Source: Psychrobacter okhotskensis
GTDB taxonomy: Bacteria; Pseudomonadota; Gammaproteobacteria; Pseudomonadales; Moraxellaceae
DNA length: 64,000 nt
NCBI RefSeq assembly: GCF_013248965.1
Contig: NZ_JABRVQ010000002.1
Span: 62,001-126,000, forward strand
Direction: 5' to 3'
A program made the translations under genes and the position numbers. The notes beneath the pieces are model-generated. The model ran no database searches. It saw only the letters and a program-made list of their open reading frames with translations, and had not been told where the DNA came from. This document shows, piece after piece, positions 1-64,000 of this stretch. The first letter of the stretch is position 1. Each line of letters starts with the position of its first letter.

Positions 1-132
1 GTCATTGGCTAAAGTATGGGTCATCAAATTTAATATTTCACGTACTGCATCATCTACAACTGTATCAGTTATATTTTCACAATTCGCACTCAAATTACTA
101 ATAAATTCGGATTTGTTAATCGCTTGCTGCAT
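1..132 (-). CDS. ihfB: Integration host factor subunit beta (partial, N-terminus only)
   Basis: The gene reads leftward and runs off the window after 44 codons, so only the N-terminus is seen (begins MQQAINKSEF). The residues after NKSEF follow the helical start of the HU/IHF family, with a conserved DAVREIL-type helix. IHF-beta pairs with IHF-alpha to bend DNA sharply at specific sites in recombination and transcription. The call is helped by position: it lies directly downstream of rpsA on the same strand, the usual cmk-rpsA-ihfB order of gammaproteobacteria. An HU-type protein cannot be fully excluded because the DNA-binding arm is outside the window. Confidence 0.82.
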   Translation of the reverse strand, partial: MQQAINKSEFISNLSANCENITDTVVDDAVREILNLMTHTLAND

Positions 133-409
133 TATGACGCTTGCCCTGTTGATTAATGGATAAAATGACTGTCTGTCAAAATCTGTTTTTACGATGGCTT
201 ATTTTTTGGCTAACTAATGAGTTAACTCATAAACACTTAAACTTACCGCTGTTACCATAAAGCCGTAATGTCGCTTGAATCTTGATTTGACTGGTGTCTT
301 GTTACTCAATGTTGCAAATGATAGCGGATATTGGGATAAATGGAAATAAGAGTTTGCCTGTTTTAGCAAAAACCTCAATCATTCATACTACTTAGGTAAA
401 TTTGATCAT
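133..409. other. rpsA-ihfB intergenic region
   Basis: No ORF is supported here. It should hold the ihfB promoter on the minus strand. A perfect 14-bp palindrome, ATGAGTTAACTCAT, lies at 217-230 and could be a protein-binding site; nothing else stands out. Confidence 0.4.
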
Positions 410-439
410 AAAAAAAAGCGACCGGAGTCGCTTTTTTTT
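410..439 (-). terminator. Rho-independent terminator after rpsA
   Basis: A run of A, a GCGAC/GTCGC stem with a short CGGA loop, and a run of T form a symmetric hairpin 28 bases beyond the rpsA stop. It would end most rpsA transcripts, so ihfB probably also has its own promoter in the remaining gap. Confidence 0.85.
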
Positions 440-466
440 GTTACTACTATATTAATAGCTTGTCGC

Positions 467-2155
467 TTACTGCATTTGTTCTTTAATCAAGTCACCAATG
501 GTTTTTGGCTGTGCATCAGAACCTGGAGCAGCAGTCGTGCTAGTGCTACCAAGATCTTTAATCGCTTGACGCTCTTCAGCTTCGTCTTTCGCTTTGATAG
601 ACAAGTTGATGTTGCGTGTTTTACGATCTACACTAATGATTTTCGCTTCAACGTCATCACCAACCGTTAGATGCTTAGTCGCATCTTCAACGCGGTCACG
701 TTGGATCTCAGAGGCACGTAGGTACGCTTCAACTTCGTCAGCAAGCTCGATAGTAGCACCTTTAGCGTCTACTTCTTTTACTTTACCATTAACGATAGCA
801 CCGCGGTCATTGTTGACTAGGTATTCGTTGAATGGATCAGAGCTTAACTGCTTCACGCCTAGGCTGATACGATTGGCTTCTGCATCTACTGACAATACCA
901 TTGCTTCAACGGTGTCGCCTTTGTTGTAGTTACGGATAGCATCTTCACCAGTTTCGTTCCAAGAGATATCAGATAGATGAACAAGACCATCAATACCACC
1001 GTCTAGACCGATAAAGATACCGAAGTCAGTGATTGATTTGATAGTACCAGTGATTTTATCACCGCGCTCATGTTTCTTATCAAACTCATCCCATGGGTTA
1101 GCTAGAGTTTGTTTGATACCTAGGCTGATACGGCGACGCTCTTCATCGATATCAAGAATCATTACTTCAACTTCATCGCCCACTTGAACCACTTTAGATG
1201 GGTGGATGTTTTTGTTGGTATGATCCATCTCTGATACGTGTACTAGACCTTCAATACCTTCAGAAATCTCAGCAAAACAACCATAATCAGTCAAGTTGGT
1301 TACACGTGCTTTTACTACACTACCCACTGGGTAAGTGCCGCCAACGTTATCCCAAGGATCAGTACCAAGTTGTTTTAGACCTAGGCTAACGCGGTTGCGT
1401 TCACGGTCAAACTTCAATACTTTAACTTTTAGGTCTTGGCCAACTTCAACAACTTCAGATGGATGCTTGATACGGCGCCACGCCATGTCAGTGATGTGCA
1501 ATAGACCATCGATACCACCTAGGTCAACGAATGCACCGTAATCAGTAAGGTTCTTAACGATACCTTCGATCTCGATACCTTCTTCAAGCTTGTTCAATAG
1601 CTCTTCGCGCTCAGCTGAGTTTTCAGCTTCCATAACTGCACGACGGCTAACCACAACGTTGTTGCGTTTTTGATCAAGTTTGATGACTTTGAATTCTAGC
1701 TCTTTGCCTTCAAGATGCGTGGTATCACGGATAGGGCGAACGTCAACCAATGAACCTGGCAAAAACGCGCGTACTGAACCGATATCTACGGTAAAGCCGC
1801 CTTTAACTTTGCTAGAAATAATACCTTTAACGATCTCATCGTTGTCAGAGATTTTCTCAAGGAAATTCCAAGTCTCAACGCGTTTGGCTTTTTCACGTGA
1901 CAGTAAGGTTTGACCCATACCGTTATCAACCGCTTCAACCACAACATCGACACTATCGCCAACTTCAACTTCAAGTTCGCCTTCTTCGCTTAAAAACTCT
2001 TCACGAGCGACGATACCTTCAGACTTAAGACCAGTATCTACTGTAATCCAATCATTATCGATGGCTACAACAGTACCTGTGATAACCGAGCCACGCTCGA
2101 TATCCAGACCTGTTTCTTCGATGCTCGCTTCAAATAGTTCAGCAAATGATTCCAT
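467..2155 (-). CDS. rpsA: 30S ribosomal protein S1
   Basis: S1 is the large RNA-binding protein of the small ribosomal subunit that helps load mRNAs with weak ribosome binding sites. The 562-residue product, close to the E. coli length, contains six S1 (OB-fold) repeats at roughly residues 20-86, 104-170, 190-258, 275-345, 362-432 and 450-518; repeats three to six carry the typical DYGAFV/LTDYG, GLVH and RISLG-type signatures. It lies between cmk and ihfB on the same strand and is followed by a strong terminator. A long inverted repeat in its leader (2208-2255) may take part in regulation; S1 is known to control its own translation in E. coli. Confidence 0.98.
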
Positions 2156-2207
2156 TATGTCTACCTTTGTATAGCCGTATCCTGTCCAGCACAGTACGGA
2201 TCAAATT

Positions 2208-2255
2208 TATGACTATATAAAACGGAATACTGGTTTTATATCCTATATAGTCATA
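2208..2255 (-). promoter_or_regulatory. Inverted repeat in the rpsA leader
   Basis: A perfect 12-bp inverted repeat, TATGACTATATA with TATATAGTCATA, encloses a second AAAAC/GTTTT pairing. It starts 53 bases upstream of the rpsA ATG. The arms resemble the TATAGTCA ends of the family 1 repeats in this window, so it could be a tiny relic of one rather than a regulatory hairpin. Confidence 0.5.
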
Positions 2256-2443
2256 TAAAAAAACGGTTGTTGTTAATAAGCGCACTATTAATAAACTCAA
2301 TGTTTACTAAACTCATTAACAACAATTGTCTTATCATAATAAAGCTGCAATGTCGTTCTAGTCATTCCTTACCTGACATACTATAATTTTATACTAAAAT
2401 CAAAGATATAGGAAACTTTTTAGTGCTTAATATGTTGTTTCTA

Positions 2444-3196
2444 TTAACTATTAAAGCAAATACCCTGATTCTGGCAATGTTTTTTTATCTGTTCATAAAC
2501 CGCATCAGCATCAAGCGTTGAGCTGTCTAATACTAAAGCGTCTTCTGCGGGCTTTGACGGTGCTGTCGTACGATTTTCATCACGATCATCACGGGCTTTA
2601 ATCGTCGTTAATATTGCCTCAAAATCTGCCGCTTGACCTGCTTCTGTTAACTGTGTAACACGGCGCTTGGCACGGGCTGCCGCGCTAGCAGTCAAAAACA
2701 CTTTAACGTCAGCATTTGGAAATACAACTGTACCCATATCACGACCATCAGCTACCAGTCCTGAGCGGGTTGCCATATCTTGTTGTAGCTTTAGTAAAGC
2801 GTGACGAACTGTCGGATAGACAGCCACTTGTGAGGCATAACCACCAATCGTTTCGTTACGCACCTGCTCACCCACTGCCTCACCATTCACGATGATATCG
2901 ACACGCCCTGACTCATTGTTAGGTACAAAGGCAATCTCTAAACTTTGCGTTAACTGTAATACAGCCGTCTCATCAATCGACTGACTGGCATCGGCAGTAA
3001 TCAATCCTGCTTCAAATGCCTTTAAACCAACGATACGATATAAAGCGCCTGAATCTAACAGCTGATAATTCAATGCTTGTGCCAGACGCCAAGTTACCGT
3101 GCCCTTGCCTGCGCCACTTGGCCCATCAATACAGATAACAGGATAACGCATTGGCTGCGCTTGGCTATTATCATTAGCAGGTGTAGAGACGGTCAT
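2444..3196 (-). CDS. cmk: Cytidylate kinase
   Basis: Phosphorylates CMP and dCMP to the diphosphates with ATP, in the cytosol. The P-loop GPSGAGKGTV follows the PVICID strand, and the DGRDMGT motif and a RDDRDENR lid-type segment match the family. The open frame begins nine bases upstream at a GTG, but the ATG at 3196 (MTVSTPAND) is preferred; neither has a clear ribosome binding site, and a third ATG at 3151 directly before the core is possible. About 20 residues before the core are not conserved in the family. It lies upstream of rpsA in the standard order. Confidence 0.95.
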   Translation of the reverse strand: MTVSTPANDNSQAQPMRYPVICIDGPSGAGKGTVTWRLAQALNYQLLDSGALYRIVGLKAFEAGLITADASQSIDETAVLQLTQSLEIAFVPNNESGRVDIIVNGEAVGEQVRNETIGGYASQVAVYPTVRHALLKLQQDMATRSGLVADGRDMGTVVFPNADVKVFLTASAAARAKRRVTQLTEAGQAADFEAILTTIKARDDRDENRTTAPSKPAEDALVLDSSTLDADAVYEQIKKHCQNQGICFNS

Positions 3197-3422
3197 AGGA
3201 TTCACTTATCACTTTATAGTAGGCACTGCGTATATGGCGGCTTTTATACTAAAAACCTCATCAAACAAAAGCGACTTGATGCAACAGTAACTACGCAATA
3301 TTTACTTAATTATCAACTGCTTGTTAGACTACTAACTTATTAGCAACCAAATAGGGCGATATTATAGCAAAAAAACCACGCTATCACTAGCCACAAGACT
3401 GATATCTTGTTGAATGTCTATT

Positions 3423-4028
3423 TTATTTGTTACTGATGATGGTATGGTCGCTGAGCTTGTTCTTTTTCGCAGCTTGGCGACGCTCACGAAAAAAATGCTT
3501 TAACATTTGACTGCTATGCTCGCAGCATAAGCCTTTATGTACTTCGATAATATGATTATAAAAAGATTGTGCAGCTAAGTTCATTTGACTGCCTACCATC
3601 CCCGCTCTAGGCTCACTCGCCGCATAGATCAGTCTTTCCACACGCCCATGAATGAGTGCGCCAATACACATCGTACAGGGCTCTAAAGTCACGTATAGCG
3701 TTGTCTGTAATGGCAGACGGTAGTTCTCTAAACGCGCGCACGCATCCCTTAGTGCAACAATTTCAGCATGAGCAGTTGCGTCATGGCGCCCAATTGGCTG
3801 ATTGAACCCTTGGCCAATAATCTGCTGATTGTGAACCAATATAGCGCCTACTGGCACCTCTCCGAGCGCAGCCCCTTGTTTAGCCAGCAGCAGTGCTTCT
3901 TGCATCCATTTCACGTCTTCTAGCGACCAAAACGTACTGCTTGCGAATGAAGCGTCTACTTCAATAGTGGCGAGTTGGTTAGCTGTTAACGGATGAAGTT
4001 GTAAATTTATCATCGAATTATTTGGCAT
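3423..4028 (-). CDS. tadA: tRNA-specific adenosine deaminase
   Basis: Converts adenosine 34 of tRNA-Arg(ACG) to inosine. The zinc site is complete: HAEIVAL supplies the histidine and the catalytic glutamate, and PCTMCIGA supplies the two cysteines. The C-terminal FFRERR segment is typical of bacterial TadA. At 201 residues it is about 30 longer than the E. coli enzyme because of an N-terminal addition before the WMQEALLLA helix. The ATG follows the ung stop codon with no gap, so the two are probably translationally coupled. Confidence 0.93.
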   Translation of the reverse strand: MPNNSMINLQLHPLTANQLATIEVDASFASSTFWSLEDVKWMQEALLLAKQGAALGEVPVGAILVHNQQIIGQGFNQPIGRHDATAHAEIVALRDACARLENYRLPLQTTLYVTLEPCTMCIGALIHGRVERLIYAASEPRAGMVGSQMNLAAQSFYNHIIEVHKGLCCEHSSQMLKHFFRERRQAAKKNKLSDHTIISNK

Positions 4029-4766
4029 TTATTGTGGTAATTGCCAGTCAATGGGCGTCTGTCCATACTGTACCAAGTAATCATTGGTTTTAGAAAATGG
4101 CTTGGAACCAAAAAACCCACCACGATTGGCAGCAAGTGGTGATGGATGCACCGCCGTTAAAATCAGATGTTTTTCTGTATCGATATACTTGCCTTTCTTT
4201 TGTGCCTTACTGCCCCACAATATAAATACGGTGTGCTCCGTTTGTTCATTGACCACATCAATCACTGCATCGGTAAACTGCTCCCAGCCTTTGTTTTGAT
4301 GACTGTTCGGCTCACCTTCTCGCACGGTTAATGAGCTATTTAATAATAAAACCCCTTGCTGCGCCCAATAGGTCAAATCCCCATGTGCAGAATAGCTGCT
4401 ACCAATGTCATCGGCCATCTCTTTGAGTAAATTATTGAGTGATGGTGGCTTGGGAATCGCTTTGGGCACCGAAAACGATAAGCCCATTGCCTGCCCTGGA
4501 CGATGATAAGGGTCTTGTCCTAAGATAACGACTTTAACCTTTGATAAAGGGGTTAGGTTAAACGCATTAAACATCAAAGGAGCCGGTGGATAAATGCTCT
4601 CATCTGATTGATACGCTTCCTTTAAAAACGCTCGTAGATTGTCCATATTGTTAGAGGTTAATTCCTCTGCTAGGGCCGCTTTCCAATCTGCTGGTAGACG
4701 GACATTATCTAAAATTGCCTGCCTTTGCTCTGGGGTTTTCGTCGCTTGCTCGTCGAACAATTCCAT
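4029..4766 (-). CDS. ung: Uracil-DNA glycosylase (family 1)
   Basis: Removes uracil from DNA to start base excision repair. The family 1 motifs are all present: the water-activating loop GQDPYH with catalytic Asp85, the NSSLTVREGEPNSH segment, the FILWG strand and the C-terminal HPSPLAANRG DNA-intercalation loop. The length of 245 residues is normal. The start has an AAGGA ribosome binding site. The gene abuts tadA downstream, and a family 1 repeat lies just upstream (4810-4946). Confidence 0.97.
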   Translation of the reverse strand: MELFDEQATKTPEQRQAILDNVRLPADWKAALAEELTSNNMDNLRAFLKEAYQSDESIYPPAPLMFNAFNLTPLSKVKVVILGQDPYHRPGQAMGLSFSVPKAIPKPPSLNNLLKEMADDIGSSYSAHGDLTYWAQQGVLLLNSSLTVREGEPNSHQNKGWEQFTDAVIDVVNEQTEHTVFILWGSKAQKKGKYIDTEKHLILTAVHPSPLAANRGGFFGSKPFSKTNDYLVQYGQTPIDWQLPQ

Positions 4767-4809
4767 GATACATCCTTATTATATTTGTTATGAATAATTA
4801 CTTCGCAAC

Positions 4810-4946
4810 TACAGTCACAATATCCTAGAAACGCGATGGTATTGCTAATATCAATTTTTTTAATCTCTGTCTGCGCAGGTACAGCAAGCAAGAAAAATGG
4901 ATATCAGCAGGGCGTGATGGTTCGATATTACTTTTCACTGACTATA
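4810..4946 (+). repeat. Family 1 miniature inverted-repeat element, copy A
   Basis: A 137-bp element without an ORF, with ends TACAGTCA and TGACTATA (one mismatch from perfect inversion). Inside, a CTGATATC-type arm pair flanks a CTGCGCAG centre and the conserved stretch ACAGCAAGCAAGAAAAA. It is the same orientation as copies at 34324, 51337 and 52740, and sits between clpA and ung. Confidence 0.8.
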
Positions 4947-5012
4947 GCGCGGTTTAAAGATTGATGGTAACAAAAAATGCTGTGAGGTTTGTTAATAAAT
5001 TATAGCAATAAA

Positions 5013-5048
5013 AAAAACGGCTACCACAGAAATATGGTAGCCGTTTTT
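5013..5048 (-). terminator. Rho-independent terminator after clpA
   Basis: A 14-bp stem (AAAAACGGCTACCA paired with TGGTAGCCGTTTTT) with an 8-base loop lies 22 bases past the clpA stop and ends in a T run on the minus strand. It could also act on the plus strand. Confidence 0.9.
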
Positions 5049-5069
5049 ATAAAGCTAATGTAAAACCGC

Positions 5070-7637
5070 TTAGCTGGCTAGTGACTCAGAGTCAGGATGC
5101 GGCTCATGGGTCTCAACGACCGTCAATATAATACGACTATCGGCTGAGCCCTTATCAGAAGACTTGTTACTATTTTTGTCTAGTTTCACAGTAGCGTCAT
5201 CTTTCTCATCACCTGCTTCAGGCTCTAAGGTTAGATGGACAACCCCACCGTTAACCAAGTCTCCAAACAAGATCATACTGGCCAATGGTTTTTTGATCTC
5301 GTCCTGAATCAAACGCTGCATCGGACGTGCACCCATCAAACGATCATAGCCTTTATTGGCCAAGTAATCACGTACTTCATCATCGATCTCTAGCGTGACT
5401 TTTTTATCATCAAGCTGCACTTGTAGCTCAACCAAGAACTTATCGACCACTGAAACCACCACTGAGGTATCTAATGGGTTGAACTGGATGATAGCATCCA
5501 AGCGGTTGCGGAACTCTGGGGTAAAGACGCGCTTGAGCGATTCTGTATTATCACGGCTATGATCTTGCTGAGTAAAGCCCATCGAAGAGCGGCTAATACT
5601 ATCAGCACCGACGTTGGTCGTCATAATGACAATCACCTGCTTAAAGATAGCAACACGACCATTATTATCTGTCAAAGTACCATGATCCATGACTTGCAAC
5701 AGCAAGTTAAAGACATCAGGATGCGCTTTTTCAATCTCATCAAGCAATAAGACGCAGTGCGGATGCTGATTGATCTTTTCAGTCAATAATCCACCCTGAT
5801 CAAAACCGACGTAGCCTGGAGGCGCACCTATCAGACGTGAGGCCGTATGGGCTTCCATATACTCTGACATATCGAAGCGCACCAACTCTACGCCTAATAA
5901 TTTTGCCAACTGACGCGATACTTCTGTTTTACCAACCCCTGTAGGACCGGCGAACATAAACGAACCAATTGGCTTATCTGGTGCTTTTAAACCCGCACGA
6001 GACAGTTTAATCGCATCTGCTAACGTCTCGATCGCTTCGTCTTGCCCAAACACTAAGTGCTTAAGATCTCGATCTAAATGCTCCAGAATACTCTTATCAT
6101 CACTGGATACCGACTTGGGCGGAATACGCGCAAGCTTGGCAACGATAGCCTCAATGTCTGCCACATCGATTTTCATCGGTGGTTTTTTCTTGGCTTTCAC
6201 CGCTTTTGAATCGTCAGATGATTTAGAACGATCATTGGCTTTTGCCGCATTGGCTTCATCCTGCATCTCGTTATCATCGTCACTGCTCAGGTCGCCATCT
6301 AAACCCTCAGTATCGGCATCGATCTGAGCATCAAAGTCCTGCTCTAAATCCGCAATGAAGCTCTCTTCTGCTTCAATGTCGTCGGCATCTGGAATCACAC
6401 CTAGGCGCTTATACGCACCGGCTTCATCAATGACGTCGATTGCCTTATCAGGTAAAAAGCGCTCGTGAATGTGCTTGGCAGATAACTGTACAGCGGTAAC
6501 CAACGCTTCATCAGTATATTCAACATTATGAAACTCTTCATAGCGCGGCTTTAGACCGCGTAAGATATCGATACTGTCATCGACACTTGGCTCTTTAACA
6601 TCGATCTTTTGGAAACGACGTGACAGCGCATGGTCTTTTTCAAAGACCTGACGATACTCAGTAAAGGTCGTTGAACCAATGCAACGCAGCTCACCGTTAG
6701 CAAGTGCTGGCTTGATTAAATTCGACACGTCCATATTGCTACTCATTGAAGAGCCTGCACCAATAATCATGTGAATCTCATCGATAAACAAGATCGCGTT
6801 GGGCTTATTCTTTAGGGCATCAAGCAGTGACTTCATACGTTTTTCAAAGTCACCACGATACTTAGTGCCTGCGATGAGCGAGCCGATATCTAAGCTATAA
6901 ATCACACAGCCATTGAGTGGCTTAGGTGCTTTATCATTGATAATTAACCATGCTAGCCCTTCGGCAATAGAGGTTTTACCAACCCCTGGCTCACCAACCA
7001 ACAATGGGTTGTTTTTGCGGCGACGGCAAAGTACTTGTGCCGCTCGTTCAATCTCAGAAGCACGGCCAATTAATGGATCCGTTTTGCCTTCTGCGGCACG
7101 CTGATTGAGGTTAGTAGCGAACTCAACCAAGGGATCTTTACTGGTCTTTTCAGAAGCACTACGGCGCTCACCAGTCATAGAGGCACGTGGCTCAGATGGC
7201 TCGTCTTTGTCCTGACCGTGTGATAGATACTGGGTAAGCTCAAGGCGACTGATGCCTTGTTTTTTAAGCAAATAAACCGCGTAAGTATCGTGCTCAGAAA
7301 ACATAGATACCAAAATATCTGAGCCTTCGACCAAACGACCGCCACCGATAGACTGCACATGAAAAATGGCGCGTTGTAGAATGCGATCAAAGCTTTGAGT
7401 CGGCTGTGGTGATTGCTCCGTTTCTGCGTCTACCGTTGGCGTATGCTTATTGATATAAGCCTCGAGCTCGGTACGCAGCGTAGAAACATTCGCATTACAC
7501 GCCGTTAATGTATTGGCAGCATGAGTGTTTTCTAACAGTGCCAACAATAAATGTTCAACAGTGAGATACTCATGCGATTTTTGACGCGCAAGTGTCATTG
7601 CTAAACGCAAAGAAACTTCAAGATGACGACTTAACAT
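5070..7637 (-). CDS. clpA: ATP-dependent Clp protease ATP-binding subunit ClpA
   Basis: AAA+ unfoldase that feeds proteins, including N-degron substrates delivered by ClpS, into ClpP. It has the N-terminal double Clp repeat (about residues 1-145), a first ATPase module with GEPGVGKTS and ILFIDEIH, and a second with GPTGVGKTE and [11 protein letters not shown]. At 855 residues it is about 100 longer than E. coli ClpA. The extra length is an acidic Asp/Ser/Lys-rich insert at about residues 412-490, just after the first ATPase module, plus a polar C-terminal tail of about 50 residues. The start has an AGGA ribosome binding site. clpS is upstream but separated by about 710 bases. Confidence 0.97.
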
Positions 7638-7982
7638 AAGGACTTCCTACGGTTGTACCTATCTTATAAATTGATAGCTTTATGAATGAGTTAGGTAGTA
7701 AATCAGGGCGATAGATGGATTGTTCAAGGGCAATGTTAGTATTATTAAGAAACCTGCCTAAATGATGATTGATGCGTATCGCGTATCATTTAGCCGATGT
7801 TTCGACCTATCTAGCAATGATTGTAATAATTCATATTCGCTTTTCTTTATCTCAACATGATACTCAATCATAGTCAATCTATTAACGCATACTAAAATGT
7901 ATCTAAGCACACTGTATGAGGTCATGGTCAACATGAGAAAAAGTCAAAATAATGAATTAAATGAATGAGAAGTTGATGATAA
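7638..7982. other. Intergenic region upstream of clpA
   Basis: No supported gene. It must contain the clpA promoter if clpA is not co-transcribed with clpS. It holds only short imperfect inverted repeats, such as AAATGAT/ATCATTT around 7760-7792. Confidence 0.4.
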
Positions 7983-8333
7983 AAAAGATCATATAAGAAC
8001 GAGGACGTAAATAATCAGAATATTGAATAGTATTTGTCTGAATAATGGTTTCAGTGGCGTAGCAAAGTGCTAAAACGACTAGGCCTGAAACATCGAGCTA
8101 CTATACAACGCTATGTTTAATATATAGGGCTACTTAACCTGAAAATCAAGATCAACACAGAAAGATGTCTACTTATTTGGGAAGGGCAATTGCGCTGTTT
8201 TGCTGTAAAGCAATTAGCAGAACTTTATGACAATAAAGCTTTATATAGGTTTATCAATATAAAGCCTGCCAGTGGTCTTACTGAATGGCTGATTTAGGGA
8301 ATGCTAAACAAAGCGAAAAACTGCGACAAAATA
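7983..8333 (+). pseudogene. Decayed ORF of unknown family between clpS and clpA
   Basis: One plus-strand frame reads as a plausible polar protein, including the segments WFQWRSKVLKRLGLKHRA and GQLRCFAVKQLAELYDNKAL, but it is broken by stops TAG at 8028, TAA at 8043, TAA at 8118 and TAG at 8295. Each would be a Gln codon if its first base were C, which is what a gene decaying by C-to-T changes would show. No start codon or ribosome binding site was identified, and I do not recognise the family. It could be a relic of an inserted gene; chance cannot be excluded. Confidence 0.35.
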
Positions 8334-8348
8334 AAACAGTCGCGATGG

Positions 8349-8756
8349 CTATTCACCTTGATGCGGTTCGATTTGAGTCAGTAACGGGTAACCTTCGCGA
8401 TGAGCAAGGCTATTCACCTTTTTAGCTTTGGTTTCGGCGATATCTTTGGGATAAATACCGGCAATACCTTTACTGCTGTTATGAATCGTCAACATGATTT
8501 CAACGGCAGAATCAACGCTGTGGCGAAATTCTGACTGCAAAACGTAGACAACAAACTCCATCGGCGTGTAATTGTCATTGTACATCACGACCGCATACAT
8601 CGGTGGCTTCGCCACTTCTGGCTCGGCCACGAGCACGTCTGCTTGCGGCGATGTCTCACCGTCTGGCTCACTATCTTGAGCGCGTTGCGCAGGTATATTA
8701 GGAAAGTGCCAATCAAAAACGGTCGGCCTAGCTTGTAGAGTCATAGGTTTTATCAT
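8349..8756 (-). CDS. clpS: ATP-dependent Clp protease adapter ClpS
   Basis: Binds N-degron proteins and hands them to ClpA. The ClpS core is clear from about residue 50: the YNDNYTPMEFVV substrate-pocket segment, the HNSSKGIAGIY segment and the KAKKVNSLAHREGYPL C-terminal helix and strand. The 50 residues before the core are a variable Pro/Asp-rich tail longer than in E. coli. The open frame starts at a TTG; the first ATG (8756) is preferred, with another at 8744 possible, and no ribosome binding site is obvious. It lies upstream of clpA on the same strand, but the usual tight spacing is lost. Confidence 0.95.
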   Translation of the reverse strand: MIKPMTLQARPTVFDWHFPNIPAQRAQDSEPDGETSPQADVLVAEPEVAKPPMYAVVMYNDNYTPMEFVVYVLQSEFRHSVDSAVEIMLTIHNSSKGIAGIYPKDIAETKAKKVNSLAHREGYPLLTQIEPHQGE

Positions 8757-8830
8757 AATCAAAGTATAATTATAAGGTAAGTTTGAAATAAAGAAGAGGT
8801 TATACAGAAAGGCTATCAGGCATAGCGCAA

Positions 8831-8890
8831 AGTATCATTAGTTATCAGAAAATATCGTTAATTATCAAAAAGTGTCATTGTTATAAAATA
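8831..8890. repeat. Three imperfect 20-bp tandem repeats upstream of clpS
   Basis: Three consecutive 20-base units begin AGTATCATTA, AATATCGTTA and AGTGTCATTG and share a TTATCA/TTATAA-type second half. They lie 75-134 bases upstream of the clpS start. The rest of the gap 8757-9118 is AT-rich with no supported gene. Confidence 0.6.
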
Positions 8891-9118
8891 ATGGTTATGA
8901 ACAGCCATTACGTTTAACTAACTTTGGCTTATACCATTAAATTTCAAGTACTTGTTAGGTTTTAGATATTAATTAAATTTTAAGCACTATAGTTAAATTC
9001 AAATAATTTCGATATTTCGATGCTTTGATATTTCAATACAATGAAACCGAGTGCAAGCGATACATCAGCATGGTTAGCGTGAATGACGATGTAACGGATT
9101 TATATGAATTGACTATAA

Positions 9119-9994
9119 TCAAGGCTCGATAGGACTTTCATCTACTTCTGGCAAATCTAAAAGCGATAGCGGCATATTGTCGACCCTATCACCAAGCTTC
9201 CAATCATACAGCTGTTCTTTTTGTTGCCCGCCTGCTCGCAAGGTCAGTTTAGCTTGTAATGGCTTAAAGCCAGACGGCATCATAAAACGACCACGAATGC
9301 GCACAATACCCTTAATCGAATAACTGGCAGGATCTAGCGGCACTTCCACGAAGTCATCATCATCAAGCAATGTCAACGTTGGCGTTAAACGCTTGGCATT
9401 ACCATCTTCACTGAGCATACCGATGTCAAAACCATACTCAAAAGCATTCTCAGGTAGCGGCTTAATATTAGCACCAATTATCTGTAGTGGCATGCCACCA
9501 TTATCAGCAATCACCTCAGTATAGAGCTCATTAAGCTGGGCAACTTGTTTGTTTTCAACAGTTAGTGATTTTTGCGTTTCGCGTAACTCTTTCAAGTTTG
9601 CCAAACTAATCGCCAGCTCTTGCTTGGCAGTCGCAGCCTCACTGGTGGCTATTTTGTTGCTAATCCGCAAGTCTTTTAGCTCTTTGGTCGCCTCAGTGCT
9701 ATTGATAATTGCTTGCTTGGTCTCGGTTTGCATCGAATGAAAGCCGCGCTGATAGCCAAGCTTATGACCAAATAACAATCCAACAGTAGCGGTCACTAAT
9801 ATGGCCACAACAAAGAGTGCCAGCACCAGTGTCGATGCCCCTTTTTGACCAGCAATGAGATTGTGATGGTTGTCGATAAAGCGGTCACTGCTTTGTAAAG
9901 AATGCGGTCTACGCTCCACTTGATATGGAACAGAGTCTTGGCACGATAAACGTGCTGGCTGTGAGCAAAAGCGTAGTACAATCTTAACACGCAT
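9119..9994 (-). CDS. Membrane-anchored coiled-coil protein (DUF6776-like)
   Basis: The 291-residue product has a cytoplasmic N-terminus of about 50 residues, one membrane helix at about 53-75 (TLVLALFVVAILVTATVGLLF), a coiled coil at about 85-145 rich in Glu/Lys/Gln/Leu, and a beta-rich domain with KGIVRIRGRF and AKLTLRAGG segments. This layout resembles the DUF6776 family found near argC in related gammaproteobacteria; its function is unknown. It follows argC on the same strand with 115 bases between. The start codon has only a weak ribosome binding site, so a shorter form is possible. Confidence 0.65.
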   Translation of the reverse strand: MRVKIVLRFCSQPARLSCQDSVPYQVERRPHSLQSSDRFIDNHHNLIAGQKGASTLVLALFVVAILVTATVGLLFGHKLGYQRGFHSMQTETKQAIINSTEATKELKDLRISNKIATSEAATAKQELAISLANLKELRETQKSLTVENKQVAQLNELYTEVIADNGGMPLQIIGANIKPLPENAFEYGFDIGMLSEDGNAKRLTPTLTLLDDDDFVEVPLDPASYSIKGIVRIRGRFMMPSGFKPLQAKLTLRAGGQQKEQLYDWKLGDRVDNMPLSLLDLPEVDESPIEP

Positions 9995-10109
9995 TTAGAC
10001 AGTATCTCTTAACAGTAAGGGCAGGTTATTATAGCGGAATTTATAATCAATACCTAGCACCATCAATATGAATGATTTAACAGTAAAAATACAATGTTGG
10101 ATAGTAAGA

Positions 10110-11177
10110 TTAAGGGACAATCGGCGCAAAATTCAACCCCTGTGACTCATCAAACCCAAACATCACATTCATATTCTGTACCGCCTGCCCAGCCGCGCCT
10201 TTTACTAAATTGTCTTGTACCACAATAACCGTCAGTTCGGCACGCTCATTGTCCTGATGTACCGAAATCCGCAGACGGTTGCTGGCTCGCACACTGCGCG
10301 TATCAGGATAAATACCTTTTGGCATGACATCAATAAACAACTCTGACGCATAGCATTGTTCAAATGCTTGTTGCCAATCGATGGCAGCGCCTTCTTCTGT
10401 CAACTCCATATGGATAGAGCTTAACATGCCACGAATCATTGGCACTAGATGCGGTAAAAAGCGAATACGATGGCTAAACTGACTGTCTAATAACTGCGCC
10501 ACCCCCTGCTCAATTTCTGGCAGATGACGATGACCTGTAACGCTATAAGCTTTAAAATTGTCCGTTGTTTCCGCATAATTAAGCGCCAGACTCGCCTGAC
10601 GTCCCGCCCCTGAAACGCCAGACTTCGCATCAATAACAATACGAGCATCGATCAATCGGGTGGCTTGCTGATTTTGCGCGTCGATAATGGGTTTTAAACC
10701 CAAAATAGCGGTGGTTGGATAACAGCCAGGATTTCCTACGACCAAAGCATTTGCAAGTTTGTCGCGATTGACTTCAGGTAAGCCATAAACAGCCGTTTTC
10801 AGCAGCTCAGGACAGGCATGCGACTGTTTATACCAATGCTCAAACTCCGTCAATGACTGGAGACGAAAATCAGACGCCAAATCGATGACTCGTACACCTG
10901 CTTGAGTCAACGCTTGTGCTTGTTTCATCGCGACACCGTGTGGCGTGGCAAAAAACACCACATCACATTTTTGTAAGGTGGCAAGCGTATCATCACCCAA
11001 GTCACTAAAGACAATATCCGAGATACCGCGTAAGCTTGGGAATATCTCATCAGCACGTGTACCCGCTTCACTACGTGACGTTAGCAAATCAATAGAAACC
11101 TCAGGATGAGCGGATAGTAAGCGAATCAGCTCAATACCTGTATATCCTGTGCCACCGACGATTGCTGCTGAAATCAT
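10110..11177 (-). CDS. argC: N-acetyl-gamma-glutamyl-phosphate reductase
   Basis: Third step of arginine biosynthesis: NADPH-dependent reduction of N-acetylglutamyl phosphate to the semialdehyde. It has the N-terminal nucleotide-binding motif GGTGYTGIELIRLL, the catalytic cysteine in GNPGCYPTTAILGL, and the dimer-region histidines in GHRHLPEIEQ. The length of 355 residues is that of the long-form family. The start has a strong AAGGGG ribosome binding site. hemE lies upstream and the coiled-coil gene downstream, all on the same strand. Confidence 0.97.
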   Translation of the reverse strand: MISAAIVGGTGYTGIELIRLLSAHPEVSIDLLTSRSEAGTRADEIFPSLRGISDIVFSDLGDDTLATLQKCDVVFFATPHGVAMKQAQALTQAGVRVIDLASDFRLQSLTEFEHWYKQSHACPELLKTAVYGLPEVNRDKLANALVVGNPGCYPTTAILGLKPIIDAQNQQATRLIDARIVIDAKSGVSGAGRQASLALNYAETTDNFKAYSVTGHRHLPEIEQGVAQLLDSQFSHRIRFLPHLVPMIRGMLSSIHMELTEEGAAIDWQQAFEQCYASELFIDVMPKGIYPDTRSVRASNRLRISVHQDNERAELTVIVVQDNLVKGAAGQAVQNMNVMFGFDESQGLNFAPIVP

Positions 11178-11311
11178 AAGATATCCCCTTTTACTCAGTA
11201 ATGTAATTGCTAGCTATCGCTATCACTGGATGTTAAATTTATAAGTCCAATTTATCATAGCATTTAAATACCCCAGTGGCTAAATAGCACAGTGATTAAA
11301 TAAAACAGTGG

Positions 11312-12448
11312 CTAGATTTTATAATCATGCACGGCATCGATAAACACTTTGGCATTGTCAGGATTGACCCACTGCGTAATACCATGACCCAAATTCGCCA
11401 CGTAGCCAGTTTTTTCGCCATTAGCATACGCGCTATCTAGCATTAGTTTTACTTCTGAGCGGATGGTTTCAGGAGAACCGTACAGAGTTGCTGGATCCAA
11501 ATTACCTTGAAGCGCTTTGCTGCTCTGTAACTTCTTATGCTGTTTGGTCAACTGACGCTGACTCTCAGTCAATGCTTGACGCGCGCGATCAAGCGGCATC
11601 GTCCAATCTAGACCTAAGGCATCCGCCTCACTATCCGCTTGGATATCTAGCCATAGTCCGCCGCCCTTGGTAAATAGTACCACTGGTATATCAGGGTGAC
11701 GCACTTTTAGCTCAGCGACGATGCGCTTATTATAAGCGTGTGAGAAATCGATAAACTGACGATGACCCAGCGCGCCGCCCCAGCTGTCAAATATCTGCAA
11801 TACTTGAGCACCAGCAACGACTTGTGCATCTAAATAGTCAATAACAGACGTGGCAAGCTTATCTAATAATTGATGTAAAAAAGCCGGATTGCTATACAAA
11901 AAGCCTTTGGTATAACGATAATCTTTTGAGCTGCCGCCTTCAATCATATAGGTCGCTAGTGTCCACGGACTACCAGAAAAACCGAATAAGGGCACTTGCC
12001 CATTTAATGCTTTACGAATGCTGGTCACCGCACGCATGACGTAATCCAGAGAGTCATTGACATCAAGCACAGGCAGTCTATCTAAATCAGCTTGCGTACG
12101 AATAGGGTGTTTGAACTTCGGCCCTTCTCCCGTCTCGAAATACAAACCCAAGCCCATGGCATCAGGGATAGTCAAAATATCACTAAATAGGATAGCTGCG
12201 TCCAAATCATAACGACGTAGTGGCTGTAAAGTGACTTCTGTCGCGCGATCGGTATCGCGGCACAAGCTCATAAAATCACCTGCTTCAGCACGGGTGGCTT
12301 TATACTCTGGTAAATAACGACCAGCTTGGCGCATCATCCACACGGGTGTGGTGTCGATCGTCTCAAAACGAAAGGCACGTAGTAATCTGTCGTTTTTTAG
12401 AGGGGCAAACTCATGCTGAAGCGAGTTGTTATTGTCTGAAGCACTCAT
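11312..12448 (-). CDS. hemE: Uroporphyrinogen decarboxylase
   Basis: Decarboxylates the four acetate arms of uroporphyrinogen III to give coproporphyrinogen III in haem synthesis. The signature [12 protein letters not shown] carries the conserved arginines, and [17 protein letters not shown] and the C-terminal NLGHGI segment also match. The ATG at 12448 is chosen because a GGAG motif lies eight bases before it; the frame opens six bases earlier at a TTG. The product is 378 residues, slightly longer than E. coli HemE because of a linker near residues 275-295. Confidence 0.97.
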
Positions 12449-12850
12449 GTACAAATCTCCAAAACAACACGGTATTCATTGATAATGATAACAATGAATA
12501 CCGTGCTGGATAAAATAAGTTAAATATAAAGAATATAGAACGCGGCACACATTAAATCATCAGGTTTTTTGCAAAGACGGGTTTTAATCAAAATCGCCTT
12601 TTAAGCCAAAAACGTCTGGTATCACAAAATAATACTGGTTTTCAAATTTTTGAGTGCCGGTTACTTTTAAATATTAGGGGGTGTTAACAAGCTTTTCGTC
12701 GCGCATAAATTTCCAACCTCGATGAGTATAAGTAATCGTATGACAAAAACAATCTATTGACCAAAGTCATTTGATGCCTTATTTATACTTATAGATAAGA
12801 CACCTTTATACTTATACATAGAAAGTCAAGTACATAGAAAATCGATACCA
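12449..12850. other. hemE-proB intergenic region
   Basis: No supported gene. It contains short direct repeats near 12783-12843 (TATACTTATA twice, ACATAGAAA twice) and must hold the hemE promoter. No convincing terminator for proB is visible. Confidence 0.4.
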
Positions 12851-14023
12851 CTACATCGTCAATGCTAGGTTATCACGATGTACCATGACCACGCGCTCTT
12901 CATTATTACCAAGAATTCTATCGAATTGCTCAGTACGCTCACGAGCCACACGGCGCGCGTCACGAGAGGAGAAGTTGACTTGGCCAACGGCGAGACGCTC
13001 GCCTGTATCTTGGTGCACAATTTCGACCACATCACCTTCATCAAAATCACCGCGTACTTCTGCTACGCCGACTGGTAGCAAGCTCTTATGATGTTCAACG
13101 ACGGCTTTTGCGGCACCAGCATCAACAATCAAAGAGCCTGACATACGTAGATGCGCTGCTAGCCATTGTTTACGAGCAATGATTTTATCTTCGTCATTAG
13201 TCGTTAGCAACGTACCAACCGCTTCACCAGATACCACACGGGTAATAACGTCATCGATAGCGCCGCTCACAATTACGGTAGGACAACCACCCATGGCGGC
13301 AAGGCGACCAGCACGAATCTTGGTTAGCATTCCACCACGTCCGAGTTTGCCACCATCACCTGCAATATCAAACAAGTAATCAGCCATGGCACGCTCTTGA
13401 CGAATCATTTTGGCATCAGGGTTATCACGCGGATTATCAGTGAACACGCCGTCTTGATCCGTTAAGATAATGTACAAATCAGCATTGACCATCGCTGCTG
13501 CCATCGCACCTAACGTATCGTTGTCGCCAAATTTGATCTCATCAATGGTGATGGTGTCGTTTTCATTAATGACCGGTAGCACGTTCCATTCTAATAACTG
13601 TGTCAGTGCGCCTGTGGTATTCAGATAACGACTACGGTTAGACAAGTCATCATGGGTTAGTAGTAGCTGAGAGCTTTGAATACCGTGCTGAATCAACGCT
13701 GACCACCAGGTTTCAATCAAGCCCATTTGACCAATAGAAGCACAAGCTTGCAGCGCCGCTAATTTTTTGGGACGCTCCTCTAGGTTCATGCGTACCACGC
13801 CTTCAGCAACTGCCCCTGACGACACGAGCAGTACTTCCACGCCTTGCTTGTGCAGCTTAGCAATTTGCTTTGCCCATTCGTAAATGGCAGTTCGATCTAG
13901 CCCTCGACCGTTATTGGTTAATAACGATGAGCCAATCTTGACAATAACGCGCTGAATATCAAAGTTGCGAGTTTGCTTAATAAACCTTGCTTCTTCGGTC
14001 GTGTTTTCTATGTCACCTGCCAT
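12851..14023 (-). CDS. proB: Glutamate 5-kinase
   Basis: Phosphorylates L-glutamate in the first, feedback-controlled step of proline synthesis. The amino-acid-kinase domain (about residues 20-280) shows VKIGSSLLTN, SSGAVAEG, NENDTITIDEIKFGDND and TDQDGVFTDNP. A C-terminal PUA domain follows (about 295-370), as in the long proteobacterial form. The start has an AGGAG ribosome binding site. It lies 79 bases downstream of obgE on the same strand, the order also known in Pseudomonas, so the two are probably an operon. Confidence 0.97.
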   Translation of the reverse strand: MAGDIENTTEEARFIKQTRNFDIQRVIVKIGSSLLTNNGRGLDRTAIYEWAKQIAKLHKQGVEVLLVSSGAVAEGVVRMNLEERPKKLAALQACASIGQMGLIETWWSALIQHGIQSSQLLLTHDDLSNRSRYLNTTGALTQLLEWNVLPVINENDTITIDEIKFGDNDTLGAMAAAMVNADLYIILTDQDGVFTDNPRDNPDAKMIRQERAMADYLFDIAGDGGKLGRGGMLTKIRAGRLAAMGGCPTVIVSGAIDDVITRVVSGEAVGTLLTTNDEDKIIARKQWLAAHLRMSGSLIVDAGAAKAVVEHHKSLLPVGVAEVRGDFDEGDVVEIVHQDTGERLAVGQVNFSSRDARRVARERTEQFDRILGNNEERVVMVHRDNLALTM

Positions 14024-14102
14024 ATAAACTCCTGTGTCTTATGTCAATTAATTACGGGGATTGATCTAAAAAATTCAAGTATATCAGTTTAAGCACCATC
14101 AT

Positions 14103-15332
<1,230 letters not shown>

Positions 15333-15527
15333 TTACCATCCAGTTTATAAACTGGTTACAGCCAACGACTGTATTTTAGGGTATAGCTATGTGTTTGTGT
15401 AGTTGTAAAAACTTAATGCTTATAAAAAATTAGTGCTTGTAAAAAACTGGTTTAAAAATAATTATAATCCTAGTGTGCCAAAATACTTAGCAACAAACAT
15501 GATACTTAGCAACAAGTATGACAACAA

Positions 15528-15556
15528 CACCCGATAACCAATCGGACTATCGGGTG
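15528..15556 (-). terminator. Hairpin after the GAPDH gene, possible weak terminator
   Basis: A 9-bp perfect stem (CACCCGATA/TATCGGGTG) with an 11-base loop lies 80 bases past the GAPDH stop. The T tract is poor (GTTGTTGTC), so this may be a weak terminator or a binding site. The sequence ATACTTAGCAACAA appears in two near copies just beside it (about 15483-15515). The rest of the gap 15318-15636 shows nothing. Confidence 0.45.
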
Positions 15557-15636
15557 CTTGAGTATCACATCTAAAAAACATGGCTTCTATACGAAACTTA
15601 ATGCATTAGCGTATCACTGCTATAGACTTAGAATTT

Positions 15637-17073
15637 TTACGCTGGAATCTGAGTATAGCTGATGCCGGCCATTTGTGTCGCCAAACGTAATACTTGCGTA
15701 CTATAGCCCACTTCGTTGTCATACCAGATATAAACGATGGCATGATTGTCTGTGAGAATCGTCGCTTGTGCATCAACGATACCGACGTGCGTATCGCCGA
15801 CGAAATCAGTCGAGACCGCTTCGGTAGAGTCCGTATAAGCAATCTGTGTTTGCCACTGGCTGCTATTAGAGATTTTACGCATAAACTCATTTAACGCATC
15901 AGCACTGGTAGGTGCAGTTTTGAGGTTTAAGTTTAAAATTGCTAAGCTGACATTTGGCGTGGGAACACGAATAGCATTACCGGTCAATTTACCGCTAAGC
16001 TCTGGTAGTGCCTTACCAACTGCTTTTGCCGCACCAGTACTAGTGATAACCATATTCAACACTGCACTACGGCCACGGCGATCGGCCTTGTGGTAGTTAT
16101 CGATTAGGTTTTGGTCGTTGGTGAACGAATGAATCGTTTCCACGTGACCATTTTCGATACCGTACTCATCGTTCAGTACTTTTAGCGTTGGTGTAATCGC
16201 GTTGGTCGTACAGCTCGCCGCGCTGACAATCGTATCATCACCGACTGTATCATTGTTCACACCATAGACGACGTTTTTAATCTCACCGCCAGCAGGTGCG
16301 GTTAACAATACTTTTTTGACGCCTTGAGACTGTAGATGCTTGCCAAGACCAGCTTCGTCTTTCCAGATGCCTGTGTTATCAATAATCAATGCATCGTTGA
16401 TACCATAAGCCGTATAATCAATCTCGCTTGGGTCTTTAGCATAAATAACTTGCACAAAGCGACCATTGATAATCAGACCGTTATTTTCATCATCAACCAC
16501 CACGCCACCAGCGAAGCTACCATGAATCGAATCACGCTCTAGTAATGATGCACGCTTGGCCAAATCACCAGCAGCAGCCGGACGTACGACGATGGCTTTA
16601 AGTTGTACGCCTTTCGCGCTTGACGCTTGCGATAACAATAGACGCGTTAAGATACGACCAATACGACCAAAACCGTATAGCACGACATCAGTCGCACCAT
16701 TGATAGCATTGTTGTCACTGCTAATAGATTGCAGAGCCGCTTGTACATCACTGTCATTAGCAATCAATTGACCGACATCGATACGCGCAGCTTGGATAGC
16801 CTTATTGTCTGCTAGCACTTTAACCATGGCTAGCGTATCAGCGATAGCGATGGCTTTTGCGCCTTGATCACGCATTGCTACTTTTTGATGTAGTGCCAAT
16901 ATGCGACCGACTGAGGTCGTATCTAGCGTTTCACCGAACAAGGTCACTTGGACATCTTGCTCGTTATAGAGCTTATTCAATAGCCCCATCAGCTCAATCG
17001 CTTGTTGCTCTTGGTTGTTATAATTGCTCAAGTGCTCTTGATGTAGGTGGCGTAAGGTATCAGCGTTGCTCAC
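15637..17073 (-). CDS. gap: Glyceraldehyde-3-phosphate dehydrogenase, long form
   Basis: Interconverts glyceraldehyde 3-phosphate and 1,3-bisphosphoglycerate. The NAD-binding motif GFGRIGRIL, the catalytic cysteine in SAASCTTNAITP (about residue 288) and the C-terminal WYDNEVGYS are all present. About 125 residues precede the Rossmann motif, giving about 478 in all, against about 335 for classical GapA; this matches the long GAPDH known from Pseudomonas and Acinetobacter, usually linked with gluconeogenic flow. The GTG at 17073 is chosen because an AAGG motif lies nine bases upstream; that motif directly touches the ATG at 17082, making the latter unlikely. Confidence 0.92.
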   Translation of the reverse strand: MSNADTLRHLHQEHLSNYNNQEQQAIELMGLLNKLYNEQDVQVTLFGETLDTTSVGRILALHQKVAMRDQGAKAIAIADTLAMVKVLADNKAIQAARIDVGQLIANDSDVQAALQSISSDNNAINGATDVVLYGFGRIGRILTRLLLSQASSAKGVQLKAIVVRPAAAGDLAKRASLLERDSIHGSFAGGVVVDDENNGLIINGRFVQVIYAKDPSEIDYTAYGINDALIIDNTGIWKDEAGLGKHLQSQGVKKVLLTAPAGGEIKNVVYGVNNDTVGDDTIVSAASCTTNAITPTLKVLNDEYGIENGHVETIHSFTNDQNLIDNYHKADRRGRSAVLNMVITSTGAAKAVGKALPELSGKLTGNAIRVPTPNVSLAILNLNLKTAPTSADALNEFMRKISNSSQWQTQIAYTDSTEAVSTDFVGDTHVGIVDAQATILTDNHAIVYIWYDNEVGYSTQVLRLATQMAGISYTQIPA

Positions 17074-17340
17074 GAGAAACATCCTTATGGTCAGTAATGT
17101 ATGATCAGTAAAGTATGAAGAAGTATCAAACAGATAGATTGTATTTAGTCTAAGTGACTATTCAAATACGGTGAGGTCAAATACGATGAGGGCAAAACAT
17201 CCATGCCAATCATTTTTCATTTTCATCAGTGTATTTAGATCGCCTAGATTTTAGCCTAAAACGGTCAATTTTGCCAGTGATAACCGATCAGCGCGCACTT
17301 ATAACCTATTTTGGGGCTATATTGACTTGATTATAAAAAT

Positions 17341-17365
17341 AAAGGCAGCCTATTACGCTGCCTTT
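17341..17365 (-). terminator. Rho-independent terminator after the lipocalin gene
   Basis: The stem AAAGGCAGC/GCTGCCTTT with a 7-base loop is followed on the minus strand by a T-rich tract (TTTATTTTTAT). Between it and the lipocalin stop, short AACAACTAAA/CTAAACAATTA repeats occur at 17395-17457. The remainder of the gap up to the GAPDH start holds nothing evident except that gene's promoter region. Confidence 0.8.
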
Positions 17366-17453
17366 GTTAAATTCGAACGCCTTAAACAACGATGCTGTTA
17401 AACAACTAAATCGATAAACAACTAGCGCACTAAACAATTAAGTCACTAAACAA

Positions 17454-18713
17454 TTAGGGTACTAAAGTAACTGTTTGATTGCTTTGTGCGGTCAGTTTAA
17501 ATTCTTTCAAGTCGTAGCCTTGTTGCTGGGCAATTTGGCGATATTTCGCATAGGTTTCCTGACTGACATTGGGCGAACGTGCTAGTAACCATAAATAGTC
17601 TTTGTCTGGCGTACCAACTAGCGCTGTCTGATAATCAGCATCGCGCGCCAATACCCAATAATCGGCACGACCGACTGGTAACCAGCGAATCCATGAAGGC
17701 AAGAACGTCACTTTTAGCTTGCTACCGGTATCGTCGGCAGGTTTTGCCAATCCCTCAGCAGTAATATCTGAACCGTCTTCAGCTTTACATTTATTGGTGA
17801 CTACCACTCCGGAGCCGTCTGTTTTTTGGGCATAGTTTGCGGTTACATCACTAGCACAGTTGCGCTGAAAGTACATTGGTAACCGACCTATCTCATACCA
17901 CGTGCCTGCATACTTTTTGAGATCCACACTGTCGACGGTGGTCGGTGTGTTCGCAGACTTATGGATGATGTCGCTGGGCTTCACAGACAAGGTTTGCGTT
18001 GTGGTTTTATCAGTCGTCGCCGTGGCAGAAGTTTTACTAGTGGACGCGCTAGTCGCTGGTAACGGCGCAGCATAAGCCGAAAACGCCGCCAACGGTATAA
18101 TAATCGCTAGGGCAATGCCAGTATGCTTAATAAGCCCATTCATAAATATGCGCTCCGGTATTTCTTTATATGAGGTCGTCGTCAATGATAAATCATCTAT
18201 GTTTTGAGGTTTTTCTATTGAAATATTCGCTTGTTCCTCTGACATCAGTACATCTACTTTGTTAGATTCCTGTGCTTGCTTCTTCTGCGCTTTTTTGTAG
18301 CCACGGATTTTTTGAGAGCCGCTAGCTTTTTTGAAGCCATTAGCCGTGTCAAAATCCTCTATATCGCTATTTTTTGAATCGTTACTGTTGATATTACCGT
18401 TTTCAATCATAGCAAACTCTTTTGCCTGTGTAAGGCTTTTGTCGATGCTTTTGTATCCAAAATAGCTGTCTTGCAAAGACGATGTTTTTGCCAAATGGTT
18501 TGAATGTTCGCCATTATAACTGTCGCTGTCATTACTAGCATTGAGACTTTTATTACCATTGATAGCATGGTTATAGCTTGCATCATTGCTGGCACTATTT
18601 ACGTGTTGCCCATTATCCTGATAATGGTTCTTTAACTGACTGGTTTGCTGTGATTGAGAACCGGCTGCCTGTGCATCAGACCATGATGACTGAGGTAACT
18701 TATTGGTTTTCAT
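17454..18713 (-). CDS. blc: Lipocalin family protein with an unusual N-terminal extension
   Basis: The last 170 residues are a bacterial lipocalin (Blc-like): KKYAGTWYEIGRLPMYFQRNC is the opening motif, and GRADYWVLARDADYQTALVGTP and YLWLLARSPNVS match the second and third conserved regions. Such proteins bind lipids in the cell envelope. The frame is open for 190 further codons upstream, encoding a Ser/Asn/Asp/Lys/Gln-rich low-complexity stretch. Within the frame, an ATG at 18143 has a GGAG nine bases before it and starts a normal signal peptide ending FSAYAA, with no lipobox cysteine. The mature protein probably begins there; whether the upstream part is translated is unclear. Confidence 0.75.
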   Translation of the reverse strand: MKTNKLPQSSWSDAQAAGSQSQQTSQLKNHYQDNGQHVNSASNDASYNHAINGNKSLNASNDSDSYNGEHSNHLAKTSSLQDSYFGYKSIDKSLTQAKEFAMIENGNINSNDSKNSDIEDFDTANGFKKASGSQKIRGYKKAQKKQAQESNKVDVLMSEEQANISIEKPQNIDDLSLTTTSYKEIPERIFMNGLIKHTGIALAIIIPLAAFSAYAAPLPATSASTSKTSATATTDKTTTQTLSVKPSDIIHKSANTPTTVDSVDLKKYAGTWYEIGRLPMYFQRNCASDVTANYAQKTDGSGVVVTNKCKAEDGSDITAEGLAKPADDTGSKLKVTFLPSWIRWLPVGRADYWVLARDADYQTALVGTPDKDYLWLLARSPNVSQETYAKYRQIAQQQGYDLKEFKLTAQSNQTVTLVP

Positions 18714-19186
18714 AGGGATACCATTAATTATTGGTGATGGTTAAAAACTTATTCATTATCAAATAAATATTATTTGATTTTCTACACAAAAATATTGTTA
18801 CTAATAAAGATAATGTGAGAAAAATCAAATATTATTATGAGTAGTGAGAGTCGCTTGACCAGACAATTGGTTTATTAAAAGCCAAAAACGTCATCTATAA
18901 AAACAGCTTGAAGACTCTCTAATTTGATAGCCTATCTTAATGGCAGTGCTATGATTAAAACAGTGTCGCAATGTAGGAAAACGCAACGGTTTGTAAGTAA
19001 TTCTGTATTTAGATTAGAGAATAAACACATAGTTACCGATTGGATAAATATAAGGGAAGCTTATTATTATTAAGAATTTACTTTGATAAATGGTAGCTAC
19101 TGTGCTTGACGTGATAGGCCTTGTACAAGCACTTGATGAGCATAGTTAACTTGGTATTTATTAATAAAAACTTGCTAAAAAAACGC
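18714..19186. other. Intergenic region upstream of the lipocalin gene
   Basis: No supported gene. An inverted repeat TCAAATAA/TTATTTGA at 18759-18777 lies 45-65 bases upstream of the lipocalin ORF and could be an operator. No terminator for the Nudix gene is obvious. Confidence 0.4.
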
Positions 19187-20254
19187 CTAAACGAACTGGC
19201 TGATACCGGCCACGCTGATACCACCGTACTGGACAGCTTGCTCAATCATAGCTGGTGACAAGCCACCCAAACCAATGACTGGCATGTCAGCCAACTGTGC
19301 CAAAGCTGACCACGCTGCCCAACCTAATGGCGCAGTATCGGGATGCGTTTGGGTCGCTAGTACTGGTGATAAAAACACACCGATCACTGGTGCTTGCTGC
19401 TGCTGTAAACGAACACTAGCAAGCTGATTAGCGGCATGGATACTGGCTGCATCGTGACAGCTGATTATTAATGGTCGATCGAGAGGTAACGCCTGCTCAC
19501 CTACGGAACTGTCTTGCTCATTATCAAACCATTTCATGAGCGCAGTCTGAGAGATTTGATGAGCAACGATCTGATAATCGGCTTGTAATGAATGAAGGCG
19601 ACGCTCAAATGGCAGAATCACTTGAATGTCTGGACGCAAAGCCATCAATTGCTTTACGCTATTATCAAAGTCTGAGTCCTTAACTCGAATGTATAGCCAA
19701 GCATGGGTCCCTACTTTTTCCTTGTGATAGGTCAACCATTCTGTTGCTGGATTGGGCAGATCATTAAAATGTGCCAAAGGATAGCTAATCGCTATCTGTG
19801 CGGGTAGACGCAACCATTCTAAAATCGTTTTATTGGCAGCAGGCAAATGATACTTCCCTGCCAATAGCGCAGATTTATTGACCCATGCCAGCGCCTGCCC
19901 TTCTAAGCCATGGCTGAGATGTCGATGTTGCTCATATTGCTCTGCTGTTAGCTCAATATTATAGACCTGCAAGCTCACTTGCTTATCCCCATAATCATGA
20001 TGCAGCCGTCCAAGTTTGACGACAGTATTGTCGTGAATATCGATTCCAGTTTCTTCAGCGACTTCGCGTATTAATGCCTGTTTTGCGGTTTCATTCGCCT
20101 CTATCTTTCCACCTACAAACTCATAACGGTTGCCCTGATGTTGAGCCGCATCTCGAAATCCGAGCAAATACTGTGCCTGATAATGAATAACAGCGACAGC
20201 GACGTTTACGATTTTTTGATGGCTAGTTTGTTGAATTATTGCGGCGTTCACCAT
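19187..20254 (-). CDS. Nudix hydrolase fused to a thiamine-phosphate-synthase-like domain (MutT/ThiE type)
   Basis: The N-terminal part (about residues 15-150) is a MutT-type Nudix hydrolase with the full box: GGKIEANET followed by REVAEETGI. MutT clears 8-oxo-dGTP from the nucleotide pool. The C-terminal part (about 180-355) resembles the TIM-barrel of thiamine phosphate synthase/TenI, ending GLGGLSPAMIEQAVQYGG and VAGISQF. This fusion is known in Pseudomonas and Acinetobacter; the role of the second domain there is not settled. The start has a GAGG ribosome binding site. It is divergent from hemP. Confidence 0.88.
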   Translation of the reverse strand: MVNAAIIQQTSHQKIVNVAVAVIHYQAQYLLGFRDAAQHQGNRYEFVGGKIEANETAKQALIREVAEETGIDIHDNTVVKLGRLHHDYGDKQVSLQVYNIELTAEQYEQHRHLSHGLEGQALAWVNKSALLAGKYHLPAANKTILEWLRLPAQIAISYPLAHFNDLPNPATEWLTYHKEKVGTHAWLYIRVKDSDFDNSVKQLMALRPDIQVILPFERRLHSLQADYQIVAHQISQTALMKWFDNEQDSSVGEQALPLDRPLIISCHDAASIHAANQLASVRLQQQQAPVIGVFLSPVLATQTHPDTAPLGWAAWSALAQLADMPVIGLGGLSPAMIEQAVQYGGISVAGISQFV

Positions 20255-20452
20255 AATACTGTCCTCAAATGCTTGTTTTATTTGTTATGACTTGAATGCT
20301 TGCTTTGTTTGTTATGAATAGTCACTTGCGATAATAAACTGATATTAAATTAAGTCATTGATATAAAAAATAAAAAATAAATTCAATCTGACTTTATCAT
20401 CGTAGGTTTATATAAGTTTACATAATGACTGCATTTTATTTTATCAATTACC

Positions 20453-20481
20453 TTGCAAAACAATCCAATCTAAATGATAAT
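20453..20481 (+). promoter_or_regulatory. Predicted hemP promoter
   Basis: TTGCAA at 20453-20458 and GATAAT at 20476-20481 are separated by exactly 17 bases, a good sigma-70 arrangement. The -10 element lies inside the predicted Fur site. Confidence 0.7.
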
Positions 20482-20488
20482 TATTATC
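20470..20488 (+). promoter_or_regulatory. Fur box over the hemP promoter
   Basis: The core AATGATAATTATTATC matches 15 of the 16 rightmost positions of the 19-base Fur consensus, and 15 of 19 overall. It covers the -10 element, so Fur with iron would block transcription of hemP. The Nudix gene diverges from the same gap. Confidence 0.8.
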
Positions 20489-20548
20489 GTTAATGGCTAT
20501 TACTCTCTGATGTCGACTACTCAACTGTTTTATCAAAAGGAATTTATT

Positions 20549-20713
20549 ATGAGCATGGTTATCTCTCGTTACTTAAACTGCCGCGAAAACCGTCTACCGA
20601 CTTTGCAATCACAGCATCTGTTTGCTTTGACCAAAGAGGTACGTATTGAGCACGAAGGTGAGGAATATCGCTTACGCTTAACTCGCAATAACCGCTTAAT
20701 TTTGACCAAATAG
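20549..20713 (+). CDS. hemP: Hemin uptake protein HemP
   Basis: A 54-residue protein of the HemP/HmuP family, which in other bacteria accompanies or activates haem-uptake genes. The conserved second half is clear: RIEHEGEEYRLRLTRNNRLI followed by LTK. The ATG at 20549 is chosen because AAGGA lies just before it; upstream in-frame starts would overlap the promoter. Unlike in many genomes, no haem receptor or transporter gene follows: a terminator comes at once and the next gene is tamB on the other strand. Iron regulation is supported by the Fur box. Confidence 0.9.
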   Translation: MSMVISRYLNCRENRLPTLQSQHLFALTKEVRIEHEGEEYRLRLTRNNRLILTK

Positions 20714-20732
20714 TTAAAATTACACCTCACAA

Positions 20733-20761
20733 AAAAACGCCTTCATCGAAAGGCGTTTTTT
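20733..20761 (+). terminator. Rho-independent terminator after hemP
   Basis: An AAAAACGCCTT arm pairs with AAGGCGTTTTT around a short loop, 20 bases past the hemP stop. It is symmetric and may also end tamB transcripts on the minus strand. Confidence 0.9.
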
Positions 20762-20866
20762 ATTGATTAAAGTACAGTTGATTAAAGTACAGTAAATACT
20801 ATTTGGGCAATATTAGAGTTAATAAATCAACCATTAGCTGATAACAGTATTATCCAAAATTGCCTT

Positions 20867-23800
20867 CTAAAATTGCCAACTATAAACCACATCAACCGCG
20901 TTTTCTGCCGCCGACGTTGCCTCGACATAAATTCGACGGGTCAACTGGTAACGAACAGATAGGCTGTTCTGCGCATTAAAGACACCTACCCCGTAGCGAA
21001 TGTATAAGTCAGGGGTCACGTAACCGGTGACATTGACGTTAGTGTCTTCACTTCCGCCAGAGGCATCGACAGTCAAGCTCTGTAGACCAAAGGCTTGACC
21101 AATCTGGTTGGTTAAGTTGCGTGTCCCGCTCAGCCCGAAGCTCAGCCCAGCGGCCGCTAAGTTATTCGTCACTTGCGACTTAAAGCCCTGCTCACTGATT
21201 TGCGTGGCGCTCTTATTATCGATACGACCAGTGACCAACGCATTCATTGCTTGCTGCTGGGTCAGACCAGCATTATTAAAGACGATAATGTTTGGACTCT
21301 CAGTACTGCCTTTAACACGCACGCCAACTGTTTTTCCGCTAATGACTTTGACAGCTTCAATACTCAGGTTAGGCTTCATCACATCCCCATTGAAGCGCAC
21401 CTGCCCATAGTTAAGCTCTAGACTCTGACCGAAAGCATTGATATTGGTACGACGTGATACTTGCACCACCCCTGTGGCACGCATAATGCCCGTGCCGTTT
21501 TGAGTGATATTAATCGCACCTGCCAACGGAATAACCGCTCCAAAGCCACGGAAGTTAATGTCATCACCCAAATCAACACCGATATCAGCATTGATCGACC
21601 ACGGTTTTGAGATAGCTAAGACTTCGTCGATATTACCAATGAGACGACGATCTAGGACGACCGCATCTTCTGTTTGCGTAATGATGTCTTCACTAGCCTC
21701 TGGCGGACGAATGGTCGCCGATGGCACGCTGATGGCCCCTGTAATGTTGACGTAACGGTCGCCAGGACGCACGATAATATCGATATCAGGATTAATCTCA
21801 GCCAATAGCAAGGGTGGCTGGGTCAATACTAAGCGCTCACCAACGATACTCAATTTGGCTTGTAGTTTTTGCTGCCAGTTTACTGTTCCCGTTAGCGTGC
21901 CGCTGCCCGTACCACTATTAAAGGTGCCGTCGATAGTTGCTTGCGTTCCACGAATCTTGGCATCGACATTAACTTTTCTTAAATTGACTGGCAAGTCAAG
22001 CATCGCGATACGACCGTTGGCCAATTTCACATCACCATAGAACTGTGGTTTTTCTAGCGTGCCACCAAGTCCGCCCGCCATAGTGATATTGCCTTCAAGC
22101 ACACGCATACCGGGGAAGAAAGGTTTAAAAATCGCTAAATTAAGCTCATTGAGTACCAACGCGCCCGAAATGGGTTTGGGGTTTTTATAAGGATCGACGA
22201 TGACTTCCGCGTAACCACGCGCGCCGCGACCAGTATTGATATCTGTCCGTAGTTTAAGACCTTCAGGTACTGACAAGGCAATCAGTGACACACGCTTGTA
22301 TGACAAGCTTACAGGAGCGCTGTCACCATCTTGAAGCAAGCCGATTTTGCCATTATCAGAATATAAAGTGGTATTGATAGTCGGTGGACGACCACGTTGC
22401 CAGCCGACAATCGCCTTACCATTAATCTGCCCTTGCCAATCAATATCTTTGGGTAAAAACACTGAAAATAGCGAGGCGTCTAGCTTTTGCAATGCCAAAT
22501 CGACCTGACCACCAGACGGTGAAGCGATTAGGTTTTCACGTAAACACAGCTTGCCGGTTTGATCGGCCGCCTGCCAGCAATGCGCGGCAAGTTGCACCTT
22601 AAGCTCGCGGTCACTGCCGTTTTGCTTGTTAGGCAAATTGACAATCAACTGCGCTGGCTGCAACTGGTTCAAGGTGGCATATCTGGACTTAACACGACCT
22701 TTACCAATCACCCCAGACCAACTGAGTGTATTACGATTAAAACCACCTTTGAGTCTTGCTGCAATATCGAGCTGCTCGTTAGCGACATTGAGATCGACCA
22801 CATGTGCCTGCTCAGTACCATTAAAAGACGCATTAACGCTTTTGAAGCTTTGCCCGCCAGCATCTAAGCCTTCAGCACTGATAATAAGCTGACTTGGGCT
22901 GTTTGCTAAATTCACGATTTTGCCGCGAATACGACCTTGACGCAAGATAAAGCCCGGCAGCGCAAGTCGCTCACCGACCAAATCAATATAGATAGTGGGT
23001 AACGCTTGTCCCGCAGGCTGCGATAAGGTCGCACCGCCAGTCACTTTGCCGGTCAGCTTACTAGAGAGCTGATCGAGACTGGTGATATTAATCTTGGCTT
23101 GTAATTGCTTGGCATTGCCATTGGCAGTGATGTAGTTATCGCCCCAGCGTAAGACGAGGTTATTGGCATTTAAACTCTCGATTAAGGCGTTCACTTGCTT
23201 ATATTGCGCCTGTGCATCTTGCTTTTGTAAACGTTTAAAATAGCTCGCCAAGTCTTTTGGCAATCGCATTTTTGCGGCTAAGCTGCCTTTGGCACTGAGC
23301 GGCTGACCTTTTAACATGCCAGTCAAGTTGATCTGCTTGATATTAATGGTTTGCTGAGCATCACTCCAGCGACCATCAGTATCGATAGTACCGGTGATAG
23401 CGCTTGGCGTACTTTTGAGGAAGTAACCCAAATTAAAGCGATTCATTACTGCTTTGATATCCCAAGCGATACCTTGACGCACATCGACGGTGCCACTGGC
23501 ATCGATACTACCTGCAGCGCCGACATGACGGAAGCGTTTGATACGGATGAGCTGGGCATCGCCACTGGCATCGATAGTCAGTTTGCCTGCTGGTAACTGC
23601 TCGGCATCTAATACACCGTCAAAATTTACTGCAAATCTATTTAGCTTACCCTTGGCATTCGCTTTGTTTTTTGGTGCTGTTTGCCACTCGCCACTGGTTT
23701 TTAAATCACCAGTAATAATGGCCGGATTGTTGGGTAAAAAATAACCCAAGTTGAAGTCATCAAAGCGACCATCCACTGTCCAACCAATATTTTTTCGCAA

Positions 23801-25861
23801 ATCGATGACACCCTTCGCATTCACTGCGCCAGCCTCACCCTTATAATTGAGCTTACGAATACTGATCAGCCTTGGCGTGCCAGCCGCATTGATAGACAGA
23901 CGACCCTTTGGCACATCCGCCGTATCGACCTGACCATCAAAACGCGCATCGAACATAGAAAGCTCGCCGCCAACGATATCGACTTTGGCATCACCGCCAC
24001 CAGTGATGCCGATAGCACGGCCGTCTTGCGTGGCATCAAGCTGCGCCTGCAAATCGGTATTGTTTAAATTAATAATATGACGCTGACCTTTAACCCCGCT
24101 TTTGCTGATATTCACTAAGCGGCCACTGGCACTAATACTGCCCGTTAGACGCTCAAGCGGTAGATCACTACGATACTTTTTGGGTAATAAACCATTAGTA
24201 CGGGCATCAATTTGCCACGTTAATGGGCGCTTCTTGGTCGCCAGTTGAATCTGCCCAGTACCTGATAAATCACCGATGATACCATTATATTTGAGACGAT
24301 TGATGTCAATGACATTGCCAGCTTTGCGGACGCGCACATCATAGTTGCCTTTGGGAGCAGCATTAAGCTCATTGATGACTGCATTGGCATCGACAGAGAG
24401 GGTCGAACCGCGCACGATGACATCAGCTTGACCACTAGGACTATCGATATTACCGATATTCGGGACATTACGACGGATCAGATTTTGCCAAGTGGCATCG
24501 ATATACCAAGGCGCTACCTGTTTAACCTTCGCAGAGGTTTTACCACGTGCAATATTGGCATTAACATGTTCGCCATCACGCTGACGTAGATCCGCGTCAA
24601 TCTCTAAGTTACCTGCACTGTTTTTTTGTTGATAATGTAGCGACAATCGACCGTTGAGTTTTTGCGGAGCGTAGGCTTTAAAATCAGCATAGTCGTCAGG
24701 AATCGCGCGGCGAATGTCAAAATTGCTACCAGTCGCACGCACCTTTGCATCGAAGCTATTTTTCCAGTCTAAAATACCTTGTAATATTAGGTTTCCAGCT
24801 GGAACCTGAGCATCCAAACGATCAATGCGCAGTTGACTATTGGCAATCACTGCCCGCCCTTGATAATGCCCTGAAGGAATATCTTTGGCAGTCAGCTCAG
24901 TATTGATACGCAAACGTATCTCAGAGATGACCCCTGAGGCAGTGGCTGTGCCGCTTTTTAGGCGAATGGCTTGGCTTTCGGCATAAGGAATCAGAATGTC
25001 GTCCCATTGCAGTTTTGCCTGAAACGGTGAATCCTTATCGAGTCCTTGCACTACAAAATCACCGCTGACATCGTTATCATTGTAGCGGCTACGCACCTTA
25101 CCAACGGTACGTTTTAAGCTGCCGGTAGCGGTAATATTAAGGGGATCAATGTAGGCTTTTTCTAAGGCACTGACCTCAGCAATAGCACTTAAGTCCAACG
25201 GATAGTCACCTTGCAAATCAATCTCACCTTGCAAAGCACTAACCTTGACGATATCTGCATACTGTAAATTGCCGCGACCTACCGTGACCATGCTGCCAAC
25301 CCACGTCAAATCACGAGCGCTGATATCATGAATGACAATAGGATCTTTGGTCACTTGTTTATAGACAATCGTTTTTATTTTGGCTTGATCAAAACGCAGA
25401 TTCACCGGTAGCTTGAGCGTTTTATAATCAAATGGCTCACCCGTTGGCGGTTTTTTATTGATAATCTCAATACGCTGAATGTCGGCATCGCGCAGATGGA
25501 CTTCTTTAGCAAATACCGCACGCCAGCCTATTTTAACGTAGGCTTTGTCTACCAAGATCTCAAGGTCTTCGGTCGCCTCGATATCGATATCTGTGACCAA
25601 CAGACCATCACGTAAATTACCGCGCCCATATTTAAACTTAATACCCGTCTCAGCGCTAATCTTTTCTAATAAGAACTTGGTGCCTGACTCAGTACCAGCC
25701 GCATAAAAAAAGATGGCGAACATAATCGCCAGTACGATGAGCATGAGTACCAGTAGCTTGAGCAAAAAAGACAGCGGATACCAACGCCTTACAGCACGGG
25801 CATCACGTTGCGCCGGATCTTCATCCGGTGAATTATTAGGCGGGGTATTTTTGGTCAACAT
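20867..25861 (-). CDS. tamB: Translocation and assembly module protein TamB
   Basis: A 1664-residue AsmA-like protein anchored in the inner membrane by a helix at about residues 31-52 and spanning the periplasm as a long beta-taco thought to carry phospholipid or help outer-membrane protein insertion. The body has many repeated beta segments (for example GTIDTDGRWSD and GDLKTSGEW), and the C-terminal TamB domain ends with YVTPDLYIRYGVGVF and VDVVYSWQF. It is longer than E. coli TamB (1259). The frame opens at TTG; the ATG at 25861 is preferred. It follows tamA by about 60 bases. Confidence 0.96.
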   Translation of the reverse strand: MLTKNTPPNNSPDEDPAQRDARAVRRWYPLSFLLKLLVLMLIVLAIMFAIFFYAAGTESGTKFLLEKISAETGIKFKYGRGNLRDGLLVTDIDIEATEDLEILVDKAYVKIGWRAVFAKEVHLRDADIQRIEIINKKPPTGEPFDYKTLKLPVNLRFDQAKIKTIVYKQVTKDPIVIHDISARDLTWVGSMVTVGRGNLQYADIVKVSALQGEIDLQGDYPLDLSAIAEVSALEKAYIDPLNITATGSLKRTVGKVRSRYNDNDVSGDFVVQGLDKDSPFQAKLQWDDILIPYAESQAIRLKSGTATASGVISEIRLRINTELTAKDIPSGHYQGRAVIANSQLRIDRLDAQVPAGNLILQGILDWKNSFDAKVRATGSNFDIRRAIPDDYADFKAYAPQKLNGRLSLHYQQKNSAGNLEIDADLRQRDGEHVNANIARGKTSAKVKQVAPWYIDATWQNLIRRNVPNIGNIDSPSGQADVIVRGSTLSVDANAVINELNAAPKGNYDVRVRKAGNVIDINRLKYNGIIGDLSGTGQIQLATKKRPLTWQIDARTNGLLPKKYRSDLPLERLTGSISASGRLVNISKSGVKGQRHIINLNNTDLQAQLDATQDGRAIGITGGGDAKVDIVGGELSMFDARFDGQVDTADVPKGRLSINAAGTPRLISIRKLNYKGEAGAVNAKGVIDLRKNIGWTVDGRFDDFNLGYFLPNNPAIITGDLKTSGEWQTAPKNKANAKGKLNRFAVNFDGVLDAEQLPAGKLTIDASGDAQLIRIKRFRHVGAAGSIDASGTVDVRQGIAWDIKAVMNRFNLGYFLKSTPSAITGTIDTDGRWSDAQQTINIKQINLTGMLKGQPLSAKGSLAAKMRLPKDLASYFKRLQKQDAQAQYKQVNALIESLNANNLVLRWGDNYITANGNAKQLQAKINITSLDQLSSKLTGKVTGGATLSQPAGQALPTIYIDLVGERLALPGFILRQGRIRGKIVNLANSPSQLIISAEGLDAGGQSFKSVNASFNGTEQAHVVDLNVANEQLDIAARLKGGFNRNTLSWSGVIGKGRVKSRYATLNQLQPAQLIVNLPNKQNGSDRELKVQLAAHCWQAADQTGKLCLRENLIASPSGGQVDLALQKLDASLFSVFLPKDIDWQGQINGKAIVGWQRGRPPTINTTLYSDNGKIGLLQDGDSAPVSLSYKRVSLIALSVPEGLKLRTDINTGRGARGYAEVIVDPYKNPKPISGALVLNELNLAIFKPFFPGMRVLEGNITMAGGLGGTLEKPQFYGDVKLANGRIAMLDLPVNLRKVNVDAKIRGTQATIDGTFNSGTGSGTLTGTVNWQQKLQAKLSIVGERLVLTQPPLLLAEINPDIDIIVRPGDRYVNITGAISVPSATIRPPEASEDIITQTEDAVVLDRRLIGNIDEVLAISKPWSINADIGVDLGDDINFRGFGAVIPLAGAINITQNGTGIMRATGVVQVSRRTNINAFGQSLELNYGQVRFNGDVMKPNLSIEAVKVISGKTVGVRVKGSTESPNIIVFNNAGLTQQQAMNALVTGRIDNKSATQISEQGFKSQVTNNLAAAGLSFGLSGTRNLTNQIGQAFGLQSLTVDASGGSEDTNVNVTGYVTPDLYIRYGVGVFNAQNSLSVRYQLTRRIYVEATSAAENAVDVVYSWQF

Positions 25862-25922
25862 CACACTCAACTACGTTAGAAAAATGATTGCCAACAATCG
25901 CTAAAAACGATTGACGAGGCTC

Positions 25923-28900
25923 TTATAAAGGCGATCCGATAAAGAAACTCAACCTGACAGGAACACTTTCTTCTGTGACACCAGCGGCAACATCGACCCG
26001 CACCACACCAACAGGTGATGCCCAGCGAATACCAACACCAACGCCAACCTTTGTTTCAGTCTCGAAGTCTTTGTCATAGGCATTACCCACGTCGGTAAAA
26101 ACGGCGGCGCGAAAGCCAGGTTTAAACTCATAGTTATATTCCGCACTACCGACGGCGAGCACTTGCCCACCAGTCAGATAGCCATTGTCGATAGGCGATA
26201 AGCTCTCATAATCATAACCACGAATACTTTGATCACCGCCCGCAAAGAAGCGCAGCTTATAAGGCACTTCATAGAAATCATCGGCCCAAATATAGCCTGC
26301 ATTGAGACTACCAAGTACTTGGTGCTTTTTGTCGTCGCCAAAACTATAAATACCGCTGACACCCGCCCGTACAATCGCTAAATCTGTATCGCTCAACGCC
26401 TTTTCAGCGCCTGCTTCTACAGAGTAATACTGACGGATACCACGAGTCGGATTGGTCGCACTATCCACGTCCGTTTTATTGATACCATAGCCCAATAACA
26501 GCGCTTGTTGCTTTGGTCTAGAAGACGTAAAGCGTATCGGCAGATCTTCTAAGTCCGCCTCATCAACCCCTGTCTCTAGCTCGTCTAAGCGATAACGTAC
26601 AGAGTAGCTACGATTCCAGCCACTGTCACGGCGAATATTACGTGCCAATGAAGCTTTTAGCGTTCGGGTAGACAAATCAAAGTTACCTTTGCCTTGATCG
26701 ATGACCTCCTCTTCATAGGTGAGGCGCGCATCTAGCTTATCATTAAGCGGATGCTTCCACGGCCGGCTGCCATAGACCGAGACATTCTTAGTAATTCTAG
26801 AAACCTCCGTTTCTGCGCCAGCTTGATAGCCTTGACGATTGAGCAGGTTGTAATCTATCTTAGCTGTGGCGCGTACGCCGGTATCGGTACCATAACCAAT
26901 ACCTACTTGGGCGTCGCGTGGCTTACTGGAAGAGACAAAGACATATAGTGGGACTTTTTTACTCTCTTGCACTTGTTGCGGCGTTTTACGTCCTGCTAGC
27001 GTCGGTGGTACAAAGTTTTCATCCGCAAGAATACTCTTTTCGTCTGGGAAGATTTTTTGTGCCACGTTGCTGATAGAGTCACTGATTTTACCTAAAATCG
27101 TGTCGGTCTCTTGGTCTTTTTCATCTAACACCCGATCATCTGGTAAGCGGCTTAAGCGATTGGCTTTTTGTTTGATGGCTTGGAGTTTATCCAGTGTTTG
27201 CTCATCTGCTTCAAATTCGATGGCAGCGATATCTGCGGGATTAACTTTCTCCCCACTATTGCCACTATTAGCATCGCCATCACTACTATTTGCTGCATCA
27301 CTGTTTTGCGCAGTGTCATTTTGAACAGTGCCATTCGTATTACTGCTACTTTCTGCCCCATTATTTGCTGCGGCTACATCATCAATAATTTCTGAAGCAT
27401 TGACCTCACTGTCAACATCGTCGTTGCCAGTATTACCAGCCGCATTGCCAGGCGCATTATCGAACGCTAAGGTACTGCTTTCACTGCTGTCATTGGGTGG
27501 CAAAATAGACTCGACATTGACAGTATTAAAATAACGTGTCGCTGATAAGTCGTTACTAAACTTAGTAACATCAGGGCGATAGAACGGCTCGCCGGGTTTG
27601 AAGTCAAACAACTGCTGCAACAATGACAATTCGACAGGTAGCTTATCAGGGTCGCGGGTCAGCGTATTGGTCGCTGCATCATAAGTAAAGAACACCACTT
27701 CGTCGTACTCGTAGCGGTCACCAGTATTATAAACCAGCGATACATCGGCGGTATTGTCTGGCAAAATGATATCGACTGATTTGTTCAGCCAATACTGGTC
27801 AAAATAACCATAAGTGTTGCTGAGTGACTCTAGCGCCGCTTTACTGTTTTTGTAAACGCGATGATTGAATACATCGCCTTCTTGCGGTGGTAGCTCTTTT
27901 TCCAACGCTTGGTATTCTTCTTGCTCGCGACCTTCACCGCGAATTTCGATAATACGACTGTCGACAATGACCGGCTCACCTAGATCTTCAATGACCACCT
28001 CAATGACGTCACTATAAGGCTGACGTAAGCGCATGGTCACATCATAATAACCAACAGCTTGTGCGGCATCTTGTGCAGTTTGGCGCAGACGCGGTAAGGC
28101 TGCGGTAAAGTCAACGACAGATTGGACAGTGGTGTCATCAAGCGCAGCTTTGATGTTTTTAATCGGTTGCGTGTCTTCGTCTGCTTCGATGAGTTTTTGC
28201 GGCGTATTAGTCGCATCGTCAGCGGCAACTTGCTGCAAGTAAACCGTCGTCTCGACGTGCGGTAACGCTTGAGCACCGTCATTAAAAAATCGATTGTAGA
28301 GTCGCTTAACGATATTGGTTTTGTTACGAGCCATGGTTTTTGGCTTTTTGGCTTGCTCGATACTTTGATTGACGGCTTGGGTTTCGGACTGATAATCAGG
28401 CAAATAATCTTCTGGATTGATAATATCTGACTGCGTGCCCTCTCCTCCTGTCACATTGCCTGCACTTACTGACCTCTCATCATCGATCATACTATCATCG
28501 TCGTTATCAGCGCTTCCACTACTGACAGCATCGCTGACATTGATGGGCCGTGCCATGATTTCAGCAGTCTCAGCCTGTTCAGCCGCTGTCTCGCTTTTGC
28601 CCAGCGTATCGAGATTGCTCGGTGCTGGCAAATTGGTCGCATCAAGACTCACGTCTAAGCCAATAGGCGGGGTGATATCATTTAAAGTCGCGATAGGCGC
28701 ATCAAAGTCGCGGTCGTTATTACTGATGCCATTCATGTTACTGACATTGGTGTTGTTAACGTCGTTACCATTATTAATGCTGTCAATGTCTTGCGCATTC
28801 TGTCTATCCAGCGCTGCCAGCTCGCGATCAATCTCATCAGGCGTCATCATCTGATAGCCCTGCTGTTGCACTGTTGCCGCTTGCTGCTCCAAATCTTTAT

Positions 28901-29579
28901 TTGCCACATTCGCCTGCGCGTCACTCAACTCGCCTACATCATAAAGGTCGTTATCCAAATCACTGGCATCATCGACATTATCATCATCTTGCTGAGCGTT
29001 GGCATTGCCATTTACTCTTTGAGATGGCGAATTTTGTAGGTCTTTTTCTTTAGTACCAGACTGCTTAATACCTAGGTTTTGTTCGCTATAGTCATCCAAT
29101 ACTGACTTATCGATGATGCCTTGTTCCACTGCTTTCTTTAGGCGCAAGGCATCTAAGGCGATATCAAGCTGTGTATCCTCAGTAGAGGAGAACTGAGGGT
29201 CTGTGCGAGGCTGTTTAGGGGTTGGCGGTTGCGGTGGCGTTACAGTATTGAAAAATGGTTGGTTGGCTGTATTTTGCGTATCACGGTTCTGACTATTAAG
29301 GTTCTGACTATCAATAATTTGACTGTTCGTATTGGCATTGGTCGTGGTGTCAGCCAATGCTGCAGGCGCGATACCAAAACCCACCAAACTGCTCGCCAAG
29401 GCACTAAAAAGCGCTGAGCGCGTAAAATGAATACGCGGCGCAGTCTGCTGTAAATCGTCCATCACGGCACATTTAACAGTATTGGTAGCAGCGCTGGCAC
29501 GATTACCAGCATGAGTGTTTGAGGCTTTGTGCTGCGTAACCGACAAGTGGCGCGCTAGAGTTGAAGGCTGATGTTCCAT
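25923..29579 (-). CDS. tamA: Outer-membrane assembly protein TamA (Omp85 family), greatly enlarged
   Basis: Outer-membrane partner of TamB. The C-terminal barrel (about residues 890-1218) has the Omp85 motif segments RFFAGGDQSIRGYDYESL and a terminal SFFIGSPL strand; POTRA-like domains start at about 415. At 1218 residues it is twice the E. coli protein (577). The excess is an Asn/Asp/Gln-rich region at about 77-410 and an acidic low-complexity insert at about 693-873, between YFNTVNVES and PLYVFVSSSKPRDA, that is inside the last POTRA. The signal peptide (about 50-76) has an unusually long leading segment; a second start at Met40 (29462) would shorten it but lacks a ribosome binding site. 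Confidence 0.93.
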   Translation of the reverse strand: MEHQPSTLARHLSVTQHKASNTHAGNRASAATNTVKCAVMDDLQQTAPRIHFTRSALFSALASSLVGFGIAPAALADTTTNANTNSQIIDSQNLNSQNRDTQNTANQPFFNTVTPPQPPTPKQPRTDPQFSSTEDTQLDIALDALRLKKAVEQGIIDKSVLDDYSEQNLGIKQSGTKEKDLQNSPSQRVNGNANAQQDDDNVDDASDLDNDLYDVGELSDAQANVANKDLEQQAATVQQQGYQMMTPDEIDRELAALDRQNAQDIDSINNGNDVNNTNVSNMNGISNNDRDFDAPIATLNDITPPIGLDVSLDATNLPAPSNLDTLGKSETAAEQAETAEIMARPINVSDAVSSGSADNDDDSMIDDERSVSAGNVTGGEGTQSDIINPEDYLPDYQSETQAVNQSIEQAKKPKTMARNKTNIVKRLYNRFFNDGAQALPHVETTVYLQQVAADDATNTPQKLIEADEDTQPIKNIKAALDDTTVQSVVDFTAALPRLRQTAQDAAQAVGYYDVTMRLRQPYSDVIEVVIEDLGEPVIVDSRIIEIRGEGREQEEYQALEKELPPQEGDVFNHRVYKNSKAALESLSNTYGYFDQYWLNKSVDIILPDNTADVSLVYNTGDRYEYDEVVFFTYDAATNTLTRDPDKLPVELSLLQQLFDFKPGEPFYRPDVTKFSNDLSATRYFNTVNVESILPPNDSSESSTLAFDNAPGNAAGNTGNDDVDSEVNASEIIDDVAAANNGAESSSNTNGTVQNDTAQNSDAANSSDGDANSGNSGEKVNPADIAAIEFEADEQTLDKLQAIKQKANRLSRLPDDRVLDEKDQETDTILGKISDSISNVAQKIFPDEKSILADENFVPPTLAGRKTPQQVQESKKVPLYVFVSSSKPRDAQVGIGYGTDTGVRATAKIDYNLLNRQGYQAGAETEVSRITKNVSVYGSRPWKHPLNDKLDARLTYEEEVIDQGKGNFDLSTRTLKASLARNIRRDSGWNRSYSVRYRLDELETGVDEADLEDLPIRFTSSRPKQQALLLGYGINKTDVDSATNPTRGIRQYYSVEAGAEKALSDTDLAIVRAGVSGIYSFGDDKKHQVLGSLNAGYIWADDFYEVPYKLRFFAGGDQSIRGYDYESLSPIDNGYLTGGQVLAVGSAEYNYEFKPGFRAAVFTDVGNAYDKDFETETKVGVGVGIRWASPVGVVRVDVAAGVTEESVPVRLSFFIGSPL

Positions 29580-30041
29580 GTATACTTATTTCCTATCACC
29601 TCACGCGGCACAAGGGAATGACGATAGCAGTCGCCAGGTTTTACCGGTGAATAAACGTAGAGCAGTTAACTGAGATTTTCTATGGCGACCGTACTTTTTT
29701 AGTGCTAGTTTTAGCGCTGAGCCTATCTCATCTGAACTTAATGACATAAGATAGGTAACTTTGAGTGATGCCGAGGCTTTAATCTCGCTCAAATTTTCAA
29801 AAAGTAACTTTTCAAAAGACAACCATGTAAAATTTACAAATCATAACTTAGTTAATTATGAAATCATAGCTTCGGGCGCATGTATTTTTGCCAAAGCCTT
29901 GCTATTATACGGCTTAATATTGATAAAACCTATGCTATATTTCGATAAGTTTTTGATACTGTTGATAATTAATGGCACCCGAAAGCTGTGCTCAGCCCTT
30001 ACCTCTCATCTATCAGCCGCGATCCATCTGTAGGAATTTTC
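29580..30041. other. Divergent promoter region of tamA and the MFS gene
   Basis: A minus-strand frame at 29601-29822 begins at TTG and lacks a ribosome binding site or family resemblance, so it is not called. The region should contain both divergent promoters. No repeats or terminators are seen. Confidence 0.4.
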
Positions 30042-31382
30042 ATGGCCAATCAGTTTCAGTTATTTAAGCGCCGCCGTTTTAGCGCCATGTTTTTTACCCA
30101 GTTTTTGGGGGCGTTTAATGACAATATTTTTAAACAAGCACTCATATTAGTACTGACTTATACCGCTGCCAGTCAGTTGGGTATGGAAGTCAGTATCTTA
30201 AATAACTTAGCGGCAATGCTATTTATATTGCCCTACTTCCTATTTTCGGCACTGGCGGGACAAATTGCCGATAAGTTTGAAAAATCAAAGCTCACGCGCT
30301 TTATTAAGGTGCTTGAGCTGGTGATTATGGCGATTGCCGCCGTCGGCTTTGTTTTTGAATGGTACGGCTTGTTGTTTGTGGCATTGTTTTTGATGGGCAC
30401 GCATTCGACCTTTTTTGGACCGATTAAATACGCTTACTTACCGCAAGCGATGAAGGAAGATGAGCTCGTCGGTGCCAACGGTCTGTTTCAGATGGGCACG
30501 TCGCTAGCCATCCTCCTTGGTATGATTATCGCTGGTGTCTTGACCCAGCTATCACAGTCGTTGTATTGGATTAGCGTCACTGTATTGGCGGTCGCTGTTT
30601 TAGGTTATCTGGCGGCTCGTTACATCCCTACCATGCCAGCCATGCAGCCGACGCTCAAAATTAATTGGAATATTTTTACCACCAGTTGGTCGACGGTACG
30701 CTATTTGTACTCGCTGCCGTTTTTATTCTTCGTCATTCTTGGCAACAGCTGGTTTTGGTTTTATGGTGCGACGTTTTTGACACAAACACCAGAATTCAGC
30801 AAGGTCATTTTGCATGGCGATGAGTCGGTGGTTATTTTCCTATTAACGCTATTTTCTGTTGGCGTATCGATTGGGTCTTTGTTATGTAAAACCTTGACCA
30901 AAAACCAAGTCAGTTTACGCTTACTGCCCTTTGGTATTGCTGGTTTAAGTATTTTTGCTATTGATTTGTATTTTTCCTTGTCAGGTCTCAACATAGACGT
31001 TAATACTGAAACATTATTAGGCATTAGTGATTTGTTTGGTATGAGCGGCAGTTGGCGCGTATTTGCCGACTTGTTCTTTTTAGGCTTTAGTGGCGGTTTA
31101 TATATCGTGCCTTTATATGCGTCTATGCAGGCTTATGCACCCAAAAGTCATCGCGCGCGTATCGTCGGTGCCAACAATATTTTTAATGCCATATTTATGG
31201 TCAGCTCAGCGATTTTTGCGATTGTGGTGCTCAACACCTTAGGATTGACGCTACCGCAATTATTTTTGGTTACGGGTGTGCTAAACATTGCTTTTGGCGC
31301 GTTTTTATATATTAAGCTTAATAAACACGTGCAGCATGCGGTCATACATACTAATGATGACGAGCTTAGCCGACAAGACTAA
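30042..31382 (+). CDS. MFS transporter, LplT/Aas-type carrier
   Basis: A 446-residue, about 12-helix carrier. The start FTQFLGAFNDNIFKQALIL and the segment THSTFFGPIKYAYLP are characteristic of the LplT (lysophospholipid transporter) branch, which in E. coli flips lysophospholipids inward for re-acylation by Aas. Here no acyltransferase domain is fused, and no aas gene is adjacent. The ATG at 30042 has an AGGA motif before it; the frame is open for 18 more codons upstream, but these lack any signal. The exact substrate is inferred from similarity only. Confidence 0.85.
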   Translation: MANQFQLFKRRRFSAMFFTQFLGAFNDNIFKQALILVLTYTAASQLGMEVSILNNLAAMLFILPYFLFSALAGQIADKFEKSKLTRFIKVLELVIMAIAAVGFVFEWYGLLFVALFLMGTHSTFFGPIKYAYLPQAMKEDELVGANGLFQMGTSLAILLGMIIAGVLTQLSQSLYWISVTVLAVAVLGYLAARYIPTMPAMQPTLKINWNIFTTSWSTVRYLYSLPFLFFVILGNSWFWFYGATFLTQTPEFSKVILHGDESVVIFLLTLFSVGVSIGSLLCKTLTKNQVSLRLLPFGIAGLSIFAIDLYFSLSGLNIDVNTETLLGISDLFGMSGSWRVFADLFFLGFSGGLYIVPLYASMQAYAPKSHRARIVGANNIFNAIFMVSSAIFAIVVLNTLGLTLPQLFLVTGVLNIAFGAFLYIKLNKHVQHAVIHTNDDELSRQD

Positions 31383-31578
31383 ATGCCTAAAAGATCTAGC
31401 GATTATGAGTAGCGTTGGTGTTCACTAAATCATGCAGCCGATAATAGTGGTGCCGATAATTTATATTGTTTGCTATAGTAATGTGCATGAACAGAATATT
31501 GCTGCTTTAAAAAGCAAATATCAGCAATATCTTAATAAGAAGTTTTTTGATAACAATTAAAGCCATCAGGAGTGAATC

Positions 31579-32223
31579 ATGGCCCTGCGTCCTTTATCCA
31601 AAATTGACCAGCTATTACTTGGGGTTGACAAGGCACTGCGAGCGGTTGTTCCGCATTCTAATCCCAGTACTCGCCCATTGCCCGTCAGTAATGACGAGAT
31701 TCCTGAGCTGACCATTACCGAAGCGCGTCACGTGGCAGGATTGATGCGCATCAATCATACTGGTGAAGTATGTGCGCAAGGCCTGTATCATGGTCAAGCC
31801 TTTACTGCTAAAGACACTGGCGTCAAACAAGCCATGCAGCATTCAGCCGAAGAAGAAGTCGATCATCTGGTGTGGTGCGAAACACGGTTAAAGGAATTGG
31901 GCAGTCATGCTAGCCTATTCACCCCATTGTGGTATGGCATGTCTTTCGGTCTTGGCGCGGTCGCAGGGGCTATCTCTAACGAGTTTAGTTTGGGATTTGT
32001 CGCTGAAACCGAAGCACAAGTCAGCGAGCATCTGCAAGATCACATTGGACAATTACCCGTGCATGATCAACGCTCAAGAGAAATACTGGCACAAATGGAT
32101 ACTGAAGAATGTCACCATCGCGAGCTGGCGCTAGCAAGTGGCGGCGCAGCTCTTTCACCACCGGTGCGTCAGACCATGCGCTGGATGGCCAATCGGATGA
32201 AAGCCACGGCTTATCATCTATAA
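31579..32223 (+). CDS. coq7: Ubiquinone biosynthesis hydroxylase Coq7
   Basis: Hydroxylates demethoxyubiquinone in the next-to-last modification of the ubiquinone ring. The di-iron carboxylate motifs are present: GEVCAQGLYHGQA, EEEVDHLVWC, EAQVSEHL and EECHHRE. The length of 214 is normal for the bacterial protein. The start has an AGGAG ribosome binding site. Neighbours do not suggest an operon; the MFS gene upstream is about 200 bases away. Confidence 0.96.
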   Translation: MALRPLSKIDQLLLGVDKALRAVVPHSNPSTRPLPVSNDEIPELTITEARHVAGLMRINHTGEVCAQGLYHGQAFTAKDTGVKQAMQHSAEEEVDHLVWCETRLKELGSHASLFTPLWYGMSFGLGAVAGAISNEFSLGFVAETEAQVSEHLQDHIGQLPVHDQRSREILAQMDTEECHHRELALASGGAALSPPVRQTMRWMANRMKATAYHL

Positions 32224-32443
32224 ATGAATAGCGAGTAGCGCCTCTCATCGGGTTTATTGAATCAGGTAATTTAACAATCCTACTACTGATAGCATTGAGC
32301 TTAATTTGCTAGGGTATTAAAAATTTGTTCGATTTTGCTTCAATAATATAGAAAATTTCTAAGCATACAAAATAGCGTCGATAATACAAAACAACTATCA
32401 ATCGATTGTAAATAACGACTTAATAAACAAGGTAACGACTTTT

Positions 32444-33634
32444 ATGAAAGCTATCAACCAATCCAGCTTGTCTAGCAATGCTACCAAAGCGCCTACATTT
32501 GCGACCCTAACCGCATTAGCCGCTGCCTGTGCACTGATGTTGTCTGCCCCTGTCAACGCTGCCGAAGCGGATAGCAGCGCTAACGCTAGCATAACTGCTA
32601 CGAACCCTGCTGTCCCTAGTGCCATGGATTCAAGCAGACGTGTCATTCGTCTCGCTAAACCAAACGCTACTGCGGCTACTAGCACGGCTCAAACTGATGT
32701 ACCATCAAATATGGCGTCCGCAAATAGCACTCAGTCAAGCAACGTCCTACCAACGAACCCTGCGTCAGTCAATGCTCAGCAAAACCGAGCTCCGCAGAAC
32801 AACAGTGCTCAACAAAGTCAGGCGCCTTTAAGTAATGCACAGCCCTCAGCAGCAGTACCGCAAGCACCAACAGCAGCGACCCCTGAGCTAACAGGTACTA
32901 CTCGAGTATATGAGCGTGGTCCAATGACTGCTACTGGCATTGATCTTCGTGGTGGTCAGTTGCCCAATATCCCAACACCGCAAGTACAACTTTCAAGCGT
33001 TAGCTTTGTACCGACAGTTTTGGTTCCACAGCAGCAAGGCTTGGGTACTGATAAGCTCGACGTTAGCTTGCTAGATGACTTTATCGAAGATGTCTCTCCT
33101 AACGCCCGTCACTATCCACCGAACTTCCCTAACCGCTCACAACGTCACTATACTCGTGAAAAAATCAAAGTATTGACTGAATGGATTGAGCCTTATGCCC
33201 AATCGCCAAACGCCTCTTATGACGTGCTGATTCGAGCGGCTAAGCTCAATGGTATGGGTCGTAACTTAGATTTAGGTTCAGACTATACGGTACGTGGCGG
33301 CAAATATGTCGACCGTGCTATCAAAATCAAACCTGACAGTGGTGAAGCCAACTTCTTATACGGCATGATGCTGTCAGAAGGTGGCGGCTTTAAAGAAGGT
33401 CAAAAATATCTAGACCGAGCCGTCTCATTGGGCTATACCGAAGCAGAACAAAGCTTGGCGCAGTCAGATTTATTGAGCGATCGCCGCGACAACGCTCTAG
33501 AACGTTTGCGTCGTCTTGAGCAACAAGTGCCTAATAATACCGTTATTCGTCAACAAATTAAGCTCGTTGAAGATGGTAAGTTTTATATTTGGGATATCCC
33601 AGCACCTGACATCGATGTAAAACCAGGGGCATAA
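32444..33634 (+). CDS. Exported protein with a C-terminal TPR-like region, function unknown
   Basis: A 396-residue product with a signal peptide ending near residue 38 (LMLSAPVNA), then a Ser/Asn/Gln/Ala/Pro-rich low-complexity part to about residue 150, and then a helical domain. The helical part includes two repeat-like helices pairs: AIKIKPDSGEANFLYGMML and YLDRAVSLGYTEAEQSLAQ, similar to TPR/Sel1 repeats. It is probably periplasmic or envelope-associated. I do not recognise a named family. The start has AAGG eight to eleven bases before it, and a strong terminator follows. Confidence 0.72.
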   Translation: MKAINQSSLSSNATKAPTFATLTALAAACALMLSAPVNAAEADSSANASITATNPAVPSAMDSSRRVIRLAKPNATAATSTAQTDVPSNMASANSTQSSNVLPTNPASVNAQQNRAPQNNSAQQSQAPLSNAQPSAAVPQAPTAATPELTGTTRVYERGPMTATGIDLRGGQLPNIPTPQVQLSSVSFVPTVLVPQQQGLGTDKLDVSLLDDFIEDVSPNARHYPPNFPNRSQRHYTREKIKVLTEWIEPYAQSPNASYDVLIRAAKLNGMGRNLDLGSDYTVRGGKYVDRAIKIKPDSGEANFLYGMMLSEGGGFKEGQKYLDRAVSLGYTEAEQSLAQSDLLSDRRDNALERLRRLEQQVPNNTVIRQQIKLVEDGKFYIWDIPAPDIDVKPGA

Positions 33635-33724
33635 ATTCAGTTGTAAACATTATTCATTAGTAATAGTGACTTATAGTGTTATTATTGACTTATTAAAAAA
33701 TGATTTGAGAGTAAAGTATATAGT

Positions 33725-33774
33725 GCCTTCTTTTTATATTGGTTTAGTATCAATAGGAAAAGAAGGCTTTTTTT
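33725..33774 (+). terminator. Rho-independent terminator after the TPR-like gene
   Basis: GCCTTCTTTT pairs with AAAAGAAGGC, with an inner ATTG/CAAT pairing, and is followed by seven T. Confidence 0.9.
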
Positions 33775-33904
33775 GCAGATGATTTCTCGTTCAGCCAGTC
33801 TTATTTAATTAACTTCGCCAAAGTCGTTGCCAATTATTGTCGCTCCCTATCAATCACTGCCATTCACTATCAATATCCCCTTAGCCCCAAATCTGTTCGA
33901 TAAT

Positions 33905-33925
33905 CTAGGGCGTGTCCTCATTTTA
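33905..33925 (+). repeat. 21-bp direct repeat, left copy
   Basis: CTAGGGCGTGTCCTCATTTT plus one A is identical to the copy at 37020-37040 in the same orientation. It begins like the ends of the family 2 elements (TAGGGCGTGT), so it is probably a relic end of a related mobile element. Confidence 0.75.
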
Positions 33926-34006
33926 GGTTAAAAGTTTGATACCCCATTACGCTTATTTTATCTTGTCCATTAGCGACGGCATTTGACTGTGAAGTTTCAA
34001 ATATAG

Positions 34007-34275
34007 TAGGGCGTGTTGAACATTCGATCATGGCACTGACAGAGACTGTTTTTTAGGCGATTCAAAGATAAAAATAGTAAGTTTAGTCATTCTAAGCGCC
34101 TCTTTTTATCAAAGAATCAGCAAAAAATAGTCCTGTCCTTTTAGGCTGATGCTAAAATTGCCCCATACTGTGTTGCAAGTCTAGCTAAGATATCAACATA
34201 ATCTTCGACTTGCGCCGTGTCTGGAACAATTTTAGCGATCAGCAGTGTCCATTTATGAATGTTCAACACGCCCTA
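34007..34275. mobile_element. Family 2 miniature inverted-repeat element, copy 1
   Basis: 269 bp bounded by TAGGGCGTGTTGAACATTC and its near-exact inverse, with TA at each outer edge. No ORF. The right half (34144-34245) folds into a long imperfect hairpin whose tip arms are GCAAGTC and GACTTGC. It shares ends, internal boxes and hairpin layout with the copy at 61496-61776. Confidence 0.85.
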
Positions 34276-34323
34276 GTGAAATCCAAAAAGTTACGCTACA
34301 CTCATCCTGTTATATTGACGACC

Positions 34324-34475
34324 TATGGTCAAAACATCCTAAAAGCGCGACGGTATTGCTGATATCAATTTTTTATAGGCTCTGTCTGGTGGCCTCTGTC
34401 TGCGTAGGCACAGCAAGCAAGAAAAATGGATATCAACAGTGCATAATGGTTCGATATTATGTTTCACTCATTATA
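34324..34475 (+). repeat. Family 1 miniature inverted-repeat element, copy B
   Basis: A 152-bp version with ends TATGGTCA and TCATTATA, both one or two bases off the family consensus, and the conserved ACAGCAAGCAAGAAAAA centre. It is the longest copy and ends 40 bases before the hydrolase start codon, so it may hold or replace part of that promoter. Confidence 0.8.
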
Positions 34476-34515
34476 TTCATCTTATAGGCTTGACTATTAT
34501 TTACTGGAACCCCCT

Positions 34516-36993
34516 ATGACTTTCGCTCGCTCTGTCAGCAATACGGTCACACACGCTACTAAGAACATAAAGCCCGCTATTCTATTAGGGTTAATAGCAA
34601 CAGTAGCGCTACTACCTGCCTGTAGTACGGTTTCTGTGACACAACAAGCCTCAGCGAAGACCATTTCTGCACAGCGTGGCAATATCGTTACAGACGATGA
34701 GCTCAGTAGCGACACAGCATCGGCTTTATTGTCAGCAGGACTTAATGAGCAGGCCTGTTTTCAGCAGTTTGACTTGTGCTTGACGCAGCTTACTGACAGC
34801 ATGCTTAACGAACATTATCGTCCAGCGCTGGCCGTTTTTGCCGAGTTACATTACGCCAAAGCTCGCCAGCTTGCCGACTCTAAAGAGTGTCAAGATGCGC
34901 TCGCCCGTCCACCGCTTGATCCTTATTATGCCAATGCACCTCTGAGCGATGATGAGGATAAAGAGCAGCAGAAAAATACAGATGCCTGCTTGATTAGCTA
35001 TCAAGGTCGACTATTTGACGCCATCAAGTCCAGCTATACCTATCTGTTTTATGACAGTTTAGCGCATGATTTTGAAGGGGCAGATAAAGCAAAAAGCCAA
35101 GCTCAGGCCAAAAACCGTATTCCAAGTGACATCGATATCCAAACTCAAGACATTTATAACTCAGCCAGCAATGACGTCATTACCCAGCTATATCAGTCGG
35201 TAGATGGCGCAAACAAACTGATGGGCAATACCAAAGTAGACTATCTACCGATGAGCACCACTGTGCCCGATACTGGCAACCAAGGCGCTATCGCAAACCG
35301 TGCATCTTTAAAGGGTAAGCCTACTGACCAAGTCAAGGTCATGAAGGTACAAGTAGACCGCTATGATCTCAATATTTTTCTGCCTAACGAAAGTAACTAC
35401 CTTCAAAATGCGCAAAAGCAAACCTCAGCGCTCGCCGATTTGGTGTCCACTTATGATCTACGTCTCTCGGGTCTTAACTCAATCAGTAAGCGCCCAGGAC
35501 TGGGGATTAGCTTAGTCGCGTCACTGAATGATCGCTATACCACCACTGTGCGTCAGCTCTTGGTTTCATCGCTGTCGGGACGACTGAATAAAGACACGGT
35601 CGATGGCAAAAAGGATGATAGCGCGCCCAGCTCACGCATTTACCCTACGGGTCATTTATTGGTGACTGGCTTGATTAAGCCCGCTGGCGATAGCATACTG
35701 GATACGCTCAGCAGTCATCAACTCGATATCCACTTATACAACCCTTATCGTAGCGAGAGCGCCACTATCTTGGGTGATAACTATCCACTGGCGGCGAACT
35801 TCTCTGCCGGTTATGGACTATGGCTGGCAGAAAACCAACTCGATGGCGTCGGTTACTTAAATCTAATCACTCGCCAGAAAAAAGCCAGCTTACCCAAACT
35901 GTTTATGCTAGAGCCTTACGATCCTGATAAACGGGTCATCATTATGGTGCATGGCTTGGCGTCTAGCCCCGCCACCTGGGTAAATTTGACCAACGATATT
36001 TTTAATGATGATAAGTTGCGCGATAATTATCAAGTGTGGCAGGTTTTTTATCCGACCAATTTACCTATTTTAGAGAACCGCTATCAAATTCAGGAGCTGA
36101 TCAAGAGCACTTATCAGCAGACCGATCCTCAAGGAGGCAACCGCGCCAGCAAAAACAGCGTCATTATCAGTCACAGTATGGGCGGTGTCATCTCTCGCAT
36201 GATGCTGTCTGATGATAATCTTGCCAATAACTTAGACGCTTTAGAGGATAAAGACTTGCTCGAAAACAGCAGTAAACGCCAAGTCGATGAGATGCTAAAA
36301 CAAGCCTTTGCTAATGATGAGCTGCGCAACCGTTTTGAGCTACATAGGCTGCCACAGGTCGACACTGCTATCTTTTTATCCTCGCCCTTTCAAGGTACCG
36401 ACTACGCTGATCGCTGGTTTACTCGAGCACTACGCCGCATCGTTTATTTACCGGTTGGCTTGGTAAAGACCGTCACTGATAACTTGGCTACTCTCGCCAT
36501 TCAAGGGGATTTGGCACAAAATCCTTTAGGTGCACTGTACCTACAGAACGGTGCCAGTCAGTTAAGCGATAAATCGTCTTTTATTCAGCTGACCAAAGAT
36601 ATCAAGATCAATGACGACATTACTTATCATTCGATCATCGCTAACAATGATGCCGACATCACTAGAGGCTTGGCGCAAATGCAGCCCGGCGGTGCAAGAA
36701 TTGACTTATCTCAAGAGATATTAGAAGACAACAGCGAGAGTGCGCGCACAAATGATGGCCCCAAACCTGCATCTGAGTCAACCAATAAGCCCCTCGTCGC
36801 TGCGGTGACTGTCGATGAAGATATTAGCCAAGCACTGACCGAGCGCTTATCAGATGGTATCGTTCCTTACACCAGCGCCCATCTCGAAGGCGCCACCTCA
36901 GAAACCATCATCACAGGTGGTCATAGTATTCAAGAAAATCCGCAGACCGTGTTGACCCTGCGACGGATTTTGCATCAACAATTGCAGCAATGA
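34516..36993 (+). CDS. Lipoprotein alpha/beta hydrolase (lipase/esterase-like)
   Basis: The 825-residue product starts with a membrane-targeting segment and a likely lipobox LPAC at about residues 34-37, so it should be anchored in the envelope. A helical region of about 400 residues precedes the alpha/beta-hydrolase domain, which has the oxyanion strand IIMVHGLASSPATW, the nucleophile elbow SHSMGG, an Asp in DGIVPYTSA and a His in GGHSIQ. The natural substrate cannot be told; triacylglycerol lipase or esterase activity is the best guess. The ATG at 34516 begins the signal segment; an in-frame start 57 bases upstream would overlap the family 1 repeat. Confidence 0.82.
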   Translation: MTFARSVSNTVTHATKNIKPAILLGLIATVALLPACSTVSVTQQASAKTISAQRGNIVTDDELSSDTASALLSAGLNEQACFQQFDLCLTQLTDSMLNEHYRPALAVFAELHYAKARQLADSKECQDALARPPLDPYYANAPLSDDEDKEQQKNTDACLISYQGRLFDAIKSSYTYLFYDSLAHDFEGADKAKSQAQAKNRIPSDIDIQTQDIYNSASNDVITQLYQSVDGANKLMGNTKVDYLPMSTTVPDTGNQGAIANRASLKGKPTDQVKVMKVQVDRYDLNIFLPNESNYLQNAQKQTSALADLVSTYDLRLSGLNSISKRPGLGISLVASLNDRYTTTVRQLLVSSLSGRLNKDTVDGKKDDSAPSSRIYPTGHLLVTGLIKPAGDSILDTLSSHQLDIHLYNPYRSESATILGDNYPLAANFSAGYGLWLAENQLDGVGYLNLITRQKKASLPKLFMLEPYDPDKRVIIMVHGLASSPATWVNLTNDIFNDDKLRDNYQVWQVFYPTNLPILENRYQIQELIKSTYQQTDPQGGNRASKNSVIISHSMGGVISRMMLSDDNLANNLDALEDKDLLENSSKRQVDEMLKQAFANDELRNRFELHRLPQVDTAIFLSSPFQGTDYADRWFTRALRRIVYLPVGLVKTVTDNLATLAIQGDLAQNPLGALYLQNGASQLSDKSSFIQLTKDIKINDDITYHSIIANNDADITRGLAQMQPGGARIDLSQEILEDNSESARTNDGPKPASESTNKPLVAAVTVDEDISQALTERLSDGIVPYTSAHLEGATSETIITGGHSIQENPQTVLTLRRILHQQLQQ

Positions 36994-37019
36994 GGCTCGT
37001 CTAATTGACAAGATACTGA

Positions 37020-37040
37020 CTAGGGCGTGTCCTCATTTTA
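37020..37040 (+). repeat. 21-bp direct repeat, right copy
   Basis: Exact copy of the sequence at 33905-33925. It lies 27 bases after the hydrolase stop, so the pair brackets the hydrolase gene together with both repeat elements upstream of it. Confidence 0.75.
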
Positions 37041-37413
37041 AAAATGGTATTGATAATAAATACTAAACACCCTCTAGGCTTTTGGGCTATGTTCATTAAT
37101 CGACAGGGTATCTCTTCAAGGGAGTTTTGGTGACTGGTAGGTGTGCGACCAGTCCCGTAGGTGACTTGCGTGTGCACTTAGGGTGGCGCATACTATATTC
37201 ATTGTAAATGACAGTAATATATTAATTTATAGGGATATAAATTACTTCATTCAGCTAGACAGTCTTAGCTCAGCCGCATTTGATAAATTGATAGTGGTTG
37301 CTAACTAATACTGAGCCATTGCCCGTAACACTTGTCATCCTGCTTTACGGACAGTTACTTGAGCGTGTCATGGAAGCCAGCGCTATTCAGCTAACAGATA
37401 AAGGTAACCGTTT
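37041..37413 (+). promoter_or_regulatory. Leader and promoter region of the cioAB operon
   Basis: No supported ORF. A hairpin GACTGGT/ACCAGTC at 37132-37154 sits in a G-rich stretch (37118-37190) unlike the AT-rich surroundings. It could be a leader structure or a relic of an inserted element. Confidence 0.45.
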
Positions 37414-38907
37414 ATGTTCGCTACATTTATGATTGACCAGCTTGATGCGCTGATGCTCGCGCGAATTCAATTTGCTTTTGTTATCTCATGGCATATTGTC
37501 TTTCCAGCTTTTTCCATCGGTCTTGCCAGCTTTCTAACGGTCTTAGAGTTCCGCTGGCTCAAAACTGGTGAGCCTATTTATGCCGAAGTTTATAAGCACT
37601 GGGTCAAGATATTTGCCGTGGTATTTGGGATGGGTGTGGTATCGGGCGTGGTAATGTCTTACCAATTCGGTACTAACTGGGCCGTATTTTCTGATAAAGC
37701 CGGTAACGTCATAGGCCCACTACTTGCCTACGAAGTATTGACCGCCTTTTTCTTAGAAGCGTCGTTCTTAGGCATTATGCTGTTTGGTTGGGGTCGCGTC
37801 AGTAAACGCATGCACCTTGCTTCAACAGCGATCGTCGCTATTGGTACGCTAATATCTGGTTTTTGGATTTTGGCTGCCAACAGCTTTATGCAGACGCCGC
37901 AGGGCTTTATGGTCGGTGCTGATGGTTTGCTCTATCCAACCAATTGGCTTGAAATTATCTTTAACCCCTCATTCCCTTACCGTTACGCGCATATGATGAC
38001 TGCGGCATTTTTGACCACAGCTTTCGTTATCGGTGGTATCGGTGCGTATTATCTGCAATCCAAAAAGCATGTTGAACATCGCAAACATGGTCGTGTCATG
38101 CTCGGCATGGCGATGGTCATGGCCATCTTTGTTGCGCCAGCACAAATATTTATTGGCGATATGCATGGTCTAAATACGCTAGAACATCAACCTGCTAAAG
38201 TCGCAGCGATGGAAGGTCTGTGGGAAAATGAGCGCGGTGCACCGCTTGTCTTATTCGGTATTCCAGATCAAAAAGCAGAAAAAAACCATTATGAAATTAA
38301 AATCCCTTATGTCTCGGGCTTAATTTTAACGCATTCATTAGACGGCGAAGTTAAAGGCCTTAAAAACTGGGCGCCAGAAGATCGGCCCTACGTTCCTATC
38401 GTCTTTTGGTCATTCCGCGTTATGGTGGCTATCGGTACATTAATGCTGCTTGTTGGTCTATTTAGCCTTTATAAATACTTTAAAAAACAACAATTCGATC
38501 CTGAAAGCAAATGGTTCCACCGTGCGTGGATGATGATGACGCCGCTTGGTTTTATCGCGATACTCGCCGGTTGGTTTGTGACCGAAACTGGTCGTCAGCC
38601 ATGGACAGTATATGGGGTGATTCGTACTGCTGAGAGCATGTCACCGGTTGCAGCCCAGCAAGTCGCAACGACACTTATAGGATTTATTGTGCTGTACGTC
38701 TTTGTATTTGGTGCAGGCAGTTTTTATATCTTACGCCTGATTGCTAAAGGTCCACAACCTTATGAAGATCCAGCAGATGACAACTTCTATGAGCATTCTA
38801 TCACTGAAGGTCAAGGTCGCACGTTAAGTGGTGATAGTAACGTCAGTGAGAAAGTAGAAGATTTGGATAAACCTGCCGATGACGTCGATGATGGAGGGTT
38901 ACGCTAA
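37414..38907 (+). CDS. cioA: Cytochrome bd-type ubiquinol oxidase subunit I (CioA type)
   Basis: Oxidises ubiquinol and reduces oxygen to water in the inner membrane without pumping protons. The N-terminal RIQFAFVISWHIVFP holds the haem-ligand histidine (His27), FGTNWAVFSDKAGNVIGPLL and the GRQPW motif are family signatures, and the quinol loop is short, as in the cyanide-insensitive CioA/short-loop branch. The 497 residues contain about nine membrane helices and a polar C-terminal tail. AAAGG precedes the ATG. The stop overlaps the cioB start by one base (TAATG). A cydA name would also be acceptable. Confidence 0.93.
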   Translation: MFATFMIDQLDALMLARIQFAFVISWHIVFPAFSIGLASFLTVLEFRWLKTGEPIYAEVYKHWVKIFAVVFGMGVVSGVVMSYQFGTNWAVFSDKAGNVIGPLLAYEVLTAFFLEASFLGIMLFGWGRVSKRMHLASTAIVAIGTLISGFWILAANSFMQTPQGFMVGADGLLYPTNWLEIIFNPSFPYRYAHMMTAAFLTTAFVIGGIGAYYLQSKKHVEHRKHGRVMLGMAMVMAIFVAPAQIFIGDMHGLNTLEHQPAKVAAMEGLWENERGAPLVLFGIPDQKAEKNHYEIKIPYVSGLILTHSLDGEVKGLKNWAPEDRPYVPIVFWSFRVMVAIGTLMLLVGLFSLYKYFKKQQFDPESKWFHRAWMMMTPLGFIAILAGWFVTETGRQPWTVYGVIRTAESMSPVAAQQVATTLIGFIVLYVFVFGAGSFYILRLIAKGPQPYEDPADDNFYEHSITEGQGRTLSGDSNVSEKVEDLDKPADDVDDGGLR

Positions 38908-39923
38908 TGTTTAACTACGGTGATGTATTAGATTTACCTTTAATTTGGGGCGGATTAATCGCCCTATCCGTCTTCATCTATGTCCTGCTGGATGGTTTTG
39001 ATTTAGGTTGTGGTATTTTGTTCCCCTTTGCTGGCTCAGACAAAAACCGTAGCCGTATGATGAACTCTATTGCTCCCTTTTGGGACGGTAATGAGACTTG
39101 GTTGGTATTGGGTGGTGGTGGTTTGTTCGCCGCTTTCCCAGTTGCTTATGGCATCATCATGACCGGTCTATACCTGCCTGTGACTGCCATGCTATTTGGT
39201 CTTATTATGCGCGGAGTGGCGTTTGAGTTCCGTTTCAAAGCCTCTTCACGTCGTCATGTATGGGATACCTTCTTTTTTGTTGGCTCAGTAGTGGCGACAT
39301 TCTCACAGGGTATTATGCTCGGGGCGTTGGTGCAAGGCTTAGAGGCGAGCAATCGTCTGTACACTGGTGGCCCATTTGACTGGTTCACTCCCTTCTCTAT
39401 CGTCTGCGGCTTTGCCATGATAGTTGGTTATGCTTTGCTTGGTTCTACGTGGTTAATCATTAAAACTGAACATAAGCTGCAAGTATGGGCACGTAAAGTG
39501 TCTGGTTGGATATTATCAGCATTGGTATTGGCAATGATTGTCGTTACCGTGTTTATGTATTTTTCAGATATCGAGGCCCTCGAAGGTTGGTTTAGTTTGC
39601 CGGGTGCGTTATATCTGGCACCAATGCCAGTTATCGTGCTGCTGCTGTTCTTTCTCATGCGTAAGGATTTACGGACTGAGCGTGAATATCGCCCCTTCTT
39701 AATGACCGTTGCGCTGTTCTTGATGGGTTATATTGGCGTCTGTACAGCGTTGTTTCCTTATATCGTACCGTACCAAATGACTATCTATGAAGCGGCCGCT
39801 GCTGATACATCGCTGTCCTTTATGCTCATTGGTGCGGGTATTATGTTGCCGATTATCTTAAGCTATACTGCTTTTGCCTATTACACATTTAAAGGTAAAA
39901 CGGATCACGAGCATATGTATTAA
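38907..39923 (+). CDS. cioB: Cytochrome bd-type ubiquinol oxidase subunit II (CioB type)
   Basis: Partner of subunit I. The start LPLIWGGLIALSVFIYVLLDGFDLGCGILF is the CydB signature (first helix, DGFDLG), followed by PFWDGNETWLVLGGGGLFAAFP. The 338 residues form about eight to nine membrane helices. Its ATG overlaps the cioA stop, so the two subunits are translationally coupled. Confidence 0.95.
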   Translation: MFNYGDVLDLPLIWGGLIALSVFIYVLLDGFDLGCGILFPFAGSDKNRSRMMNSIAPFWDGNETWLVLGGGGLFAAFPVAYGIIMTGLYLPVTAMLFGLIMRGVAFEFRFKASSRRHVWDTFFFVGSVVATFSQGIMLGALVQGLEASNRLYTGGPFDWFTPFSIVCGFAMIVGYALLGSTWLIIKTEHKLQVWARKVSGWILSALVLAMIVVTVFMYFSDIEALEGWFSLPGALYLAPMPVIVLLLFFLMRKDLRTEREYRPFLMTVALFLMGYIGVCTALFPYIVPYQMTIYEAAAADTSLSFMLIGAGIMLPIILSYTAFAYYTFKGKTDHEHMY

Positions 39924-40023
39924 CGGCTATATGTTAAGGAGAATCAGCCTTCGCTACTATCACTATTCTTGGTAGCGAACGCTTAAGATCATTAGCGCCT
40001 TAATACGTCACTGGGAGACGATT

Positions 40024-40140
40024 ATGAAAAAACTCAGCAAAAAACAATCACAATGGGCATGGTTCATTGGTCTATATATAGCAGGATTTGCCGTTATTTT
40101 TACCATTGCCCAATTAATAAAGTTGGCAATGGGCGTGTAA
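40024..40140 (+). CDS. Small membrane protein after cioAB (DUF2474-like)
   Basis: A 38-residue protein, MKKLSKKQSQWAWFIGLY continuing into one membrane helix and ending LIKLAMGV. A GGGAG ribosome binding site lies seven bases before the ATG, and it sits 100 bases after cioB and just before a strong terminator. Position, size, the Trp before the helix and the basic residue near its end fit the DUF2474 single-helix proteins found next to cioAB; these may act like CydX, which stabilises the oxidase. The family call is from pattern and context only. Confidence 0.75.
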   Translation: MKKLSKKQSQWAWFIGLYIAGFAVIFTIAQLIKLAMGV

Positions 40141-40162
40141 AACCTGCCCTATTTCGCTAAAC

Positions 40163-40202
40163 AAAAGCGCCGCATTGATTGTAAATCAATGCGGCGCTTT
40201 TT
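40163..40202 (+). terminator. Rho-independent terminator of the cioAB operon
   Basis: An 18-bp arm starting AAAAGCGCCGC pairs with its inverse ending GCGGCGCTTTT, with a 4-base loop. It is symmetric and may also end murU transcripts from the other side. Confidence 0.92.
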
Positions 40203-40279
40203 ATGATCTTCGTTAAAGTAAGATTGATTGAAGTAAGATCTATTAAAGAATTATTAATTAATATTAATATCCCCTAAAG

Positions 40280-41008
40280 TTATGCACCGCGGTGGTTAGC
40301 CACGCCATGACTGTCAATAAATTCGTTGACCTGCGTTAAGCGCTCAGGTGTGCCCACGTCTATCCAATTATCACGAATAACTTCCGCCGTAATCTGGAAC
40401 TTAAGCATCGCTTGCTTAAGCAGAGGCGCTAGCGCAGCGGGTTGCCCGCTTACCAGCCCATCGACCAATCGTGGCGACATTACACTAATACCAGCAAAGG
40501 TATATTTGTCTGCATCACCAATTGGCTGCTCACTAGCCAGACCATTATTGAGCGCAAAATCACCACCGTTATTATGCTCTGGATTGTCAATCAACAATAG
40601 ATGCGCCCGTTGATCAGCACCCAGCTCATAATCCTGCAACTGAGCAAAATTATACGTCGTCCAGACATCGGAGTTGACTAAGATAAATGGCTCGTCTTGT
40701 AACTTACCTGTTTGTAACGCTTGAAAAATTCCACCAGCGGTCTCTAAAGGTTCGTCATCTTCTCGTGACCAGTGCAACTTGACCCCGTAATCGCTACCAT
40801 CACCCAAGGTATCCATAAGCTTGTCAGCAAGCCACGAGGCATTAATCGTAATATCAGTAATCCCCGCTGCTTGCAGTGCCTTAATATGCCAGACAATCAG
40901 CGGCTGACCGCCTACCTCGACTAATGGTTTGGGCGTCTCAAGTGTCAACGGACGCAAGCGCGTTCCCTTGCCAGCAGCTAAAATCATGGCTTGCGTAATG
41001 GTAGACAT
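40280..41008 (-). CDS. murU: N-acetylmuramate alpha-1-phosphate uridylyltransferase
   Basis: A sugar-nucleotidyltransferase (242 residues) with the LAAGKGTRLRPLT nucleotide loop, KPLVEVGGQPLI and the VNSDVW metal-site aspartate. In Pseudomonas, MurU makes UDP-MurNAc from MurNAc-1-phosphate in the recycling route that bypasses fosfomycin-sensitive MurA. The adjacent amgK gene supports this identity over glucose-1-phosphate-type enzymes. The start has an AAGGAG ribosome binding site. Confidence 0.92.
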   Translation of the reverse strand: MSTITQAMILAAGKGTRLRPLTLETPKPLVEVGGQPLIVWHIKALQAAGITDITINASWLADKLMDTLGDGSDYGVKLHWSREDDEPLETAGGIFQALQTGKLQDEPFILVNSDVWTTYNFAQLQDYELGADQRAHLLLIDNPEHNNGGDFALNNGLASEQPIGDADKYTFAGISVMSPRLVDGLVSGQPAALAPLLKQAMLKFQITAEVIRDNWIDVGTPERLTQVNEFIDSHGVANHRGA

Positions 41009-41064
41009 GCATGCTCCTTATTCAATTTATAATGATAGTAATAGACGCAACTTATTATCCCTTT

Positions 41065-42195
41065 TTATAACGAGTCAAACTTATCTTTATAAGCCGGTAA
41101 TACCGTGTCTTTTAGCCATTGATTAAATGGCAGTAGCGCTTGCTTCATCGATTCATTACCATGCTCAGCAAGCCAATTTAGCTCAAGTACTAGATCGCGC
41201 ATGACTTTGGGAATATCAGCCAAATAACGGTCTTTACCATCGCGCTTAGACAAACGGATAAAAATCCCTAATACTTTGAGATGCCGCTGCACGCCCATCA
41301 CATTCATATCATTCTCAAGCTGCTCAACACTATCGGCGGTGGTGAGCGCTACTTGCTGCTGCAATTGCCAAAAGTCACGAATCCAGTCAGATATTTGATG
41401 CTCTGACCACTCAACATAAGCATCACGCAACAATGACACCAAATCATAAGTGTAAGAGCCGATCACCGCATCTTGAAAATCTATCACGCCCAAACGCGTG
41501 GGGTCGGCTTGGTCTTGCATAAGATTGCGGCTGTGATAATCACGATGCACAATCACTGCAGGCTGCTGTAAAATCTCTTGTATCAATACCGTTTTTACGT
41601 TATTCCATAAGTCCTGATTCAGCTCTACATCAATATAGGGGATAAACCAATCGCTAAATAAATCCATCTCGCGGTTCAGTAATGCTGTGTCATAATCGGG
41701 CAATTGGTGCTGCACTCTGGCAGTCTCTACTGGCACAGTCTGTAGGGAAACCAAGGTCTGCATGGCCAATTGATAATAATCGTTGATCTGTTCAGGCGTC
41801 GCCTCGACGAGTAAATGGGCAAACTCAATCGTACCAAAGTCTTGTAACACCAAAAAGCCTTTTGCCACGTCTTGCGCAACCAGCGTTGGCACATTGATGG
41901 CGGGTGTCATTAGCTTCGCAACATTAATAAACTGCTGCAAGGCGTCTTGCTCGTCAGCAGAATCCATGACAATATAACGCGCGGTGTCAGCACCGTTATC
42001 AGTCAATTGGATACGGTGATATTGGCGGGCACTTGCGTCACCAGGCAAACTGTCGAGCACAAACTCTCGGTCGATGAACACTTGTTGCAACCAATTCTCT
42101 AGCTGCTGTTGGCGGTTATTCCTATCATTCAGAGTAGCATTCAGAGTGGCATTCAGAGGGGTATTTAAAGGCATGGTATCAGTCATAGAGGGCAT
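41065..42195 (-). CDS. amgK: N-acetylmuramate/N-acetylglucosamine kinase
   Basis: Phosphorylates MurNAc at the anomeric position for the MurU recycling route. It belongs to the aminoglycoside-phosphotransferase fold: the catalytic loop is VIVHRDYHSRNLM and the metal site is GVIDFQDAVIGSYTYDLVSLL. The 376 residues include about 30 extra at the N-terminus with a short PLNATLN-type repeat. It precedes murU by 56 bases and diverges from lptD, the same order as in Pseudomonas. The start codon has no clear ribosome binding site, so it could begin at Met4 or Met8. Confidence 0.93.
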   Translation of the reverse strand: MPSMTDTMPLNTPLNATLNATLNDRNNRQQQLENWLQQVFIDREFVLDSLPGDASARQYHRIQLTDNGADTARYIVMDSADEQDALQQFINVAKLMTPAINVPTLVAQDVAKGFLVLQDFGTIEFAHLLVEATPEQINDYYQLAMQTLVSLQTVPVETARVQHQLPDYDTALLNREMDLFSDWFIPYIDVELNQDLWNNVKTVLIQEILQQPAVIVHRDYHSRNLMQDQADPTRLGVIDFQDAVIGSYTYDLVSLLRDAYVEWSEHQISDWIRDFWQLQQQVALTTADSVEQLENDMNVMGVQRHLKVLGIFIRLSKRDGKDRYLADIPKVMRDLVLELNWLAEHGNESMKQALLPFNQWLKDTVLPAYKDKFDSL

Positions 42196-42554
42196 CGCAG
42201 GTTAAATATAAGTCATAAATCATTAAAGTAGTGATAAGTCAGGCAAAACCTTGCTAAAATAGTGGCAGCTTGATTGACAGTATCTGTTGTAATATAGGTA
42301 TTGACACATAGTTTTATCAACGCGCTAAGCAATAATCTAAAAAACGGCTTGGCGATGTTATAAATTTTGGTAAATAGTGTAGCTGATTTGGTTTTTTTTG
42401 ACTATGATTAGTCGTCATTATATGTAAAACACCCAAATTTTTGAGATTATATGATTAGTTCCTGATTTTTTAATCATTAATGAGCCGCTAAATATAGCTA
42501 AAATACGGCTACTAAACTAAATATCGTCATTCAATAGGCTCTGCAATCATAGGT
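42196..42554. other. Divergent promoter region of amgK and lptD
   Basis: An AT-rich region with no supported gene; it should hold the promoters for both directions. No repeat or hairpin of note is seen. Confidence 0.4.
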
Positions 42555-45500
42555 GTGCCCTTGTTATATTCTCCGCTTTACCAAAGCATCCGTTTGGTTT
42601 TATTTGGTGCCTTAGGCTTATCAAGTTTGACCGTCAGCGCAGCACTTACCAATGCTGACGCACAGACGACCGCATCTTTGCCCGCTGATACTACCAGCAG
42701 TTATGTCTCTGACCTAACCGGCGATATCAATACCGACGCCAATACCAATGTCAACGCCAATGTCAACGCCATCAATCAAGACATTAGTTACCAGCGTGCC
42801 GCTGCGCAGAATAGTGCTTATGAAGCAGGCGAAGAGACTGTAAATGCTGCCTCTGAGAGCAGTAATCTTGACTTAGATACTGGCAGCACCCTCGATAATG
42901 GCAATTTAGGCATCACTGAAATCGCTAACAATAGTGATGACGATGCACAAGCTCAGGCACAAACGCAGAAAAAACCCTTAGCGGCTGTCAGCGACAATGA
43001 TGCAATCGATACCAGTGACGAGAGTATTCAAGACAGTTTACGGCGTTTGGCAGAATTTTATGAGCTCACCCCTGATACTGACTTATCAACGCAAAACGCT
43101 AGTGACAAACCCGTAGAGTCTGAAGATGACACTATCCAGAACACCCTAACACCTGCCACGCAAACCATCCCAAAAGTAGGCAAAAACTTGCGCCTACTGC
43201 CGAATGCTGTCGATAGTGCCCAACGCTGTGAAGGTCAATGGGTCTACCCACAGCAAAACGCTAATTATCAGCGCGCCGTCAATGAAGCGGCAATGGATAG
43301 TGGCCAGACGGCAACCAATCTAAATGGTGTGGCTAATAATCAGGCGCCTTTATTTGCAGAGTCTGATTATGGATATTATGACAATGTCGACTATGCCGAG
43401 CTCTCTGGTAATGTGATTGTCGATCAAGGGACTCAGCATATTGAAGCCGATAAAATCGTGCTGGACTTAAGCAGTGGTGTTACCGCAGCGCAAGGCAAAG
43501 TAATGTTCACCGATCAAGCGACTGGTGCGCAAGTAACGCGTGCCAATACCCGAACTGCTACCGGCAGTCTCTCTAAGCAGGCAAGCAAAGGCGGCCTTAT
43601 TGGTGTCGCAGACAGTCTGGCCTACAATACCGAAACAGGGCAGTCAACAGCCAATGACGTGGCATTTGCGAGCGTAGAACTACAAGCGCATGGCTATGCT
43701 AAACGCCTTAATCGACCTAATGACAGTCAATACGAGCTTGACCAAGTCATGTTCAGCACCTGCCCACCGACTGACCGCAAATGGCAGTTTGATGCCAAAA
43801 GCATTGATTTAAACACCGACACGGGTCGCGGTGAAGCCTACAATACGACTTTCCGTATCGCCGATGTTCCGGTGTTCTATCTGCCCTATTTTAACTTCCC
43901 TATAGATAGTCGTCGCAGTACTGGGTTTTTATTGCCGAATGCGAGCATTAGTAGTGAAAGCGGGCTTGAGGTCGATATCCCCTACTATCTCAATTTAGCA
44001 CCCAATTATGATGCGACGATCAATACTCATATCTACAGCGATCGTAACCCAATGCTCGCAGGTGAGTTTCGCTATTTGACTGAAAATTATGGCGAAGGAA
44101 TTTTTAACGGCTCATATTTGCCGAACGACAAAGAGTATAACGACGAAGATCGCAGCAGCTTTTTTTATGATCATTACTGGTCATCTAGCAGTATTCCGCG
44201 CTTAAGTGGCGATGCTAAGTACAGCTATGTGTCGGATGAAGATTATATTAACGACTTTGACACCCTAGGTTTATCAGACAATACTATAAACTTACCGCGC
44301 CGTGCTCGACTGAATTATTATAATGACTATGTCAATGGTGAGTTAAAGGTTGAGACCTTTCAAACGCTCAACGCTTTTACTGATAATGGTCAGCCATTAG
44401 AAGACAAAGACAAGCCTTATTCACGTTTGCCGCAGCTCAAACTTGACTACCGATTACCGTGGGCAGAGCGTTTTGATATCACGGGTGTGCATGATTCTGC
44501 TTATTTCAAAAAGTCTATCGATGACGGTTCTGAAAATGAAAAAAGCGGTGCGCGTATTTATAATAAAATCAGTGCCGTCTATCCCATGGAAAAATCATGG
44601 GGTTATATTAAGCCCAAGCTGAGCTTACAACATCTATATACCTCTTATGACGAGGACAGCTTGGCAGACAACCAACTTAGTGAAGAAGATGGTAGCCAAT
44701 CGGTATTTGTACCGCAAGCCAGTATTGATGCAGGGTTGCACTTCTATCAAGCAGGCTCACCTTTCGGCGCTTTTGACGATACCATGGGTGGCTATCGCTT
44801 ACTAAGTCCGCGCTTAAAATATACCTATTCACCGTTTGAAAACCAAAATGACATCCCTAACTTTAACACTCGTATTGCCTCTATCAACTATGAGCAGTTG
44901 TTTTCGGACAGTTGGTTCTTAGGGCACGATCGCTTGCAAGATTTGCATTCTATTACTCCTGGGATTAATTATCGTTACATCGACGCAACGGGTGTGACAC
45001 GTTTTGATGGTAGCATTGCTGAGCAGTTTTATATCGATGACGGTCGCGTGACCCTTGAAAATCAGCAACCTGTGTTTAGCTCGTCCTCCTCTGGAATGGT
45101 CTGGGATACCAGTACACAACCTTATAATAATTTTTGGGTAGATGTCAGCGGCGCACTTACCGATGATTATGACTTGAACTATATTACGACTGAGCTGCGT
45201 TATCAGCCATCAGATAACAGCTTGTTTAATGTTGGTTTTGTTAAACGCCAGCGCGATGAAAACACCAATCAGTTGCCGCTGTCGGCCTTTACTGCCTCAG
45301 CCGTTTTCCCAATTAATAACACTTGGCGAGTATTGGCTCAAGGTCAATATGATTATAATCGTAATAAAATGCTAGACTCGTTGGTCGGTATTGATTATGA
45401 AGATTGCTGTTTCGGTTTTGCAGTTTATGGTCGTCGTTACTATAATGACTTGAACGTTAGAGACAAACCAACACAAGCGATTATGGCAGAGATTAGATTG

Positions 45501-45593
45501 AATGGTCTTGGTAGTAGTAGCAGCCGTTTGACACGATTGCTCGCTGATAAGATCTTAGGCTTTGAACCTGTGCAAACTGCATGGAAAGACTAA
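42555..45593 (+). CDS. lptD: LPS-assembly protein LptD
   Basis: Outer-membrane translocon that inserts lipopolysaccharide into the outer leaflet. The signal peptide ends near residue 30. From about 250 to 400 there is the LptA-like jellyroll (LSGNVIVDQGTQHIEADKI) and then the barrel (PVFYLPYFNFPIDSRRSTGFLLP). The four disulfide cysteines are visible: Cys225, Cys403 and the adjacent Cys951 and Cys952. At 1012 residues it is about 230 longer than E. coli LptD; residues about 30-215 are an Asn/Asp/Ser/Thr-rich low-complexity region before Cys225. The start is GTG, with no in-frame ATG upstream in range. surA follows. Confidence 0.96.
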   Translation: MPLLYSPLYQSIRLVLFGALGLSSLTVSAALTNADAQTTASLPADTTSSYVSDLTGDINTDANTNVNANVNAINQDISYQRAAAQNSAYEAGEETVNAASESSNLDLDTGSTLDNGNLGITEIANNSDDDAQAQAQTQKKPLAAVSDNDAIDTSDESIQDSLRRLAEFYELTPDTDLSTQNASDKPVESEDDTIQNTLTPATQTIPKVGKNLRLLPNAVDSAQRCEGQWVYPQQNANYQRAVNEAAMDSGQTATNLNGVANNQAPLFAESDYGYYDNVDYAELSGNVIVDQGTQHIEADKIVLDLSSGVTAAQGKVMFTDQATGAQVTRANTRTATGSLSKQASKGGLIGVADSLAYNTETGQSTANDVAFASVELQAHGYAKRLNRPNDSQYELDQVMFSTCPPTDRKWQFDAKSIDLNTDTGRGEAYNTTFRIADVPVFYLPYFNFPIDSRRSTGFLLPNASISSESGLEVDIPYYLNLAPNYDATINTHIYSDRNPMLAGEFRYLTENYGEGIFNGSYLPNDKEYNDEDRSSFFYDHYWSSSSIPRLSGDAKYSYVSDEDYINDFDTLGLSDNTINLPRRARLNYYNDYVNGELKVETFQTLNAFTDNGQPLEDKDKPYSRLPQLKLDYRLPWAERFDITGVHDSAYFKKSIDDGSENEKSGARIYNKISAVYPMEKSWGYIKPKLSLQHLYTSYDEDSLADNQLSEEDGSQSVFVPQASIDAGLHFYQAGSPFGAFDDTMGGYRLLSPRLKYTYSPFENQNDIPNFNTRIASINYEQLFSDSWFLGHDRLQDLHSITPGINYRYIDATGVTRFDGSIAEQFYIDDGRVTLENQQPVFSSSSSGMVWDTSTQPYNNFWVDVSGALTDDYDLNYITTELRYQPSDNSLFNVGFVKRQRDENTNQLPLSAFTASAVFPINNTWRVLAQGQYDYNRNKMLDSLVGIDYEDCCFGFAVYGRRYYNDLNVRDKPTQAIMAEIRLNGLGSSSSRLTRLLADKILGFEPVQTAWKD

Positions 45594-45762
45594 AAAACGC
45601 AAACAATGCTATATTGAGGCATTATTTGCGTCACTACTTACCTATTACATAACCTTGTTCGTAACCCTATTATGGACGACTTTATACAATATTTGCTTAT
45701 TAAAAGTATTGGATAGCGTTGACCGACTACCATCCGATGCGATGACATTGATGAGGAGCATC

Positions 45763-47172
45763 ATGAGATTTTTTTCTTTACGTCAGACCAGCCGAGCCGT
45801 ACTGCTTTCTATGAGTATGAGTGCAGGCCTTGTACTTAGTTTCAGTGCCCAAGCTGCTACCGTTAATGCTGCAAAAGCACCAACGCCTAAAGCAAACGCT
45901 GCTGCTGAGCAAAGTAACGTCAATCGCTTGACCCCAGCCAACAGTACCGATGGTATCATTGCTTTAGTCAATGAAAACGCTATCTTAAAAAGCGACTTGA
46001 TGGACGCAATCACCCAGACCCAAGCACGCGCCCAAGCGGCTGGTGAGCCGATTGCCAATTCAGCACAGCTACAGTCTGAAGTATTAAATGCTCTCATCTT
46101 GCGTGAACTACAACTGTCATTGGTTAAACGCGTCGGTCTAAATCCTGATGAAGCTGAGATTAATCAGCGTCTTGGTCAAATCGCTCAAGCTGAAGGGCTT
46201 GGTAGTATCGCCGCTTTGCAGCAACGCCTAGATGCCGCGCAGCCCGGAAGCTATGCGACCCTGCGTGCTAAGCTGATTGAAGATGCTGCGATTCAGTCTC
46301 TACAACAACGTCAAATCAGCAATCGTGTACGTATTAGCGAGCAGGATATCGATGCATTTTTGGCCTCTCCAGAAGCCAAGCGCCTAAACCAAAGCGAATA
46401 CCAGACCGTCCATGTACGCGTGCCTTATATGGATGACTACAGCCGACTGTCAGAAGCTCAGCGTGAAGAAGCACTCAAAGTAGCACAAGCACTACGTGCG
46501 CGCTTGCTAGAGCCCAATGTCGACGTGGCTGCAGCCGTTACTGCCAGCCAAGGTAGCTACCCTATTCCAATACAAGGTGGCGATATGGGCTTTCATAAAG
46601 CCGCCGCTCTCCCGACCGAGCTATCGAGCGAGATTACCAAGCTTGATGTCGGCGCAGTAAGTGCCCCATTAGTGACGCCAGAAGGCATTGATATCATTAA
46701 GCTCGCTGATAAAAAAGACAGTGATAAAATGCTTGTGCCGCAGTGGCATACGCGTCATATCTTAATCAAAGTAGATGAGCTACAAACGGATGCGCTTGCT
46801 GAGCAAAAGATTAATGATCTCTATGAGCAACTGCGCAGCGGTGCTGACTTTGCTGGTCTGGCATCGACCTATTCAGACGACCCAGGTTCTGCAGGACGTG
46901 GTGGCGATCTAAATTGGGTAAGTGCAGACGATATGGTTGGACCGTTTGAAGCAGTGATGAAAAACACAGCGGTCGGTGATTATTCTGCGCCTTTTAAAAC
47001 CCAGTTTGGCTGGCATATCCTAAAAGTAGAAGGTCAGCGCCAAGAAGATGTTAGTGAACAATATCGCCGTAGCATGGCACGTCAAGCGTTATATCAACGT
47101 CTAGCACCGCAAGCCAAAGAAGACTGGCTACAAGAGCTACGCGCCGGTGCTTACATCCAAGTACTTGGTTAA
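45763..47172 (+). CDS. surA: Periplasmic chaperone and peptidyl-prolyl isomerase SurA
   Basis: Escorts outer-membrane proteins to the BAM complex. A signal peptide ends SFSAQA at about residue 34; the chaperone domain starts at GIIALVNENAILKSDLMDAI, and two parvulin domains follow (about residues 195-300 and 315-420, the second with RHILIKVDEL and YSDDPGSAGRGGDL). The length is 469. The ATG at 45763 is chosen because AGGAG precedes it and it opens the signal peptide; the frame is open further upstream but without signals. It follows lptD, as in E. coli and Pseudomonas. Confidence 0.95.
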   Translation: MRFFSLRQTSRAVLLSMSMSAGLVLSFSAQAATVNAAKAPTPKANAAAEQSNVNRLTPANSTDGIIALVNENAILKSDLMDAITQTQARAQAAGEPIANSAQLQSEVLNALILRELQLSLVKRVGLNPDEAEINQRLGQIAQAEGLGSIAALQQRLDAAQPGSYATLRAKLIEDAAIQSLQQRQISNRVRISEQDIDAFLASPEAKRLNQSEYQTVHVRVPYMDDYSRLSEAQREEALKVAQALRARLLEPNVDVAAAVTASQGSYPIPIQGGDMGFHKAAALPTELSSEITKLDVGAVSAPLVTPEGIDIIKLADKKDSDKMLVPQWHTRHILIKVDELQTDALAEQKINDLYEQLRSGADFAGLASTYSDDPGSAGRGGDLNWVSADDMVGPFEAVMKNTAVGDYSAPFKTQFGWHILKVEGQRQEDVSEQYRRSMARQALYQRLAPQAKEDWLQELRAGAYIQVLG

Positions 47173-47221
47173 TATCTTAGCAATACGCTAATAAGTGGCA
47201 CCTTAGTAAAAATAGTTGAAT

Positions 47222-47257
47222 AAAAAGGGGTATATGCCAATGCATGTACCCCTTTTT
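47222..47257 (+). terminator. Rho-independent terminator after surA
   Basis: AAAAAGGGGTA pairs with TACCCCTTTTT around an AT-rich loop, about 50 bases past the surA stop. Confidence 0.88.
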
Positions 47258-47338
47258 GTATTAATAACTCATAGGTGTTTTTTCTTCTTACCTAGGAAAG
47301 CCTGTTTTTGTTCTTAGTAAATTACTTAGAAAGTTGGA

Positions 47339-47390
47339 TATAGTGAGTGAAAAGTAATATTGATACATTATGCACTGCTGATATCATTTG
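47339..47390 (-). repeat. Family 1 element, truncated inverted copy E
   Basis: About 52 bases match, in inverted orientation, the right end of the family 1 elements: TATAGTGAGTGAAAAGTAAT to the CTGATATC box. The rest is missing. Confidence 0.65.
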
Positions 47391-47443
47391 ATATGCTAGA
47401 AACTGCTACTTTATTTATCAGCTCATAATAATACACAAAGAAA

Positions 47444-47475
47444 AGCCCCGAACCTAGGGCGATTGGTTCGGGGCT
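47444..47475 (-). terminator. Strong G/C hairpin with T tract on the minus strand
   Basis: AGCCCCGAACC pairs perfectly with GGTTCGGGGCT (11 bp). On the minus strand it is followed by TTTTCTTTG, so it looks like a terminator for a minus-strand transcript: either the hydrolase gene (stop 290 bases away) or a small RNA in between. A second hairpin, ACGTAAGC/GCTTACGT, lies at 47672-47691. Confidence 0.65.
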
Positions 47476-47761
47476 ATGGCGCTTCATGTTATTATTATTA
47501 TTTCTTCCATTCTGACTTATCCTAAGTCGTAAACAGTAACTTATAAGACAGCGGGCTGACCTGTGCTTGGATTGTCACTGCCTCAACACTGCATCCTTGC
47601 CTATCCTTGTGTTGATGATTGTATTGTAGGGCAATTGGTTAGAGACCACTAGAGGCTAAAGACCTTATTTGACGTAAGCATTTGCTTACGTTTTAAGGAA
47701 GCCTATTGGCGTAGCCCTTACGACTATAAAGGTTTAGCGAAAATACTAGGACATTCTCTAA

Positions 47762-48883
47762 CTACGACTGCTCTGCTGCATGCTCTTTTGAGACTTTACA
47801 ACCTTCTTTTTTGCCAGCTTCGATTTTATTTTCTGTTTCTTTAACATCTTCTGCATTAGCAGTAGGAGCATTTTGCTCTTGATTGCTGGCTTCTTCTGGC
47901 TCATATTGCAAGGTCGTCATGACCGGAAAATGATCGGAGCCAATAGAGGGCAAACGTCTGATATCAACCACGGTAAAGCAAGCACTATGGAAGATATGAT
48001 CCAGGGCCCAACGTAAAAACGGATAATTGACATGGAAGGTATTGATAAAGTGACGACCAATACGAGGATCTAGTAGACCTGAGATACGTTGGAAGCGGCG
48101 CGTTGTCTTTGACCAAGCCACATCATTAAGATCGCCAGCAAGTATCGCCGTTTGCTCATTTTCTTTGATATGTTTGCCAACCATAAGCAGCTCTGCATCA
48201 CGAGTCGTTGATTTATCCGCTTCCGTCGGGCTTGGCGGCATAGGATGCAAACAATATAACCAAATCACTCGTCCGCTTTGTAAGCGCAGCTGCGTGTGGA
48301 TAGAGGGAATATCATCAATCATTAAATATTTGACTTTAGGATCTATCAGCTCAAGCTTAGAATACAGATGCATGCCGTACATGTTATCCAGCGGTACTTT
48401 TACGGTATACGGATAGTCTGGCTCAATTTGCTGCAGGGCTTTTTCCCACTTATTATCACTTTCTAGGGTAATTAAAATATCCGGCTGTCTTTGCTTGACT
48501 AAATCGACCAGTTTTTGCGTTTCGTCATTAGGGGTTAAGACATTTGACACCATAATTTTGAGTTGGTGATCTTGATCTTCTGGCTTATCTTTAGCCTGTT
48601 GAACTTCTTTTTTCCATAATTTAGTATAAGGCAGTACCATTCTTAACTGAAAAGCTAACATCAGGCTTAATATAACAAACAATAGCCACTGCCCTAACTG
48701 CCATTCTGGCCAAAATACCAGCATGCCAACCCAAGCAACGACGCCCAGCACCATTATTTGAATACGGGGAAACTCAACGCCGCGCACCCACCAGTTATCA
48801 AGGGGCAACCAACCCCAAATCGTCACAAACGCGATGAAACCAGCTAAACACTGCGCGCCATAATATAAGAGGGAAAGATCCAT
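47762..48883 (-). CDS. Membrane-anchored endonuclease/exonuclease/phosphatase family protein
   Basis: The 373-residue protein begins with about three membrane helices (residues 1-85) followed by an EEP-fold domain. Its motifs include an N-terminal Asn (IMVSNVL), LITLESD with the metal-binding Glu, ILAGDLNDVAWS and the catalytic GSDHFPVMTTL. This matches the YafD-like membrane EEP proteins, whose substrate is unknown; it could act on nucleic acid, phospholipid or inositol phosphate. The last 45 residues are Glu/Lys-rich and likely disordered. No operon partner is seen. Confidence 0.85.
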   Translation of the reverse strand: MDLSLLYYGAQCLAGFIAFVTIWGWLPLDNWWVRGVEFPRIQIMVLGVVAWVGMLVFWPEWQLGQWLLFVILSLMLAFQLRMVLPYTKLWKKEVQQAKDKPEDQDHQLKIMVSNVLTPNDETQKLVDLVKQRQPDILITLESDNKWEKALQQIEPDYPYTVKVPLDNMYGMHLYSKLELIDPKVKYLMIDDIPSIHTQLRLQSGRVIWLYCLHPMPPSPTEADKSTTRDAELLMVGKHIKENEQTAILAGDLNDVAWSKTTRRFQRISGLLDPRIGRHFINTFHVNYPFLRWALDHIFHSACFTVVDIRRLPSIGSDHFPVMTTLQYEPEEASNQEQNAPTANAEDVKETENKIEAGKKEGCKVSKEHAAEQS

Positions 48884-49320
48884 GAAAGATCCATAATGTG
48901 TAGTAACCGTTTATTAAGTGGATGATCAAACCAATGATTCTTATACTCATCGTTCGTTAATGACTAACGCTTGTATGATTATCTAAGTCAATCGTAGGTG
49001 CTTACTTTAGCATTTCATAACACTATCGCCTACTATTGAGCCTTAATTATGCGCAGCTGAGCATAAAACGTTACAATTTCAACTGATATAAAACAGTGAG
49101 CTTGTTATATTTTTCATCACTCTTACTGCTCCTGTATGCAACATGAGTACAACCGATATAATAGCGGTTTTATAATAATAACGTAAAGTTATAGTGAGCA
49201 TAGTTATTAGTGTATGAAAAACAGCCAAAATCTGCGAAAACGCCTTGCTTTTTAAGGCTATTCACGGCATTGTTATCGGCTGGCGATGCAACAAATAACG
49301 GTAAAAAAGGATTAAGATTC
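48884..49320. other. Divergent promoter region of the EEP gene and asd
   Basis: No supported gene. An upstream in-frame extension of asd is open here (from 49210) but has no ribosome binding site. No repeats or hairpins stand out. Confidence 0.4.
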
Positions 49321-50454
49321 ATGAGTGATTTAACAGTAGGTTTGGTAGGCTGGCGCGGTATGGTTGGCTCAGTATTGATACAACGTATGCAGGAAGAAAA
49401 AGATTTTGACGGTATCACGCCGGTATTTTTTTCAACCAGTAACGCGGGTGGTGATGCGCCAAGTTTCGATGGTATTCAGACCAGCCAACTAAAAGACGCT
49501 CATGATATTGATGCACTCGCTGCTTGTGATGTGATTATCACCTGCCAAGGTGGCGACTACACTTCAAAAGTCCATCAACCATTGCGTGCCAGCAGTTGGA
49601 GCGGCTATTGGATTGATGCGGCAAGCACTCTGCGTATGGAAGATGACAGCATCATCGTTCTTGATCCGGTCAATCGCAGCGTTATTGATAGCGCCCTAGC
49701 CAACGGTCAAAAAGACTTTATCGGCGGCAACTGTACAGTATCACTTATGCTGATGGCCATCGGCGAGTTGTTTAATAGAGGCTGGGTAGAATGGGTCAGC
49801 GCGATGACTTATCAAGCAGCGAGTGGCTCTGGCGCCAACAACATGCGCGAGCTCATCAACGGCATGGGTGTACTACACGATGCGGTCAAAGATGAGTTGG
49901 CTGATCCTGCTAGCGCTATCCTTGAGATTGATAAAAAAATCGCCCAGACTCAACGCTCAGATGACTTTCCTAAGCAATACTTTGGTGTGCCATTGGCTGG
50001 TAGTCTAATCCCCTATATCGACGCACAGCTAGAAAACAAACAGTCAAAAGAAGAGTGGAAAGGCGGCGTCGAAACCAATAAAATCCTTGGTAACTCTGAA
50101 GCAGATAAAATTGCTATCGACGGTATGTGTGTCCGTGTGGGCGCCATGCGCTGTCATGCGCAAGGCTTAACCATTAAGCTTAAGAAAGATATCCCATTAG
50201 AGGAAATCGAGGCGGCACTAAAAAACAGTGGCAATGAGTGGTTAGACTTGGTTGAAGACGATAAAGAAGCCGCTATGAACCGCTTAACGCCAGTGGCAGT
50301 GACAGGTACTTTGACAGTAGCTTTGGGTCGCTTGCGTAAGCTGAATATGGGGCCAGAATACCTAGGTGCATTTACCGTCGGTGACCAACTGTTATGGGGT
50401 GCGGCCGAACCATTACGCCGTATGCTAAATATCATTCGTGAGCAAAAAAGCTAA
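49321..50454 (+). CDS. asd: Aspartate-semialdehyde dehydrogenase
   Basis: Makes aspartate semialdehyde for lysine, methionine, threonine and diaminopimelate. It has the nucleotide-binding start [14 protein letters not shown], catalytic Cys138 in [12 protein letters not shown] and the [17 protein letters not shown] segment, typical of the Gram-negative Asd branch. The ATG at 49321 follows AAGGA; length is 377. It stands alone with its own terminator. Confidence 0.96.
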
Positions 50455-50479
50455 AATTTATTTCCTGAAATTTAAGCTC

Positions 50480-50509
50480 AAAAAAAGACAGCGCTTGCTG
50501 TCTTTTTTT
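50480..50509 (+). terminator. Rho-independent terminator after asd
   Basis: An AAAAAAAGACAGC arm pairs with GCTGTCTTTTTTT around a 4-base loop. It is symmetric and may also serve the convergent SOUL gene. Confidence 0.92.
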
Positions 50510-50533
50510 GGCGTCATTTTTGATGATAAAGGA

Positions 50534-51214
50534 TCATTTTGTCTGATAAGCAATCATCACTTCATTGCGACGCATAAAAGGTAACGTCCATGGCGGATTA
50601 TAGCGGGCAAGTTCCGGCACGCCAGTAACTTTTAAATTTTGGGATTGCATCCACGTCTGCAGCTCATCGGTTTTTTCTGCTACTTTTTTGCTGCCTGCCA
50701 ATCCGGAGAATTTAATAACGCCATAAGTCTGTGCCGGTACTTTTTTAATCTCAATATTTGGATTATTGGGTTTGGGCAACGTTTGCAGCGTATATTGGCT
50801 TGGCATCGTAAATTGTACGCGCCATTTGCCATCGGCTTGTTGCATACTCACTGGTGCCGTCATAGCAATTTTCTGCGAATCACCATCACTCTTTTTGTTA
50901 TTAGGCTGCATCGTAACAGGCGCTGTCATGCTAATCTTACGACTGCCACCAGTTGGGGCAGTATTATTGCCAAAAATATAATCTGCTAAAATCTTAAATC
51001 CTGCACGACTGGCAGCATCTTGATCACCCATTACCCAAGTCTGTGCCACCAACTGGGCATCATAATGACGCAATTCAAAACTCTTCGTTTTTGTCAAAAC
51101 GGTATAGGTAGGCTCTTCGGTCGCCATAGCTGCTCCTGATATTAGTAATAGGCTACTGAACAATGAGCTACTAAATAGCGAGCGATTAGGTAAAAAATAA
51201 GTTGCTTCGATCAT
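50534..51214 (-). CDS. SOUL family haem-binding protein
   Basis: The 226-residue product has a hydrophobic N-terminus that looks like a signal peptide (cleavage near residue 31) and a SOUL domain: FELRHYDAQLVAQTWV, two ISMTAPVTMQ/IAMTAPVSMQ repeats and the C-terminal ELARYNPPWTLPFMRRNEVM. SOUL proteins bind haem or porphyrin; the bacterial role is unclear. It is convergent with asd and divergent from tgt. Confidence 0.88.
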   Translation of the reverse strand: MIEATYFLPNRSLFSSSLFSSLLLISGAAMATEEPTYTVLTKTKSFELRHYDAQLVAQTWVMGDQDAASRAGFKILADYIFGNNTAPTGGSRKISMTAPVTMQPNNKKSDGDSQKIAMTAPVSMQQADGKWRVQFTMPSQYTLQTLPKPNNPNIEIKKVPAQTYGVIKFSGLAGSKKVAEKTDELQTWMQSQNLKVTGVPELARYNPPWTLPFMRRNEVMIAYQTK

Positions 51215-51336
51215 GTTCTTTATCCGCCATTCATCAGCAATGTTTAGTGGTTTTAATATTTATTCTTTACTTTAACAAGCACTGAACGACACTGTCTGTG
51301 TCTTTTGGTTGTTGTCGTAACACACGTACCAATGGA

Positions 51337-51477
51337 TATAGAGTCAAAATATCCTAAAAAAATCTACGCTATTGCTGATATTAATTTTTTGTCGCCTCTG
51401 TCTGCGCAGGCACAGCAAGCAAAAAAAATAGATATTAGCAGTGCGTGATGTCTCGATATTACTTTTCACTGACTATA
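51337..51477 (+). repeat. Family 1 miniature inverted-repeat element, copy C
   Basis: A 141-bp copy, left end ATAGAGTCAAAATATCC and right end ACTTTTCACTGACTATA, with the conserved CTGCGCAG centre. It fills much of the SOUL-tgt gap and ends 90 bases before tgt. The sequence TATAAT at about 51525 could be the tgt -10 box, so the promoter is probably outside the element. Confidence 0.82.
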
Positions 51478-51534
51478 TATTAATGACCCGCAAACATCGA
51501 TGTCCAAAAAAATCGCTAACAATGCTATAATTAG

Positions 51535-52719
<1,185 letters not shown>

Positions 52720-52739
52720 TCGTATTTTTGGAACAGTTA

Positions 52740-52857
52740 TATAGTCAAAATATCCTAAAAACGCAATGGTATTGCTAGGGTCTGCATAAGCACAGCAAGC
52801 AAGAAAAACGGATATCAGCAATTCGTGATGGTTCGATACTACTTTTCACTGACTATA
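52740..52857 (+). repeat. Family 1 miniature inverted-repeat element, copy D
   Basis: A 118-bp copy with perfect 8-bp ends TATAGTCA and TGACTATA, flanked by AT-rich sequence. It lacks about 20 internal bases that the other copies have before the ACAGCAAGCAAG box. It starts 20 bases after the tgt stop. Confidence 0.85.
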
Positions 52858-52864
52858 CATACAG

Positions 52865-52896
52865 AAAGGGCTTAAGAATTATCTTAAGCCCTTTTT
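52865..52896. terminator. Bidirectional terminator between tgt and the transporter gene
   Basis: AAAGGGCTTAAG pairs with CTTAAGCCCTTT, followed by more T. It can serve both convergent genes. Confidence 0.88.
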
Positions 52897-52950
52897 GTTG
52901 CTTATCATCTTTAAAGCTAGTGATTTAAATACTTTGAATTCGTATAAATC

Positions 52951-54303
52951 CTAGCCCATTAACGTAGTAATAAAGACCACGATAACGGCGATTGGCGCGA
53001 CGAACTTAGCAACGATTTGCCAAAGCTGCCACATTCCATTAGATAGACCCAGCTCCTGTTGAATCGTACGCTGATCCATTTTCCAGCCAACGAAAATAAT
53101 ACCCGCAAGACCTGTCAGCGGTAATAGGAATTTACTGGTAAGCTTATCTAAAGCATCAAAGATACCATTACCCATAATGGTAAATTCAGACCATAGATTA
53201 AACGATAACAATGCCGCAACACCCAGTAGCCAAATCACCGTACTAGCAACGACTGTGGCCATCATACGATTCATCGATGTCCGCTCTTCCAAGAACTCAA
53301 CCGTCGGTTCAAGTAAAGAGACAGATGAAGTAATAGCAGCGAAGGTAATCAATAAGAAGAATAAGGTTCCAAGAATTGTGCCTGCGCCCATACTACCAAA
53401 AGCAATCGGTAAACTGACAAAAATAAGGCCAGGACCTGAAGCCGGATCGAGACCATGACTAAAGATAATTGGGAAGATAGCCAGACCTGCAGCTAGTGCA
53501 ATGACTGTATCCAAAATAACCACGGTTCGTGCTGTTTTGAGCAAGTTTACTTCGCGGCCCAAATAAGAGCCATAAGCCACCATAATACCCATACCAATGG
53601 ACAGGGTGAAGAAAGCATGGCCCAAGGCTGCGAGCATAACGTCAGCGGTGAGCTTGCTAAGATCTGGTGTGAACAAGTAAGCCACTGCCTCACCAAAGCC
53701 ACCATTGATCACGTTATAACCAACCATGATGAACAAAATCAAGCCCAACAATGGCATCAAAATCTTAGCAGTTCCTTCAATACCTTTGGTGACACCAATT
53801 CCAACGATTAAAGCAGTCAGCGCCATAAATACGGTATGCCAAACAGTCAGCGTACCAGCTGAGGCGAGCATCGCATCAAAGGTTGCAGCAACAGAATCGC
53901 TGTCTTGACCAGCGAAGCTACCGCTTGCGACTTTAGTAATATAATTCAGCGCCCAGCCACCAATCACACTATAAAAAGATAGGATCAAAAAGCCGCCTAA
54001 AATACCAGTGGCACCAACAATACCCCAACTGCGTGACTTGCCTTCGCTTGCGGCGACATCAGCGAAAGTATTAATAGGGTTTTTTTGCCCACGGCGACCG
54101 ACCAACCATTCTGCGACTAATATTGGAAAACCAACCAGCGCGATACAGAATAAATACGCAATAACGAAAGCTGAACCACCGCTTTCACCAACCATATATG
54201 GGAACTTCCATATGTTTCCTAAACCAACTGCCGAGCCTACTGCCGCCAGTACGAAGCCAAAACTTGAGCTCCACTGCGCATGTTCTTGTTTATTGATAGC
54301 CAT
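52951..54303 (-). CDS. Sodium-dependent transporter (NSS/SNF family)
   Basis: A 450-residue, 11- to 12-helix symporter of the neurotransmitter:sodium family. The first helix carries the sodium-site signature AVGSAVGLGNIWKFPYM, followed by GGSAFVIAYL. Bacterial members usually take up amino acids; the substrate here is not known. The ATG at 54303 has GAGGA seven bases before it, so it is chosen over the upstream ATG at 54324. Confidence 0.93.
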   Translation of the reverse strand: MAINKQEHAQWSSSFGFVLAAVGSAVGLGNIWKFPYMVGESGGSAFVIAYLFCIALVGFPILVAEWLVGRRGQKNPINTFADVAASEGKSRSWGIVGATGILGGFLILSFYSVIGGWALNYITKVASGSFAGQDSDSVAATFDAMLASAGTLTVWHTVFMALTALIVGIGVTKGIEGTAKILMPLLGLILFIMVGYNVINGGFGEAVAYLFTPDLSKLTADVMLAALGHAFFTLSIGMGIMVAYGSYLGREVNLLKTARTVVILDTVIALAAGLAIFPIIFSHGLDPASGPGLIFVSLPIAFGSMGAGTILGTLFFLLITFAAITSSVSLLEPTVEFLEERTSMNRMMATVVASTVIWLLGVAALLSFNLWSEFTIMGNGIFDALDKLTSKFLLPLTGLAGIIFVGWKMDQRTIQQELGLSNGMWQLWQIVAKFVAPIAVIVVFITTLMG

Positions 54304-54620
54304 TTTGCCGTCCTCATGCTTCAATTAATGCTGCTTATAATCATCCGTGATTATTATAATTAGCTGCTGATATAACAGGCTACTTAATTAACGCCTCAAT
54401 GTGACGCGCCTAGCAACATTATGAAAGAATTGTTTACAATATCGTAAACGCTCAGTTTCTGCTAAGCGACCAAAAAAGTCAAGTAGTCATAAACATAAAA
54501 AGCCATAACAATTGGTTATGGCTTTTTGACAGTTTGACGCTAATTAACAACAGTTTGGTATATCGACTGTTCGAGATTGAAACACCACAAATTGCTGTTT
54601 CTACAATAGCTCGTGTTTGG
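54304..54620 (-). other. Region between the transporter and lpxA, with a terminator
   Basis: No gene is supported. The AT-rich part beside the transporter should hold its promoter. lpxB, the usual next gene after lpxA in many proteobacteria, is not here. Confidence 0.4.
54497..54527 (-). terminator. Rho-independent terminator after lpxA
   Basis: AAAAAGCCATAAC pairs with GGTTATGGCTTTTT around a 4-base loop, about 94 bases past the lpxA stop. It closes the lpxD-fabZ-lpxA block. Confidence 0.9.
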
Positions 54621-55400
54621 TTAGCGAACGACGCCGCGACGGCTTTTTTGTAAGGAATCAATGAGCAATTGAATCTTTGGCTCTTTTGGCAATAGCTCTT
54701 GCTTTAAGACTTCAAGCGCTTGAGCGGTCGTTAACCCGGATCTAAAAATCGTGCGATACGCTTGGCGCAAGGTATCAATCGTGTGCTTAGACCAGTCTTT
54801 TCGGCGCATTCCTTCGACATTGAGACCATGTGCCTTTGCTGGATTGCCTGATACCATGGTAAAAGCGGCCACATCCTTCAAAATCAAACTGGCACCACCG
54901 ACCAAGCTATAGTCATCAACGGTACAAAACTGATGAATACCTGAGTTACCACCAATTATCGTATGATCGCCAATGGTTACATGACCAGCTACGCCGACGT
55001 TATTGGCCAATACATTGTGATCGCCAATCACACAGTCGTGAGCCACATGCGTATTTACCATCAGCAAGTTGTGACTACCAATTTTGGTAAGCTCACCATC
55101 CTGCGCAGTACCACGATGCAAACTACAAGCCTCACGAATGGTATTATGATCGCCAATTTCAAGCCAAGTACGCTCACCAGCATACTTTAAATCCTGTGGA
55201 TCCTCACCAATGCTAGCAAACTGATAAAATTGATTATGGCTGCCAATACGCGTCAGTTTTGCCACGACGACATGGCGATGCAGCGTGGTATGTGCACCAA
55301 TCGTTACTTCGTCACCGACAATACAATAAGGACCAATGATAGCAGTCTCATCAATCTGAGCGGACGGTGAGATGAGTGCTGTTGGATGGATCTGACTCAT
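54621..55400 (-). CDS. lpxA: UDP-N-acetylglucosamine O-acyltransferase
   Basis: Adds the first acyl chain in lipid A synthesis. The left-handed beta-helix hexapeptide repeats run through about residues 5-190 (for example AIIGPYCIVGDEVTIG), with the catalytic histidine region in NTHVAHDCVIGDH, then a helical C-terminal domain. The ATG at 55400 is chosen because AAGG precedes it; 15 upstream codons are open. Length is 259. It follows fabZ. Confidence 0.96.
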   Translation of the reverse strand: MSQIHPTALISPSAQIDETAIIGPYCIVGDEVTIGAHTTLHRHVVVAKLTRIGSHNQFYQFASIGEDPQDLKYAGERTWLEIGDHNTIREACSLHRGTAQDGELTKIGSHNLLMVNTHVAHDCVIGDHNVLANNVGVAGHVTIGDHTIIGGNSGIHQFCTVDDYSLVGGASLILKDVAAFTMVSGNPAKAHGLNVEGMRRKDWSKHTIDTLRQAYRTIFRSGLTTAQALEVLKQELLPKEPKIQLLIDSLQKSRRGVVR

Positions 55401-55575
55401 AATTTGGGCCTTTGTATCATCTGATGCAAGTAAATAGTAAAACAAATACCACTAATGTAGCGTTATAAATTAAGCCAATACCCGTTCAGATTATAAGTGA
55501 GTTTTGCTATTAACAATATGGGCGGCAATCTTTACGCAGTTTAGCCAGTGGTTATCTCGAAATAATAACGATAAG

Positions 55576-56085
55576 CTACTGCTCTTGACGGGCAATCATT
55601 ACCTGAGCACTCGCTGCAAGCTCATTTTCGACATGAACCGTACAATCAAACTTATAGATACCACGCTTTTGCATAACTGTTTTGGCCCGGATAATAAGCT
55701 GATCGCCAGGAATGACGCGACGTTTAAAACGAACCTTATCCACCCCTGCAAACAGATATAAATAACCATCTTCGGCGGTCAATCCCGCGCTAATAAAGCC
55801 CAATACACCTGAAACTTGCGCCATACATTCTACCATCAATACCCCTGGCATAATCGGCTCATCCGGAAAATGACCATTAAAAAACTCTTCATTAATGGTC
55901 ACGTTTTTGATACCGGTAATGCATTCGCCAGGCTGGCAGGCAATAATCTTATCTACCAACATAAAAGGATAACGATGCGGCAAATAATGCTTAAGCGTAT
56001 GATAAGTTAACGGCAACGTGAGACCTTGCTCTGCCAAGCTTTTAATGTCTTCATCCGTCGGTATATCGATATGGCTGCTGCTCAT
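55576..56085 (-). CDS. fabZ: 3-hydroxyacyl-ACP dehydratase FabZ
   Basis: Dehydrates 3-hydroxyacyl-ACP in fatty-acid elongation. The hot-dog fold motif with catalytic His and Glu is clear: HRYPFMLVDKI, then FFNGHFPDEPIMPGVLMVE. AAGGA precedes the ATG. The length of 169 includes a 20-residue N-terminal addition. It lies between lpxD and lpxA, where FabZ and LpxA share a substrate pool. Confidence 0.97.
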   Translation of the reverse strand: MSSSHIDIPTDEDIKSLAEQGLTLPLTYHTLKHYLPHRYPFMLVDKIIACQPGECITGIKNVTINEEFFNGHFPDEPIMPGVLMVECMAQVSGVLGFISAGLTAEDGYLYLFAGVDKVRFKRRVIPGDQLIIRAKTVMQKRGIYKFDCTVHVENELAASAQVMIARQEQ

Positions 56086-56183
56086 AATGACGCTTCCTTG
56101 CTCTATTTAAAAAACTCTATTTAAAAAGCTGTGTTTAAAGATGATCTGTTTGAAAATTTATGGCTAAAGGACTTGCATGAACG

Positions 56184-57200
56184 CTACTCATTACCAAGCT
56201 GACGAAAGCGCACCGCGGCACGGCGCCATTTAGCTGTTGGCATTGCTGCTGTTCCAGAGGAGTACGATCCAGCGACCTTAATGGACTTGGTCACCATAGT
56301 CATTCCTGATAACGTCACATCGTCGGTGATATTGATATGACCAGTGATACCGACTGCCCCGCCGATAATGCAGCGTTTACCAATACTCGTACTGCCCGCG
56401 ATAGCCGTTTGAGCAGCGATGGCGGTACCATCACCGATACGGACGTTATGGGCAACTTGTACGAGATTATCAATAATAACATGATTGCCAATTACTGTGT
56501 CATCAATGGCGCCGCGATCAATACAAGTTTGGCTGCCAATGCGCACATGGTCACCGATGATTACCCGACCAAGCTGAGCAATACGCTCCCAACCCTTTAC
56601 GCTAGGATTGCTGGTCGGGGCAAAGCCAAAACCTTCAGAGCCTATGCTAACACCAGCATGCAGCCTAACATGACTACCAATAATACAATCATGACCAATG
56701 ACGACTTGCGACTGAATAAGGCAATCAGTACCAATACGACTATAGGGTTCGACGACCACATGAGCATCAAGACGACTACGAGCGCCAATGCTCACATTGT
56801 CGCCAATCACACAAAACGGACCAATAGTGACCTCTTCACCAATGACCGCACTATCCGCAATGACCGCGCTAGAGTGGATACCAGCACAGGGGATTTGACG
56901 GGCAAATAACTGGCTGGCACTGGCATAAGCCAAATAAGGCGCTGCCACTATCAGCGCTATAGATGCTGCTGGTACTTGGTCACGGTATTCAGCGGTGACG
57001 AACACGGCTGCTGCCTGAGTATTGGTCAAACTAGAGATATAATGAGGGTCTGCCAAAAAGCTTAATTGGGCATCGTTAGCAGTGGTTAAGCTACCAACAC
57101 TATCGAGTGTTAGCTGTAACTGTTCAGCGCTAAGCTCGGCTTTATTAGCAATAGGCTGACGCTGCTCAATCCGCGTGATAAGTTGCTCAATCGTTATCAT
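56184..57200 (-). CDS. lpxD: UDP-3-O-acylglucosamine N-acyltransferase
   Basis: Adds the amide-linked acyl chain in lipid A synthesis. The N-terminal uridine-binding domain (about residues 1-100, with ANDAQLSFLADPHY) is followed by hexapeptide repeats (about 105-310), including the catalytic histidine in VQVAHNVRIGD. The start is uncertain: the frame opens at a TTG (57239), with ATGs at 57209 and 57200 and no strong ribosome binding site; 57200 gives 338 residues, a normal length. Confidence 0.95.
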   Translation of the reverse strand: MITIEQLITRIEQRQPIANKAELSAEQLQLTLDSVGSLTTANDAQLSFLADPHYISSLTNTQAAAVFVTAEYRDQVPAASIALIVAAPYLAYASASQLFARQIPCAGIHSSAVIADSAVIGEEVTIGPFCVIGDNVSIGARSRLDAHVVVEPYSRIGTDCLIQSQVVIGHDCIIGSHVRLHAGVSIGSEGFGFAPTSNPSVKGWERIAQLGRVIIGDHVRIGSQTCIDRGAIDDTVIGNHVIIDNLVQVAHNVRIGDGTAIAAQTAIAGSTSIGKRCIIGGAVGITGHINITDDVTLSGMTMVTKSIKVAGSYSSGTAAMPTAKWRRAAVRFRQLGNE

Positions 57201-57378
57201 AGTTGGCATTAATATTAGGATTAATAAAAGGGTCGTCAAGTTAAAGTATCAACTCAACGACCTATGAAGATTTGATTTTTTATTGGTTTATGGTATTGAT
57301 TCAATAGAAGCCATCAACCAATTTAAAAAATACCGGTAACTTAAGGGGTGCTAGATAATTCAGAGTATACTAAGCTAT

Positions 57379-59802
57379 TTAGAACGTGCTACCAATCTGG
57401 AACTGTACCTTCTCAGTCTCATCGCCTTCTTTGTCACCGAACGGTACAGCATAACTCAATGAAATTGGACCAATTGGGGTGTACCATGTTATACCTGCAC
57501 CCGCACTAAAGCGTAAGCTGTCATCTTGGGTCAGCAATGGTACGCCGGTATCAGTGCCGTCATTAGGGTTGATAAAGGTACGATCTTCTTTATCAGTGGT
57601 ATCAAATACTTGACCACCTTCTGCGAACAGTACAGGGCGCACTTGATCTGCCCAATCACCTTTAAAGGGTACAGGTAAAATCAATTCAGTACCGAAGCTG
57701 ACTAGCGCATTACCACCAATTTCTTCATCTCTAAAGCGTCTGTCATCGTTGATCGCATCAAAATAGCTTTGCGACTTAGGACCCAATGTCGATGCTTCAT
57801 AACCACGTACCGAACCATAACCGCCGGCATAGAAGTTTTCGTAGAATGGCAAGTCATTACCATAACCAAGCTTGGTATAACCGCGCGCTACTACATCCTT
57901 ATAAAGAGGATAGTATATGTTGCCGCGATAGATAAGCTTTTGGTAACTGGCATCACCCAGACCAATCGTTGCATCAACCGTATGACTCATACCCTTGGTC
58001 GGGAATACGGGACGATCTAGGGTGCTATAGTCCCAGCCAAATAGTAAGTTATAGGTTTGATAATCGTTTTTGAAGCCAGTACGACCAGAGTCAGCCCCCT
58101 CATCATTGACGAAGTTTTCAAACGAACCACCATCATCGATGATCTGCTGAACGTTTGATACCCCAAGGAAGCGACCGCCACGTACTGAAGTTTTATCGAC
58201 GTTTAGACCGGCACTAACCCGCTTGGTTTCATCAACAGGATAGCTATAGTTCAGCGTGGCACCATAAGAGTCGGTGACATAGTTACTGACGTTTCTGTCA
58301 TCATACTTGGTTTCGCGATAATAGGCGCTTAAACCCTGCGAAACACCGTTTTCTGTAAAGTACGGATCAGTATAGCCCAAGCTATAAGAGTCGCGGGTTT
58401 CTGAACGCGATAGCGCTGCTTTAACACGGTTACCGGTACCCATGAAGTTATTTTGCGTCAAGTCTAACTGGAACGTGACACCGCCACTCTGTGAGTAACC
58501 GGCGGCAATCGTTGAGCTACCAGAAGGCTGCTCTTCAACCGTAAAATTCACATCCATTTGATCTGGCTGATTGGGTACTGGCTTGACATCGACATTGACT
58601 GCTTTAAAGAAGCCTGTACGCATCAGACGCGTACGTGACAACTGAATTTTTTCGCTAGAGGCAAGCGCGCCTTCTAACTGACGCATTTCACGACGCAGCA
58701 CGACATCCTGAGTTTTGGTGTTACCCGTGAAGTTGATACGGCGTACGTAGATAGGGCGTGCTGGATCGATATAATAATCGACATCGACCATTCTCGTCTC
58801 GTCATTGATACGTGGTACCGGTCGAATTTGTGCTAAATAGTAACCTTCGTTACCATAACGGCTCTTTAAAGAGGCAGTCGTTGCATCAAGCTTGGCTTGT
58901 GAATATTTTTCATTGGGTGCAAAAGTAACCAGTTCTTTAAGCTCATTGGTCTCAAATGTCGGCTTGCCTAGGAAATTCACTTCCCCAAACTGATATTGCT
59001 CGCCTTCACTCAAGCTGACTTCGATAAAGACGCTGCGCTTGTCTTCACTGATATTAAGGACTGCATTGTCAACGTTAAAACGCACATAACCATCATTTTG
59101 ATATAAGGCTTTTAAATTCTCTAAGCTGGCGGCCAGCTTTTCTTTAGCGTAGCGGTCAGACTTAGACAGCAAACGCGTCCATGACGATTCTTTGACAGCA
59201 AAAACGTCTTTAATTTCTTCATCACTAAAGTGCGTGTTACCAATGACATTGATATCGACAACTTTGGCCGGCTTACCTTCGATAAAGCGCACGTCAAGCT
59301 TGACGCGGTTGCCATCTAGCAGCGTCTGATCAACTTCGATATTACTGTTGTAATATCCTTGGCTAATATACTGCTGCTGCAGCTCGTTGGCGACGCCTTG
59401 CAATGTTGCTTGCTTAAGCACATCACCGACTGACAGACCAGCGTTGCCAAGTCCTTGCTCTAGACCTTCTTTTGGAATGAGCTTATTGCCTTCAAAATTG
59501 ACCTCAGCAATAATTGGACGCTCGACGACGTCAAATCGTAGCTGACCGCCTTCGACACGGCTTTGAATATCGGCAAAGTTATCAGTCGCATATAGCGCCT
59601 TAATACTGGCTGCCAGATTACTGTCATTTACCGTATCACCTACCGAAATAGGTAGAACCGGATAGAGACTATCAGGAGTTAGTCGTTGTAGACCATTGAA
59701 ACCGATGTCAGTGACCACAAATTCTGCAGCCTGTACCGGCATACTCATCATCGCTACAACTAACGGCAACCCAGCCGCGCTCATAAATAAAGGCGTACGC
59801 AT
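57379..59802 (-). CDS. bamA: Outer membrane protein assembly factor BamA
   Basis: Core of the BAM complex that inserts outer-membrane beta-barrels. It has a signal peptide ending MSMPVQA, five POTRA domains (about residues 26-420) and the Omp85 barrel with YAGGYGSVRGYEASTLGP (the conserved RGY loop) and a final QFQIGSTF strand. Length is 807, as in E. coli (810). The frame opens at GTG (59808), but the ATG at 59802 starts the signal peptide. It follows rseP, but skp is absent between it and lpxD. Confidence 0.97.
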   Translation of the reverse strand: MRTPLFMSAAGLPLVVAMMSMPVQAAEFVVTDIGFNGLQRLTPDSLYPVLPISVGDTVNDSNLAASIKALYATDNFADIQSRVEGGQLRFDVVERPIIAEVNFEGNKLIPKEGLEQGLGNAGLSVGDVLKQATLQGVANELQQQYISQGYYNSNIEVDQTLLDGNRVKLDVRFIEGKPAKVVDINVIGNTHFSDEEIKDVFAVKESSWTRLLSKSDRYAKEKLAASLENLKALYQNDGYVRFNVDNAVLNISEDKRSVFIEVSLSEGEQYQFGEVNFLGKPTFETNELKELVTFAPNEKYSQAKLDATTASLKSRYGNEGYYLAQIRPVPRINDETRMVDVDYYIDPARPIYVRRINFTGNTKTQDVVLRREMRQLEGALASSEKIQLSRTRLMRTGFFKAVNVDVKPVPNQPDQMDVNFTVEEQPSGSSTIAAGYSQSGGVTFQLDLTQNNFMGTGNRVKAALSRSETRDSYSLGYTDPYFTENGVSQGLSAYYRETKYDDRNVSNYVTDSYGATLNYSYPVDETKRVSAGLNVDKTSVRGGRFLGVSNVQQIIDDGGSFENFVNDEGADSGRTGFKNDYQTYNLLFGWDYSTLDRPVFPTKGMSHTVDATIGLGDASYQKLIYRGNIYYPLYKDVVARGYTKLGYGNDLPFYENFYAGGYGSVRGYEASTLGPKSQSYFDAINDDRRFRDEEIGGNALVSFGTELILPVPFKGDWADQVRPVLFAEGGQVFDTTDKEDRTFINPNDGTDTGVPLLTQDDSLRFSAGAGITWYTPIGPISLSYAVPFGDKEGDETEKVQFQIGSTF

Positions 59803-60065
59803 AAACACTATCCGTCAATAAAAAACTTGCTTAAGTTAAGTTAAAAAGCGCATGTTGTCTAGCCCAATTCGAGTAAAGTGATTCACTCACTCGCGGGAGA
59901 CTCAGGACACTTTATATAAAACGCATCATAAAATAAACTAAAAATTACGATTAGTACAGAGACAGCGATACAAAAGAGCGCAGCACGCCTACCAAGAATC
60001 AGCGCACGATACGCGCAAAACCATTAGTGTATCGCGGCTTACCCTTTAGGTTGCCCTGCGATTCA

Positions 60066-61442
60066 TCAAAACAGCCGACTGATATCATTACCAATTGCTA
60101 ACACCATGAAACCTGCCAGCAAGAGTAAGCCGATATTTAGCCCTACCATTTGTACCCCTTCCGACAGAGGCTTACCGCGTATCAGCTCTATGAGATAATA
60201 CACAATATGACCACCATCTAACACTGGAATCGGTAAAAGATTGAGTACGGCGAGGCTCAGGCTAATCAAAGCCGCGGTGGACAATACCATCTGCCAACTG
60301 ATATCAAAGCTTTGTTTGGCGACTTTAGCAATCGTAATCGGCCCTGATAAATTGTCTAGACCAATCATACCTGAGATCATCTTGCCCATTGAGCTAACCG
60401 TCATCACTGCCAATTGTTCCGTCTTTTCAAACGACTTAACCAATGACTCACTCGGGCCATATACGATGGTGGTTTTATAGGCATCGGGAACGATAATCTC
60501 AGACTTCGCCACCATAGCACCAATCTGTCCAAAGTCATTACCTAGATTGTCTTTTTTACCTTGCGGCATAATCTGAAGCTGTACGGGTTTACCCTCACGC
60601 AATACGGTGAAATTAAGCAAGGTCTCAGGATTGTCACGGATGATACGGGTGACACTGATCCAATCTTTGATTTCTGTATCATTGATAGCCGTAATGAGAT
60701 CACCAACTTGCAGACCTTGACGACTGGCAGCACCATCAGCACTCAAATCGCTAACGATTGGTTCAATCTGCGGCTGCCATGGTAGCATGCCAAAGCTGGT
60801 TAGCGCGTCCTTACCTTGCGCGTCGCCTTGCATAAATGCTTTAACAGGTGCTTGATAAGTCTTCGTTGCGTTGGGAGCCTGTGACTCTGATTGCAAGGTA
60901 ACGCTGACATTATCAGTCTCGCCCATTCGTCCAGCAAGGCGATAATTGATACCTTCCCACGTTTGTACCTCATGGCCGTCAATCGCGACGATTTTATCAC
61001 CAACGGGTAACTGCGCCATAGCCGCTGGTGTATCGGGTAATACTTCACCAATCTTCGTCGCCAACTGCTCTGATGGCGTCATAAATAACACCCAAAACAA
61101 CGCAATCGCGATAACAAAGTTCATGATAGGGCCAGCGGCAACGATGGCAATCTTTTTTAGTGGATGTTGACGATTAAAGGCCAAATGTAGCTCATCTTTG
61201 GCTACCGCGCCTTCACGCTCATCCAGCATCTTGACATAACCACCCAACGGCAGCGCTGAGATACGATAATCAATACCGCTCTTTTTGCTCGTCCAGCCAA
61301 AAAGCTTGGGGCCAAAGCCGATAGAGTATGTCAGCACCTTGACGCCGCAGAGCCGTGCGACAATGTAATGACCCCATTCGTGTAAGGCAATAAGCGGACC
61401 TAAGACAAATATTGCCGCAAGGAGCGTTAATAAAAACGTCAT
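60066..61442 (-). CDS. rseP: RIP zinc metalloprotease RseP
   Basis: Intramembrane site-2 protease that cuts the anti-sigma factor RseA to activate the envelope stress response and removes leftover signal peptides. The zinc motif is HEWGH (His21, Glu22, His25) in the first helix, the third ligand lies in LPIPVLDGGH (near residue 400), and two PDZ domains lie between. Length is 458. It is downstream of dxr, but a family 2 element intervenes. Confidence 0.96.
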   Translation of the reverse strand: MTFLLTLLAAIFVLGPLIALHEWGHYIVARLCGVKVLTYSIGFGPKLFGWTSKKSGIDYRISALPLGGYVKMLDEREGAVAKDELHLAFNRQHPLKKIAIVAAGPIMNFVIAIALFWVLFMTPSEQLATKIGEVLPDTPAAMAQLPVGDKIVAIDGHEVQTWEGINYRLAGRMGETDNVSVTLQSESQAPNATKTYQAPVKAFMQGDAQGKDALTSFGMLPWQPQIEPIVSDLSADGAASRQGLQVGDLITAINDTEIKDWISVTRIIRDNPETLLNFTVLREGKPVQLQIMPQGKKDNLGNDFGQIGAMVAKSEIIVPDAYKTTIVYGPSESLVKSFEKTEQLAVMTVSSMGKMISGMIGLDNLSGPITIAKVAKQSFDISWQMVLSTAALISLSLAVLNLLPIPVLDGGHIVYYLIELIRGKPLSEGVQMVGLNIGLLLLAGFMVLAIGNDISRLF

Positions 61443-61495
61443 GATCTTTTCTCAGTGTTTTCTCTTAGCATCTTCTATTAATATCGTTTTTAAAC

Positions 61496-61776
61496 TAGGG
61501 TCTGTTGAACATTCAAATGTGGTACTGGCAGCGTCTATTTTTTAGACAATACGCAGTGAAATTTTTGACGCCTAGTCGTTCTAGGGTAGACAATTTCGCC
61601 ATGTATTGGCAAAAAATAGCCCTGCCCTGAAAGGCTGATACTAAAATCACCCCAAACGTTGTTGTAAACCTAGCTAAGGTCTCGACATTATCGTCGGTTT
61701 ACGCCTGATTTGATAAAACGTTTGGGACGATTTTAGCAATCAGCAGTCCTAATATTTGAATGTTCAACAGACCCTA
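61496..61776. mobile_element. Family 2 miniature inverted-repeat element, copy 2
   Basis: 281 bp bounded by perfect 23-bp inverted repeats starting TAGGGTCTGTTGAACATTCA, with TA at both outer edges. No ORF. The right half (61633-61745) forms a hairpin with arms sharing GCTGAT, CTAAAATC and CCCAAACGTT, ending in tip arms GTAAACC/GGTTTAC. It fills the dxr-rseP gap. Confidence 0.9.
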
Positions 61777-61793
61777 AGAAACTCTTGCTACGA

Positions 61794-62996
61794 TTATGCC
61801 AACTTTGCCACAAGTTTGTCAGTAAGATGGCGCGCTATCTTATCAATTGTTAGTATATCTTCTATGTCAGCCGTTTCGTTTAATGGTGGCACCTGTATGT
61901 CATTTAAGGCTTGCTCATTAATATCGGCAATATCCGTCAAACGAATCTGACCGTCCAAAAATGCAGCGACGGCAATCTCATTAGCAGCATTGAGTACAAT
62001 CGTTGCCTGTGTGCCTGCTTGCATAGCTTGACGGGCAAGACGCAAACACGCAAACTTCTGCAAATCAGGCTGAATAAACTCTAGAGCACTTAACGCAAAC
62101 AAGTCTAAAGGCTGCGAGCCGCTCTCGATACGATCAGGGTAACTGAGCGCATGGGCAATCGGGGTTTTCATATCTGGGCTGCCGAGCTGCGCTAAAAAGC
62201 TGCCATCGCTATATTCTACCATTGAGTGGATGATACTTTGTGGATGAATGACGACATTTATCTTATTTTCTGGTAGATCAAATAAATGACAAGCCTCTAT
62301 CAACTCAAGCCCCTTATTCATCATCGTTGCTGAGTCGACCGATATCTTTTGGCCCATCGACCAGTTGGGGTGTTTGACCGCTTCAGCGACGCTGGCTTGC
62401 TGCATCTGGGCAAATGACTGCTGCAAAAATGGCCCGCCTGATGCGGTTAACCATAGCTTACGAACACCATGGTTTGGCTGATGGATTTGGGTATTATCTT
62501 GTTGGATAGCGAGCGGCAAACACTGAAAAATCGCATTATGCTCAGAATCGAGCGGTAGCAAGGTAGCATTGTGCATTTTAACGGCATTAATCATTACCTG
62601 ACCGGCCATTACCAGCGCTTCTTTATTTGCCAGTAAAATACGCTTACCTGCCCGTGCGGCGGCTAAGGTAGAAGGCAATCCTGCTGCGCCAACAATAGCA
62701 GCGACAATGGTATCCGTCTGCAAATCGGTAGCAATATCGACCAGCCCTGCTGCCCCGCCTACCACATCGATATCAAGACCTGCCGCGCTAAGACGCTCAG
62801 CAAAATCATCGACTGCGGCTGTCGGCACGCTGACACGCTTGGGCAAAAACTGTTGGCAAAGCGCAAACAATTTGTCTAAGCGGTGATAGCCTGATAGCGC
62901 ATAGACTTGATAATTAAGCGGTTGCGCCGCCAAAATTGCTAGCGTGCTATCGCCAATCGAGCCTGTTGCGCCTAATACGGCGATGCGTTGCGTCAT
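61794..62996 (-). CDS. dxr: 1-deoxy-D-xylulose 5-phosphate reductoisomerase
   Basis: Second step of the MEP isoprenoid pathway. It shows the NADPH motif LGATGSIGDSTLAI, LLANKEALVMAG, the catalytic ASGGPF loop and the metal-site DSEHNAIFQCL. The ATG at 62996 (MTQRIAVLG) is preferred; the frame opens at TTG (63014) with another ATG at 63002. Length is 400. It follows cdsA in the standard block. Confidence 0.97.
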   Translation of the reverse strand: MTQRIAVLGATGSIGDSTLAILAAQPLNYQVYALSGYHRLDKLFALCQQFLPKRVSVPTAAVDDFAERLSAAGLDIDVVGGAAGLVDIATDLQTDTIVAAIVGAAGLPSTLAAARAGKRILLANKEALVMAGQVMINAVKMHNATLLPLDSEHNAIFQCLPLAIQQDNTQIHQPNHGVRKLWLTASGGPFLQQSFAQMQQASVAEAVKHPNWSMGQKISVDSATMMNKGLELIEACHLFDLPENKINVVIHPQSIIHSMVEYSDGSFLAQLGSPDMKTPIAHALSYPDRIESGSQPLDLFALSALEFIQPDLQKFACLRLARQAMQAGTQATIVLNAANEIAVAAFLDGQIRLTDIADINEQALNDIQVPPLNETADIEDILTIDKIARHLTDKLVAKLA

Positions 62997-63187
62997 AACC
63001 ATCAGTGCCCACAATATTGTTACTGTTAAAATTTAAATAAAAAATCAGGAAAGTTAATAAGGTATGAATGATAGCAAAGCATCGATGCTAGATTATGTCG
63101 ATGCTTTATTATAATAATAATTAATAAGACTGAGCTATTGGCAAAAACCAATTCATTCACGTGTACCAATTAGCCTGCATTAGTTTC

Positions 63188-63997
63188 TTAAACGACGATG
63201 AAGCCCAGCTGCTGTATCGACCAAAAGCCAAGCGCAAATATTGGCGTCGCAGATAATAGCGAATCAATACGGTCAAGTATCCCGCCATGCCCCGGTAATA
63301 TCGTTCCTGAGTCTTTTACATCAGCGCGGCGCTTGAGCATTGATTCAAACAAATCACCGAGTACAGAGGCGAGAATAGTGATGGCTGATAGCGACACAAA
63401 TGCGATTAACGGTACACCAGTTAATTGTAGTTTGAAGACACTAATAACAACAACCACGAGCAGACCAGTCACAAGACCGCCAGCCAGCCCTTCCATACTC
63501 TTATTGGGAGAGACGTTCGGTGCCATTTTGCGGCGACCGAGCTTACGTCCAACAAAATAAGCACCACTATCGGCACACCATACCAGCAAGAATACGTAGA
63601 GTAGCCACCATGCTGATAGCTGCCACAAATAAAACATAGCAGTGATAGATGCTGTCAGAATCACAGCGCCCATCAGTGCTAGCTTCCTACCATACCAATT
63701 GGTATGGGTTGGAAATACCCGCACCCAAGATAGTGCCATCAGCCATATAGCCAGTGAAGCTACCCACCAAAATAACCAAGTGACTTTGAACATCAGCGAC
63801 ACTAAAGTCAGTACCAATACCAATACCACAAACACCGCAGGCTGGCGCCACTTTGGCATCAGCTTGGTCCACTCATGCGCCGCGATAATCACACCAATGG
63901 CCAATAGTGGAGCAAACAAAATAGGAGTTTGGCTCGCAAACATTGCAATACCAACGATAATAACGAGAACAATTGCCGTCTTAATTCGTTGCCACAT
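63188..63997 (-). CDS. cdsA: Phosphatidate cytidylyltransferase
   Basis: Makes CDP-diacylglycerol for phospholipid synthesis. The 269 residues form about eight membrane helices and end with the CdsA signature region: SVLGDLFESMLKRRADVKDS followed by GHGGILDRIDSL. A K-S-M-E-G motif (NKSMEGLAGG) lies upstream. The gene is complete; its ATG is three bases from the window edge, so the ribosome binding site and the upstream gene are not visible. Confidence 0.95.
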   Translation of the reverse strand: MWQRIKTAIVLVIIVGIAMFASQTPILFAPLLAIGVIIAAHEWTKLMPKWRQPAVFVVLVLVLTLVSLMFKVTWLFWWVASLAIWLMALSWVRVFPTHTNWYGRKLALMGAVILTASITAMFYLWQLSAWWLLYVFLLVWCADSGAYFVGRKLGRRKMAPNVSPNKSMEGLAGGLVTGLLVVVVISVFKLQLTGVPLIAFVSLSAITILASVLGDLFESMLKRRADVKDSGTILPGHGGILDRIDSLLSATPIFALGFWSIQQLGFIVV

Positions 63998-64000
63998 ACT

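Follow-up and report, generated by a model that had tools for sequence, protein, structure and literature searches.

A four-armed mobile element of Psychrobacter retains its fold through compensatory change, concentrated in lineages that went on spreading

A dispersed element of about 270 bp, two copies of which lie in the window (the whole 64,000-nucleotide stretch of Psychrobacter okhotskensis DNA analysed here), has a body that folds as a four-way junction of paired arms. Compensatory changes have preserved this fold in Psychrobacter, and a separate set of copies from other genera of the family shows the same. They fall chiefly on lineages of copies that went on spreading, whereas resident copies decay. 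We lean towards the view that the element is a non-autonomous IS5-family element (a MITE) in which selection for the element's own propagation maintains the fold, with DNA more probable than a single functional RNA strand as the form in which it acts. That a recently mobile element has a fold under selection, working as DNA or as RNA, had been proposed from the letters of the window (the original prediction); the covariation and the insertion sequences (ISs) with such ends described below support that proposal.

The Element in the Window

The host of the window is a 3.38-Mb draft genome (G000) in 74 contigs. The features of the two copies and of the neighbourhood of copy 2 are as follows.

34007–34275, plus strand: element copy 1, with CG-type ends, 269 bp, folding as copy 2 does
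34033–34137, plus strand: arm P2 of copy 1 with the five preceding bases, matched by covariance model R1 (111.6 bits)
60066–61442, minus strand: flanking gene for an RseP-type protease (TIGR00054)
61496–61776, plus strand: element copy 2, of the TC-type-end subfamily, 281 bp including the TA at each end
61496–61518, plus strand: left terminal inverted repeat of copy 2, one strand of stem P1, 23 bp, matching the right end perfectly
61527–61626, plus strand: arm P2 of copy 2, a long stem with apical TAGTCGTTCTA
61627–61633, plus strand: arm P4 of copy 2, a small variable arm, CTGAAAG
61634–61744, plus strand: arm P3 of copy 2, with stems GCTGAT/ATCAGC and CTAAAATC/GATTTTAG and tip GTAAACC/GGTTTAC
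61754–61776, minus strand: right terminal inverted repeat of copy 2, the other strand of stem P1
61794–63014, minus strand: flanking gene dxr (1-deoxy-D-xylulose-5-phosphate reductoisomerase), co-directional with rseP

Both copies lie where they had been placed (34007–34275 and 61496–61776, the terminal TA included), and they are 68% identical. No open reading frame (ORF) of at least 100 amino acids overlaps either of them, and copy 1 sits between two plus-strand ORFs. The 23-bp ends of copy 2 had been called perfect, and TAGGGTCTGTTGAACATTCAAAT is indeed the exact reverse complement of the opposite end (23/23). The tip arms also read as described, GCAAGTC/GACTTGC in copy 1 and GTAAACC/GGTTTAC in copy 2, and the lower stem differs by a paired T-A to C-G swap between CTAAAATTG..CAATTTTAG in copy 1 and CTAAAATC..GATTTTAG in copy 2. 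The original prediction spoke of a hairpin; pairing is kept as it said, but the single hairpin gives way to a four-way junction with two long arms, a small variable arm, and a terminal stem. At the dxr–rseP site, P. glaciei KCTC 42280 (L140) also carries a copy, while the gap in 29 relatives is too short for the element, with junctions too diverged for a base-exact comparison.

Copies and Insertion Sites

A search of the host genome with copy 2 found 25 near full-length copies including itself, the others being 84–97% identical to it, together with five more full-length copies at 68–69% (copy 1 among them) and fragments. In a first survey by DNA similarity, the element occurred in 24 of 57 genomes, all of them among the 36 of the same genus, and the 21 genomes of other genera gave no match by this measure. 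A pattern for the right arm occurred in 93 stretches of named genomes, and all 80 of those listed belong to Psychrobacter. With regard to carriers, the same pattern gave 0 viral stretches, and blastn with copy 2 gave no plasmid match.

The Psychrobacter set used below comprises 149 distinct full-length copies from the fetched loci, of which 90 representatives share less than 96% identity. TA is present at both ends of 133 of the 149 copies, and a target duplication longer than TA fits only 1–2 of 148. A and T are favoured around the TA, AT-TA-AT being the commonest site. Twenty copies lie at locus edges; among the remaining 129, classified with crude ORF calls, none is inside a called ORF; the neighbouring genes are co-directional for 79 copies, convergent for 24, and divergent for 26.

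Fold and Covariation within Psychrobacter

Compared with dinucleotide shuffles, the two copies fold as RNA with z of -11.5 and -12.2, and copy 2 folds as DNA with z of -11.9. The Psychrobacter structure is comprised of a terminal stem P1, a short P1b, the arms P2 and P3, and the small P4. Arm P2 consists of stacked stems with apical TAGTCRTTCTA; R1, a covariance model of this arm built from 48 copies (its E-values are rough), matches copy 2 at 61522–61626 with 108.8 bits. The P4 region varies from 2 to 69 nt across copies, 9 nt being the commonest length. A long form of P4 (about 64–69 nt) was seen in Psychrobacter loci L089–L094, L098, and L099, several of which carry a GCAAAGCAnTGCTTTGC palindrome that has no match within the window. 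No Rfam family reached its gathering score in the window and none appeared up to E 1 in 10 further element loci; one sub-threshold microRNA match fell at the element (E 0.4).

The original prediction called for many copies to be collected, aligned, and examined for covariation, and the resulting signal is strong. On a tree of the 90 representatives, the 66 inner pairs underwent 41.5 two-sided changes that keep Watson–Crick pairing, against 0.8–3.0 when the 3′ partner was slid by 1–3 positions; the structure was derived from these same Psychrobacter copies, which itself favours it over the slid versions. When the same substitutions were rethrown on the tree 200 times, the mean was 2.3 and the maximum 8, compared with 42 observed. 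Sixty of the 149 copies were aligned with MAFFT; in this alignment, 93.4% of cells are paired, two-sided cells number 342 against 38–71 with slid partners, and the covariation score is 0.252 against 0.048–0.068. RNAalifold on this alignment gave 58 pairs, 29 of them with two-sided changes, and recovered P1, P1b, P2, and P4 but, of P3, the tip without the stems; an earlier run on 90 sequences had recovered the fold only in part. Among the 90 pairs listed, an all-pairs covariation test with a tree null placed four at E 0: two end pairs (7-264 and 6-265), the cross-talk between them (7-265), and pair 58-107, where GU predominates and which lies outside the proposed structure. Since the deep subfamily split blurs this test, the named structure was tested instead, followed by an independent set from outside the genus.

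The Element beyond the Genus

R1 has matches in 45 of 60 Psychrobacter genomes. Across the family, it matches 84 of 199 genomes in 5 of 16 genera, 36 of these genomes being outside the genus; the own genus accounts for 48, g36 (probably Acinetobacter) for 32, g31 for 2, and g26 and g30 for 1 each, and some matches are weak (E near 1e-4). From 12 matched genomes, 30 out-of-genus loci were sampled. They contained 24 full elements of 262–335 bp (20 of them 268–271 bp), mostly with GGGTCTGTTGACATTTC-like ends; three loci of g31 gave 206-bp elements, and three others remained unresolved. One of the out-of-genus copies, L325, includes a stretch similar to the long P4 form.

RNAalifold on the 24 full copies, with Psychrobacter sequence left out, gave the same four-way junction, with 93 pairs, 95.2% of them canonical, and 51 pairs with two-sided changes; two-sided cells number 206 against 23–40 with slid partners. 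P2 is a biased test here because the loci were found with the P2 model. For P1b, P3, and P4 alone, which the search model does not use, two-sided cells number 71 against 8–13. A search with one out-of-genus copy gave 5 partial matches in plasmid-collection records, all from Acinetobacter baumannii; of two such A. baumannii records, L352, a plasmid stretch, holds the right part of the element only, and L353 holds a fuller element with an arm-model match of 28.5 bits.

Candidate Parent Insertion Sequences

In complete genomes of relatives, inverted pairs of the element ends occur 863–864 bp apart with a transposase between them. The transposase of this 863-bp IS, which has CG-type ends, matches NF033580 (transpos_IS5_3) with 251.1 bits, the cut-off being 110, and has the Pfam domains DDE_Tnp_1 and DUF4096; the IS may belong to the IS427 subgroup. 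A transposase-coding IS5-family IS with such ends, of the kind that the original prediction had suggested looking for as a parent, exists in other Psychrobacter genomes. When both window copies were compared with it by blastn (below E 0.01), only the ends matched. The element is not an internal deletion of the 863-bp Psychrobacter IS (MITE type I), its body being unrelated, and since only the ends are common to both, the copies are not mere diverged ends of an ordinary IS, a doubt that the original prediction had itself raised.

A transposase related to that of this IS at E 1e-20 or better is present in 40 of 60 genomes of the genus, yet the host genome has no match at this level despite its many element copies. 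Arm and transposase occur together in 28 of the 60, the arm alone in 17, the transposase alone in 12, and neither in 3. Their presence shows no positive association in these 60 genomes; draft genomes may lose ISs. Most IS copies listed carry TA at their ends. One (L209) combines a TC-type with a CG-type end, and none of the IS copies examined has the TC type at both ends. The IS copies at L083:1753-2616 and L084:5876-7650 include one with its transposase split over two frames and one that encloses a second, different transposase-like ORF pair. An IS630-type parent, suggested by the TA target, was also considered and rejected: DDE_3 has 3 matches in the host genome, and the element ends are absent from the surrounding stretches (L086–L088).

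Exchanged Ends

The body of the element is joined to other ends as well. The element at L047 (G025) has the body of the family between TAGGGGCTGTATAGAATTC ends, and the same ends flank a second IS of 866–869 bp (L264, L265, L275), the transposase of which is 51–52% identical to that of the 863-bp IS. Eight full elements with TAGGGGCTGTATAGAATTC-type ends occur in the fetched loci. The body of L273 is closest to that of L046, which lies in the same genome and has other ends (89%); for L274, the nearest body is one of CG type (79%); L260, L277, L278, and L291 are 93–96% identical to the other-ended bodies L179, L190, or L123 and 94–97% to each other; and L047 and L271 are closest to one another (93%) and then to CG-type bodies (81–83%). 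An end variant, GGGCGTGTTTGATAATTC, is found in L123 and L190.

A third end type occurs on ISs of 862–863 bp in Acinetobacter plasmids; ISs with GGGTCTGTTGACATTTC-like ends occur in A. johnsonii (863 bp) and in A. ursingii (862 bp), where the IS is annotated as ISAba31 family. In agreement with this, the published ISAba31 is 858 bp long, has the ends GGGTGTGTTGACACTT / AAGTGTCAACAGACCC, and makes a 2-bp duplication given as AT (PMC4776018). Because the same body occurs with three or more end types, and each of these is found on a different IS5-family IS, the ends appear to have been exchanged, presumably at least three times judging from the sequence comparisons.

A broader history is possible, although we hold it with some doubt: a long-lived, independent selfish nucleic-acid lineage, with a conserved four-armed core and not a broken IS, would persist across the genera of the family by taking up the ends of whatever IS5-family transposase is available, and its fold would itself take part in transposition, either as extruded DNA or as an RNA that the element makes.

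Compensation in Spreading and Resident Copies

Parsimony counts on the tree of mobile copies, in which recombination is ignored, separate terminal from internal branches. Among the 149 copies, terminal branches carry about 200 one-sided losses of inner pairs (GU 80, AC 68, other 52) against 13 two-sided changes that keep the pair, and internal branches about 71 against 28. On branches of at least 0.06, 14.9 pairs were kept and 6.4 lost on internal branches (n = 6), compared with 4.2 kept and 54.6 lost on terminal ones (n = 11; p about 2e-8 in a Fisher test with the counts rounded). In 74 copies that form seven tight clusters, singletons in the stems, ends included, comprise 26 AC, 30 GU, and 28 other changes, and only 3 of 87 are compensated; the 25 copies of the host genome, with 4 of 35, are somewhat above this pooled value. 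Between subfamilies, three overlapping comparisons of three consensuses gave 30 pair changes that are two-sided and paired, 5 that are one-sided and still paired, and 10 that are unpaired in at least one consensus. The original prediction had regarded many uncompensated arm changes as telling against a selected fold. They do prevail where resident copies have mutated recently (84 of 87), though not when old lineages are compared, a combination that fits a fold under selection during spread.

Two explanations that place the cause elsewhere bear on these counts. According to one, no selection is involved, and the complementarity of the arms is kept by template switching between quasi-palindrome arms during replication. 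The element is strongly palindromic and arms can be deleted in place (a 38-bp remnant stands where a related strain has 281 bp). Yet resident copies on long branches lose pairs without being corrected (4.2 kept, 54.6 lost), of the 29 branches on which a two-sided change kept the pairing, 23 show this at one pair alone (in one reconstruction), A-G mismatches persist at pairs 42-122 and 54-111 in about 40 of 90 representatives, and the conserved unpaired positions would be left unexplained by arm copying. Given the persistent mismatches and the uncorrected resident copies, plain palindrome correction is rejected as the main cause, and we regard template switching in general as improbable.

The other invokes the tolerance of the host: intergenic insertions would survive only if folded, for example by avoiding transcription termination, so that folded variants come to dominate. 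Placement between genes, often co-directional ones, and the use of both orientations agree with this, but such a filter should protect resident copies, in which recent stem changes of every class have gone almost wholly uncompensated (AC 26, GU 30, and other 28, with 3 compensated); we give it little credence.

DNA or RNA

More probable than these is a reading in which the element works when transcribed, in trans or within host transcripts, with pairing selected in RNA, although we still consider it unlikely. It draws on the very stable RNA folds, on unpaired positions that are conserved across genera, and on the placement of copies, none of the 129 classified by crude ORF calls being inside an ORF and 79 being between co-directional genes. 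In five of six consensuses the plus strand is the more stable, by 0.2–9.2 kcal/mol, and the three subfamily consensuses favour GU over AC by 10 to 2. The out-of-genus copies have 63 GU against 42 AC cells, in a structure that allows GU. In addition, a terminator-like site lies inside copy 2 on the minus strand (61636–61618) and three promoter-like sites lie in or near the element, the expected numbers being 0.3 and 1.1. NEMIS and ERIC are also reported to be active in transcripts (PMC2229807).

Against a transcribed role, one-sided changes to GU and AC are about equal per event (80 to 68 on terminal and 19.4 to 26.6 on internal branches), orientation between co-directional genes is unbiased (38 versus 41 copies), the g36 consensus is more stable on its minus strand, and there is no Rfam family. 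The strand tests lose force if RNA made from both orientations counts. On balance, neither strand is clearly preferred, although the data lean weakly to the plus strand. A strand-specific RNA finds no support in the per-event counts, but since the weaker measures lean to the plus strand it is disfavoured rather than rejected.

A role as DNA is favoured because no strand is clearly preferred. Under this preferred reading, the element would be a MITE mobilised in trans by DDE transposases of the IS5 family with TA as their target, and its fold would be selected because it raises the element's own success. The fold would most likely act as DNA, its arms being extruded to form hairpins or a cruciform when the DNA is single-stranded or supercoiled, and might bring the ends together or recruit a host factor. 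From the conserved body, the exchanged ends, and the link of compensation to spread, we infer that the fold serves the propagation of the element. The body of a MITE is commonly regarded as filling between borrowed ends, but here it is the body that is conserved and the ends that are exchangeable. The retention of the fold along spreading lineages makes the role of secondary structure in the mobility of bacterial MITEs directly testable, and the exchange of ends suggests a route by which such elements could outlive any one transposase.

Comparison with Known Elements

Like IS5-family MITEs, the element has TA at its ends, and these ends resemble the termini of an IS of about 860 bp from the same family. 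It differs from them in a body unrelated to the IS (the 863-bp IS being the one tested), in a length and fold conserved across genera, and in its several end types. NEMIS/Correia, RUP, ERIC, RPE, and CIR resemble it in being short, dispersed, and non-coding, with bodies that can fold; of these repeats, RUP shares the TA and has ends resembling those of a resident IS, and CIR is described as two arms plus a linker (PMC2229807). They are given there as about 105–155 bp, whereas the present element has about 270 bp, a four-way junction, tested covariation, and exchanged ends. Another review reports stable stem-loops in the transcripts of MITEs (PMC10969869).

MITEAba12, known from Acinetobacter and one Moraxella osloensis genome, is also non-autonomous, with hosts in the same family and a DDE-transposase IS as the proposed mover. 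It differs in its 113 bp, GGCTTTGTTGCACAAA ends, 9-bp duplication, and little diverged copies (PMC6382973). The element is not MITEAba12, as ends and length differ and no sign of a 9-bp duplication is present. No printed description of the element family appeared among the papers listed by searches of the open-licence literature, those with end sequences included, which led to ISAba31. Primers of a Legionella study (lpg2920-21) carry TAGGGTCTGTTGAC, perhaps an IS5-type end or a chance occurrence (PMC12457610, in its primer details).

Arm-less Derivatives

Seven miniature derivatives of exactly 66 bp (L256, L257, L258, L259, L073, L078, and L082) consist of two ends without arms, with at least two different junctions; the fetched loci were partly picked for such ends, so this count is biased. 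In the host genome, the 38-bp remnant (L076:1364-1401) occupies a site where Psychrobacter sp. APC 3426 (L134) has a full 281-bp element with flanks 99–100% identical, and it likely lost its arms in place. If such arm-less derivatives of 38–66 bp move, the arms would be dispensable. At L077:409-602 (G000:C6:93208-93401), eight copies of the 25-bp end repeat stand in tandem, the last of them being the end of a full element.
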